DNA of 38,183 nt from Candidatus Woesearchaeota archaeon. GTDB lineage: Archaea; Nanobdellota; Nanobdellia; Woesearchaeales; DSVV01. How positions within the stretch are numbered: the stretch's first letter is position 1; every line of letters starts with the position of its first letter. Under the pieces are notes generated by a model. That model had not been told where the DNA came from. It was given only the letters and a program-made list of their open reading frames with translations, and did no database searches. The stretch spans positions 88,849-127,031 of the forward strand of contig JAGVYH010000001.1 in assembly GCA_018303325.1 (NCBI GenBank), given 5' to 3'. Both the position numbers and the translations under genes were made by a program. Below, piece after piece: positions 1 to 38,183 of this stretch.

Positions 1-1
1 T

Positions 2-1060
2 GATGAAAAGAAAAATAAGAAGATTGAGTCATTGCTGATTATCCCGCAGGTTTCATCTGATATTAACCTCATTGAAAATGTAATAAAAGAGGCAGAAATC
101 ATCTGCAGGAATGTTAATCTCGTCAGAGACCTCGTCAATAAGCCCTCAAATATTTTAACGCCGGAGATATATGCAAAAGTAATAAAAGAAACATTCAGAA
201 AAACTAAAGTAAAAGTTAAGGTTATGGAATTTGATCAAATAAAAAAAGAAAAAATGGGATGCATAATTGGGGTTGGAAAAGGCAGTGAGGAGAAGCCAAA
301 GCTGGTTTTGCTTGCATATACACCGCAGAAATCAAAGAAAACCATTGCTCTCGTCGGCAAAGGAGTTACTTTTGATTCTGGCGGAATAAATCTTAAGCCA
401 TCAAACTATCTTACTAACATGAAAGACGACATGGCAGGAAGCGCAACAGTTGCAGGTGTGATAAAAATTGCTGCTGAATTAAAGCTGCCTGTGAAACTTA
501 TAGGAATAATGCCGTTGGTGGAAAATATGCCTTCTGGTTCTGCATTGAAAACCGGCGACGTCATCTCAGCTGCAAACGGCAAAACTATTGAGGTTGAGAA
601 TACTGACGCAGAAGGCAGGCTTATTTTAGCAGATGCTTTGCATTATGCCTCAACTTCCAAGCCTGATTATATAATTGATATAGCAACATTAACAGGCGCA
701 GCATTAGTTGCGCTTGGCTCAAAATGCACATCTGTTATGGGCAATGACCAGGATTTAGTCAATAATTTAATCAAATCAGGAGAAGAAACACATGAATTAG
801 CATGGCAATTGCCATTGATAAAAGAGTATGAAGACGACATAAAAAGCGATATTGCTGACCTGAAAAATCTGGGCGCTGCAAACGGCGAAGCAGGAACAAT
901 TATAGGCGGCATTTTCCTGAAGAATTTTGTCGGCGAGAATAAATGGGCGCATTTGGACATTGGCGCAACTGTATGGGCAAGTAAAGGCAATTCATACAAC
1001 CCAAAAGGCGCAACAGGAGTGCCTGTGAGAATGCTGATGAGATGGCTGAAGAGTTTGTAG
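2..1060 (+). CDS. pepA: Leucyl aminopeptidase (M17 family), 5' end outside window
   Basis: Cytosolic zinc/manganese exopeptidase that releases N-terminal residues from peptides. The frame is open to the left edge, so only the C-terminal ~352 residues of a protein usually near 500 aa are present; a TTG at 32 is not a credible start. The catalytic-domain blocks are plain: V-G-K-G-V-T-F-D-S-G-G (metal-binding Lys and Asp), D-D-M-A-G-S, and the family signature N-T-D-A-E-G-R-L-I-L-A-D-A-L. The C-terminus looks complete. Followed after about 50 nt by a same-strand gene. The family assignment is secure; the N-terminal domain cannot be judged here. Confidence 0.93.
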   Translation, partial: DEKKNKKIESLLIIPQVSSDINLIENVIKEAEIICRNVNLVRDLVNKPSNILTPEIYAKVIKETFRKTKVKVKVMEFDQIKKEKMGCIIGVGKGSEEKPKLVLLAYTPQKSKKTIALVGKGVTFDSGGINLKPSNYLTNMKDDMAGSATVAGVIKIAAELKLPVKLIGIMPLVENMPSGSALKTGDVISAANGKTIEVENTDAEGRLILADALHYASTSKPDYIIDIATLTGAALVALGSKCTSVMGNDQDLVNNLIKSGEETHELAWQLPLIKEYEDDIKSDIADLKNLGAANGEAGTIIGGIFLKNFVGENKWAHLDIGATVWASKGNSYNPKGATGVPVRMLMRWLKSL

Positions 1061-1112
1061 TTATTGATTTAAAGAGATTATAGTTATTGATATAACTTAG
1101 GGGGTTGACATT

Positions 1113-2657
1113 ATGAAATGGATCTGTGCACAGACAAAGACGCATATTCATGTTTCGCCAATGGCGCATTGTATTGGTATTATCTACAGCGATACAATGA
1201 AAAAGGTTCTGGGTGGAATTTCATTCAAAGATACTATCGCGTTTTATAAAGACAGAGTGATGTACTGGTATGCCATGAAAGATGCATTAGATAAAGCTGC
1301 GCAAAAAGCATTTTCCATTGTAAAGAAAGATCCAGAGTATCTTCACAAATTAAGAAAAAAGTTTATTGAATCAGTGCCTCTGCTGGTTGAATTTTCACTA
1401 AAATTTTATAAAGCAGACCTTTCAAAAAAGAGCAACAAAGAATTGTGGGAATCATATCTTAAGTACATTAATCTTTACGACGAGATTTATACATATGGAG
1501 AGCCAATTACATTAGGATTAAATGAGAGTTTAGGCAGTTACCTACAGAAATATCTTACAACAAAGACTGCAAATAAAAAAGAGCTTACAGAATATTATAA
1601 TCTGCTTGTCTCACCGCAGGAAATGTCTTTCATTAAAAGAGAAGATAGGGATCTTCTTAAGATAGCAATGATTATTAAGAAAAATAAAGAATTATTAAAC
1701 CTATTTGTGACACAAGATATACCAAAAATAAAAACCCAGTTAAAAAAAGAAAAAAAAGAATATGGCGTTAATTGTACAGTTAATAATTTTATCAACAAAC
1801 ATACAAATGAATATGAATGGGTTCCGTTTGACTATGGTGTATCAACATGGAGCAAGGATTATTTCTTGAATACATTAAAGGCGATGTTAAAAGATGGAAA
1901 TATTGAAGAAAGGCTTAGAAAAACAAAGGAATACTTTAAAAACCTTGTCAATAATCAAAAGATAATAGCAAAGAAGTTGGATATTGACATTAATCATCAA
2001 AAGTTATTTGTTGCGTTAAGAGACTGCGCATTTTTGATGGATTATAAAAAAGAGGAATTTACTAAATCTCATTTATATATCATGCCGCTTATGGGGGAAA
2101 TTGGCAAGAGATTAGGGCTAACAACAATTGAAGCAAGATATTTGCTGCCCGACGAGACAAAGAAATATTTGCTTAGCAGCAAAAAGCCAAATAGGGAGAA
2201 AATTCAATCAAGAACAAAGCGTTGTCTAGTTTATTGGAAAGGTAGAACTGCAAAGATTTATGAATCTGAAGAAGCACAGAAGAAGTTTGACTCTTTAATG
2301 AAAGAAGAAATTGAAGCAGGAGCAGACGCAATAAAGATTGATGGAATTATTGCTTCACCTGGCAGGGCAGTTGGCAGAGTTAAGGTTGTATTAAATCCAC
2401 GCGATATTTATAAGGTTCACAAAAATGATATCCTTGTTGCAGTTATGACTTCACCTGATTATGTTATAGGTATGAAAAAAGCAGCAGCAATTATAACCGA
2501 TGAAGGCGGTATAACCTGCCATGCAGCAATTGTTTCAAGAGAGTTAGGCATTCCTTGTGTTGTGGGAACAAAAATTGCAACAAAATATCTGAAAAATAAT
2601 GAAGTAATAGAGGTTAATGCCAATCATGGTTCAGTGAGGATATTGAAGAAGAGTTAG
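1113..2657 (+). CDS. Phosphohistidine-swivelling (PEP-utiliser) domain protein
   Basis: 514 aa. The last ~110 residues form a PEP-utilising-enzyme mobile domain: G-I-I-A-S-P-G-R-A-V-G, then T-D-E-G-G-I-T-C-H-A-A-I-V-S-R-E-L-G-I-P, whose His is the phosphorylatable residue in PEP synthase, PPDK and enzyme I. The first ~390 residues are helical and charged and show neither an ATP-grasp nor a PEP-binding barrel. It is therefore not a full PEP synthase but a swivelling domain on an unrecognised N-terminal region; substrate unknown. Start chosen at ATG 1113 because a GGGGG run (1099-1103) lies upstream at ribosome-binding distance. Confidence 0.75.
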   Translation: MKWICAQTKTHIHVSPMAHCIGIIYSDTMKKVLGGISFKDTIAFYKDRVMYWYAMKDALDKAAQKAFSIVKKDPEYLHKLRKKFIESVPLLVEFSLKFYKADLSKKSNKELWESYLKYINLYDEIYTYGEPITLGLNESLGSYLQKYLTTKTANKKELTEYYNLLVSPQEMSFIKREDRDLLKIAMIIKKNKELLNLFVTQDIPKIKTQLKKEKKEYGVNCTVNNFINKHTNEYEWVPFDYGVSTWSKDYFLNTLKAMLKDGNIEERLRKTKEYFKNLVNNQKIIAKKLDIDINHQKLFVALRDCAFLMDYKKEEFTKSHLYIMPLMGEIGKRLGLTTIEARYLLPDETKKYLLSSKKPNREKIQSRTKRCLVYWKGRTAKIYESEEAQKKFDSLMKEEIEAGADAIKIDGIIASPGRAVGRVKVVLNPRDIYKVHKNDILVAVMTSPDYVIGMKKAAAIITDEGGITCHAAIVSRELGIPCVVGTKIATKYLKNNEVIEVNANHGSVRILKKS

Positions 2658-2783
2658 ATGAAATATCTTGTTTTAGTTTTACACAATCCAAAAATTTTGT
2701 AAAATAGTTATAGAAAAGTGTTTTTGTCAAAAAAAAGCAAAAAATATATAAATACTAAAATTATAACAGATCATATCTTAGTA

Positions 2784-2818
2784 TATACTAAAATTTAAAC
2801 AATTGAAATTTTAGTATA
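2784..2818. repeat. Perfect 13-bp inverted repeat
   Basis: TATACTAAAATTT (2784-2796), 9-nt loop, AAATTTTAGTATA (2806-2818). It lies between the PEP-utiliser and the ATPase gene, just upstream of a TATA-like stretch at 2824-2835. The CTAAAA/TTTTAG core recurs in the palindrome at 33136-33175. It could be an operator, a terminator or one of the scattered palindromic repeats of this genome. Confidence 0.7.
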
Positions 2819-2871
2819 AATTCATATATATAAATTAAGAAAAATTAATAACGAAAGATAATGAAAAATGG

Positions 2872-4152
2872 ATGAGTAAGGGTTGTAAAATGCTGCCGAG
2901 AAAAATATTCAAAGAATTAGAAAAGCAAATGAAAGATAGAAAAATCTCTTTTCTTATTGGCCCAAGACAGGTTGGTAAGACCACGCTGCTTAAAGCGCTT
3001 TTTGAAGAGGCAGCTAAAACCAATAATTGCATATTTATAGACTTAGATATAATTACTAATTACGAGAAGGTAAGCACCTTTGAAAATTTAGTGAATACAC
3101 TTAAATTGAACGGATATAAAGAAAATCAGAAGACGTTCACTTATTTATTCTTAGACGAATTCCAAAGATACCCTAAGTTAGCGCTTATCATGAAGAATGT
3201 TTATGATAATCTTACAAATGTAAAAATTTATGCCTCTGGCTCATCATCAATACTGATAAAAGACCAAGTTCAGGAATCATTGGCAGGCAGGAAAAAGATT
3301 AATGAGATTTATCCGTTAGATTTTGAAGAAGTTTTGTGGTTTAAAGGCAATAAAAAGTTAATTGAAGCATTTATTAATTCAAGGAAATTAAACGGCGATG
3401 AGTTAAATAAAGTATTGAAAGAGTTGAATGAACTATTAAAAGAATTCTTAATATTTGGCGGGTATCCTGAAGTAGTTCTAAAAGAAAAAAAAGAGGAGAA
3501 AATAGGGGTTTTAGAAAGCATTTTTGACCTTTATGTAAAAAAAGACCTTGTAGATTACATGAAAATAGAGAAAATATTGAATATGAAAAAGCTGATTGAA
3601 GTATTGGCTGTGAATAATGCCCAAAAAATAAAATATGAAGAGATATCTCATGCAACATCGCTTAGTTTTTTAGAGATAAAAGAGTATATTGAAATATTGA
3701 AAGAAACTTATTTAATACAGATACTAAAGCCCTTTTATACAAACAAAAATAAGGAACTTGTAAAAATACCAAAAGTATATTTCATGGATAATGGTGTAAG
3801 AAATTATTTTATTAAAAACTTTAATGAGTTAAGCTTAAGAAATGATGCTGGGTTTTTGTTTGAAAGTTTTATAATCATGGAATTGCTTAAAAAGAAGGTT
3901 AAAGAACTTAAATTCTGGCAGGGTAAAAATGGTGAAGAAGTGGATATAATAATAGATAATATTTCCTATCAGATACCAATCGAAGTAAAATTTAAATCAA
4001 ACCTTAAAAATGAAGATTTTAGCGGGATAAATACATATCTTAAAGAATATCCAAAAACAAAGAAGACATATCTTGTAAACTTAAGCGCGCAAAAAACAAT
4101 AAAAAAGATTCACCTGCTTCTTCCATATTGTATTAATAAAGTAAAAGCGTAG
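2872..4152 (+). CDS. AAA-type ATPase with DUF4143 domain
   Basis: 426 aa. P-loop G-P-R-Q-V-G-K-T-T-L near residue 30 and Walker B Y-L-F-L-D-E-F-Q-R near residue 102, followed by a C-terminal DUF4143-like region with F-M-D-N-G-V-R-N and E-V-D-I-I-I...I-P-I-E-V-K-F, a nuclease-like fold remnant. This AAA_14/DUF4143 architecture is abundant in archaea, often in multi-copy; its role is not settled and links to mobile elements or DNA binding are only suggested. The start could be ATG 2872 or ATG 2890 (MLPRKIF). The gene stands alone, with TATA-like A/T at 2824-2835. Confidence 0.88.
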   Translation: MSKGCKMLPRKIFKELEKQMKDRKISFLIGPRQVGKTTLLKALFEEAAKTNNCIFIDLDIITNYEKVSTFENLVNTLKLNGYKENQKTFTYLFLDEFQRYPKLALIMKNVYDNLTNVKIYASGSSSILIKDQVQESLAGRKKINEIYPLDFEEVLWFKGNKKLIEAFINSRKLNGDELNKVLKELNELLKEFLIFGGYPEVVLKEKKEEKIGVLESIFDLYVKKDLVDYMKIEKILNMKKLIEVLAVNNAQKIKYEEISHATSLSFLEIKEYIEILKETYLIQILKPFYTNKNKELVKIPKVYFMDNGVRNYFIKNFNELSLRNDAGFLFESFIIMELLKKKVKELKFWQGKNGEEVDIIIDNISYQIPIEVKFKSNLKNEDFSGINTYLKEYPKTKKTYLVNLSAQKTIKKIHLLLPYCINKVKA

Positions 4153-4272
4153 CGTCTAATTTTCCAGACAAATGACATAAAGAACTTTTATAAACCAATC
4201 AGATTTCCCTTTCTTCATGAACTGTATTACAGAGCATCTAGCACAATTAAATCTTTCATTTAATATTTATGA

Positions 4273-4407
4273 CCAAGCTCTTCTGCTTCTTTCATTAGTA
4301 ATCAAACAAACTCCTGCTTTCTTTCAAGTTAATAACTTTCATCAATAATCAAACAAACTCGTCTGCTTCTTCTCACTAATAGTCAAATAGGCTTGTCTGC
4401 TTCTTCC
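4273..4407 (-). repeat. Degenerate tandem copies of the polB 3' end (PIP-box coding)
   Basis: Downstream of the polB stop the last ~33 bp of the gene are repeated. Copy 1 (4376-4407) is the real terminus, K-K-Q-T-S-L-F-D-Y-stop. Copy 2 (4342-4374), in another frame, reads E-K-K-Q-T-S-L-F-D-Y-stop. Copy 3 (4295-4325) carries a 2-nt deletion but still reads R-S-L-F-D-Y-stop. A weaker fourth copy may lie at 4273-4293. Copies 1 and 2 are 34 bp apart. The rest of 4153-4300 shows nothing recognisable. Confidence 0.8.
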
Positions 4408-7400
4408 CGCTGATTAAATCATCAAAGTTTTGGTTAAAAAATACAAGAATGCTGTCAGCAATCGGTTTTAACTGTTTTTCAGTATAATGCTCGTAATCTA
4501 TTTTTGATTTCAGCTTTTGTATTGGTTCTGGACCTTTTTCAGTTAATACATACTCTATTATTGTGCTGTCAATCTTATCCAATAATCTTGCTGCTTTCAC
4601 ATGAGGCGGCGTTGTTTTTGTATATTCATCCACGCCTTTTCTCAGTTCTTTTTTATAGACGAGAAGTTCGTCATATTTTCCTTTTTTCAGGTCTTTGACA
4701 AAATTAATGACATATTCGCTGACCTCTTTATTATTAAATATTCTATTCAACAATTCAACCTGGAAAACTTTTGCAAGTTCTGTCCAGTCCCTTCTTACAA
4801 ATTCCATGCCGACAAAATCAAGTTTTTCTGTTATTTTGCCATGCTCATCTTTCTTGATAATGAGTCCAGCGTATCTTTTTTTCGCGCCTACATCAACGCC
4901 TCTTAATTTGGGCATAATAAACTTTCTGTACACCTTTTCATACTGCAGTTCTAGGAAACTTGGCATTTTATACCATTCCTTGACAGTCTTAGCCCAAAAT
5001 TCAGTTATCTCGTCTTGAATTTTCTTTCCTGTCTTATCTGCATCTTCGAGTGATTTTGTTTTGGTTAACACAAAAATACTATCAGTATCTCCATAAATTA
5101 CTGTATAGCCCATCTCTTCAACTTTTTTCGCTGTTTCCTGCACAATATACCTGCCGTAACTGGTTATTGCATTTGCTATATCAAGATTAAAAAATCTGCA
5201 GAAAGGATTGGCGAGTGCTCCATAGAAAGATTGCCCACATACATTAAATCTGTAATTTCTTCCTGCAACAATTGTATGATATGGTTCTACTTCAACACAA
5301 TAAACATTACGATTATATTTCTCTCTACCAAAAATTCTATATTTACTTAAATATGGTGCCTTTCCTCTATTAGTTGTTATTAATGTTCTATAAATCTTAG
5401 ATTTACCTTTTTCTTCGAAAATATATCCTTTTTTTCCAATATGAATTAATAATCTAATAAAATCCTCGCAAAGGAGCTTGTTTACACTAGAATATCTACG
5501 CCCATCTGCATCACCATCCCCTTTCATTAAAGTATTATGTAAATGTATTAATAGAGAATGATCCAAAGAAAAAACCCACTGAGGAATTCTCTTTTTGTGG
5601 CTCCCATGACCAATTTCTTTTAATAATACTTTAGCAATTATTTCATTTGAGATAGTAACTGTTTTCTTTCCTATGGAATATTTAAACCCCATTCTATCAA
5701 AAAGATTGATAATCTCTTTTCTGTATTTAACATTCTGTTGAGTAATTGTTATTGCATGGGTTATACCTCTCCAAGAAACTTTCCCTTGATAAAATCGAGG
5801 AGTGGAGATATAAATGTGCCCTTCAGAGATGTACCAACCTAAAAATTGGAGCCAATCACTCATAAAATATACTTGTGAGATAGTACTATGTTTTCTATCT
5901 TTCTGTAATCCATGTTGTTTTATTTTATAACTTATACCCAATTCTTTGCATTTCTCTTTTAAATCAAAAATATCTGTTTTTTGCCCTTCTATTTTATTAA
6001 TGCTGGGCAGCCAACCTTTAATTAATGTTCTTGACATCTCCTCAGCTTCTTTCCACAAATAACCATATTCATTATGTATTAGAAATCTATGATTAGGCGT
6101 CACTAAATAATCAACATGTTTTGTGTGAAGTTTAATTAAGTATGAATTATAATTATATTTGTATAACTTGGTAACGGGCATTAATTCCAAGTTCTCTGTT
6201 TCTGGATTAAACGTGTAAACTAATTCTCCTTTTTTTACAGATTTAATTAATTTTATTCCATTTGATGTTAAAATTTGTGTATCGTCTGAGAAACAGTTCA
6301 TACTTATTTTGATGGCATTGCTTGTAATTTTATCTTTCTTTTTCTTTGCCTTGTCCCTCATATCCCATAAATATTGAATTATAGACGGCAGAATGCCTGT
6401 TTTTTTAAAAAATCGTGCTTTGTTAGGCGCAATAATCTCTCCTTTTTCGCCTTTTTTTGTAATTGTATCTGTCCCTGAATCAAAAGAATATGGATCAATA
6501 TTGAATGTCCTGATAATACTTGGATACAGGCTCTTGAAATCAAGAACAATAACATAATCATAAATTCCTGGTGATGATTCACGGACAAAGCCGCCTTTAA
6601 TCCTTTCTCCTCTTTCGCCGTATTTTGAAGTTGGGCATACTAATCCTTGTTTCTTTGTTTCTCTTAAATACATTGAATCTAAACTGGCAATGGATGCGCT
6701 TACTCTGTCAAGCTGCATTCCTGTCAATGTTGACCTGTGAATGTAAAGCCGAACTAATTCTTTTTTTTCAAGGATATCATAAACCAGCTTGGCATCCTCA
6801 AGATTGTAATCAACAACCTTTTGAGGCTCTGTCTTGTAAAGTTTCATGACTTCTGCGCCCCTATTGTCGCCTTTTATGAGTTTGCCCCTTCCAAGAATAC
6901 TTTGCGCTGCTGTTTCAAGCTTGTAATCTTCGAGGGCAATAAATGAGCTTCTCATCATAGCCATACCGTCTAAAACCTGTCTTCCAGCAATATCAGCTGT
7001 GCTCTCCTTAAAAAAATCATGTTGAATCTTTAATGATGATTCCCATTCTGCTCTTCCGAGAACAAAAGGTAGGTTATGTACTCTAAATCTTTCTCGAATA
7101 ACTGCAAAATCAAAATCAATCACGTTCCATCCTGTAATAATGTCAGGATCAAGCTCTTGTATCTTTTCTTTAAAATATTCAAGCATTGCTTTTTCGTTGT
7201 CAAAACACATTGCATTTTTTAGCTTGCCTTTTTTCGTTTCATCATATGTAATCAATACTTTTTTGTAGTTTTCTGTGTATAACGAAATAGAAATAATTTC
7301 TGGAGAAGTTTCATTATCCTCATGTTTATTGCTCTCATTTTTGTTATTTTCAGTTTTGTTAGTCCCTGTTTTATTTGTACAATTCTTATTAATAGCATTC

Positions 7401-7912
7401 TCACTAGTTTCAATATCAATAGAAAGCACATTTAAGTTAGGTTCATATTTGATAGTTTGTGAAACAGGTTCAAAATAAGGATTTTCATAAATCCTATTGA
7501 CAAAATTTCCTTTTTTATATTCTCCTTTTATGGTTGTAACGCCTTTTATCTCGTTGTCAATCATGAACCTGTAAACAAACCTGACATCTGCTTCATAGCA
7601 TTCAATTTTCTCTGCGTCTAATTGCTCCCTTAGCTTTGGAACATCTGAAGGCAGGTTCAGAATAATCTTTACAACTTCTTCATCGTCGAAGTTTTTGATC
7701 TTCTCCCTGCCTGTTTTGTCTGTTTCAAAGGGAATATTAGATTTATCTGCAGTTTTTTTTGCCTTATCAAGTTCGCTCTTCTTAATCCAAAAATACGGCT
7801 GGAAATGATTTATCGTGAGAAAACTTTCTCCATTTTCAAGCCTGCCAAATAAATAAACATATGCTGTATTATTAATTATTCTGTATGTTGGGTATACGAT
7901 GAAGGCTTTCAT
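4376..7912 (-). CDS. polB: Family-B DNA polymerase with in-frame intein
   Basis: 1178-aa precursor; removing the 355-aa intein leaves 823 aa, normal for archaeal PolB. Exonuclease motifs: ExoI D166-I-E, ExoII N-V-I-D-F-D, ExoIII Y-N-L-E-D-A. Polymerase motifs: A D458-F-K-S-L-Y-P-S-I-I, B N-S-F-Y-G (split by the intein), C Y-G-D942-T-D-S. The C-terminus Q-T-S-L-F-D-Y (1172-1178) is a PCNA-interacting PIP box. Just after ExoI, about residues 172-203 form an Asn/Lys/Thr-rich low-complexity insert unusual for the family. Probable replicative or repair polymerase. The upstream promoter region is occupied by a palindrome array whose first hairpin starts 21 bp from the ATG. Confidence 0.97.
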   Translation of the reverse strand: MKAFIVYPTYRIINNTAYVYLFGRLENGESFLTINHFQPYFWIKKSELDKAKKTADKSNIPFETDKTGREKIKNFDDEEVVKIILNLPSDVPKLREQLDAEKIECYEADVRFVYRFMIDNEIKGVTTIKGEYKKGNFVNRIYENPYFEPVSQTIKYEPNLNVLSIDIETSENAINKNCTNKTGTNKTENNKNESNKHEDNETSPEIISISLYTENYKKVLITYDETKKGKLKNAMCFDNEKAMLEYFKEKIQELDPDIITGWNVIDFDFAVIRERFRVHNLPFVLGRAEWESSLKIQHDFFKESTADIAGRQVLDGMAMMRSSFIALEDYKLETAAQSILGRGKLIKGDNRGAEVMKLYKTEPQKVVDYNLEDAKLVYDILEKKELVRLYIHRSTLTGMQLDRVSASIASLDSMYLRETKKQGLVCPTSKYGERGERIKGGFVRESSPGIYDYVIVLDFKSLYPSIIRTFNIDPYSFDSGTDTITKKGEKGEIIAPNKARFFKKTGILPSIIQYLWDMRDKAKKKKDKITSNAIKISMNCFSDDTQILTSNGIKLIKSVKKGELVYTFNPETENLELMPVTKLYKYNYNSYLIKLHTKHVDYLVTPNHRFLIHNEYGYLWKEAEEMSRTLIKGWLPSINKIEGQKTDIFDLKEKCKELGISYKIKQHGLQKDRKHSTISQVYFMSDWLQFLGWYISEGHIYISTPRFYQGKVSWRGITHAITITQQNVKYRKEIINLFDRMGFKYSIGKKTVTISNEIIAKVLLKEIGHGSHKKRIPQWVFSLDHSLLIHLHNTLMKGDGDADGRRYSSVNKLLCEDFIRLLIHIGKKGYIFEEKGKSKIYRTLITTNRGKAPYLSKYRIFGREKYNRNVYCVEVEPYHTIVAGRNYRFNVCGQSFYGALANPFCRFFNLDIANAITSYGRYIVQETAKKVEEMGYTVIYGDTDSIFVLTKTKSLEDADKTGKKIQDEITEFWAKTVKEWYKMPSFLELQYEKVYRKFIMPKLRGVDVGAKKRYAGLIIKKDEHGKITEKLDFVGMEFVRRDWTELAKVFQVELLNRIFNNKEVSEYVINFVKDLKKGKYDELLVYKKELRKGVDEYTKTTPPHVKAARLLDKIDSTIIEYVLTEKGPEPIQKLKSKIDYEHYTEKQLKPIADSILVFFNQNFDDLISGKKQTSLFDY
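5231..6295 (-). other. PolB intein with LAGLIDADG homing endonuclease
   Basis: Residues 540-894 of the PolB precursor. It starts at Cys540 (C-F-S-D-D-T-Q-I-L) directly after N539 of polymerase motif B; the C-extein starts with Ser895 (S-F-Y-G-A-L). Hint block B is T-P-N-H-R-F and block F V-E-P-Y-H-T-I-V-A-G. Two DOD endonuclease motifs are visible, F-L-G-W-Y-I-S-E-G-H and L-M-K-G-D-G-D-A-D-G, both with their acidic residue, so the endonuclease may be active. The C-terminal junction is atypical: Gly-Gln where most inteins have His-Asn. Confidence 0.95.
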
Positions 7913-7932
7913 GGTTTATTCATAATATAATG

Positions 7933-8212
7933 GTGGACTTTAATATTCTTATCCTTTTAGTTAAAGTCCACGAATAACGAACGAACTAAATCACATTATC
8001 TTTATTAGTTTAGTTCGTTCAATGTGTAGTAACTAACCTTATATTTGTGTATTATTCGTGTTAGTTACTACATTTGTCGGACATAACAAATTGATATAAG
8101 TAATTATGTCCGACATTATAACAAACCCATAAAACATTATTATTAAAATTTAGTGTGTTTGTTACATATAGTCACGGAACTACGTATATGATTATTAATG
8201 TCCGTGACTATA
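7933..8212. repeat. Array of six adjacent palindromes
   Basis: The ~390-bp gap between polB and the HEPN gene holds six hairpins in a row, 2-7 nt apart: 7933-7971 (GTGGACTTTAA arms), 7979-8020 (GAACGAACTAAA), 8025-8072 (TGTAGTAACTAAC), 8075-8115 (TGTCGGACATAA), 8119-8164 (TAACAAAC, extended by two further pairs) and 8167-8212 (TATAGTCACGGA). Arms are 8-13 bp, loops 17-30 nt and AT-rich. Arms differ from one hairpin to the next, so this is not a simple tandem repeat. Hairpins 1, 4, 5 and 6 have relatives elsewhere in the window. Positions 8213-8306 hold only A/T-rich sequence. Confidence 0.9.
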
Positions 8213-8306
8213 ATTTACTGTTTGTATATCTTGTTGATTTAATAATCTTTTCATATTTAACATGAATACTACACAAAAAGATATATTTTATTTATGATTA
8301 TAGATT

Positions 8307-8846
8307 TTATTTTAGGTTTAATAATAATTTTCTCATTTCTAACATGAACATACTTGCTCTTTTAAGTGAAGTCTTTGCTTTTTGCTCTTGAATGTTTTCA
8401 GTCATATCATACTGGAAACTAGATCTTTTGTTCATCTCCTGCTCATAAAAGGTTATAAGCTCTTCTGATTTAATTGAGGCTATTTCCAATGCGTCATTTT
8501 TTGCATTTTCATATTCTTCAATCATATCTTTCTTTATCTTGTCCATCACAAGTACTATAAGTGCATCATAAGTGACTTTATGCACTATTTGTGTTCCTGT
8601 TTTATAACCAAGCTCCAACAAAACTGCATTTGCCATATAAAACATAGAATAATATGACATCACAACTATCCACAGATATGGTTTTAATTGACTATTTATA
8701 TTTTGTTCTGCAAGCCTTAATGATAAATCTGCATTTTTAAGATACATTGATTTTGCAGTCTCATTTTTTTCTTTTTTAATAAGCCCTTGCTCCAAGTATT
8801 GTGAAAAGCTTTGCTGCGCTTCTTTTTTTCGTTTTGCATCTATCAT
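8307..8846 (-). CDS. HEPN-domain protein, toxin-like partner of the MNT gene
   Basis: 179 aa, mostly helical. The central block W-I-V-V-M-S-Y-Y-S-M-F-Y-M-A-N-A-V-L-L-E-L-G is typical of HEPN proteins of the UPF0332 kind (Y-Y-a-M-F-h-A-a-r-a-L-L). Its ATG follows directly on the stop codon of the nucleotidyltransferase gene, the standard HEPN/MNT pairing of type VII toxin-antitoxin modules. The RNase motif R-x4-6-H is not evident; the nearest match is R141-S-S-F-Q-Y-D, so RNase activity is uncertain. Possible role: RNA-targeting toxin neutralised by AMPylation from its partner. Confidence 0.75.
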   Translation of the reverse strand: MIDAKRKKEAQQSFSQYLEQGLIKKEKNETAKSMYLKNADLSLRLAEQNINSQLKPYLWIVVMSYYSMFYMANAVLLELGYKTGTQIVHKVTYDALIVLVMDKIKKDMIEEYENAKNDALEIASIKSEELITFYEQEMNKRSSFQYDMTENIQEQKAKTSLKRASMFMLEMRKLLLNLK

Positions 8847-9428
8847 TTATATCATCTCATAATATGTTTCTATACCATATAAAATAACATTATTTTTTAA
8901 AGCTTCATGTCCAACATTGGATTTCTTTGTATTTAACATCTCAATAAATTGTTTATCAGAAAATACCAAACAGTGTAGAGGCAGCGGTAAAATGTTTGCT
9001 ATTGCAATCACCTCTTTCTCAAACTGTTCTTCAATTCCATCAGAGCATATAAACATTAAGTCAATATCTGAGGTTTTGTTCTGGGTTTTTTTTGCATAAG
9101 AACCGAAAAGAAGCAATACATAGCATTTTAGTTTTAATGAATTTTTAAAATAATCAAGCAACACTTTAATATTCTTGTTTTTTAATAGCTCCTCTCTGCG
9201 TTCATACTCTGCTTCAAATATAAGTGGATGTACTTTATTGATGAGTTTCAAGCGGTTTGAGTTGCCAAACTGCTCAATAGCAATTACTTTTTTTTTTTTG
9301 AGCCGCTTAATTATCGAATAAGCGGTTTTGTAATCCATTTTCAGTGCTTTGGAGATATTAAGAATATTCAATTCTTTAGTTTTATTATTCAAAAGATGTT
9401 TGATAATTGTTGTGTCTTTGTTAATCAT
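8847..9428 (-). CDS. Winged-helix + minimal nucleotidyltransferase (antitoxin-like)
   Basis: 193 aa. Residues 1-65 form a winged helix (I-L-N-I-S-K-A-L-K-M-D-Y-K-T-A-Y-S-I-I-K). Residues ~100-125 carry the polymerase-beta-like core G109-S-Y-A-K-K-T-Q-N-K-T-S-D121-I-D123-L. MNT antitoxins of this kind AMPylate the HEPN toxin. The extra DNA-binding domain suggests autoregulation, and a 16-bp palindrome sits between the TATA box and the Shine-Dalgarno GGTGA. Start ATG 9428 is set by that GGTGA, seven nt upstream. Confidence 0.85.
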   Translation of the reverse strand: MINKDTTIIKHLLNNKTKELNILNISKALKMDYKTAYSIIKRLKKKKVIAIEQFGNSNRLKLINKVHPLIFEAEYERREELLKNKNIKVLLDYFKNSLKLKCYVLLLFGSYAKKTQNKTSDIDLMFICSDGIEEQFEKEVIAIANILPLPLHCLVFSDKQFIEMLNTKKSNVGHEALKNNVILYGIETYYEMI

Positions 9429-9437
9429 GGTAATATC

Positions 9438-9473
9438 ACCATAATATTATGGTTGTATTAACATATATTTAAA
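9438..9473 (-). promoter_or_regulatory. Promoter and operator of the HEPN/MNT pair
   Basis: A/T-rich TATA region at about 9461-9473, then the perfect palindrome ACCATAATATTATGGT at 9438-9453, placed where transcription should begin and just upstream of the GGTGA ribosome-binding site. Binding there would block transcription, as expected of an autoregulated toxin-antitoxin operon. Confidence 0.6.
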
Positions 9474-10251
9474 TTTTTTGGTTTGAAAAGGGTAGTGATG
9501 AACATGGTTTTACAAAATTTTTCTTCAGTGTATTATACACAAGCCGCATCAGCGGCTTTAAATTAATAATATCCTCCTCGTTATACTGCACAAGTAAATC
9601 TAAATATTCTTTATCTCCGCTTGCTTTATATGCTCTCCATAGATCTATTGCTTGATCTCCGCCAATTGCTTTAAGATGTTCTGGACGTTTTATACCAACC
9701 TGCTGCTCAATCATCTTTAGCCCGCCTGTTAAACCAATCTTTTTGCAAGCATGCCTTAAATCAATATGCGCTGTTTTTGGCACACAACCAGGATAATATC
9801 TGTTCAAACAAGGCAGATCGAAGCTTGAGCCGTTGAAAGTTATTAGAAGCTTGTATTTAGCAAGTTCTTCTTTCAAAACTTTCATATTCAAATTAATATC
9901 CTTTACCATTATTTTTGTATCATATCCATCATAAAGACCGACGATAGTGATATATCCATTATAGCCGACTGTTTCAATATCGAGAAAACAAGTCTGCTCT
10001 TTAAAATATTCATATAATCTCCATGCTTCAACATTTGGCATTCGCTCATAGAAATGCAATGCATTGTCCTCTTGCAATTCTTTTTTTGCTCTTGTTAAGC
10101 ATAAATCATAGTACCCTTTTATTTTTGGCGAAATGCCAGCGACATTTTTTGTATTGAGAAAATCATCCCAGCCATTAATGCCCTGCTGCCAAATAGATTG
10201 CTCTTTAGTATGGCTGACTTTTGGGAGAAAGATGAATGAGTTTTTGATCAT
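9469..10251 (-). CDS. RNase H-like DEDD exonuclease (YprB family)
   Basis: 260 aa. Three exonuclease motifs stand in order: C-F-L-D-I-E-T (~residue 90), L-I-T-F-N-G-S-S-F-D-L-P with the second metal-binding Asp, and Y-N-E-E-D-I-I-N-L near residue 228 with the last Asp. This matches the PF13482 'RNase_H_2' group, metal-dependent nucleases often found fused to helicases. The substrate (RNA or DNA) cannot be told. Start ATG 10251. The gene ends ~40 nt before the start of the toxin-antitoxin pair and shares its strand. Confidence 0.85.
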   Translation of the reverse strand: MIKNSFIFLPKVSHTKEQSIWQQGINGWDDFLNTKNVAGISPKIKGYYDLCLTRAKKELQEDNALHFYERMPNVEAWRLYEYFKEQTCFLDIETVGYNGYITIVGLYDGYDTKIMVKDINLNMKVLKEELAKYKLLITFNGSSFDLPCLNRYYPGCVPKTAHIDLRHACKKIGLTGGLKMIEQQVGIKRPEHLKAIGGDQAIDLWRAYKASGDKEYLDLLVQYNEEDIINLKPLMRLVYNTLKKNFVKPCSSLPFSNQKI

Positions 10252-10382
10252 GAAAAACTTAGAAATTAGGTGGTTTAAAAAGTTAATGCGAATTTAATTA
10301 ATATATTTAAGGAAAATACCTTAGAATTAAGTTATGGATAATGATAATTTATTTATTTCAATTATTACTCAAAATTACAAAA

Positions 10383-11051
10383 TTACTCAAACGGATACAA
10401 ATGCTTAATCTGGTCTTCTTTGTCTCTGTGATAATCATAATGATCATTGCAGACAGCTCTTCCTCCCCATACCTTTGTTGCCTTTTTTGAACAACCCGGT
10501 TCTTTGCATTCGGCTTCTTCGTGGTCATGCGGCTGAAGTTTTTGGGTTTCATGATGACCAAATGAAGAAGTAGCAGATACAGATGGACTCTTTCGAATAT
10601 TATTCTGAGCGTTACTGCTTTGAATATTATTTTGGAAATTATTATTAAGGAAATTATTGCTACTGGGAATATTATTTTGAAAATGATTATTACTTTGAAT
10701 ACTATTAATATCTCTAGCACTCTCATCAGTTACAAAATTAGTGTTTGTGCCAAAATGTTGTGCAAACAATTCTTTAATATGTGTAAGATTAAGAGGATGA
10801 TAAGAATAAACATCTAAGCTTGCTTCTTTTGAATCAAGGAAAGTATGTACAATTATATGTGAAGACTGAGTAACCAATGCGCCTGTTATTCCAATCACGC
10901 CAATTTTTCTTGGCACAATAATCGGCTCATTAAGAACAAATGAGTTTGTGCTTTCGGCAATTCTTCTTATGCAGGCAGATATTCGCGCACTTTCTGACAG
11001 TGCTTCAGCATTGCAATTTGATGCTTCAAACATATGATGATATTTTTTCAT
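10383..11051 (-). CDS. Divergent SpeD-like (AdoMet decarboxylase) protein with zinc-finger-like tail
   Basis: 222 aa. Residues 1-100 resemble the bacterial/archaeal SpeD proenzyme: S63-S64-H65-I-I-V-H-T...A-S-L-D-V-Y-S-Y aligns with E-S-H-l-t-I-H-T...A-a-I-D-l-F-T-C-G, where the Ser before His becomes the pyruvoyl group. The catalytic Cys of T-C-G is Tyr here (S-Y-H). An Asn/Ser/Gln-rich linker (~115-160) leads to C182-x4-C187-x13-C201-x2-H204, a probable zinc site followed by acidic and basic residues. SpeD makes the aminopropyl donor for spermidine; the tail and the missing Cys make that function doubtful. Start ATG 11051. Confidence 0.6.
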   Translation of the reverse strand: MKKYHHMFEASNCNAEALSESARISACIRRIAESTNSFVLNEPIIVPRKIGVIGITGALVTQSSHIIVHTFLDSKEASLDVYSYHPLNLTHIKELFAQHFGTNTNFVTDESARDINSIQSNNHFQNNIPSSNNFLNNNFQNNIQSSNAQNNIRKSPSVSATSSFGHHETQKLQPHDHEEAECKEPGCSKKATKVWGGRAVCNDHYDYHRDKEDQIKHLYPFE

Positions 11052-11287
11052 GGTTATTCGTTGTAGCTTGTTTTGTAGATTATTAAATAGTTATTATTAA
11101 ATAAATTAATAACTTTTGATTACAAACAAAGTATATAATCTTGATTTAATAAAGGTTAATCCTGTCATTTTTAAATGTTTTTAAGAATTAGGTTAACTAT
11201 ATACCAAAATCCTTGATTTTTGTTAGAAAAGCTATGATTTTTAGTATGAGATGCGGGTATGTTATAATGTTTAAACAGCTTTTGAAA

Positions 11288-11998
11288 CTAAATGGTTTTG
11301 ACATTAAGCAGAAGTTTTACAGCAGCATTTTCCAATACATTAAGAGAACTGACAACAGGCAGGCAAGAATCTTCACTTTTAATAAACAGTGGCAATTCTG
11401 TGCAGCCAAGAACAACTGCTTCTGCGCCGGATTTTTTTAGATTTTTTATGACATTTAAAATAAATAATTTATCCTCTGGTTTCATATGATTATGAACTAT
11501 TTTAATAATTATGCTGGTTATTCTTTCTTGTACTTTTGCATCAGGTAATAAAACTCTAACACCTATCTTTTTTAATTCCTTATCAAACAATCCTTCTTTT
11601 ACTGTTTTTGTTGAACCAAGCAATCCTACTTTCTTAATTCTGTTTTTCAAGCATTCTTTTGCGCATTCTTCCATAATGCTTAAGATTGGCTTCTTAGAGA
11701 TTGCTCTCAGCTTATCAATAAAAACATGGACAGTATTGCATGGGATAACAATAAAATCAACATCTGCTTTGTTCAGTCTTTTAACTGCTTTTGTAATAAG
11801 CTGAAAGTGCTCTTCTCCCATGTCACCGTTAATAATGCCTTTCTCTGCCTCAGCTGAGATAGGTAGAAGTTCCAGTACAATATCTGGCTGACAGTTTTTA
11901 ATCTGCCTGAATTGTTTGTTCACATTAAGGCAAAAACTACAGCTGGATTCTGGACCAAGACCGCCAATTATTCCTAAACGCTTATGCTTTCTTTTCAT
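11288..11998 (-). CDS. Aspartate/glutamate racemase family protein
   Basis: 236 aa from ATG 11998, normal for the family. It opens with R-L-G-I-I-G-G-L-G-P-E-S-S and has the two catalytic cysteines in V-I-P-C-N-T-V-H and V-L-G-C-T-E-L-P. Cofactor-independent racemases use this Cys pair to interconvert L- and D-Asp or Glu. The frame stays open upstream to 12142, but that stretch is a Met/Lys/Gln/Ile low-complexity run generated by simple repeats and is not a believable N-terminus. No clear Shine-Dalgarno; probably read through from the gene at 12181. Confidence 0.88.
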   Translation of the reverse strand: MKRKHKRLGIIGGLGPESSCSFCLNVNKQFRQIKNCQPDIVLELLPISAEAEKGIINGDMGEEHFQLITKAVKRLNKADVDFIVIPCNTVHVFIDKLRAISKKPILSIMEECAKECLKNRIKKVGLLGSTKTVKEGLFDKELKKIGVRVLLPDAKVQERITSIIIKIVHNHMKPEDKLFILNVIKNLKKSGAEAVVLGCTELPLFIKSEDSCLPVVSSLNVLENAAVKLLLNVKTI

Positions 11999-11999
11999 T

Positions 12000-12192
12000 T
12001 GTTTCATCTGTTTTATTTGTTTCGTCTGTTTCATTATTCTCGTTATTTTTATTCTTTCCGTTGGTTTAATTGTTTTGATTCTTTTCATTAGTTTTATTTG
12101 TTTCATCTGTTTTATTTGGTTTATTTGATTCATTATTCTCATTATTCACATTATTTTCATTTTGTACATTTTCATTATTTTCATTTTGTACA
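12000..12192. repeat. Simple-sequence tract between two genes
   Basis: TTTCATCTGTTTTATTTGTT-like units are repeated through 12000-12150, and the 20-mer CATTATTTTCATTTTGTACA occurs twice (12149-12168 and 12173-12192, period 24). In one minus-strand frame (about 12185 down to 12066) the tract reads as an Asn/Glu/Lys-rich peptide ending at TAA, much like the low-complexity insert in PolB. It may therefore be a C-terminal tail of the gene at 12181 put out of frame. Confidence 0.65.
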
Positions 12193-13044
12193 CCTGTTTA
12201 GAACATATTGCACTTTTTGTTCAATTGGCATTTTTCCTATAAGCTCGACCACCGTTTCATATAATCTTACAATTCCTTTAAGCAGATTTTTATAACAATT
12301 TACAGCATCTTCTCCAAAAGTATCCAATGCATAATCTATTTTAGCTTGAACATTTTCATCACTGTTTAAAAGAATTCTTGTTTCAGATGATTCACAAAAA
12401 TAAGGCGATGCCCTGATCTTTTTAGGATTAAATGTCCTGCCTGAAATAGTATAAATAAAAGAAATAGTAGCTCCAAACACATCCTTGAATTTCCTGTCGA
12501 AAGAAACCTCGTCTGTGTTTCTGCTTCCATTTAAAGCCCAGCCTACCTTCAAATGTACATCCTTCTCTCTAAAAAACCACATCATGTCTGTAATCTCTCT
12601 TTTAAAATACAAATTATGCTCTTCAAAGCTGTTAAAAATAGCTGTGTAGCTTGGTGAAGTATCAATATCAGAAGCTAACATCATTTCCCAATTATTTAAG
12701 CCAAGATTATCAATTAAATGAGTTAATATATTCATTTGTTTTAAAGCAGTTTCAGCTACATCTTCGTCTGAAAAACCATTTGTTTTAGCATGCGTGTCTG
12801 CTATTAAGATATATTTTCTTTGTCCCAACAATTCACTTAATAGTATCATACTGAGAACATCAATTGGCAGACCAATAGATAATTGCGGATGCTCAGAACC
12901 ATTGCATAGGCCAACGCCAAAGTAAGTTGAAGTTGGCAGGATTAAATCTTTAACACCATTTAAAGATGGTGCTGTCTCTATCAAAGGATCCTGAACTATC
13001 AATCTTTCCAGCTCTGTGTTTGCCACAATACCGGCAACCACCAT
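12181..13044 (-). CDS. Class I aminoacyl-tRNA synthetase-like (TyrRS/TrpRS type) protein, degenerate
   Basis: 287 aa. The order of elements recalls the TyrRS/TrpRS Rossmann core: G-L-C-N-G-S-E-H-P-Q-L-S-I-G at the place of the ATP-binding P-H-x-G-H, Y-I-L-I-A-D-T-H-A at the place of v-l-l-A-D-l-H-A, and K-K-I-R-A-S-P-Y...I-L-L-N-S-D-E-N-V-Q-A-K-I-D-Y-A at the place of K-M-S-K-S...l-l-D-s-p-e-e-v-k-k-K-I-x-x-A. HIGH and KMSKS are both degenerate and there is no anticodon domain, so tRNA charging is unlikely. A cyclodipeptide-synthase-like or other paralogue role is possible. The match is by eye. Confidence 0.5.
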   Translation of the reverse strand: MVVAGIVANTELERLIVQDPLIETAPSLNGVKDLILPTSTYFGVGLCNGSEHPQLSIGLPIDVLSMILLSELLGQRKYILIADTHAKTNGFSDEDVAETALKQMNILTHLIDNLGLNNWEMMLASDIDTSPSYTAIFNSFEEHNLYFKREITDMMWFFREKDVHLKVGWALNGSRNTDEVSFDRKFKDVFGATISFIYTISGRTFNPKKIRASPYFCESSETRILLNSDENVQAKIDYALDTFGEDAVNCYKNLLKGIVRLYETVVELIGKMPIEQKVQYVLNRCTK

Positions 13045-13192
13045 TTATTTTAGTTACATCTTCTAGTACCATTTATTTCACAGTTTATTTCATCATTCAC
13101 TATATTATTTGTTATTTTTTGTTGTTTATTATTATTAGTTATTATGATTTAACCAGAATAAGTATAGTTTGTGAGTTACCAATATATATTCT

Positions 13193-13251
13193 ATTGAATT
13201 TTATTCAATTATTAAGCGAAAAATTTAAATATAATTGAATATTATTCAATT
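13193..13251 (+). promoter_or_regulatory. Promoter with two Lrp-type operators
   Basis: Two palindromes of the form ATTGAAT-N3-ATTCAAT, at 13193-13209 and 13233-13251 (the second is longer by one pair). Their centres are 41 bp apart, about four helical turns. A TATA-like AAATTTAAATATA (13220-13232) sits between them and abuts the second. Occupancy would block the lrp promoter and could also affect the divergent gene at 13044. The rest of 13045-13313 holds no other feature. Confidence 0.75.
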
Positions 13252-13313
13252 TTATTGCCAAAAAAGACAATTAAAATAGTTATAACTTCAATTAATTAGA
13301 GAGTTGAGTAAAA

Positions 13314-13763
13314 ATGAAGGACATAAAGCCAAAATTAATCAAATTATTCAAGGAAGGATATTGCACACCACAAATCGCTAAGATAGCCAAAATGCTAAAA
13401 GAGCCGTCAACAACAATACATTATAACATAAAAAAACTTGAGAAAGAAGGGAAGATAAAGACATACAAAGCTGTTTTTGACTACAAAAAGATTGATGAAG
13501 GTTTTTGTGCGTTTGTGTTGATCAGTCTTTCTCCTGATGAATATGGGGATCCTGAAAGAATTACTAAAGAATTATCTAAACATCCTGAAATAGAAAGTGT
13601 AGATATTATTACAGGAGACTGGGAGCTAATGTTAAAAGTAAGAACAAAAAACCAAGATGAATATTATAATCTTGTAAGGAATGTAATCTCCAGAAAAGGA
13701 ATAATTAAAATAAAAACATTAACTTCATTAAAGCAGATAAAGACAGAGTTTGTATGTTTATGA
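13314..13763 (+). CDS. Lrp/AsnC-family transcriptional regulator
   Basis: 149 aa. Residues 1-55 are a winged helix (Y-C-T-P-Q-I-A-K-I-A-K-M-L-K-E-P-S-T-T-I-H-Y-N-I-K-K-L). Residues ~65-145 are the RAM ligand domain: V-F-D-Y-K-K-I-D-E-G-F-C-A-F-V-L-I...V-D-I-I-T-G-D-W-E-L-M-L-K-V. Lrp proteins form dimers and octamers that bind amino acids or related effectors. Start ATG 13314 has GAGTTGAG upstream. Paired palindromes in its promoter suggest autoregulation; the synthetase-like gene diverging from it is a possible target. Confidence 0.93.
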   Translation: MKDIKPKLIKLFKEGYCTPQIAKIAKMLKEPSTTIHYNIKKLEKEGKIKTYKAVFDYKKIDEGFCAFVLISLSPDEYGDPERITKELSKHPEIESVDIITGDWELMLKVRTKNQDEYYNLVRNVISRKGIIKIKTLTSLKQIKTEFVCL

Positions 13764-13777
13764 GCAAGAAAAGGTTA

Positions 13778-13865
13778 TATAGTCACGGACATTAATTTTC
13801 GTATGTTTAATACCGTGACTATATTCGCGGACTTTAACAAAATTAATACGAATATTAAAGTCCGC
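13778..13865. repeat. Two adjacent palindromes between convergent genes
   Basis: Hairpin 1: TATAGTCACGG (13778-13788) / CCGTGACTATA (13813-13823). Hairpin 2: GCGGACTTTAA (13827-13837) / TTAAAGTCCGC (13855-13865), 3 nt further on. The first is an inverted-orientation relative of 8167-8212, the second of 7933-7971 and 24582-24620. Lying between convergent genes, they could stop transcription from both sides. Confidence 0.88.
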
Positions 13866-13905
13866 CACTATAAACAAAAAATAAACCAAAAAAATCAGCA
13901 TAAAA

Positions 13906-14493
13906 TTATACTATGTGTGATATACTTCTGTTGAAAAATTCATATGTTACTGTCATGTCACAAACAGAGTTAATGGTGTAGAAATTATGAATTGGAACCA
14001 TCGTATCATCAAGGTTATCGCTTTTGAGAATATTAAATGGTTGTGGCTGTCTTCCGGTATAAGGTCTTATGCTACTAATATCAATAACAGCACTTTTTAT
14101 TTTTATTGGAAGTTCTAATCCACGATATTTTTCTTTAAGTTTTGGGACTAATTCCTTTATTAAACCCAGCAGGAGCCATTTATTTATACCTTCTTCAGAA
14201 TTAAGTTCATTGGTTAATATCACACCATCATATTTTTCGTCAATTAATTTAACTACACCATATCCATCATGAGTTAAAGAAGGTGAAGAATCTCCTTCAA
14301 TACTTAATTTAAAACTTCGCAGTAATTTGTCTCTCCCTTCTTGAGTTTTTGGCGCATACCTTTCTTCTCGAGGGATATAATAATAAACTTCTCTTTTCAA
14401 TGTCATGATTACAATATCTGCAGCACGAGATTGTACACTAAAAGAAGCGCCATTTATTGTATCGTCGATACTTCCATCATTAGTTGCTGCCAT
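13906..14493 (-). CDS. Protein of unknown function
   Basis: 195 aa; I do not recognise the family. It has a mixed alpha/beta composition without signal peptide or membrane segment. Notable stretches are A-A-D-I-V-I-M-T-L-K-R-E-V-Y-Y-Y-I-P, D-G-Y-G-V-V-K-L-I-D-E-K-Y-D-G-V-I-L, K-W-L-L-L-G-L-I-K-E-L-V-P-K-L-K and I-R-P-Y-T-G-R-Q-P-Q-P. Start ATG 14493 has a weak TATA-like TTTTTAATATC about 22 bp upstream, so the message may be leaderless. It ends convergently with lrp and is separated from it by two palindromes. Confidence 0.7.
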   Translation of the reverse strand: MAATNDGSIDDTINGASFSVQSRAADIVIMTLKREVYYYIPREERYAPKTQEGRDKLLRSFKLSIEGDSSPSLTHDGYGVVKLIDEKYDGVILTNELNSEEGINKWLLLGLIKELVPKLKEKYRGLELPIKIKSAVIDISSIRPYTGRQPQPFNILKSDNLDDTMVPIHNFYTINSVCDMTVTYEFFNRSISHIV

Positions 14494-14643
14494 TTTTATT
14501 TCCCAAAAGTTGATATTAAAAAGTATTAATTAACATTAGATAACAATTAAGATAAGGGAATGAAGATGGGTTTAAAAATATTGTTAAACTGGTTAGATTA
14601 TCATGCAAAAGAAGAAAAGTGTATACAATTCAATGATTAGTAT

Positions 14644-15366
14644 CTACTCCAAACTAAGATACACTCTTCTGTTATTCTTTCCTTTGTTTTCTGATTTTTG
14701 AAACATAATCCTTCCAACTTCTTTAGTATTATGCACATGTGTTCCGCCGTCTGGCTGCGCATCAAAACCTTCAATCTCAACAATTCTTATGTTAGTTATG
14801 TTTGGCGGCAGTCCTTTTGCCAATCTTAAGAATTTGTCAACGTCTGCATTCTTGTCGAGATAATAAATCTTATTATTATGCCCCTCATTTAAGATTACAT
14901 TTGCTTTATTAACATATTCAATCAATTTTTCAGGATTATACTGCTCAACAGAAAAATCAATTCGCGATTGGTCAATGTCAAGCTGGTTGCCAGTTATCAT
15001 CGCGCCTGTTTCCTTGTGCAAAACTCCGGCAAAAACATGGCATGCTGTGTGCATTTTCATCAGCCTGTATCTTCTTTCCCAGTTTAGTTTGCATTGGACA
15101 ATATCATTTTGTTTTAGCGGCTCGTTTCCATTGTTATCAACTTCATTGCTAATCTCTCCTGAAAGTTTGACTGTAAAAATCACTTGGTATTCTTTGCAGT
15201 CCTTAATTAAAACACCCTCGTCGTGTGGCTGTCCGCCGCCTTTTGGATAAAAAGCTGTTTTGTCCAGTACAATAAAAGAGCGTCCATTACCAGCGTCGTT
15301 GACACTAACAATCTTCGCTGTCCATTCTTTAATGTATGCATCGTTTAAGTAAAGTGCTTCTGCCAT
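14644..15366 (-). CDS. alaX: AlaX-type alanyl-tRNA editing protein
   Basis: 240 aa. Freestanding relative of the AlaRS editing domain, which hydrolyses mischarged Ser- or Gly-tRNA(Ala). It shows D-K-T-A-F-Y-P-K-G-G-G-Q-P-H-D-x-G, the zinc motif H-T-A-C-H, and D-A-Q-P-D-G-G-T-H-V-H-N-T-K-E-V-G. The second zinc pair is normally C-x3-H; here the Cys position is Asp (D-G-G-T-H). Length fits the AlaX-M class. Start ATG 15366 is set by GGTGGTT just upstream; the in-frame GTG at 15375 belongs to that ribosome-binding site. Confidence 0.9.
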   Translation of the reverse strand: MAEALYLNDAYIKEWTAKIVSVNDAGNGRSFIVLDKTAFYPKGGGQPHDEGVLIKDCKEYQVIFTVKLSGEISNEVDNNGNEPLKQNDIVQCKLNWERRYRLMKMHTACHVFAGVLHKETGAMITGNQLDIDQSRIDFSVEQYNPEKLIEYVNKANVILNEGHNNKIYYLDKNADVDKFLRLAKGLPPNITNIRIVEIEGFDAQPDGGTHVHNTKEVGRIMFQKSENKGKNNRRVYLSLE

Positions 15367-15376
15367 GTTAACCACC

Positions 15377-15415
15377 AGTTATTAGTTTTAGTTATTAGTT
15401 TTAGTTATTAGTTTT
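15377..15415. repeat. Three tandem 13-bp repeats
   Basis: AGTTATTAGTTTT occurs three times without interruption just upstream of the AlaX ribosome-binding site. It is a slippage-prone microsatellite in the 5' region. A TATA-like stretch follows at about 15449-15460. Confidence 0.85.
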
Positions 15416-15472
15416 GATTTTTAAGTTTTATTTTAATCACTAATTGTTAAGGTTGATTTTATACAAATTTAA

Positions 15473-16117
15473 TTAACTCTTAATAACAGTTGCAATATAA
15501 ATTGTTCCTGAATTGTATTCGGTAATATCAACTTTTCCAGCAAGTTTCTCAAGTGTTTCGATAATATCTTTTTCATAATTCCAATTAGCCCATTGCTTAT
15601 AAATATATTTAATTAAGGGGTTAAAGAATCTTAACAATGAAGTTTCGGGAAACGGCTTTGCATCTAAAATTACAAGTGTTCCTTTATATTTTAGCATTTC
15701 AACAGCTTTTGCAAGCGCCTGTTTGTGGTCTGGTATTGCAGAAATCCCTAAAGTAGAAAGTATTCCATCAACTTCATGCTCAAGAAACAAGGTATCAAGA
15801 GACATTTCAGCAGCATTCATATGTTTTAACACCACATTCTCCCATCCTTTCTGCTTAATGCGATTTCCTGCAGAGTACAACATTTCTCGTGAATAATCTA
15901 CACCAATTATCTTTCCTCCATTACCGACTGCATTATGCAAATAAGGAAAATTTAAGCCTGTGCCGCAGGCAATATCAATGACAGTATCGCCTTTTCTCAG
16001 CTTTAAATTTTCAACAGCTTTTTTTCTTAACACCTCTTCTCTGCCAAGAAAGGTGATTACACAAGAAAGACTATACAAAAAAGGCCTTTTGCCCCAAAAT
16101 GAGTAAATGTTTTTCAT
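15473..16117 (-). CDS. Class I SAM-dependent methyltransferase
   Basis: 214 aa. Motif I V-I-D-I-A-C-G-T-G-L-N-F (~residues 46-57), acidic motif II I-I-G-V-D-Y-S-R-E-M-L, and L-V-I-L-D-A-K-P-F-P after the fourth strand. The N-terminus (S-F-W-G-K-R-P-F-L-Y) and helical C-terminus recall small-molecule or phospholipid methyltransferases of the UbiE/PMT kind; the substrate is unknown. Start ATG 16117 lies 28 bp from the TATA box TAATATATATTATTTA (16138-16153), so the message is probably leaderless, which supports this start. Confidence 0.87.
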   Translation of the reverse strand: MKNIYSFWGKRPFLYSLSCVITFLGREEVLRKKAVENLKLRKGDTVIDIACGTGLNFPYLHNAVGNGGKIIGVDYSREMLYSAGNRIKQKGWENVVLKHMNAAEMSLDTLFLEHEVDGILSTLGISAIPDHKQALAKAVEMLKYKGTLVILDAKPFPETSLLRFFNPLIKYIYKQWANWNYEKDIIETLEKLAGKVDITEYNSGTIYIATVIKS

Positions 16118-16256
16118 GAGAATTAAGAAAAGGGATCTAATATATATTATTTACCCTATATCTAGCTTCACCCAAAAATTTTAATCTGTGAGAAAATAGA
16201 ATATAATCAGAAAATAAAGAAAATTATATAAAACCATTTCAAAATAAAACTATAAT

Positions 16257-17006
16257 ATGGAACAAAAAGAGTGGGATAGGCTAGCTGAGGATTATCACGA
16301 GGAAGTTATAAGCCCTTTTTATGGCGATGTTGAAAACCCTTTATTTGATGAGCTTAAAAAGATAAAAAACAAGAAGGCTAAAATTGTTGCTGAATTTGGG
16401 TGTGGATTATTTTATTTAGGGGAAACCCTTGCAAAAAAGTTCAAGAAAGTATATGCATCTGATTTTTCTCCAGCGATGATTAAGAAAGCTTCAGAAAAAA
16501 ACAAAAAATACAAAAATGTAAGCCTCTGTTTGGAAGATATAAGAAAAATTAAATACAAAAATAAGTTTGACGTCATTATTTCAGTGAACTCAATAATAAT
16601 GCCTTCTTATAATGATATTGATAAATCGTTTAGTAATCTTAAAAAAGCATTGAAAAAAGAGGGAAGAATTTTAATGATTTTACCCTCAATGGAATCTGTG
16701 ATTTATAACGGCTCGCTTATTTTGCACAAGCAGCTAGAGAAATTTAATGAGCCCACTGCAAAAAGAACAGCGAAAATTAAGTTTGAAAATAAGAAATATG
16801 ATTTTTTCAATGGATATTATACCGACGGAAATGAGAGGCAAAAGTTTTATTATAAGCATGAGGTGTTATTATTTCTGAAAAAAGCAGGATTTAAAGATAT
16901 TGAAATAAGCAAAGTCAAATATTCATGGGGCAAAAACATAAGCGATTATGAAGATTTTCCTGACGAAGAAAAACTGTGGGATTGGTTTGTGAAGGCGAGA
17001 AAGTAG
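16257..17006 (+). CDS. Class I SAM-dependent methyltransferase
   Basis: 249 aa. Motif I V-A-E-F-G-C-G-L-F-Y-L-G (~residue 46), motif II V-Y-A-S-D-F-S-P-A-M-I, and D-V-I-I-S-V-N-S-I-I-M-P-S-Y as motif IV. The C-terminal half (N-G-Y-Y-T-D-G-N-E-R-Q-K-F-Y-Y) is of the kind that closes over a small substrate. Substrate unknown. The TATA box ATTATATAAAA at 16223-16233 is 29 bp upstream of ATG 16257, so a leaderless transcript is expected. Divergent from the other methyltransferase, not a close copy of it. Confidence 0.88.
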   Translation: MEQKEWDRLAEDYHEEVISPFYGDVENPLFDELKKIKNKKAKIVAEFGCGLFYLGETLAKKFKKVYASDFSPAMIKKASEKNKKYKNVSLCLEDIRKIKYKNKFDVIISVNSIIMPSYNDIDKSFSNLKKALKKEGRILMILPSMESVIYNGSLILHKQLEKFNEPTAKRTAKIKFENKKYDFFNGYYTDGNERQKFYYKHEVLLFLKKAGFKDIEISKVKYSWGKNISDYEDFPDEEKLWDWFVKARK

Positions 17007-17100
17007 AAAAATGTCTTTTTGTAGATGTTAGCCTGAGTTAATGAGTTTATATTCATAAAATTTTAACTTCTTCTCGCTTTCAACTCTGTTTTTTGCTCTC

Positions 17101-17150
17101 AACCCGTTTGTGGGACGCAGTCCACCGTCTAATGAATAATTTTTTGAGAT
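17101..17150. repeat. Dispersed repeat, copy 1
   Basis: About 50 bp with the core CGTTTGTGGGACGCAGTCCA, followed by ATGAATA and a T-run. It matches 33549-33599. The core can fold (GGAC-GCA-GTCC). Both copies lie a short way downstream of a plus-strand gene and upstream of the 3' end of a minus-strand gene. The rest of 17007-17193 shows nothing else. Confidence 0.8.
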
Positions 17151-17193
17151 AGTTGTATACGATAAGGTCAAACATAAATATTTATTAACTTTA

Positions 17194-17532
17194 TTATGTC
17201 AACAATAACAAAAAACTTGTATTCTTATTCGCTTTCAAAGAGTGGACAGCATTTTTCTTCATATAAATTAAAACACCTTTTACCATTTTTATGTCTTTTC
17301 CTTCAAGATTGAATACGCCGTCACCCTCTAAGACATACGCATAACCTTCTTTTGTTGAAGTGTGTTCTGTCATTTCTGTTCCCTTTGCCATAGAAAATAA
17401 GGTAATATTCTGTTTGTCTGTCTTTCTCAGAACTTTGCTGAGCACGCCATAATTAGAATAATGTACTAGCTTTTGTACATTGCCTAAGCTGCCGTGCCCA
17501 TCTTCTTTTTTATAATCGTTTTCTTCTGTCAT
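17194..17532 (-). CDS. Cupin-domain protein
   Basis: 112 aa, a single small beta-barrel. Metal-ligand candidates follow the cupin pattern: T-E-H-T-S-T-K-E-G-Y-A-Y-V-L-E-G-D-G-V-F (His and Glu of motif 1) and M-K-K-N-A-V-H-S-L (His of motif 2); motif 1 has only one His. Start ATG 17532 lies 10 nt after the stop of the hemerythrin gene, so the two form an operon. Role unknown; small cupins next to hemerythrin suggest oxygen or redox chemistry, which is inference. Confidence 0.82.
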   Translation of the reverse strand: MTEENDYKKEDGHGSLGNVQKLVHYSNYGVLSKVLRKTDKQNITLFSMAKGTEMTEHTSTKEGYAYVLEGDGVFNLEGKDIKMVKGVLIYMKKNAVHSLKANKNTSFLLLLT

Positions 17533-17542
17533 TTTTTTACTT

Positions 17543-18091
17543 CTACTTCCCAAGCCCTTTTGCAAAATTAATATATTTATCTTTGTACCCTTCTGGAAAT
17601 TTTTTTACTTCAACTGCCTTAAATTTTTTTAATAAATCATTCTGTACTTTCTCGCTTAAAGCTTCATCTGCCATTGGATACAGAATGTTATCTTCTTTGA
17701 AGATATGTTCTTGGAGTAATTGCGCATATTCTCTTGCATTTTCCATTAATTTGGTCTTGTCTTCTTTTTGCAGGGCTTCTTCCATACCCTTCACAAATCC
17801 TCTGCCAAGCTCATGCTCGTGAAGCATCTGTTCCGTTGGATTGCAGTGCACACATCCTTCTTCAGCTGCAGCGCAAAACTCCTTGAAAAGAAAATCTTCC
17901 TCTTTGGCATGGTGAAATTTATCTGCATAATTCCTTATAAAGTCGATTGCAGCTGCAAAGAAGGCATAGTTTATCTCTTCTCCTGATTGAAGTGCATCGC
18001 ATTCATTATTCAGTGCTTCTGTTATTTTTAATATGTGCTTATGCTCTTCTGACAATATAGCTGTCGGCCTCATTTTTTGTACAAGCTCCAT
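17543..18091 (-). CDS. Hemerythrin-like diiron protein
   Basis: 182 aa, four-helix HHE cation-binding domain. Metal ligands: E-E-H-K-H (~15-19), K-F-H-H-A-K-E-E-D-F-L-F (His and Glu), M-L-H-E-H-E-L-G-R, and L-L-Q-E-H-I-F-K-E-D-N-I-L-Y-P-M. Such proteins bind O2 or NO or repair Fe-S centres. A C-A-A-A-E-E-G-C-V-H-C stretch in the second loop adds three Cys, possibly a redox-active or second metal site. Start ATG 18091 has AGGTGA at the right spacing. First gene of a pair with the cupin. Confidence 0.88.
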   Translation of the reverse strand: MELVQKMRPTAILSEEHKHILKITEALNNECDALQSGEEINYAFFAAAIDFIRNYADKFHHAKEEDFLFKEFCAAAEEGCVHCNPTEQMLHEHELGRGFVKGMEEALQKEDKTKLMENAREYAQLLQEHIFKEDNILYPMADEALSEKVQNDLLKKFKAVEVKKFPEGYKDKYINFAKGLGK

Positions 18092-18185
18092 TTTTTCACC
18101 TTTATAATTTTTTTTCTTGTTGTATTTGCCCTATCAAGTCAATAAGCTAACCAGTTATTACAATAATTATCTTATTAACATGAAG

Positions 18186-18556
18186 TATAGTAAGTGACGT
18201 AAATTTTTATACATATCGTGTCACTTACTATATCTCGGGAATCGAAGATTCCTGAGAGGTTAGAAAGCTTTGCTTTCCAACCTTTGTCGGACATAACACT
18301 TTGTATATTTCAGATTAAATGTAAAATTAGTTATTAAGTCACATTTAATCTGAAACAACAGAATTCCACCAATCATGAGGTTATAATCGAGTGGGATTCT
18401 GTGTGCTCAAGAACCACCGATTGGTGTAATTCTGAGCATCAAGAACCACATATTTGTTGTATCATTGTACCATCATGCTACTTAATTGTAGTTAGTGGTT
18501 CTTGACAGATTAAAAATTTAATTTATTAAATTTTCAATAAATATTTATGTCCGACA
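18186..18556. repeat. Palindrome cluster with hairpins nested inside a hairpin
   Basis: This fills the 586-bp gap 18092-18677. In order: 18186-18232 (TATAGTAAGTGAC arms), 18234-18256 (CTCGGGAATC / GATTCCTGAG), 18258-18282 (GGTTAGAAAG / CTTTCCAACC), then an outer pair TGTCGGACATAA 18285-18296 / 18545-18556 enclosing 248 nt. Inside that: 18311-18322 / 18341-18352 (CAGATTAAATGT), 18359-18374 / 18419-18434 (15 of 16 paired) and TCAAGAACCAC at 18439-18449 paired with 18495-18505, with a second copy of that arm at 18407-18417 inside the previous loop. No gene is visible. Confidence 0.88.
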
Positions 18557-18677
18557 TTATAGGTATCTTTTAGATACTAAGTATAAAGAAGTAACTTATT
18601 TAAATATATGTTAGTTTCTAAAAGGATACTTGAATAAGCAATAGCTAAAAAAGAGGTGTTTATAAAAAATCCAAAAA

Positions 18678-19256
18678 CTATCTATAGAGCCAATTAAAAC
18701 CATTATCAACAGTTATCTTTATTTTTTCCAAAGTATTATCATTTAAATGCCGAGCACTGCCCAACTGAAAAACCTTTGTTTTTATGCCGCAGTATCCAAG
18801 AACATCTTTTGTTATTGCCTTTTTCCCCCTATTACCCATAAATAGGAAAGAAACAAAATTACTTGCTCCGCTTGTAATAAAAACTGCTGCTTTTTTGCCT
18901 CTTAATAAGCCATAAGGTATTCCTTTGACAAACTCAAATGCAAATTTTGGCACAAAAACCCTGTCAAAAAAACCTTTTAATATTGCAGGCATGGTATTCC
19001 ACCATAGTGGATAGATAAAGATTAATCTTTCTGCCTCAGCAATGTCTTTCTGGAAAGCTAGATTTTCCTTGCTTATCTTTGTTTTGTCGGAAGAATAAAG
19101 CTCGTCTGATTTAAGCACAGGATCATAGCCTATTTTATACAGGTCTATCAGTTTGTATTCAAGGTTTCTGCCTTTTAGTCCATTCACGACAGCATCTAAA
19201 AATGCTGAGCAGTGACCTTTTACATTTGGATGGGCATAGATTATCAATGTTTTCAT
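18678..19256 (-). CDS. NAD(P)H:quinone reductase-like flavoprotein
   Basis: 192 aa, flavodoxin-like fold of the NQO1/MdaB/KefF type. It begins K-T-L-I-I-Y-A-H-P-N (FMN/FAD phosphate loop) and has L-I-F-I-Y-P-L-W-W-N-T-M-P-A-I-L-K-G-F-F-D-R-V-F, the hallmark block of this family, plus A-V-F-I-T-S-G-A-S. It probably reduces quinones or other electrophiles by two electrons. Start ATG 19256 chosen for the AGGTGATT upstream; the frame runs on to 19358 without a ribosome-binding site. Downstream of doxX on the same strand. Confidence 0.88.
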   Translation of the reverse strand: MKTLIIYAHPNVKGHCSAFLDAVVNGLKGRNLEYKLIDLYKIGYDPVLKSDELYSSDKTKISKENLAFQKDIAEAERLIFIYPLWWNTMPAILKGFFDRVFVPKFAFEFVKGIPYGLLRGKKAAVFITSGASNFVSFLFMGNRGKKAITKDVLGYCGIKTKVFQLGSARHLNDNTLEKIKITVDNGFNWLYR

Positions 19257-19392
19257 GTTTTGAATCACCTTACTTTTTTGGCTGCCTAACAAACAAAAAC
19301 AATTATAGTCAGCCAACTTAATAATTATGCGTATAAACTGGTTGACTAGCATAAACAAAATATAGAAAAAAACAAAAAATTAAAATTTCAGT

Positions 19393-19830
19393 CTAACTGT
19401 TTTTGCAAAACAGCTTAGTCAGGCTGAATTTTCCTCCACCATAACCGACCAGCACTAAAAATGCCGCAAAATAGAGCAATGCCAGCTCTCCGCCATTTGT
19501 AAATGGATTCCATCCTTTGGGAAAATGTGCAATAGCAAGCGCTGCAATCATCATAATTGATGTAAACACTGCTGCAATTCTTGTGAACAAGCCAAGAGCA
19601 ATGAATAATCCTCCTACAAGCTCAACTAATCCAGCTACAACCGCCAGCCATACAGGAAAACCAAATGCTGCTGCAAATCCAGAAATACTGCCGTTTCCAA
19701 TAATACCAAACTTTTGGGCACCATGAACAGCAAACATTAAGCCAACAACAACTCTAAAAACAAGAAACAACCAATCGCTGTATTTTTCACAGCATGTTTT
19801 TACACAACATTCTCCTTCTTTTCCAAACAT
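19393..19830 (-). CDS. DoxX-family membrane protein
   Basis: 145 aa with four membrane segments: V-F-R-V-V-V-G-L-M-F-A-V-H-G-A-Q-K-F-G (family signature), V-W-L-A-V-V-A-G-L-V-E-L-V-G-G, I-A-A-V-F-T-S-I-M-M-I-A-A-L-A-I-A, and L-L-Y-F-A-A-F-L-V-L-V-G-Y-G-G-G. The N-terminus has paired cysteines (E-C-C-V-K-T-C-C). DoxX/DoxD relatives such as CatD act in quinone, thiosulfate or catechol stress. Start ATG 19830 has GGGGTGAG upstream. The 136-bp gap to the next gene contains an imperfect hairpin (TAGTCAGCCA ... TGGTTGACTA). Confidence 0.9.
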   Translation of the reverse strand: MFGKEGECCVKTCCEKYSDWLFLVFRVVVGLMFAVHGAQKFGIIGNGSISGFAAAFGFPVWLAVVAGLVELVGGLFIALGLFTRIAAVFTSIMMIAALAIAHFPKGWNPFTNGGELALLYFAAFLVLVGYGGGKFSLTKLFCKNS

Positions 19831-19924
19831 ATTCTCACCCCATTTGTTTTCTCTATTGTTTGTTTATTTTATTTTAATACTGTTTTTCATGTAATTATTA
19901 TTTTATATGTTAATGATTATTTTT

Positions 19925-19960
19925 TATAGTAACTATACAAACGATATCCATTTAAATAAG
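19925..19960. promoter_or_regulatory. Palindromic operator candidate between doxX and hxlR
   Basis: TATAGT-A-ACTATA (19925-19937) lies between the divergent doxX (start 19830) and the HxlR-type regulator (start 19991). A TATA-like TTTAAATAAG follows at 19951-19960. A site of this size fits an HxlR winged-helix dimer controlling both genes. Confidence 0.5.
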
Positions 19961-19990
19961 TTATGAATTATTATGAATTAGAATATTAAC

Positions 19991-20350
19991 ATGAATGAAG
20001 AATGCACAATCTACAAAACAGCTGATTTTATCGGCAAAAGATGGACAATAGTTATACTGCTAGAGTTATACAGAGGAAAATCCAAAACTAAGCGATATTC
20101 GCAGCTAAAAGAGAATATACCTGATATCACACCAAAAATACTCTCTGCAAGATTGAAAGAGCTTGAGAAAGAATGTTTAATCACAAAAAAGATTGACGTT
20201 AAATCTATCCCAATTAAGTGTGAATACAAGCTTACAAAAAGCGGCGAAGAGTTTATTAAAATAATTCAGCATCTTAAAACGTGGTCATTAAAATGGAAAG
20301 TAAATAATAAAGTTTGTGAACATGCGAACTGCAAAGAATGTAAAATATAA
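19991..20350 (+). CDS. HxlR-family winged-helix regulator
   Basis: 119 aa. The HxlR signature is clear: C5-T-I-Y-K-T-A-D-F-I-G-K-R-W-T-I-V-I-L-L-E-L, R-Y-S-Q-L-K-E-N-I-P-D-I-T-P-K-I-L-S-A-R-L-K-E-L, Y-K-L-T-K-S-G-E. It has Cys5 near the N-terminus and C109, C114, C117 at the C-terminus, the same layout as bacterial YodB, which senses quinones and diamide through a conserved N-terminal Cys and C-terminal Cys residues. Divergent from doxX and the quinone reductase gene, its probable targets. The C-terminal V-C-E-H-A-N-C-K-E-C-K-I could also bind a metal. Confidence 0.93.
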   Translation: MNEECTIYKTADFIGKRWTIVILLELYRGKSKTKRYSQLKENIPDITPKILSARLKELEKECLITKKIDVKSIPIKCEYKLTKSGEEFIKIIQHLKTWSLKWKVNNKVCEHANCKECKI

Positions 20351-20434
20351 TTTATTCAACCATTTGTATATAACCACAAAAGTTGAGTTAATAATAACAA
20401 TAAAAGTAATAATAAATAAAATAAATAAAAAATA

Positions 20435-20620
20435 CTACTTTTTCTTCTTGTCACATTTACAGACAAGCCAGTTATGTGTCAGCCAGAATATTGCTGAAAA
20501 AATAAATACAACCACTGCAAAATAAATCAGCCAAATAAGCCCTACGCCAATTACGCCAGTTGCGCCATAATTGGTCATCATATTATTCATCATATTTCCC
20601 ATCATTCCGCTCATTACCAT
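20435..20620 (-). CDS. Met-rich single-pass small membrane protein
   Basis: 61 aa. The first 15 residues contain eight methionines (M-V-M-S-G-M-M-G-N-M-M-N-N-M-M), followed by one long hydrophobic segment (G-V-I-G-V-G-L-I-W-L-I-Y-F-A-V-V-V-F-I-F) and a C-terminus C-K-C-D-K-K-K-K. Met clusters in small membrane proteins bind Cu(I) or Ag(I), and the gene borders a copper-ATPase island, so a copper-handling role is likely but inferred. Start ATG 20620 follows GAGGTGGA; the upstream in-frame GTG is inside that site. Confidence 0.75.
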   Translation of the reverse strand: MVMSGMMGNMMNNMMTNYGATGVIGVGLIWLIYFAVVVFIFSAIFWLTHNWLVCKCDKKKK

Positions 20621-20760
20621 ATTTTCCACCTCATTTTAATTTTATAATTAACACATACTTCTATTTGTAAATAATTTAATAGTTTAAGAATATATAAATG
20701 TTACGAATGTATTTTTTTGTTACTGACAGATAAGTGAATAGTGTAAAAATATAAAAAAAG

Positions 20761-20820
20761 AGTTAAAATATATAAATATATTAAAAGTCGTTGATTTTTG
20801 TTCGAACTCAAGGAAGTTGA
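20761..20820 (-). promoter_or_regulatory. Box shared with the fur promoter, next to a TATA box
   Basis: 20783-20813 closely matches 37629-37661 just upstream of the Fur-type gene: AAAAGTC-n-TTGA...TTTGTTCGAAC-TCAA in the plus orientation. In both places an A/T-rich TATA stretch adjoins on the same side (here 20766-20784, reading toward the Met-rich gene on the minus strand). A second TATA-like site is at 20690-20697. The arms are less complete here than at fur. Confidence 0.65.
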
Positions 20821-20857
20821 GTACATAAATTATTTATATGTTAGGTTTGCCTATCTC

Positions 20858-21523
20858 CTACTTTACATCATACACAATTTGAAGCATACCAGCGATTTCT
20901 TTTTTAGGTTCTCTAAATCCCTGTGTTTTTAATTCTCCTATTAAATCCTCTGTTAATATGCTTTTAGCATATTTTGGTTCAAATAAAATAAAATGTAGAT
21001 TTTGCAGTAGCCTAGATAACCAATTAGTTGGCTTGTTAAAATCCATTATTATAAACTTCCCTCCTTTTTTCAAGATGCGATATGCCTCTTTAATCGTATT
21101 CAGCCTGTTTTCTTCAGGAATCTCATGCAGCCCAAGACTGATTGTTACTGCATCAAAATATCCTTCATTAAAAGTTGTTGTCTCAATATTCTGTTGAATG
21201 AAAGAAATATCAAGAAGGTTCTTATCTGCTTTCTTCTTTGCAAATGCAAGCATTTCTGTTGAAAGGTCTATGCCTGTAACATCAGCTTCAGGAAATGCTT
21301 TTTTTAATTTAATAGCAACATCTCCTGTGCCTGTTGCCATGTCAAGTATCTTTTTTGGCCTTTTGCCTTGTTCTTTTAATTTATTTACAAACATTTCTCT
21401 TATTTTATCTTGATTACCAAACAGAGCTATACTTACAAATAAATCATAAAATGAAGGTATCCATGTATCAAATCCTTTTCTGTAATAAGAAGGATGATTT
21501 GCATTAAGGTTATTGCTTTTCAC
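20858..21523 (-). CDS. UbiE/COQ5-like SAM methyltransferase
   Basis: 221 aa. Motif I I-L-D-M-A-T-G-T-G-D-V-A, motif II V-T-G-I-D-L-S-T-E-M-L, then F-D-A-V-T-I-S-L-G-L-H-E-I-P and G-G-K-F-I-I-M-D-F-N-K-P, the pattern of the UbiE/MenG family. With no quinone biosynthesis genes nearby the substrate is open; methylation of a lipid, a metabolite or a metalloid are all possible. Start set at GTG 21523 because GAGGAA lies seven nt upstream; an ATG at 21550 has no such site. Confidence 0.85.
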   Translation of the reverse strand: MKSNNLNANHPSYYRKGFDTWIPSFYDLFVSIALFGNQDKIREMFVNKLKEQGKRPKKILDMATGTGDVAIKLKKAFPEADVTGIDLSTEMLAFAKKKADKNLLDISFIQQNIETTTFNEGYFDAVTISLGLHEIPEENRLNTIKEAYRILKKGGKFIIMDFNKPTNWLSRLLQNLHFILFEPKYAKSILTEDLIGELKTQGFREPKKEIAGMLQIVYDVK

Positions 21524-21564
21524 GATTATTTCCTCGATAAAAATATACACTTAAATAATTCTAT

Positions 21565-21770
21565 TGAAATAAGTATGTGCATAGCTTTTTTGCTGAATAT
21601 GCTTATGCCTCAAATATGTTGCATGTGCATTTTAATTTTTCTGTATTTGGAATGGAAATCTAAAGATAAGTACCACAATATTTATAATGCAGATAACATT
21701 AAGATTTCCACACATGCAACTGGCATAAGCATATTCTATATGTTGAAGCTATGCACATACTGAAATAAGT
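21565..21770. mobile_element. MITE-like long imperfect hairpin with flanking direct repeats
   Basis: Most of the ~300-bp gap between copA and the methyltransferase. Stepwise arms: 21572-21587 / 21746-21761 (16 bp), 21595-21609 / 21722-21736 (15 bp), 21618-21627 / 21711-21720 (10 bp), 21653-21661 / 21702-21710 (9 bp). TGAAATAAGT occurs at both borders (21565-21574 and 21761-21770). No frame of useful length. It fits a non-autonomous inverted-repeat element or a long structured RNA. Confidence 0.75.
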
Positions 21771-21828
21771 TTATTGAAATAGTTTTATTAAAATAATTCA
21801 AGCCCTATGATTTATGTATAGATATTAT

Positions 21829-24033
21829 TTACAATTTTTTATGCTTCAGCAGCAACGAGTTTGTCACAACACTTACACTGCTTAGCGCCATTGCTCCGCC
21901 CGCTATTATCGGCGACAAAAGCCAGCCAGTGTAAGGGTATAAAACTCCGGCAGCAATAGGGATACCTAATACATTATAGAACAATGCCCAGAACATGTTC
22001 TGCTTAATCTTTGACATTGTTACCTTGCTCAATTTAATTGCTTTTGGAACATCCATTAAATCATTTCTCATCAGCACAATGTTTCCGGTTTCCATCGCAA
22101 CATCTGTGCCAGAGCCCATTGCTATGCCAATGTCTGCCTGTGCAAGAGCAGGAGCATCATTTATACCATCGCCAATCATTGCAACTTTATATCTTCCATT
22201 TTTCTGAAGTTTTTTTATATAACTGGCTTTATCTTCTGGCATTACCTCTGCAAAAATATTTTCTATACCTGCCTGTTTTGCAATTGCAGATGCGGTTCTT
22301 TTATTGTCTCCAGTCATCATATAAACTTTTAATTTCATATCTTGGAGTTTTTTGACAGCTGCCTTTGAAGTTTCTTTTATAGTATCAGCAACGCCAATCA
22401 GCCCAAGCACATTTTTACTGTCAGAAAGAGCCATCACTGTCTTTCCTTCGCGCTCTAATTTTTCTATTGTAGATTTCAGTTTGTTAAGATTAATTTTAAG
22501 CTTATTTGTTTTCATTAATTTAATGTTCCCAAAGTAAAATAATGTATTCTTAATTTTGGCTTTCACACCCATGCCAGGTATTGCCTTAAAATCTTTTGCA
22601 TTATCAAGAGATATCTTTTTTTCTTTTGCTTTCTTGACAATGGCCTCTGCCAATGGATGCTCTGAGGACTTCTCAATGCTTGCTGCTATTTGCAATAATT
22701 TAAGCTCTGAATTAAGAGCAACTGGAACCAAATTTGTCACTTCAGGAGCGCCTTTAGTAATTGTGCCTGTTTTATCGAACACAACAAACTTAATTTTGTG
22801 TGCTGTTTCCAGAGCATCTCCACCTTTTATGAGTATTCCGTTTTTTGCGCCTTTGCCTGTTCCGACCATTATTGCAGTCGGCGTTGCTAATCCTAACGCA
22901 CATGGACACGCAATAACCAAAACTGCAACTGATGTAATGAGGGCAAAAGAAATGCTTTTGTCAAACATAAAAAACCATGCTGCAAATGTTAATAGCGAGA
23001 TTAATATTACAATGGGCACAAAATAAGCAGAAATAGTATCAGCAAATCTTTGTATCGGTGCTTTTTTGCCCTGCGCGTCTTCAATCATCTTTATTATTCT
23101 CGACAAAGTTGTATTTTCACCAACTTTTGTTGCCTTAAATCTAAAAGAGCCATACTTGTTGATTGTAGCGCTGATAACAGTATCGCCTTTCTTTTTGCTT
23201 ACAGGCATGCTCTCTCCAGTTACCATGCTCTCATCAACAGATGTATCACCTTCAATAATCATGCCGTCAACAGGGATTTTTTCACCTGGCTTAACAATTA
23301 CAATGTCTCCAATAACAACATAGTCGATAGATATCTTCATCTCTTTGCCTTTTCGTATTACTGTCGCTGTTTTTGGAGAAAGTTCCATAAGCTTTTTTAT
23401 TGCCTCGTTTGTTTTTCCTTTAGCAATCGCCTCAAGATATTTGCCTAACACAACAAACGAAATCAATATTGCAGATATTTCAAAATACAGCCCTAATTTT
23501 GGGTTTACAAAGAGTGTATAAATGCTGAAGAAATATGCGGCGCTGGTGCCAATCGCTATCAAAGAATCCATATTCGCTGTTTTATTTCTAAAAGCATGCC
23601 ATGTTCCTTTGTAAAAGCCCCAGCCAACCACGAACTGGACAGGTGTGGACAGCAGCCATAATATGTAACCCTGATAAGGAACCATAATATTCAGCCATTC
23701 AAGCACACTTCCAATTATAAAAACAGGCAAAGAAAAGCTCATGCTTAACAAAAACAGATTTTTTAAATCACGTATTTCTTTTCTTTGGAGCGCTAATTCC
23801 TTGTCAAAGTCTTCTTTTCCCTCGGCAATGCTTGCGCCATAGCCTTTATTTTTTATTGTATCAATTAATTCTTTCTCGCTAACTTGCTTCTCATCATATA
23901 AAATATTTGCTTTTGATGTTGAATAATTTACATTAGCTTCTTTCACACCTTTTGTTTTAAGCAATGCTTTACTGATTATAGTAGCACAGCTGGCGCAGTG
24001 CATGCCTGTTACTTTAATTGTTGTTTTATTCAT
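21829..24033 (-). CDS. copA: Copper-exporting P1B-type ATPase
   Basis: 734 aa. N-terminal HMA domain with G-M-H-C13-A-S-C16, then eight membrane segments, actuator T-G-E-S-M-P, metal-gate C376-P-C378 in the sixth segment, phosphorylation site D420-[13 protein letters not shown] and [10 protein letters not shown]. The last two membrane segments contain Y-N-V-L-G-I-P and [12 protein letters not shown], the Cu(I)-type P1B-1 signatures. Pumps Cu(I)/Ag(I) out of the cell. A close paralogue lies at 27157. Start ATG 24033; its 5' end is tandemly duplicated upstream. Confidence 0.95.
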
Positions 24034-24076
24034 TGGTTACATCATCTCACTTTGTTGTTTTATTCGTTGGTTGCAT
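24019..24076. repeat. Tandem duplication of the copA 5' end
   Basis: 24-bp copies at 24019-24042 (includes the start codon) and 24053-24076 (upstream, two mismatches), period 34. The upstream copy reads ACG at the position of the ATG. Positions 24077-24141 are T-rich with no recognisable site. Confidence 0.8.
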
Positions 24077-24141
24077 TTCATTTCATTTTTTTATTTTAAT
24101 TTTAGTTTTAATTAATTTTAATGTTAGTTTTAGTCTTAATT

Positions 24142-24552
24142 TTAAACAGTATCTGTTATCTCAATTACATCTTCTGTTAATTTACATCCTGTAACAAATG
24201 TCAAATCAAAAAACTCTTGTTTTCCGCTGTAGATTTTTCCGTCGATTATCCACGTTGGATATCCTTTTATACCATCTTGGATGCACTTGCTTGCTTGTTT
24301 TTCGCAGTCAACATAATTAATAAATCTGAAAGAGTTCCCAAACAATTCTTTTTGGGCTTTACAATATTTGCACCATTCTGTTCCATACATTACTGCACCT
24401 TTTTCAGTAAGGCATTTCGCAAAAGTGTCATATTTCCATGGCTCGTCTTTGTAAGGCGAAGAATTATTATTAGAACAAGCAGTAATAAATAGTGAGAAAA
24501 CTAAAAAAATGAAAATAAATATAGTCGAGAGATTTTTCCACCTAAACATCAT
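24142..24552 (-). CDS. Thioredoxin-like lipoprotein
   Basis: 136 aa. Hydrophobic N-terminal segment ending in F-I-T-A-C, a lipobox-type cleavage site, then a thioredoxin-like domain: A-V-M-Y-G-T-E-W-C-K-Y-C-K-A-Q-K-E-L-F-G, a second Cys pair (V-D-C...K-C), and the cis-Pro loop G-Y-P-T-W-I-I-D-G-K. The M-Y-G-x-x-W-C-x-x-C block is like the thioredoxin domain of VKOR fusions. Probably an external thiol-disulfide protein, perhaps delivering electrons to metal-binding cysteines of its neighbours. Start ATG 24552 is set by GAGGTG six nt upstream. Confidence 0.85.
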   Translation of the reverse strand: MMFRWKNLSTIFIFIFLVFSLFITACSNNNSSPYKDEPWKYDTFAKCLTEKGAVMYGTEWCKYCKAQKELFGNSFRFINYVDCEKQASKCIQDGIKGYPTWIIDGKIYSGKQEFFDLTFVTGCKLTEDVIEITDTV

Positions 24553-24581
24553 AAACTTCACCTCTTTTTTAAGTTATAGTG

Positions 24582-24714
24582 GTGGACTTTAATATTCGTA
24601 TCTTTTTTGTTAAAGTCCACGTATATAGCAAAGGCATCATTAATTACGAAAATTTAGTGCCTTTGCTATAATTGCTGGATGCATAAGCTAAATCGAGTTA
24701 AGATTTAGATGCAT
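24582..24714. repeat. Three adjacent palindromes
   Basis: 24582-24620 (GTGGACTTTAA arms, 17-nt loop almost identical to that at 7933-7971), 24624-24670 (TATAGCAAAGGCA / TGCCTTTGCTATA) and 24679-24714 (ATGCAT and CTAAATC stems with an AAG bulge). Spacers are 3 and 8 nt. They lie downstream of the TauE-type gene and upstream of the thioredoxin-like gene. Confidence 0.88.
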
Positions 24715-24744
24715 AGTAATATATTAATGTTATTAATCCCATTT

Positions 24745-26295
24745 TCAACCGCCGCAGCCACAGCCACCGCCTGAACCGCCACATGTGCCTCCTTTTGGAA
24801 CTTGTACTGTGTTTAATTCTTTTTGTACACTTTGTGTATCTGCTAAGTCAATATTCTCCTTGACAACAAATTTGCCTGTAATCATACCCATCCAGCAGCT
24901 AAAGCTTATAACGCCTTCTTCGTCCGGAGTAAATTCTATTGTCTGCAATCCTGGTTTTATTTTAAAACTTAATCCTAATTTTGGCACTTGAATTGCATTA
25001 TTGCATCCTGTTATTTCTTTGCCATTAATTATCCATTTAACAGGCACACCTTTTTTCAGGACAAATTTATTAGGGCTCCAGCCAGAAGCAAGAACATCCA
25101 TCTTTATTTCTTGATAACCATCAGCATTAGTTCCTGTATTAGTTGCTCCTACATTATTTGTCCCAACATCAGCATCAGTATTGATACCATTATTATTTCC
25201 GTTGCTATTCCCGTTTAAAAAAGGAATATATGAAGAGGATGAAGATGAAAATAATGGTGAAGAAAGTAATGAATCTGCATCATACCCACTTCCTGTCAAT
25301 GCAAGGCCCCTGTTAACCATAATTAATCCAAGCAATAATACAATAACACCTGATGCTTTTAAAATTTTATTAGCCATCTTTGACGAGATAAAACTAGTTA
25401 AATATCCAAATCCTAACATTACTGGCAAAGTACCTAAGCCAAAAATAAATAATAGTTTTGCACCTTCAACAACACTTCCTGTGCCTGCTGCCATAATATA
25501 TATTGCCTGCAAAGGGCCGCATGCAATCATAAGGCCATTAAGCAGTCCAATTATAAAAGGGCTGGAATTTGTATTCTCCTCACCAACCCATTTAGTCAAG
25601 AAACTTGGTGTTGTTAATCTAATCTTTCTTAAGATTGGAAAAAGATTGAGCATGTTTAATCCGAATAATATCAAAAACAAACCAGCGATTATACCTGCAA
25701 CTCCCCTCATTAATGGGGTAAATGTAATAATTGAACCAATCAATCCAAATATTGCACCTATAATTGTATATGAAATTAATTTGCCTACACCGTAAGAAAC
25801 ATGCGACATATGATTAGATCTTCCTTCCTGCGCATTTTTGGTTGTATATGAAACAACAAATCCTCCGCACATTGCAACGCAGTGGAATCCTGTCAATAAA
25901 CCAACAATAAATAATAATCCGTAACTCATATTCTGGCTGATTTGAGGAAGCTGTACTAAGCCATACAATTTTAATAAGAAGTAGCCAATTAATATAATAC
26001 CAACAGCTAATGTTGTAAATCCAAACCAGCTTGAGGTAAACCAGTTTGAGTTAGTATTATTAGTAATGTTGCCTGTTTCATCGAAAATTGCAGCATCATA
26101 GCCATTCTCTTCAATTTTTTCAAGTATCTTGTCAATTGTTGTCTTTGAAGCATCAAATTCTACATGGCCTTTTCCTGTTGAATAATTTACATGAATATGT
26201 TTAACACCATCTACTCTTGATACTTGTTTGTGTATAATCTTCTCACAACTGCCGCAACTCATTCCTTTGACAATAATTGTTTTTTTAATAATCAT
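24745..26295 (-). CDS. HMA - TauE/DsbD-like membrane - cupredoxin fusion protein
   Basis: 516 aa. Residues 1-70: HMA domain with G-M-S-C14-G-S-C17. Then membrane segments, the second with L-L-T-G-F-H-C-V-A-M-C-G-G, the signature of the DsbD_2/SafE group, six or seven in all. After an Asn-rich linker comes a cupredoxin-like domain: G-W-S-P-N-K-F-V-L-K-K-G-V-P-V-K-W-I, G-C-N-N, F-S-C-W-M-G-M. The tail is Gly/Cys-rich (G-G-T-C-G-G...G-C-G-C-G-G). It probably moves Cu(I) or electrons across the membrane. Start ATG 26295 follows GAGGGA; the frame stays open to 26517 through a repeat tract. Confidence 0.85.
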   Translation of the reverse strand: MIIKKTIIVKGMSCGSCEKIIHKQVSRVDGVKHIHVNYSTGKGHVEFDASKTTIDKILEKIEENGYDAAIFDETGNITNNTNSNWFTSSWFGFTTLAVGIILIGYFLLKLYGLVQLPQISQNMSYGLLFIVGLLTGFHCVAMCGGFVVSYTTKNAQEGRSNHMSHVSYGVGKLISYTIIGAIFGLIGSIITFTPLMRGVAGIIAGLFLILFGLNMLNLFPILRKIRLTTPSFLTKWVGEENTNSSPFIIGLLNGLMIACGPLQAIYIMAAGTGSVVEGAKLLFIFGLGTLPVMLGFGYLTSFISSKMANKILKASGVIVLLLGLIMVNRGLALTGSGYDADSLLSSPLFSSSSSSYIPFLNGNSNGNNNGINTDADVGTNNVGATNTGTNADGYQEIKMDVLASGWSPNKFVLKKGVPVKWIINGKEITGCNNAIQVPKLGLSFKIKPGLQTIEFTPDEEGVISFSCWMGMITGKFVVKENIDLADTQSVQKELNTVQVPKGGTCGGSGGGCGCGG

Positions 26296-26349
26296 AGGAC
26301 TTCCCTCTTTTTGAATTTCATTGGTATTATTTATATTATCTTCTTTCAT

Positions 26350-26517
26350 ATTATCATCTTCTATTTTATCTATTGTTCCATGTTCTTTCATATTATCATC
26401 TTCTATTTTATCTATTGTTCCATGTTCCTTCATATTATCATCTTCTATTTTATCTATTGTTCCATGTTCTTTCATATTATCATCTTCTATTTTATCTATT
26501 GTTCTATGTTCTTTCAT
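26350..26517 (-). repeat. Four-copy 42-bp minisatellite
   Basis: Four near-identical 42-bp units in tandem (26476-26517, 26434-26475, 26392-26433, 26350-26391). Read in frame with the fusion protein downstream they encode M-K-E-H-G-T-I-D-K-I-E-D-D-N (first copy has Arg for Gly). Either a repetitive 5' leader or an N-terminal extension whose length can vary by 14 residues per unit. The GAGGGA site before ATG 26295 favours the leader. Confidence 0.9.
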
Positions 26518-26555
26518 ATTATCTGGTTTTACATACTCTTCTGCTTTTCTTCTGA

Positions 26556-26591
26556 CATTTATCCAATCCCATACATTTATCCAACTCCATA
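26556..26591 (-). repeat. 18-bp tandem duplication of the HMA gene 3' end
   Basis: Units 26574-26591 (contains the real stop) and 26556-26573 (immediately downstream, two mismatches). Both encode Y-G-V/I-G-stop. Same kind of event as at the 3' end of polB. Confidence 0.8.
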
Positions 26592-26780
26592 CCCTTGACT
26601 TTGTATTGATTGTTTTATTTTATCCAAATTTAATTTTGACTCATCAAATACAATCACAGCTTTTCCTGTCTTAAAATCAATATTGCATTCTTTTACACCT
26701 AAATCAGACAGTTCGTCTTTAATTAACATCTCGCAACTTTTGCAGTGCATTCCTGTTATGGTTAAATTAATTTTTTTCAT
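26577..26780 (-). CDS. copZ: Free-standing HMA metallochaperone
   Basis: 67 aa, one complete beta-alpha-beta-beta-alpha-beta heavy-metal-associated domain: I-N-L-T-I-T-G-M-H-C-K-S-C-E-M-L-I...G-K-A-V-I-V-F-D-E-S...S-Q-G-Y-G-V-G. CopZ-like proteins carry Cu(I) to the N-terminal domains of CopA pumps, and the two pumps and the TauE-type fusion flanking it all carry matching domains. Start ATG 26780 follows AAGGTGGA. The name is by analogy; metal specificity is not proved. Confidence 0.9.
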   Translation of the reverse strand: MKKINLTITGMHCKSCEMLIKDELSDLGVKECNIDFKTGKAVIVFDESKLNLDKIKQSIQSQGYGVG

Positions 26781-26870
26781 GTTTTCCACCTTTTCTTAAT
26801 TCAGTATTATCATCTTTTATTTTTTTATTTAACGCTTTATTCATAATAATTTACTTTTAATGTTTCAAGT

Positions 26871-27011
26871 TTAGCGTTTTTTTTCTTTTTTATTAGCGTG
26901 TTGAATAATAAAATAAACCAATACACCGATTAAAAGTATCAGCAACAAACTATTCAAAAATCCATAAAAACTAAAGATGTTTGTGCCCATTGGACAATTT
27001 GCATATACCAT
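26871..27011 (-). CDS. Small single-pass membrane protein
   Basis: 46 aa: a short N-terminus with N-C-P-M-G-T-N, one hydrophobic segment (L-N-S-L-L-L-I-L-L-I-G-V-L-V-Y-F-I-I) and a basic tail K-K-E-K-K-R. Start ATG 27011 has the strong site GGAGGT at ideal spacing, which makes it a real gene despite its size. No family recognised. Its place between the HMA chaperone and the second pump, and the Cys-Pro-Met motif, suggest an accessory metal-binding or regulatory subunit. Confidence 0.7.
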   Translation of the reverse strand: MVYANCPMGTNIFSFYGFLNSLLLILLIGVLVYFIIQHANKKEKKR

Positions 27012-27156
27012 TTTGACCTCCAAAATCACATATCTATCGTACAGTTGAGAGTTAATCAGCATTGAAACTGCTTATTAACCTTTGTTTCTATCCAAATTTA
27101 TATCTCGTGGATTATGTATAAATGGACATTAATAACAAAAGTCCACCGCTCTAATT

Positions 27157-29391
27157 TCATATTTTCGTTCTCTTCATCAGCAAAGTATTAACAACAACAC
27201 TTACACTGCTTAGGGCCATTGCCCCACCTGCAATTATCGGTGACAAAAGCCAGCCAGTGTATGGATAAAGCAAACCTGCTGCGATTGGTATGCCTAATGA
27301 ATTGTAAAACAAAGCCCAAAACATGTTTTGCTTTATCTTTCTTATTGTAATTTTGCTTAATTTAATTGCGCGGACAACATCATAAGTATTGTTCTTCATT
27401 AAAACAACATTGCCTGTTTCCATTGCAACATCTGTGCCTGAACCAATTGCTATGCCAATATCTGCTTGTGCAAGCGCAGGAGCGTCATTAATTCCATCGC
27501 CAACCATTGCAACCTTTCTTTTGTTTCGTTGAAGCTCTTTTATTTTATTAGCCTTATCTTGTGGCAATACTTCTGCTATAACATGATTTATGCCAAGCTG
27601 TTTTGCAATTGCATTTGCAGTTCTTTTATTATCGCCTGTAAGCATATAAACACGGATTTTATTTTCCTGCAATTTTTTTACAGCTCTGATGGAATCTTCT
27701 CTAGGAGTATCTGCTATAGCCAATATCCCTTCTATTTTTTTGTTCAAACTAACAACTACAACTGTTTTCCCGTCTTCTTCCATCTCTTTGATAGGATTAT
27801 CTAATTTGCTAAAATTAATGTTTAATTTTCGCATATATTCTGGCTTGCCAACAATAAGCTTTTTGTTCTTATAAATACCTTCAACACCATGACCAGGTAT
27901 TGCTTTAAAGTTTTTTACCTGATCTAATTTAATCTTTTTTTCAGCTGCATTTGCAACAATTGCCTGCGCTAAAGGATGCTCGCTGTATTGCTCAATGCTT
28001 GCAGCCAGTTTTATAAGCTCTTCTTCAGTAATTGTATTATGTGCAGGGATAAGATTTGTAACTTTAGGCTTCCCTATTGTCAATGTGCCTGTTTTATCGA
28101 ATACAACTGCATAAAGTTTATGCGCTGTTTCAAGAGCGTCACCGCCTTTTATCAAAATTCCATTTTCTGCACCTTTACCTGTGCCAACCATTATCGCTGT
28201 AGGGGTTGCTAATCCTAAAGCACACGGACATGCAATTACCAGAACAGAAACTGCAATAATCAGGGCAAATGAAAATTCCATTCCCATTACAAAATACCAT
28301 ACAAGAAAAGATAAAATAGCGATTATAATTACAACAGGAACAAAATACGCTGAAATCTGATCAGCAAACCTTTGTATAGGTGCTTTTTTGCCTTGCGCAT
28401 CTTCTATAAGTTTTACTATTTGAGCTAGTGTTGTATTTGCACCAACCTTTGTTGCTTTGAATTTGAATGCGCCATGCTTGTTAATTGTTGCACCGGTGAC
28501 AGCATCTCCCACTTTCTTCTCAACAGGCATGCTTTCTCCAGTAATCATGCTTTCATCAACAGAAGAATTACCTTCAATAATCACTCCATCAACAGGAACC
28601 TTTTCTCCTGGCTTGACAATAACTATGTCTCCGACAACAACATCATCAACTTTTATTTTCATTTCTTTGCCATCTCTGATAACTATCGCAAGTTTTGGGG
28701 AAAGATTCATTAATTTCTTTATTGCTTCGCTTGTTTTTCCTTTAGCAATTGCTTCCAAATATCTGCCAAGAATTACAAAAGTGATAAGAACTGCTGCTGC
28801 TTCAAAATATTGAGCCTGCATAGGGTCAAAAAATACCACATATACACTGAAGAAATATGCTGCGCTTGTTCCTAAAGCAATTAATGTATCCATATTTGCA
28901 GTCTTATTCTTCAATGCGCCCCATGCGCTTTTATATATTCCTGCGCCAACAATAAATTGCACAGGCGTAGCAAGAATCAGTAAAATATAATCCCTATACG
29001 GAACCATAATATCAAGCCACATAAATACCATACCAATCAAAAAAGCAGGAAACGCAAATAATGTACTAAAGATAAGCAGATTCCTTAATTGTTTAATTTC
29101 TTTTTTCCTTTTTTGTGTTTCATGGTCAATGTTGCTTTTTTCATTAGTAATTATTTTTGAAGTGTAGCCTAAGCTGTTCACAGCGTCAATAATCTTGTTT
29201 TCTGAAATGGCTGAAGCATCAAATTCAATTGAAGCTTTTTCAGTTGCAAAGTTCACGTTGCAATATTTCACACCGTCCAGCTTTTGCAGTTTTTTCGTTA
29301 TTAAAGTAACACAACTTTGGCAATGCATGCCGGTAATATCTAAATTAAGTTTTTTTGGAGGTTTTCCGTCGTCATTTCTTTCATTTATCAT
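27157..29391 (-). CDS. copA: Copper-exporting P1B-type ATPase (second copy)
   Basis: 744 aa. Same architecture as the pump at 21829: HMA domain G-M-H-C-Q-S-C, T-G-E-S-M-P, C-P-C in [37 protein letters not shown], and [12 protein letters not shown] at the end. The two differ throughout, so this is an old duplication or a separate acquisition; one may export copper and the other load a cuproprotein. Start ATG 29391 follows AAGGTGGA. The gap 27012-27156 contains a degenerate remnant of the GTGGAC palindrome (around 27123-27147). Confidence 0.95.
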
Positions 29392-29507
29392 ATTTTCCAC
29401 CTTGTTCTCATTTAAAATTTCTTCAAAAGTTCATTCAAAACTTCATTAAAATGTTTATCTAAGTATCAACAATTATTCATACATTGTTGATTCATACAAA
29501 TAATAGT

Positions 29508-30554
29508 TTACCCAAAATTAGGGCCGTTAACTATGTCTGCCTTGTATGTGTTAAACACATCTAAAGATAGTACATCTTCTTTTGATAACATCGCGGGATT
29601 GTAAGTTACATCAAATAAGTTAGGAAAACTAAATTTGACTGTTTTTATGCCACTTAATGATTTTATTTCTTGTGAGATTAAAGAAGCATGGCCAGGGCAA
29701 GGAATACCTACTTTTAATCTAATAGTTGACAATTCATCAGCGTTAGTTAGTTGATTATTTAGTGCTTGTTCAACAGGAACACCTACAACCGCGCCAGTTA
29801 TCTGCGGATTTAATTGCGGATTTGACAGGTTTAGTTGTTGTTGCTGTAATCCTGATTGCTGCGCTCCATAATCTGCTGATACAGTAGGAATATTAACTAA
29901 TAAAGGAAATACAACCATGAACAGGAAAAGATTTATGCCTAAAGTTAAAGAATACATTGTTAAAAGGTATTTCCATTTAAACTTTAGTCCATCTAATGAC
30001 CATAAACCATGCTTCTTAAGATAGATTATTGCGCTAATTGTAGTGAAAACAAAAGATAATAATATTAACACGTAAAATATATAGGCATTTAACAAAAATG
30101 GCTTAAGGAATGATGTTACTGCTGTAACACCTAATATAGTAAATAGAATAAAAGCTATGCAACCAGTATGTGGAACTAAACCGTAAAAGATACTAGCAAA
30201 AATACTATTATTACTATTACTATTACTATTATTTTCGTTAGGTTTTAGGGGTTTACTATTTTCTAGCGTTACTGTATTAATTTGATTTGAGTTTACGGTG
30301 TTATTTTGATCACTATTACTTCTTGAACTTCTTGAACCGCCACAACATGAAGATATTTGTTCTTGAATTTCTGTTTGTTCAGTTGGTTTATCTGATTCAA
30401 TCATTGCCTTTGTTTCAACAAATTCTTCTGATTCAACCCTCTCTTCAACAATCTCATAAGGATTTGCAGTGTTATTCAAACTATTGTTCTCAATGGACTG
30501 TTTCATCTTTTCATTATTTTGTGCATTATTTTGTGGTTTTGTTAAGTTTTCCAT
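29508..30554 (-). CDS. Membrane protein with CPGH HMA-like C-terminal domain
   Basis: 348 aa. Residues 1-115 are Asn/Glu-rich and disordered with one S-C-C-G-G (69-73). Three hydrophobic blocks follow (about 118-150, 155-178, 195-222), the first beginning F-Y-G-L-V-P-H-T-G-C. The C-terminal ~70 residues look like an HMA fold (T-I-R-L-K-V-G-I-P-C286-P-G-H289...G-I-K-T-V-K-F-S-F...F-D-V-T-Y-N-P) in which C-x-x-C has become C-P-G-H. I do not recognise the family as a whole; a metal-binding membrane transporter or sensor partner is likely. Start ATG 30554 sits ~25 bp from a TATA box, so the message is probably leaderless. Confidence 0.75.
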   Translation of the reverse strand: MENLTKPQNNAQNNEKMKQSIENNSLNNTANPYEIVEERVESEEFVETKAMIESDKPTEQTEIQEQISSCCGGSRSSRSNSDQNNTVNSNQINTVTLENSKPLKPNENNSNSNSNNSIFASIFYGLVPHTGCIAFILFTILGVTAVTSFLKPFLLNAYIFYVLILLSFVFTTISAIIYLKKHGLWSLDGLKFKWKYLLTMYSLTLGINLFLFMVVFPLLVNIPTVSADYGAQQSGLQQQQLNLSNPQLNPQITGAVVGVPVEQALNNQLTNADELSTIRLKVGIPCPGHASLISQEIKSLSGIKTVKFSFPNLFDVTYNPAMLSKEDVLSLDVFNTYKADIVNGPNFG

Positions 30555-30573
30555 ACTAAGCTAGAATTCTGAA

Positions 30574-30608
30574 ACAGTATATTAACCATTGTATGAAACT
30601 AGTTTCAT
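30574..30608 (-). promoter_or_regulatory. Promoter with 16-bp palindrome
   Basis: Perfect palindrome ATGAAACTAGTTTCAT at 30593-30608, directly upstream of the TATA-like GGTTAATATACTG (30574-30586) that serves the gene at 30554. An 11-of-12 match to GAAACTAGTTTC also lies inside the neighbouring regulator gene near 30767-30778. A plausible binding site for the membrane-bound winged-helix protein encoded next door. Confidence 0.6.
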
Positions 30609-30665
30609 GGGTGATTAAAACACAAATTATTAAGAAAAAGAATAAATTACACAGGAAACTGGTTA

Positions 30666-31166
30666 CTAATGCTTTAAAATCACTACATTAGTCATACCGC
30701 GTCTTTTTCTTTCAATGATATCCATTCCTTCTAATTTATCCAGAACACGTGTAACTTTAACTTTGGTGAAACTAGTTTTATCAACAATATCAGACTGAAA
30801 AATTGTGCCTTTTGCTTCAATTACCTTTTCAAGAATAACCTTTTCATCATTATTTAGCTTTTCAAGAATGTTTTTGTAATTATCTATAGTAACGTCTTTT
30901 TGTGCAATTTGTTGGGTTATTGTTTTTATCTCTATTCTTTCATCTTTGCCGAAGAATATCAAATAAAGACCAATCATAACAACAACAACCATTATTCCTA
31001 TACCAACATGTGTCTGAAAACTAATTGTTCCCCACATTGGGCACGCAGTGCCATGTGTACAGGAAGTTTCAACAATCTTTGACAAAGCACGATTAAAAGA
31101 GAATATAATATAACTTATTACTAAAGCTATACCCAAAATAATAACTCCAACAGCTCTATTTTTCAT
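30666..31166 (-). CDS. Membrane-bound winged-helix protein, candidate metal sensor
   Basis: 166 aa. Two membrane segments (about 5-24 and 55-72) flank a ~30-residue loop, E-T-S-C36-T-H38-G-T-A-C42-P-M44-W-G...Q-T-H53, rich in soft-metal ligands. A short coiled stretch (80-105) leads to a MarR-like winged helix (107-166: E-K-V-I-L-E-K-V-I-E-A-K-G...Q-S-D-I-V-D-K-T-S-F-T-K-V-K-V-T-R-V-L-D-K-L, I-E-R-K-R-R-G). The positive residues put the winged helix in the cytoplasm and the Cys/His/Met loop outside. Inferred to sense extracellular copper or a related metal and control the island downstream. Confidence 0.75.
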   Translation of the reverse strand: MKNRAVGVIILGIALVISYIIFSFNRALSKIVETSCTHGTACPMWGTISFQTHVGIGIMVVVVMIGLYLIFFGKDERIEIKTITQQIAQKDVTIDNYKNILEKLNNDEKVILEKVIEAKGTIFQSDIVDKTSFTKVKVTRVLDKLEGMDIIERKRRGMTNVVILKH

Positions 31167-31227
31167 ATAATCATTAATATAAAAATGATTGTTTAAAAAT
31201 ATTGTGAAAAATAACGTTTCTTACTGA

Positions 31228-31325
31228 TATGTAATAAGTCCGCAACTTTTGTTTATAAACAAAACCTTGATTTTACCTAAACCGCGGCTAAAACGAGCTT
31301 CATTTCAAGGTCGACTTATTACATA
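31228..31325. repeat. Nested palindromes between divergent genes
   Basis: Outer arms TATGTAATAAGTC (31228-31240) / GACTTATTACATA (31313-31325). Inside are the perfect 18-bp palindrome TTTTGTTTATAAACAAAA (31247-31264) and CCTTGA (31265-31270) / TCAAGG (31305-31310). It lies in the 260-bp gap between the sensor gene and purF; the purF TATA box is further right, about 31365-31375. Confidence 0.82.
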
Positions 31326-31426
31326 CTCTTACTAACTTTTTTTTATTTTTTTATTTATATACTCTTATATATAGTTTAAGGTGTCTAAAACTATTTAATT
31401 AAAACATAAAGCACTTTGATATTAAC

Positions 31427-33097
31427 ATGTGCGGCATAATAGGAATGATATCTAACGGCAAATCAGTTTCTCGCGAAGTTGTGCAGGGATTAGTAGCTTT
31501 ACAGCATCGCGGAAGAGATTCTTCTGGAATAATTACTACAAATTGGAATGGAAGCGAATTTGGCTCAATAATAAGAGGTGTTGGACCTGCAAAAGAAGTG
31601 TTCAAAGATGTTAATCTTGATGAAATTGTAGCAAGGGCAGCAATTGGTCATGACCGTTATTCCACGATTGGCAGCAATTTGAGCGGAGATGCTCAGCCAC
31701 TTTACAAAAGCAAGACTGGAACAGCCATTGCCCACAACGGCCATATTGCAAATTATCTTAAATTAAAAGAAGAATTAAAGCAAAGAAAAAGCTACCACTT
31801 AGCTACACAATGTGATGCAGAGGCATTATTATGTGCTCTTGTCCAGAATATGATTGATTTAAAATCATATGAAGCAGTTGACACGCCGCAGTTTGTAAAC
31901 GAAAAATTCTTTCCTGCTGTGAGAGCAATCCTTGACCATGGAGCTAAGTATGGTGTTACCGGCGCTTATTCTGTCATTGGGTTAAGTATTGGCCATGGCA
32001 TTTTCGCTTTAAAAGATCCGCATGGAACAAGGCCGTTAATTTTTGCACAGCGAAGAGAACAAAGGAAATTAAGAGAACGAGGAGAACTAATAGAGAAAAT
32101 AGAACAAGAAAAATTAATAGAGGGAAGAGAACAAAGAGAACTAGTAGGGCAAAGAGATAGAAAAAAATTAACTGGACAAAGAGAAGGAAGAGAACTAATA
32201 GAGCGAATAAATGAAAGAGAAGATGACGACGAGGTTATATACGCATTTGCATCTGAATCAATTGCACTGCCCAAATTAAGGGGATTTGATAAATATGAAG
32301 AGCTTGGTCCTGGAGAAGCAGTATTTATTGATTTTAATATGAATGTATACAAACAAACAATTTTTTCATTGGGCCAAAAGATATGCAAATTCGAGCCTGT
32401 TTATTTTGCAAAAGGCGTTTCATATTTTAATGGTAAAGTTATTGAAGACATAAGATATGAGCTTGGCTTGGAAGCTGCTGATGAGTTTAGTTATCTTAAA
32501 GACAGAATAGACAATATACTTGCTGTGCCAAAAACAGCTATTCGCGCAGCAGAAGCTGTTGCAAAGGCATGGGACAAGCCATTTGGAGGTATAGAAGCTG
32601 CTGACGACGGAATAAGAAGTTTTCTAGGTGGAACACAGACAGAAAGAAATCTTATTGCCTACTTTAAATTCTCATACAATCCACATCGCATAGAAGGCAA
32701 AAGTGTAGGTGTTATAGATGATTCTGTAGTGAGGGGAACAATCTCCAAGTCTTTAGTTAGAGCACTTTATGAATTAGGCGCAAAAGAAGTTCATTTCATT
32801 TCAGTTTACCCGCCATTTATTGGAATTTGCGCAGGAGGTATTGATGTTCCTGAAGAAAAAGAATTATTATTAAATGAAAATACTCCTGAAGCTATTGAAA
32901 TAGCAAGGCAAACAATTAATGCAACAACCTTAAATTATTTATCCCGAGACAGATTGCTTAAAACACTTGGTTTGACAGAAGACACTGTTTGCAGTGGATG
33001 CACAAAAAAAGAATATCCTTTTGATTTAGGCGATTATTACAGATTCCAAGAACAGAGAAGAAGTGAAAGGTTAGAGATGGAAAGACTCATATCGTAA
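31427..33097 (+). CDS. purF: Amidophosphoribosyltransferase
   Basis: 556 aa. Catalyses the first step of purine synthesis, PRPP + Gln to phosphoribosylamine. Mature-type N-terminus with nucleophile Cys2 (M-C-G-I-I-G), H-R-G-R-D-S-S-G, and PRPP loop V-I-D-D-S-V-V-R-G-T. Four cysteines correspond to the [4Fe-4S] ligands of the Bacillus enzyme: I-C-K-F-E-P-V-Y-F, G-I-C-A-G-G-I-D, and C-S-G-C. A charged insert at residues ~208-268 (Arg/Glu/Gln/Leu repeats such as R-E-Q-R-E-L) interrupts the glutaminase domain and is not normal for PurF. It could form a coiled coil. Start is certain from Cys2. Confidence 0.95.
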   Translation: MCGIIGMISNGKSVSREVVQGLVALQHRGRDSSGIITTNWNGSEFGSIIRGVGPAKEVFKDVNLDEIVARAAIGHDRYSTIGSNLSGDAQPLYKSKTGTAIAHNGHIANYLKLKEELKQRKSYHLATQCDAEALLCALVQNMIDLKSYEAVDTPQFVNEKFFPAVRAILDHGAKYGVTGAYSVIGLSIGHGIFALKDPHGTRPLIFAQRREQRKLRERGELIEKIEQEKLIEGREQRELVGQRDRKKLTGQREGRELIERINEREDDDEVIYAFASESIALPKLRGFDKYEELGPGEAVFIDFNMNVYKQTIFSLGQKICKFEPVYFAKGVSYFNGKVIEDIRYELGLEAADEFSYLKDRIDNILAVPKTAIRAAEAVAKAWDKPFGGIEAADDGIRSFLGGTQTERNLIAYFKFSYNPHRIEGKSVGVIDDSVVRGTISKSLVRALYELGAKEVHFISVYPPFIGICAGGIDVPEEKELLLNENTPEAIEIARQTINATTLNYLSRDRLLKTLGLTEDTVCSGCTKKEYPFDLGDYYRFQEQRRSERLEMERLIS

Positions 33098-33135
33098 ATA
33101 ATATATAGAGGAATAATAGATAGAAAGATTATATG

Positions 33136-33175
33136 CTAAAAGTGATTAATTTTAGTACAAATTAATCACTTTTAG
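33136..33175. repeat. Perfect 17-bp inverted repeat
   Basis: CTAAAAGTGATTAATTT (33136-33152), six-nt loop, AAATTAATCACTTTTAG (33159-33175), flanked by TATG and TATA. It lies ~40 bp after purF and ~50 bp before the next gene. Could act as terminator or operator; shares its CTAAAA end with 2784-2818. Confidence 0.85.
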
Positions 33176-33227
33176 TATAAGTAGAAGATAATAATCACAA
33201 ACTTAAAACAAATGTAAAGGTGATAAA

Positions 33228-33527
33228 ATGTCAATTGATGATGAATTTGGAAGTAGTCATGATATTGAAAATAGACGGAGAAGAAGAATAGTAGAGTTTG
33301 ATGATGATTGTTTTTCAGATGACCCCACTTCTTTTTCCAATGAAGAACGAGATCATTCACAGGAAAGGTCAGGTGTACATAATTATGATGGATGTAGTGA
33401 TGAACCACCAGTAAAAGAGTATTGGAGAAGGAGAGCATTTGGAACAGATAATCCTCAAACAGACAAAATAACAGATAAACCAGATGAAGAGCTACCTAAG
33501 TATAGAAGAGCATGTTATCAATGCTGA
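33228..33527 (+). CDS. Small acidic, disordered protein of unknown function
   Basis: 99 aa, hydrophilic throughout and probably unstructured. A run R-R-R-R-R (17-21) is followed by acidic stretches (E-F-D-D-D, S-D-D-P) and the C-terminus R-R-A-C-Y-Q-C. Four Cys in all. No family recognised. It counts as a gene because AGGTGATAAA precedes ATG 33228 at the right distance and the frame is free of stops to a terminal TGA. The isolated setting gives no hint of function. Confidence 0.6.
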   Translation: MSIDDEFGSSHDIENRRRRRIVEFDDDCFSDDPTSFSNEERDHSQERSGVHNYDGCSDEPPVKEYWRRRAFGTDNPQTDKITDKPDEELPKYRRACYQC

Positions 33528-33548
33528 CTAATCTTTTTTCTAATTCTT

Positions 33549-33613
33549 AACACGTTTGTGGGACGCAGTCCACAGTCCCATGAATATTTTTTTAGAGTCT
33601 TTACGTCGTAAAG
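33549..33613. repeat. Dispersed repeat, copy 2, and small hairpin
   Basis: 33549-33599 repeats the 17101-17150 sequence with core CGTTTGTGGGACGCAGTCCA. Directly after it CTTTAC-GTC-GTAAAG (33599-33613) forms a small hairpin. Between convergent genes. Confidence 0.75.
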
Positions 33614-33676
33614 AAAACTGAAACTAAATTTTATAAGACGTGTGGCTTCGCCCAGGAACGAAACAAAAAATTTAAT

Positions 33677-34327
33677 CTATTTCAGCACTTTGCCTGTTTC
33701 CATATACCATAAGTATAAGTCTAATTCTGCAAGATTTAAGTCTGCTTTTTCTCCTATTTTTCTCAATACTTTTTCTATCTCAATATATTTCTTTCTTGGT
33801 AAAGATTTAGATTTAGGTTTTTCAATTAAGTTATACTTAGCTAAAACATCAATTATATGAAAGTCAATTATCGCAATATTAGTATAACCAATATTTCTTA
33901 AAAAATGACTTGCTTCTTTGTAACCAATGCCTTTGATGTTTTCAACAAGCCATTCCCTAAATTTAAATTCATTATATTGTTTTGAATGTTTGTTTAATTT
34001 GTTTAAATTTTCTGTTAATTCATCCTTAAACTTTCGCGCTTCACAAATATATTTTGCACGTGTGTTTGGAAATCTATGCCCTAATTTTTTAAGCTTTTCT
34101 GCCAATTTTTTTTCAGATAAGTTCAAAAAGCCATCTCCTATTTCCTTCTGTATAAATATGCTCTTCTCTGCCTGAAAATTAGCGGTCATAATGCAAAAGC
34201 AAAGCTCCTTGAATGTTTCATTGATATTTCTTTTTCCCAATAATGAAAATTCATTTAATCGTGAAACTATTAATTTACCGACGTCATTAAGTTTCAATTG
34301 TTTTATAGATTTATATAATTGGCCCAT
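33677..34327 (-). CDS. ogg: Archaeal-type 8-oxoguanine DNA glycosylase/lyase
   Basis: 216 aa, helix-hairpin-helix glycosylase of the Ogg2 group. It shows F-C-I-M-T-A-N-F-Q-A near residue 50, HhH V-E-N-I-K-G-I-G-Y-K-E-A-S-H-F-L-R-N-I-G, and catalytic Asp in I-A-I-I-D-F-H-I-I-D-V-L. The C-terminal E-T-G-K-V-L-K matches the Lys tail that contacts DNA in this class. Removes oxidised guanine and nicks the strand. Start ATG 34327. It precedes an oxidative-stress gene run on the same strand. Confidence 0.92.
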   Translation of the reverse strand: MGQLYKSIKQLKLNDVGKLIVSRLNEFSLLGKRNINETFKELCFCIMTANFQAEKSIFIQKEIGDGFLNLSEKKLAEKLKKLGHRFPNTRAKYICEARKFKDELTENLNKLNKHSKQYNEFKFREWLVENIKGIGYKEASHFLRNIGYTNIAIIDFHIIDVLAKYNLIEKPKSKSLPRKKYIEIEKVLRKIGEKADLNLAELDLYLWYMETGKVLK

Positions 34328-34344
34328 AAGTTATAGATATTTTG

Positions 34345-34491
34345 TTTATAAGTTATTATAATAATAGTGATGAGTAAACCTCCCAATCGCAGCAGAGCTG
34401 CGGGGCTTTTGAGTGTCAACTCTTCGAATTGGGTTTTTACTCTTAAAAATGGGTCACAGCAGGTCTGTGGGGTTTATAACCCCTTTTTTTT
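34345..34491 (+). ncRNA. Candidate structured small RNA with own promoter and terminator
   Basis: TATA-like TTTATAAG at 34345-34352, then from about 34372 a compact fold: outer stem GAGTAAA (34372-34378) / TTTACTC (34436-34442) continued by CCCAAT (34382-34387) / ATTGGG (34428-34433), enclosing hairpins CGCAGC-AGA-GCTGCG (34388-34402) and GAGT-GTCA-ACTC (34411-34422). A third hairpin CACAG/CTGTG (34455-34469) and then GGGGTT-TAT-AACCCC (34469-34483) with eight T follow, a textbook terminator on the plus strand. GC-richer than its surroundings. Alternative: the end of a decayed IS200/IS605-type element. Confidence 0.6.
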
Positions 34492-34494
34492 GAA

Positions 34495-35391
34495 TCATAT
34501 ATTGACATCAAAAATTAACTTTAATGCCATCCCCGCTAAAAATGATATTCCAGCAACAGACAAACAAATTAGTGCCATCTCAAAACTTCTTTTTATAAAT
34601 GAAACGCCTTTAACAACAGAAATAAAGTAAGTGAAAAAAAGGATTATAACTAACGCATTTACCAATGTCCATGCCAATGCAACAATAGGTGTTGAAACAA
34701 TAAAATATGGAAAAACAAGCACAAAAACAGCAAGAATATAGGCGACACCAGTATACACAGAAGCTTTTAACGGATTTTTGTTATTGTTATCATTATCAGA
34801 CTCAATCTCAGACTTAATTGAAAGGTAAGAGGATGATGCCATTGACAATGAAGCTGAGATTCCCGTAACTGATGCTGCTATGCCAACCATTTTTATGCTG
34901 GATAAGGCAAATGTTAATCCAGCAATAGCGCCAGTAAGCTCAACCAATGCATCACTAACACCAAGAATCATTGAACCGATATAATTAAGTTTTTCCTCAT
35001 CAATTAATTTTAACAGCTCCTGCTCATGTTTGTCCTCGTCATGTAGAATAGACTTAGCCTCAGGCAGTGTTTTTATTAGATTTTCATATACTTGCTGAGC
35101 CTCTTCTTCGCCTTTTTCCATTAATTTTAAAGCAAAAGTGACACCGAATAATTTGGATAAAAAAATATGCCACCAGATTTTGAATTTGTTTGGAGAAATA
35201 TTTATATTTGTATAATTTTTCCAGAGATTATAATGGGCAAGCTCGTCTTCTGAAATTATTTCAAGTATTTTTTTATTATTGCCGCTAAATTTCTCTGAAA
35301 GAGATTTATATACATAATACTCAGTAATCTCATTTTTCTGGAAACGCAGCAATATTTCCTTTGTTTTTGCATCTATGTTTTTTTTGCTCAT
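34495..35391 (-). CDS. Ferritin-like / VIT1 (CCC1-type) membrane transporter
   Basis: 298 aa. N-terminal ~130 residues are a rubrerythrin-like four-helix domain with iron ligands (K-N-E-I-T-E-Y-Y-V-Y, D-E-L-A-H-Y-N, H-D-E-D-K-H-E-Q-E-L). The C-terminal part has about five membrane segments and the VIT1 motif M-I-L-G-V-S-D-A-L-V-E-L-T-G-A-I-A-G-L plus S-M-A-S-S-S-Y-L-S. The same two-part design as MbfA, which exports Fe/Mn. Likely lowers free iron under oxidative stress. The start lies 3 nt after the superoxide reductase stop, in one operon. Confidence 0.92.
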   Translation of the reverse strand: MSKKNIDAKTKEILLRFQKNEITEYYVYKSLSEKFSGNNKKILEIISEDELAHYNLWKNYTNINISPNKFKIWWHIFLSKLFGVTFALKLMEKGEEEAQQVYENLIKTLPEAKSILHDEDKHEQELLKLIDEEKLNYIGSMILGVSDALVELTGAIAGLTFALSSIKMVGIAASVTGISASLSMASSSYLSIKSEIESDNDNNNKNPLKASVYTGVAYILAVFVLVFPYFIVSTPIVALAWTLVNALVIILFFTYFISVVKGVSFIKRSFEMALICLSVAGISFLAGMALKLIFDVNI

Positions 35392-35394
35392 TAG

Positions 35395-35769
35395 TTATGC
35401 TTTCCACAAACCGTGCAAGTTGCAGTATTCTCTGGCAGTAATTGTTTTTGCAGAGGTACAAAATTCAGCTTCTGGCTTATCTCCTGGCTTGAGATATTTC
35501 TTATAAACTTTGCCGTCAGCAATAATCTCTATCCATTGGATATAATGCTTTTCTTCCATGGGATGCGCAACACTGCCAATTTTTACTCTAACGCCATTAT
35601 TTGTTTTTTCTATGACTGGAACATGCTTTTCCAGTGAAGCATCAGTTGTATTCTCTTTTAATAATTGCATTTGTTGCCCGCAGCAAACAAGAGTCCCGCC
35701 ACTTGCATTTACAACCTCAACCATATTCCCGCAAACACTGCATTTATAGATTTGGTTTAATTCTGTCAT
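35395..35769 (-). CDS. sor: Superoxide reductase (desulfoferrodoxin, two-iron class)
   Basis: 124 aa. N-terminal desulforedoxin-type centre with C10-x2-C13 and C29-C30; catalytic Fe site ligands H49, H69, H75, C116 and H119 in [17 protein letters not shown] and E-Y-C-N-L-H-G-L-W. Reduces superoxide to peroxide without releasing O2, the usual solution in anaerobes; E47-K48 next to H49 is the conserved Glu-Lys pair. Its start overlaps the end of the glutaredoxin gene by 4 nt (ATGA), so the two are translationally coupled. Confidence 0.97.
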
Positions 35770-36032
35770 CTTTCCCTCACCACTCTTGGAAACAAATCTA
35801 CTTTCTTCAGCTCTTTTTCAATTGTCTGTTTATCAAAGCCGACAATAATCTTGCCGTTTATATCAATAACAGGAACACCCATTTGACCGGTTTTTTGAAC
35901 CATCTCCTGTGCTGCCATTCTGTCAGTTGAAACGTCAATGTCTTCAAAATCCACACCTTTTGTCCTCAAGAAATCCTTTGCCATGTGGCAGTAAGGGCAT
36001 GTAGGTGTTGAATAAACTTTTATTTTTGTCAT
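35766..36032 (-). CDS. Glutaredoxin-like thiol oxidoreductase
   Basis: 88 aa, glutaredoxin fold: K-V-Y-S-T-P-T-C12-P-Y-C15 active site, cis-Pro loop M-G-V-P-V-I, then G-K-I-I-V-G-F-D. Of the NrdH/archaeal glutaredoxin kind; can pass electrons to peroxiredoxin or superoxide reductase. First gene of the operon with superoxide reductase and the VIT1 protein, with a strong AAGGAGGTAA before ATG 36032. Confidence 0.93.
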
Positions 36033-36061
36033 ATTAAATTACCTCCTTAAATTGCGTTATT

Positions 36062-36118
36062 CAATTGTTAACAATTGTATCTCATTTAAATTTTCTATAT
36101 ATATATATATATATTAGT
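36062..36118 (-). promoter_or_regulatory. Promoter region of the glutaredoxin-SOR-VIT1 operon
   Basis: A long alternating TA run (about 36095-36118) can serve as TATA element. Between it and the glutaredoxin start lies the perfect 16-bp palindrome CAATTGTTAACAATTG (36062-36077), well placed for a repressor such as the PerR-like protein encoded nearby. Confidence 0.55.
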
Positions 36119-36123
36119 ATATT

Positions 36124-36162
36124 TGTCGGACATAATAAATGTATAAATATTTATGTCCGACA
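36124..36162. repeat. TGTCGGACATAA palindrome
   Basis: TGTCGGACATAA (36124-36135) / TTATGTCCGACA (36151-36162), 15-nt loop. Third copy of the family seen at 8075-8115 and 18285-18556. Between the glutaredoxin promoter and the 3' end of the peroxiredoxin gene. Confidence 0.88.
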
Positions 36163-36196
36163 TTATAAATTGTTGTGTAACTGTTTAACAATCTAT

Positions 36197-36760
36197 TTAA
36201 ATCTTTCCAACTAAACCAAGACCTGGCTTTAAAGTTTCCTTGCCTGGTTTCCAGCTCATTGGACAAACTTGACCTTTGTTATTTGCAACAAATTGGGCTG
36301 CCTGAAGCTTTCGTATTAGCTCTTCGCTGCTTCTTCCGATACTATTATCGTGGAATTCAAATGCTTTGATATCTCCGTCAGGATTTATTATGAATGTTGC
36401 TCTGACAGATAATCCATCTACGTCAATTAATGTGCCATAAGCATTGCAAACTCTTCGTGTAGGATCAGCCAGCATAGGAAATTTAATCTTTTTTATTGTT
36501 GGAGAATTGTCATGCCATGCTTTATGGACAAAAGCAGTGTCTGTACTCACGCTGATTATTTCTGCACCTAACTTTTTTAATAATTCATAATTATCGGCAA
36601 GCTCTCCTAACTCAGTTGGACACACAAAGGTAAAGTCAGCAGGATAAAAAAACAATACAATCCACTTGCCTTTATAATCGCTTAAAGAGATTTTCTTAAT
36701 TTCATTGTTGACAAAAGCATCTTCTTTAAATTCCGGCGCTTTTTCGTTTATTTTTACCAT
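36197..36760 (-). CDS. ahpC: Two-Cys peroxiredoxin (AhpC type)
   Basis: 187 aa. Peroxidatic Cys47 in F-Y-P-A-D-F-T-F-V-C-P-T-E, Arg in D-P-T-R-R-V-C-N-A-Y-G, and a C-terminal Cys166 in G-Q-V-C-P-M-S-W-K-P-G that resolves the disulfide. Length fits the AhpC/Prx1 class. Reduces H2O2 and organic peroxides, the product of superoxide reductase next door. Start ATG 36760 has GGGGTG upstream; a TTG four codons earlier lies inside the spacer. Confidence 0.96.
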   Translation of the reverse strand: MVKINEKAPEFKEDAFVNNEIKKISLSDYKGKWIVLFFYPADFTFVCPTELGELADNYELLKKLGAEIISVSTDTAFVHKAWHDNSPTIKKIKFPMLADPTRRVCNAYGTLIDVDGLSVRATFIINPDGDIKAFEFHDNSIGRSSEELIRKLQAAQFVANNKGQVCPMSWKPGKETLKPGLGLVGKI

Positions 36761-36831
36761 CTTTAACAACACCCCTAAACTATTTTATTTTAAATTATTA
36801 TTTTTAAGTGTTTAAGTTTATTTCTAAACTA

Positions 36832-36972
36832 TTATTTTATCAATCTATATCCTTCACAAAGCGAATTATAACATTCCTTGCAGATATATACTCCTTCACC
36901 TAAATCATTTTTCGCTTTCATTAAATTATCTTTCTTTCCACATTCTTCACATTTTATAAGGCGTTTCTTCAT
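36832..36972 (-). CDS. Small zinc-ribbon protein
   Basis: 46 aa. Two Cys knuckles, K-C-E-E-C-G-K-K and I-C-K-E-C-Y-N-S, spaced as in rubredoxin-like zinc ribbons, with a fifth Cys near the end (S-L-C-E-G). It probably binds Zn or Fe. No signal or membrane segment. Upstream of the peroxiredoxin gene on the same strand with only ~70 bp between, so perhaps co-transcribed; a role as electron carrier to peroxiredoxin would fit a rubredoxin-like iron site, but this is speculation. Confidence 0.75.
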   Translation of the reverse strand: MKKRLIKCEECGKKDNLMKAKNDLGEGVYICKECYNSLCEGYRLIK

Positions 36973-36991
36973 CTAAATACCATCATATTTT

Positions 36992-37197
36992 AAACATCAC
37001 TATATTAGGGTGGGCAGTATTTAGTTTGCGTTTGGACCATTTTATCGGAGACAACAACAATGGCGGCAGACGGCCAAATTCCTGCGGAATTTGTCCTACT
37101 CGGCATCCCAAAGGGCTTCCCCTGCCTCGTCTGCGCCATTGTTGTCTCCTCGTTTAAAATCTTGAAAATACTGCCCACACTAAAACATCACTATATT
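36992..37197. mobile_element. MITE-like element with 15-bp target-site duplication
   Basis: AAACATCACTATATT flanks the element exactly, at 36992-37006 and 37183-37197. The 176-bp body (37007-37182) has 16-bp terminal inverted repeats with one mismatch (AGGGTGGGCAGTATTT at the left), inner long arms (GGAGACAACAACAATGGCG at 37047-37065, pairing with 37134-37150) and a small AAATTCC/GGAATTT hairpin. Its body is clearly GC-richer than the surroundings and has no coding frame of note. The right-hand duplication ends one base before the fur stop codon. Confidence 0.8.
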
Positions 37198-37593
37198 TTA
37201 AACACCACTGCATTTTCTGCAAAATCCATTAAATATGATTGTAACGCATTTTGCATCAAAATTATCTGCTCTGAGTTTTGATAGGGCATATTTGGAAATT
37301 TCTTCCTGAAACACATCAGTGATTTTTCCGCATTTCTTACATATACAATGCTGATGATTGCAGGTATCACCATCAAAATGATATTCTTTATTGAATTCAA
37401 ACATTAATATTTTGCCTTTATTAGCAAGATTATGCAAGTTCCTGTATACAGTCGCAAGCGTAATGCTAGGAATCTCTTTCACAACCGCATTATAAACCAT
37501 TTCAGCAGTTGGATGTGTTTTAACACTTTTGAGATATTTCATTATCTTAATACGCTGGATTGTATTTCTTGTTTTAACTTGTTTTTTTATCAT
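37198..37593 (-). CDS. Fur-family regulator, PerR-like
   Basis: 131 aa from ATG 37593. Winged helix H27-P-T-A-E-M-V-Y...I-T-L-A-T-V-Y-R-N-L; structural zinc C85-K-K-C88 and C125-R-K-C128. Regulatory-site residues line up with Bacillus PerR as H27, D74, H80, H82 and D93; Asp at the last position is the PerR pattern where Fur has Glu. With peroxiredoxin, superoxide reductase and the VIT1 protein alongside, a peroxide-sensing role is likely. The frame extends to ATG 37686, but the TATA box at 37617-37628 lies 29 bp from 37593, fitting a leaderless start there. Confidence 0.9.
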   Translation of the reverse strand: MIKKQVKTRNTIQRIKIMKYLKSVKTHPTAEMVYNAVVKEIPSITLATVYRNLHNLANKGKILMFEFNKEYHFDGDTCNHQHCICKKCGKITDVFQEEISKYALSKLRADNFDAKCVTIIFNGFCRKCSGV

Positions 37594-37616
37594 TTTTTCT
37601 TTGAGGGTATTTTTTA

Positions 37617-37666
37617 CTAAATATATACAAAAGTCATTGAGGTTTGTTCGAACCTCAAAGACTTTT
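37617..37666 (-). promoter_or_regulatory. fur promoter with double inverted repeat
   Basis: TATA-like GTATATATTTAG (37617-37628) is abutted by the inverted repeat AAAAGTC (37629-37635) ... GACTTTT (37660-37666), with inner arms GAGGTT (37639-37644) / AACCTC (37651-37656). A near copy lies at 20783-20813 by another TATA stretch. Probably the autoregulatory site of the Fur-type protein. Confidence 0.7.
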
Positions 37667-37692
37667 AGTATATGTTGATTGACCATCGCCGT

Positions 37693-37798
37693 CGACTAAC
37701 TGTCTCTCTATCGGCTAACTAACTCTCTTACCATCTGCTACAACATCAATGACTTTAATGATAATGATTATTAATTAGTAATAGCTACTAATTTATAA
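37693..37798 (-). promoter_or_regulatory. Second promoter with Fur-box-like site
   Basis: TATA-like TTTATAAA at 37791-37798 and, about 25 bp downstream on the minus strand, TGATAATGATTATTA (37759-37773), one mismatch from the classic 7-1-7 Fur box. Between this and fur lie two imperfect 16-bp direct repeats (37693-37708 and 37712-37727). It may give a longer fur transcript. Together with the previous entry this accounts for most of the gap 37594-37897; the remainder is A/T-rich. Confidence 0.55.
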
Positions 37799-37897
37799 AG
37801 TTTGTGAAAGATAAGGGGCAATTTATTCAAGATTAGTTAGAAACTATGTTAAAGTTAGCAAGAGAATTAATAAAAAAGATTAAAAAATATTAAAAAA

Positions 37898-37960
37898 TTA
37901 TTTCTTCTTCTTAGCTTTTATTTTTGTTGCTTTTTTTGGTTTACAACAGCAGCATGACAT
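37898..37960 (-). CDS. Twenty-residue four-cysteine basic peptide
   Basis: M-S followed by four consecutive Cys, then a Lys/Ala-rich basic tail ending in four Lys. It is credible because GGGGTGAAAAT stands directly before the ATG, the same ribosome-binding style as doxX, and a TATA-like TTTATATAG lies at about 38050-38057. Four adjacent Cys could bind a soft metal or become acylated or Fe-S-ligated. No family recognised; function unknown. Confidence 0.55.
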   Translation of the reverse strand: MSCCCCKPKKATKIKAKKKK

Positions 37961-38060
37961 ATTTTCACCCCATTATTAGTTAGGTTATATCTGTTAATCA
38001 AATTATTAACTTACATTATTTTACTTCTGTTTATCTTAAAATATGGAACTATATAAATTT

Positions 38061-38089
38061 TGTTATCTACTAGTATCGAATTTTTTGTG
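38061..38089. mobile_element. Possible terminal inverted repeat of the insertion sequence
   Basis: The sequence begins TGTTATCTACTAGTATCGAA just outside the transposase stop codon. IS481/IS3-type elements start with 5'-TG(T), so 38061 may be the element's end. The other end lies beyond the window, so the match cannot be tested here. Confidence 0.4.
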
Positions 38090-38183
38090 CTAAGACGCAT
38101 TAATGGCACACTTGTATCTATCTATAGGTTTTTGATAATTTATTCCTTGATGTATTCTTTCTTCATTATAAAACTTTACAAAA
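38090..38183 (-). CDS. Transposase (integrase-core type), C-terminal fragment at the window edge
   Basis: The last 30 codons before a TAG: F-V-K-F-Y-N-E-E-R-I-H-Q-G-I-N-Y-Q-K-P-I followed by D-R-Y. The F-Y-N-x-x-R-x-H-x-G-I-x-Y-x-x-P block is the classic end of DDE transposases of the IS481/IS3 type, shortly after the catalytic Glu. The gene continues beyond the window, so whether it is intact cannot be told. Confidence 0.75.
   Translation of the reverse strand, partial: FVKFYNEERIHQGINYQKPIDRYKCAINAS

Follow-up and report, generated by a model that had tools for sequence, protein, structure and literature searches.

Six hairpins occupy the 280 bp that lie directly upstream of the DNA polymerase gene polB in a genome assigned to Candidatus Woesearchaeota, and the question raised by this locus is what kind of array they form and how it came to be there. 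The first-pass annotation of the window (the whole stretch of 38,183 nucleotides that was analysed) described six unrelated-looking palindromes, and proposed either that small palindromic elements had been inserted repeatedly next to each other or that the array had been built by copying with stem replacement. In our assessment the array very probably consists of three non-autonomous elements that belong to a single family and entered one another in succession, or arrived in part as a nested composite, upstream of polB after the split from a same-genus relative. The source genome (G000) is archaeal and comprises 1.97 Mb in 78 contigs, of which 1.23 Mb (63%) was collected for script scans; the script scan of the same-genus relative, G001, covered approximately one quarter of that genome, and all genomes compared are metagenome assemblies.

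Anatomy of the polB array

The minus-strand gene polB has its start at 7912, and the array therefore lies immediately upstream of it, with its insertion point about 15 nt from the start codon; polB is, as annotated, the next gene downstream. All six hairpins at 7933-8212, and the gaps of 2-7 nt between them, were confirmed. Their folding is far above chance on both strands, with an RNA fold of -91.4 kcal/mol (z = -10.4) for the plus strand and a DNA fold with z = -9.7 for the minus strand, neither of which is equalled by any shuffle. The hairpins are of a short (S) and a long (L) type and form three nested pairs, which can be written in bracket form as S1(S2(L3 S4)L5)L6. The features are as follows.

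4376-7912, minus strand: polB, family B DNA polymerase with an intein-like insert (Pfam DNA_pol_B, DNA_pol_B_exo1)
7926-8212, no strand assigned: whole insertion, consisting of TA (7926-7927), 283 bp (7928-8210) and TA (8211-8212); three nested double-hairpin elements
7928-8210, plus strand: outer element E1, S1 ... L6, with its centre interrupted by E2
7977-8166, plus strand: middle element E2, S2 ... L5, entering at TA where S1 meets L6, and interrupted by E3
8025-8118, minus strand: inner element E3, L3 + S4, in inverted orientation at the centre of E2
7933-7971, plus strand: S1 hairpin, GTGGACTTTAA stem of 11 bp, loop of 17 nt
7979-8020, plus strand: S2 hairpin, GAACGAACTAAA stem of 12 bp, loop of 18 nt
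8025-8072, minus strand: L3 hairpin, TGTAGTAACTAAC stem of 13 bp, loop of 22 nt
8075-8115, minus strand: S4 hairpin, TGTCGGACATAA stem of 12 bp, loop of 17 nt
8119-8164, plus strand: L5 hairpin, TAACAAACCCA stem of 11 bp with one mismatch, loop of 24 nt
8167-8212, plus strand: L6 hairpin, TATAGTCACGGA stem of 12 bp, loop of 22 nt

Each of the three elements can be recognized elsewhere. Uninterrupted S1-L6 pairs, which support E1, are found at C12:27331, C47:13617, C50:8875, C50:9277, and C72:13545. The arrangement S1(S2 L5)L6 without E3, supporting E2, is present at C55:81012, C40:19396, and C78:6467, and in G001 at L095 and L096, while S(L3 S4)L as in E3 recurs at C52:30996, C70:10855, and G001 L093:1089. 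Even the mismatch in the L5 stem is repeated identically in the copies at C55:81012 and C67:10483.

A CRISPR array was considered and rejected, no direct repeat family being detected in 7600-8500, which agrees with the first-pass annotation; it had also set the array apart from an ordinary terminator, and nested double-hairpin insertions at TATA-like borders are indeed something else. In the polB neighbourhood, the intein-like insert matches Intein_splicing below the cut-off, and the G001 orthologue seems to be without it (open frame of 845 versus 1178 aa). A HEPN and nucleotidyltransferase gene pair resembling a toxin-antitoxin module adjoins polB at 8307-9428 of the window, and in G001 the HEPN gene next to polB has been almost completely deleted.

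Two hairpin classes throughout the genome

The arms of the hairpins, thought at first to be unrelated, belong to two homologous series of fixed geometry that recur genome-wide. Short hairpins have stems of 11-12 bp and loops of 16-18 nt, their stems forming a graded series that includes GTGGACTTTAA, GCGGACTTTAA, GAACGAACTAAA, GGCGAATTAAA, and TGTCGGACATAA; long hairpins have stems of 11-14 bp and loops of 21-24 nt, with a series that includes TATAGTAAGTGAC, TATAGCAAAGGCA, TATAGTCACGGA, and TGTAGTAACTAAC. When perfect stems of at least 10 bp in 1.23 Mb of the source genome were surveyed against a second-order Markov shuffle, 129 hairpins had loops of 16-18 nt (about 11 expected) and 80 had loops of 21-22 nt (about 5 expected). 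Arrays of at least two adjacent hairpins number 87 in the same 1.23 Mb versus 2 in the shuffle, where the maximum is two units. A 311-bp array query produced 62 matches in the source genome, many of them spanning a single cognate pair, the matching pieces being S1 alone, S1+S2, L3+S4, L5+L6, or S1 followed directly by L6. Of the outcomes that would have spoken against the first-pass annotation, neither a lack of copies elsewhere nor an equal density everywhere by chance was observed; copies do exist elsewhere, and shuffled sequence does not reach their density. The elements are intergenic in 66 of 68 cases, though intergenic sequence makes up 19.6% of the total, and neither convergent nor divergent spaces are strongly favoured; this bias looks like the picture expected of tolerated insertions in a compact genome.

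Further copies lie within the window itself, namely an L6-S1 pair (13777-13872), an L_GTAAGTGAC hairpin (18186-18232), an S1-L_GCAAAGGCA pair (24582-24670), and an S4 hairpin (36124-36162). Second and third double-hairpin families were also observed, TTTCAGATTAAAT with ACAGAATTCCAC and ATTGTAAATTTAA with TTGCAGATTAAAT, at window positions 18308-18402 and at C25:20363, C38:876, and C59:15201; the ATTGTAAATTTAA/TTGCAGATTAAAT family likewise inserts at TA, and one of its copies sits inside an S1 hairpin (C36:7334). A mostly solitary AAAAGTCCTT hairpin with TATAC borders and an 18-nt loop occurs at C6:56380, C12:37781, C25:29872, and about 20 other places.

The hairpin pair as the mobile unit

In adjacent hairpins an S is joined to an L, bordered by TATA on both outer sides and separated by TATA, and it is this pair that constitutes the mobile unit. 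One element measures approximately 90 bp and reads flank-TATA, S hairpin, TATA, L hairpin with terminal TATA, flank. Array sizes reflect the pairing, since arrays of two (67), four (13), and six (1) hairpins are accompanied by odd exceptions of three (5) and five (1) only. With hairpin orientation taken from the loops, the pair-in-pair parse was complete in 14 four-hairpin arrays (13 without one duplicate contig), and no four-hairpin array parsed as tandem, side-by-side pairs. The automatic parser missed triple nests because of the L5 mismatch and some loop orientations, and triple nests were therefore parsed by eye.

Arrays are bracket-like nests in which newcomers enter the centre of older elements. 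Among the arrays read by eye there are about 10 distinct combinations of outer and inner elements, and insertion is always at the pair centre. Examples include L_GCAAAGGCA( L_GTAAGTGAC S_TGTCGG )S_GTGGAC at C60:17029, S_TGTCGG( L S_CAACAACAAA )L_GTAAG at C56:818, S1(S1'(S2 L5)L6)L_GCAAAGGCA at C67:10483, and, in G001, S4(L6(L5 S2)S1)L. The occurrence of S1(S2 L5)L6 at several sites implies that the composite moves whole or that an identical nest arose repeatedly, and we think that the composite moving whole is the better explanation. What survives of the adjacent-insertion proposal is that small palindromic elements with TATA-like borders were inserted repeatedly; the unit is instead the hairpin pair, and the insertions are nested into pair centres rather than placed alongside.

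Insertion at TA

In G001 the site upstream of the orthologous polB gene is empty and contains TA once (AAATTA-TCATGAA). On the polB strand, G001 reads AAATTA-TCATGAACTCTTGAACTAGCC-ATG and the source genome AAATTA-(array)-TATTATGAATAAACC-ATG; because a single TA in G001 corresponds to TA-array-TA in the source genome, the array arrived by insertion, although precise loss from G001 is a less likely alternative at this site. This comparison of orthologous polB upstream regions had been proposed with the possibility in mind that related strains carry the same six hairpins with no gain or loss, and the same-genus relative is without the array. The reverse situation was found for the L095 nest of G001, which has an empty counterpart with the same TA signature at C25:30872 of the source genome (GCATT-TA-AAG), and a second double-hairpin family adds two more empty/filled TA cases (C59:15201 and C36:7334). 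Insertion is thus at TA, with one TA when the site is empty and TA at both ends when it is filled; the flanking TA could be a true target duplication or could reflect a right end that carries TA. A counter-case is provided by an old insertion whose host is a repeat (C12:6681 with its relatives, and C32:11313); the empty copies of this repeat are without TA.

Another dispersed repeat, CATGAGACGGTGGACTGCGTCC / GGGTGGCTTCGCCCAGGAAC, is frequent in both genomes and is occasionally host to hairpin elements; its sites in the source genome include C12:6681, C30:7173, C55:70779, and C59:9147.

Compensated stems and complementary loops

For comparison of the stems, copies were sought with mismatches permitted independently on each arm. 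Changed stem positions were paired on both sides in 122 instances, wobble in 22, broken on one side in 79 (some of which are chance matches or end positions), and broken on both sides in 4. Stems therefore vary by compensated substitutions while their geometry stays constant, and copying with "stem replacement" holds over evolutionary time, as drift by such substitutions, and not otherwise.

The loops of the two hairpins in a pair are related as well. Across 53 distinct pairs, S/L loop complementarity was 7.63 for cognate and 6.09 for swapped partners (P = 0.0002, a permutation value that, like the others given here, is too optimistic because copies are related by descent). The S1-L6 class alone gave the same value (P = 0.0002), S4-type pairs alone showed weak loop covariation (P = 0.085), and a same-strand loop control was not significant (P = 0.14). 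In nests, the bracket assignment was the most complementary one in 13 of 17 arrays (P = 0.00015). Loop covariation is illustrated by C50:9277, in which S CTGT accompanies L ACAG in place of the usual TTCGTAT/ATACGAA, and by G001 L097, where S TATAT accompanies L ATATA and others have TATAC/GTATA. In the polB array, the loops of S1-L6 and S2-L5 pair weakly. That cognate loops are more complementary than swapped partners suggests that the S and L hairpins of one pair probably kiss through their loops.

Distribution among related genomes

Many copies of the array query are present in G001, and none was matched in nine other genomes of the same family at the search sensitivity used; a weak match of 33 bases was obtained in one more distant genome. 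A search of 84,980 species with the exact S4 hairpin pattern, which may leave out records of the source genome itself, returned one other genome, Candidatus Woesearchaeota archaeon NC_groundwater_1388. Geometric scanning of about 385 kb, drawn from seven related genomes that lie outside the genus, six belonging to its family and one to its order, detected one adjacent pair of S and L size, without TATA borders or family stems. Two hairpin patterns had no match in IMG/VR, nor was any match found in the phage and plasmid records searched. A covariance model of the pair was abandoned because MAFFT shifted the S1-type stems by one base relative to the S4-type stems.

Possible mode of movement and alternative explanations

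Candidates for the mover were sought among Pfam matches in both genomes. Y1 transposase and tyrosine recombinase genes are present in both and are the only candidates matched in G001 (76% complete), DDE_Tnp_1 and reverse transcriptase being matched in the source genome only. Framing by S and L was not seen for Y1, DDE_Tnp_1, reverse transcriptase, or tyrosine recombinase genes (the last two at scan level only), an inverted-repeat scan found no S/L ends at the DDE_Tnp_1 locus, and composites of the form S...gene...L were not evident in the scanned 63% of the source genome. Self-comparison revealed few long IS-like repeats. A Y1 transposase with S/L ends was rejected as a candidate, as the Y1 loci carry other, short hairpins. 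On one contig of G000 (C5:923-8573), a Y1 transposase and a reverse transcriptase accompany a protein whose end resembles a DGR variable protein, possibly as a diversity-generating retroelement.

In the mechanism that we propose, S would form the left end and L the right end of a minimal transposon that is moved by a putative enzyme supplied in trans. The simplest idea is that the ends would be recognized single-stranded, by shape and TATA borders and not by stem sequence, because end sequences vary while shape stays. The centre of a pair would serve as dispensable "cargo space," so that a pair carrying another pair would still be able to move, as S1(S2 L5)L6 at many sites may exemplify, and loop-loop pairing could let an end identify its own partner inside a nest. 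The fullest form of this reading, in which ends are recognized purely by shape, leaving pairing stems free to change, loops act as a lock-and-key with their own partner against end mix-up in nests, and landing is preferred at the centre of relatives, such that Russian dolls would be built in safe places, is offered tentatively, as rather less likely than not.

Two alternatives concern the mechanism and leave the pair-and-nest anatomy untouched. One is that a double-strand DDE transposase (of the IS630/Tc1-mariner or IS5-IS427 type) moves the elements, which would then be ordinary MITEs that target TA, with the hairpins incidental. The single TA of empty sites versus TA at both ends of filled ones, the non-autonomous and intergenic nature of the elements, and the DDE_Tnp_1 gene of the source genome would all fit; the two outer ends, however, match as terminal inverted repeats only over TATAG, end stem sequences differ between subfamilies with geometry kept, DDE_3 (IS630) has no match in either genome, and G001 lacks a DDE_Tnp_1 match, which together make this explanation rather unlikely. 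The other derives the elements from IS200/IS605 in the manner of PATEs, S and L being left- and right-end hairpins read by Y1 TnpA on single-stranded DNA and TATA combining the target with the right-end cleavage motif. It accords with the two different subterminal hairpins, the lack of terminal inverted repeats, and the Y1 gene in both genomes, but loops of 16-24 nt are unlike those of IS608 hairpins, and the Y1 genes seen adjoin ordinary short hairpins such as CCAGCACTTTAGTGCTGG and not S/L. Haloquadratum PATEs can be terminal-only and as small as 52 bp, which is favourable, yet they are without target duplication (PMC3119063), and on balance we doubt this derivation.

Explanations that dispute the anatomy or the origin of the array fare worse. 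Six single-hairpin elements inserted independently next to one another, as first envisaged, would account for TATA borders on each hairpin and for the isolated single hairpins listed by the scan; fixed cognate S and L pairs, the dominance of even-numbered arrays, and the existence of intermediate nests make this very improbable. A role in polB regulation, for which the array would have been conserved as a functional cis-RNA or as a protein-binding array, might be suggested by the very stable fold on both strands and the location between the HEPN gene and polB. Such an array is nonetheless absent at polB of G001, the polB-holding stretches of G008, G005, G002, and G007 have no S+L arrays except one unrelated chance pair (G002), the same elements stand beside many other genes, and the array has no Rfam family match at gathering score; conservation for this role is scarcely credible, and a lineage-specific effect of the array on polB expression is possible.

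Comparison with known hairpin elements

Small hairpin elements such as REP, MITE, DHE, and GC clusters are widespread, but it is frequently difficult to establish what their unit is and by what mechanism they work. The nested S/L elements described here offer natural intermediates: pairs that stand alone, pairs inside pairs, and triple nests, together with an orthologous site that is empty and many stem variants in which pairing is kept. From these the unit and the insertion point emerge clearly, and they provide a testable idea, namely that shape is recognized and ends are matched loop to loop.

Tiny, mobile-looking two-hairpin units, mainly intergenic, dispersed, and non-coding, are described as double-hairpin elements (DHE) in mitochondrial DNAs, that of Allomyces among them, and as repetitive hairpin elements in sponges (PMC2800124), and the elements here similarly have two adjacent hairpins, as fixed S+L pairs that make up the 67 two-unit arrays. 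They differ from mitochondrial DHE in their archaeal chromosomal host, fixed S/L pairing, covarying loops, an apparent TA duplication deduced from empty sites, and entry at the centre of another element; the double hairpins of sponge mtDNA are explained by tandem insertion of single hairpins (PMC2800124). The elements would therefore be said to work like DHE without being filed among them, the likeness being one of organization and not of aligned sequences. Yeast mitochondrial GC clusters (GC42 and others) are comparable as palindromic 40-nt units with 2-bp duplications (AG) and merging or shuffling of units, but they appear in the relevant passages as GC-rich single clusters that merge, with no paired-unit rule or bracket nesting described there (PMC4478555).

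SMR-A and PATE of Haloquadratum are likewise archaeal, about 110 bp or less, without transposase, and prefer the palindromes of other mobile elements as insertion sites (PMC3119063). SMR-A is described there with terminal inverted repeats, no target duplication, and PATE/IS605 palindromes as targets (PMC3119063), unlike the elements here, whose nested entries hit the pair junctions of their own family, with TA apparently duplicated. S and L share with PATEs the possession of different subterminal palindromes without inverted terminal repeats, and show no kinship to resident IS605 hairpins, those at the Y1 loci being other and short.

TA-targeting MITEs (Correia, RUP, IS630-type) are also non-autonomous and intergenic with TA duplication, and the present elements are equally short (about 90 bp), non-coding, and dispersed, with TA apparently duplicated in empty/filled comparisons. 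Correia ends begin TATAGTGG. MITEs have one palindrome and matching terminal repeats of fixed sequence, in contrast to the two different palindromes and sequence-free stems found here, where S-arm and L-arm ends share only TATAG and no resident transposon with such ends was seen in the 63% of the genome scanned. In a REPIN, one and the same REP hairpin, with a short loop, is present as an inverted pair, whereas S and L differ from each other in size and sequence. The resemblance to REPINs/BIMEs with RAYT is in paired hairpins as the mobile unit (PMC3116915).

The passages of the open literature consulted report no double-hairpin elements in DPANN archaea and no self-nesting at a fixed centre, and describe, for archaea, no fixed two-hairpin unit that enters its own kind at the centre. 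The nearest known kinds are mitochondrial double-hairpin elements, yeast GC clusters, haloarchaeal SMRs/PATEs, and TA-MITEs, and the elements themselves belong with the small, non-autonomous hairpin elements.

Follow-up and report, generated by a model that had tools for sequence, protein, structure and literature searches.

How might a single archaeal protein read a metal outside its membrane and act directly on DNA? The question is raised by an open reading frame at 30666-31166 of the window (the whole stretch of 38,183 nucleotides analysed here), for which a sequence-only reading had put forward a Cys/His/Met loop between two membrane segments, a C-terminal winged helix and, as DNA site, a palindrome ahead of the next gene. 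The account we favour, with a probability of roughly 0.6, is that this protein, anchored in the membrane, works as a one-component copper sensor that represses the adjoining copper-export operon by blocking its TATA box and is released by metal.

Predicted architecture of the regulator

30666..31166, minus strand: regulator open reading frame, 166 aa, ATG start (open reading frame call, Pfam, AlphaFold2, homologues)
31086..31154, minus strand: predicted transmembrane helix 1, about residues 5-27 (hydropathy and AlphaFold2 helix 3-35)
31035..31061, minus strand: putative metal site C36-T-H38-G-T-A-C42-P-M44 in the inter-helix loop (C-[ST]-H-G-x-x-C-P-M in 11 of 11 close homologues)
30945..31031, minus strand: predicted transmembrane helix 2, about residues 46-74 (hydropathy and AlphaFold2 helix 43-72)
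30675..30887, minus strand: predicted winged helix, residues 94-164, with recognition helix and wing TKVKVTRVLDKLEG...ERKRRGMTN

Mean hydropathy exceeds 1.6 over residues 2-29 and 46-76 of the regulator (19-residue windows), and an AlphaFold2 model made from an alignment of 30 homologues predicts helices at 3-35 and 43-72, a floppy linker at residues 79-88 and a winged helix at 94-164, with a mean pLDDT of 83.5. The elements of this last domain lie at 106-117 and 124-131, followed by the recognition helix (135-147) and two wing strands (151-156 and 159-164). Residues 106-164 match DUF7343 (PF24034) in Pfam with E=1.2e-11 (44.7 bits against a cut-off of 27.6), and all 76 members of an alignment of wider relatives fall in this family. 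The reading frame is at the coordinates given for it, and hydropathy, model and DUF7343 match bear out the two membrane segments and the C-terminal winged helix that had been proposed.

The fold resembles that of MarR and ArsR-type regulators in the PDB (Foldseek E about 2e-3), and the sole family near E=0.001 in a PDB sequence search was a MarR regulator (E=0.0012). Membership in the MarR family itself (PF01047) was rejected, the score of 22.8 bits lying below the cut-off of 24.6, which leaves kinship at the level of the fold only. Lrs14/Sta1 membership likewise failed the curated NCBIfam cut-offs (22.5 against 90 and 18.8 against 80 bits), and CopR/TRASH membership was discarded, there being no Lrp or TRASH match in Pfam up to E=1. 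With a predicted transmembrane region and a predicted DNA-binding domain in one chain, the regulator meets the sequence criteria for transmembrane transcription regulators (TTRs), its membrane location and DNA binding being inferred, and a membrane-anchored one-component sensor of this broad kind is the best reading of its predicted architecture.

Conservation of the inter-helix loop

In the turn between the two helices a serine precedes C36, giving S-C36-T-H38-G-T-A-C42-P-M44. The pattern C-[ST]-H-G-x-x-C-P-M is kept in all 11 other full-length close homologues (L003-L013, 51-69% identity), a set obtained by full-length protein search of 99 related genomes in which the loop was not a selection criterion. 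Two further collections, a set of related loci chosen partly by loop motif and a 30-row alignment chosen for it, were excluded as evidence of loop conservation in favour of this unselected set. The sequence-only reading had named five ligands, C36, H38, C42, M44 and H53, and had offered their loss among homologues as a refutation. All five are at the positions claimed and between hydrophobic stretches, and four survive the conservation test; in the close homologues H53 is replaced by N, S, Y or W, so that this residue was dropped from the proposed site. Among 76 wider relatives encoded beside or near the operator described below, C36 is invariant and C42-P43 nearly so, while the His and Met positions vary by subgroup. 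If conserved soft-metal ligands in the sensor segment are taken as the criterion for a metal sensor, C36, H38, C42 and M44 meet it, metal binding itself being inferred.

A predicted operator that brackets the TATA box

30593..30608, no strand assigned: 16-bp palindrome, operator dyad 1, with core GAAACTAGTTTC at 30595-30606
30577..30584, minus strand: TATA-like box of the next gene, within the operator (from the logo)
30571..30575, minus strand: third half-site GTTTC, exactly 19 nt beyond the palindrome, past the TATA box and before the start codon

The sequence ATGAAACTAGTTTCAT at 30593-30608 is a perfect 16-bp palindrome and is followed, as had been claimed, by the TATA-like box (30577-30584) of the next gene, whose ATG is at 30554. 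As a description of the DNA site the dyad was correct but incomplete, since the operator is longer: a fixed 36 bp, GAAACYRGTTTC-N19-GTTTC, in which the N19 over the TATA box and the third GTTTC had been missed. TGAAACNNGTTTCA has a single copy in the window, which is also the only one in the 1.97-Mb assembly, and near-matches with at most two mismatches are not above chance in the window (6 against 3.6 expected), so that the significance of the palindrome comes from its conservation across genomes. All 11 complete close homologous loci have GAAACYRGTTTC, then exactly 19 nt, then GTTTC, after the regulator gene. The logo of 120 distinct sites reads TGAAACTAGTTTCA...TtATAAGgtGTTTCA, with the TATA box inside N19 and start codons clustering 15-16 nt past the last GTTTC, from which we infer that operator-led transcripts are probably leaderless. 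A degenerate dyad lies over the TATA box, with a centre spacing of 24 bp.

A near-copy of the palindrome is present within the coding region, at 30767-30780. One-mismatch palindrome sites elsewhere in the host genome are without the third half-site, and a wider regulon there is not claimed. No Rfam family was found in 29000-31600.

Pairing of regulator and operator across genomes

Among 81 regulators picked by protein alone, a perfect palindrome lies within 300 nt downstream in 51 and within 300 nt upstream in one, and the next GTTTC follows at a spacing of 19 nt in 41 of 47 loci picked in the same way. Of the 93 perfect sites in the fetched regions, 51 follow a same-strand regulator gene at a distance of no more than 150 nt. 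When up to one mismatch was tolerated, 114 of 352 genomes from the order carried the operator pattern; when none was, 78 of 371 genomes sampled from the phylum carried it, and the backwards control pattern had no match in those 371.

A profile of the winged helix divides the 352 genomes into 112 with a strong match (E below 1e-24) and 240 with a weak match or none. The strong match is present in 85 of the 88 genomes that carry a perfect operator, and the operator in only 3 of the 240 others (Fisher p about 3e-53, uncorrected for phylogeny). Shared descent inflates this value; the genomes span nearly 90 families. The perfect operator is absent from 27 of the 112 strong-regulator genomes, 16 of which have a one-mismatch site. 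Across genomes, regulator and palindrome co-occur almost perfectly. Absence of the palindrome upstream of orthologous genes had been named as a second refutation, and the prediction withstood it: the palindrome precedes the orthologous copper genes across many archaeal lineages.

The adjoining copper gene cluster

29508..30554, minus strand: first target gene, MerT-like membrane protein with an HMA-like domain at its C-terminus; its ATG follows the operator by 16 nt
27157..29400, minus strand: Cu+-type P1B ATPase (HMA, CPC, DKTGT)
26871-27062, minus strand: small open reading frame, 63 aa, between the first ATPase and the CopZ-like gene
26577..26789, minus strand: CopZ-like HMA chaperone
24745..26517, minus strand: HMA - DsbD_2/SafE - cupredoxin fusion protein
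24142..24561, minus strand: thioredoxin-like protein (WCKYC)
21829..24033, minus strand: second Cu+-type P1B ATPase, CPC-type

The ATPases bear the CPC and YN/MxxSS motifs expected of Cu+/Ag+ pumps, and the two in this cluster are the only CPC-type copper ATPases of the assembly, other P-type matches being weak (about 30% identity). A relative of the WCKYC thioredoxin-like protein is itself a direct operator target in another locus (L122). HMA or Cu ATPase genes follow the regulator in 10 of 11 close homologous loci, and in 66 of 80 loci fetched independently from named genomes the same strand encodes CopA, HMA or SafE. The related loci, in a set partly selected by loop, carry the genome labels Woesearchaeota, Pacearchaeota, Micrarchaeota, Aenigmatarchaeota, Altiarchaeota, Nanohaloarchaea and Methanofastidiosum, among others.

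Two smaller features of the cluster may be recorded here. The 63-aa frame at 26871-27062 (minus strand) has an N-C-P-M-G motif before one transmembrane helix, an echo of the CPM of the sensor loop. At 26341-26523 a 42-bp tandem repeat (4.4 copies, 97%) encodes MKEHGTIDKIEDDN at the N-terminus of the HMA-DsbD_2-cupredoxin protein.

Loop classes and targets in the wider family

Among the first genes behind the operator (n=95) are those for HMA (18), DUF411 (12), FtrD-like (6), DsbD_2 (4), cupredoxin (4) and DsbA/thioredoxin-like (3) proteins. Loops of class A (CxHGxxCxM) pair with HMA, CopA and FtrD genes, those of class B (C..CPxH) with DUF411 and an unknown IYGxEL family, and those of class C (GECxH..CP[YF]) with other, mostly unnamed genes, and the operator is identical across the three classes. 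Members of a membrane-anchored family with the motif IPKGxPxIYGxELGVSYDDVS and no Pfam match (first gene behind the operator in L152, L155, L114 and others) are often direct targets of class B regulators. We lean slightly towards reading these proteins as a family of modular minimal extracellular sensors in DPANN archaea, in which the winged helix and the 36-bp TATA-bracketing operator would be constant across lineages and loop and targets variable. If this holds, no earlier transmembrane one-component regulator would have been shown to sense an external metal and to act directly on DNA.

Three two-TM DUF7343 relatives (L019, L023, L024) differ both in the loop, which is CxCxxxC, and in the recognition helix (KSKLSI...KKGKTNQ). 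This operator is missing from their genomes, and Cu ATPase genes lie near L049 and L051; a second operator type may therefore exist.

A proposed mechanism and its alternatives

Architecture, loop conservation, regulator-operator pairing, fixed operator geometry and copper gene context are read directly from sequence, and on them the following model is built. The two transmembrane helices would leave the winged helix in the cytoplasm and expose the C-[ST]-H-G-x-x-C-P-M loop on the outer side of the membrane, a topology inferred from the requirement that the winged helix be cytoplasmic and from the number of helices. The winged helix, assumed to dimerise and to bind DNA, would occupy GAAACTAGTTTC, with a second dimer on the site that overlaps the TATA box and terminates at the third GTTTC, and the bound dimers would keep TBP/TFB from the promoter of the adjoining copper-export operon. 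Outside the membrane, binding of Cu(I), or Ag(I), by C36, H38, C42 and M44 would then move the helical hairpin, weaken DNA binding and de-repress the operon; release by metal is again an inference. Judged from the target genes, Cu(I) is most likely the metal sensed, because a Cys2-His-Met site fits Cu(I) and the adjoining pumps are of Cu+ type. A block of TBP/TFB is suggested by the third half-site between TATA box and start codon, which is where a repressor is expected, together with the degenerate dyad over the TATA box; the regulator is thus inferred to be probably a repressor rather than an activator.

The sign of regulation could also be the opposite. Dyad 1 immediately precedes the BRE/TATA region, where a palindrome could also serve activation by recruiting TBP/TFB once copper is bound, and other membrane one-component regulators such as ArnR do activate (PMC6396743). 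We nevertheless regard an activator as doubtful, since the equally conserved third half-site, at fixed spacing between TATA box and start codon, would hinder initiation. The signal, too, may be another one. The same regulator and operator could respond to extracytoplasmic thiol redox through a C36-C42 disulfide formed or lost, a possibility left by the wider family, where the two cysteines are the only nearly universal loop residues and His and Met vary. Several direct targets, being DsbA/thioredoxin-like, DsbD_2 or Fe-S/FtrD-like, are in keeping with this, and the DsbA/thioredoxin-like and FtrD-like ones, not being copper exporters, count against the copper model. A disulfide switch would, however, need neither H38 nor M44, which are as invariant as the cysteines in the close family, and HMA and DUF411 are the two commonest first-target domains, with Cu+ ATPase and HMA genes dominating the neighbourhoods; a redox signal is in our view unlikely.

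Sensing of another soft metal (Ag, Hg) or of a metalloid appears more improbable again: the first target gene resembles MerT/MerP proteins and Cys-rich sites also bind Hg and Ag, but the pump motifs are those of Cu+/Ag+ ATPases and no mercuric reductase was found among the window proteins searched. Finally, two-TM winged-helix proteins are common in the order, with a relative in 78 of 99 genomes, and loop residues and palindrome might have met by coincidence in a membrane-bound housekeeping regulator with unrelated targets. This can hardly be entertained, as it is already contradicted by the downstream palindromes, the operator-regulator co-occurrence with its extreme Fisher value, the backwards control, and the recurrence of loop motif and copper neighbours across lineages. 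We thus retain the metal-released copper-sensing repressor as the preferred reading.

Relation to known systems

TTRs are widespread and include ToxR, CadC, TcpP and ArnR (PMC10269533); like the regulator, they join transmembrane segment(s) and a cytoplasmic DNA-binding domain in one polypeptide, without kinase or response regulator. The table of characterised TTRs in that paper holds no metal-sensing regulator. The present protein differs from them in its sensor, a loop of about 18 residues, in its C-terminal DUF7343/MarR-like DNA-binding domain and in an operator that brackets the TATA box. ArnR/ArnR1 of Sulfolobus acidocaldarius, the characterised archaeal case of a membrane-bound one-component regulator, likewise has inverted-repeat boxes, but it has an N-terminal HTH, HAMP and sensor domains and two C-terminal transmembrane segments, activates archaellum genes and, unlike the loop described here, has no metal ligands described (PMC6396743). 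The archaeal copper regulator CopR of Pyrococcus furiosus, with which the CopT/TRASH regulators are grouped here, lies, as in the present locus, beside copA in a cop cluster; it is an Lrp-family protein with a TRASH domain that forms octamers, and the available portion of the source reports no membrane segments (PMC7830388).

The DNA-binding domain of the regulator belongs with the DUF7343 (PF24034)/MarR winged helices, and DUF7343 has no assigned function. To our knowledge, the known MarR and ArsR metal regulators are soluble. CsoR, CopY and CueR respond to copper in the cytoplasm; CusS detects its signal outside it, and CusRS needs two proteins. All four systems control copper export (several are reviewed in PMC10141476), and their folds are unrelated to that of the regulator. 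Our literature search, largely without subscription journals, found no paper on DUF7343 and none joining such membrane regulators to copper; nor did we find an earlier description of what this protein is predicted to be, a single-protein extracellular copper sensor with a tiny Cys/His/Cys/Met loop.

The locus offers a concrete regulator-operator pair, predicted from sequence with unusual certainty, for a very large group of small and mostly uncultured archaea with hardly any known regulon, and it suggests that one protein of 166 residues, with no kinase, may suffice to sense extracytoplasmic copper. The operator is a ready search handle for the regulon in hundreds of genomes, and the loop variants form a natural series on which residues set signal specificity.

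Other features of the window

Between the regulator and a PurF-like gene, at 31228-31325, lies a MITE-like 98-bp repeat with 13-bp terminal inverted repeats (TATGTAATAAGTC) and a fold z of -4.1, further copies of which, 94-95% identical, are found on two other contigs of the genome. At 32071-32203, 54-bp repeats encode a charged insert within the PurF-like amidotransferase gene. A family B DNA polymerase is encoded at 4376-7912 (minus strand), with an apparent intein before the conserved SFYGALANP segment.
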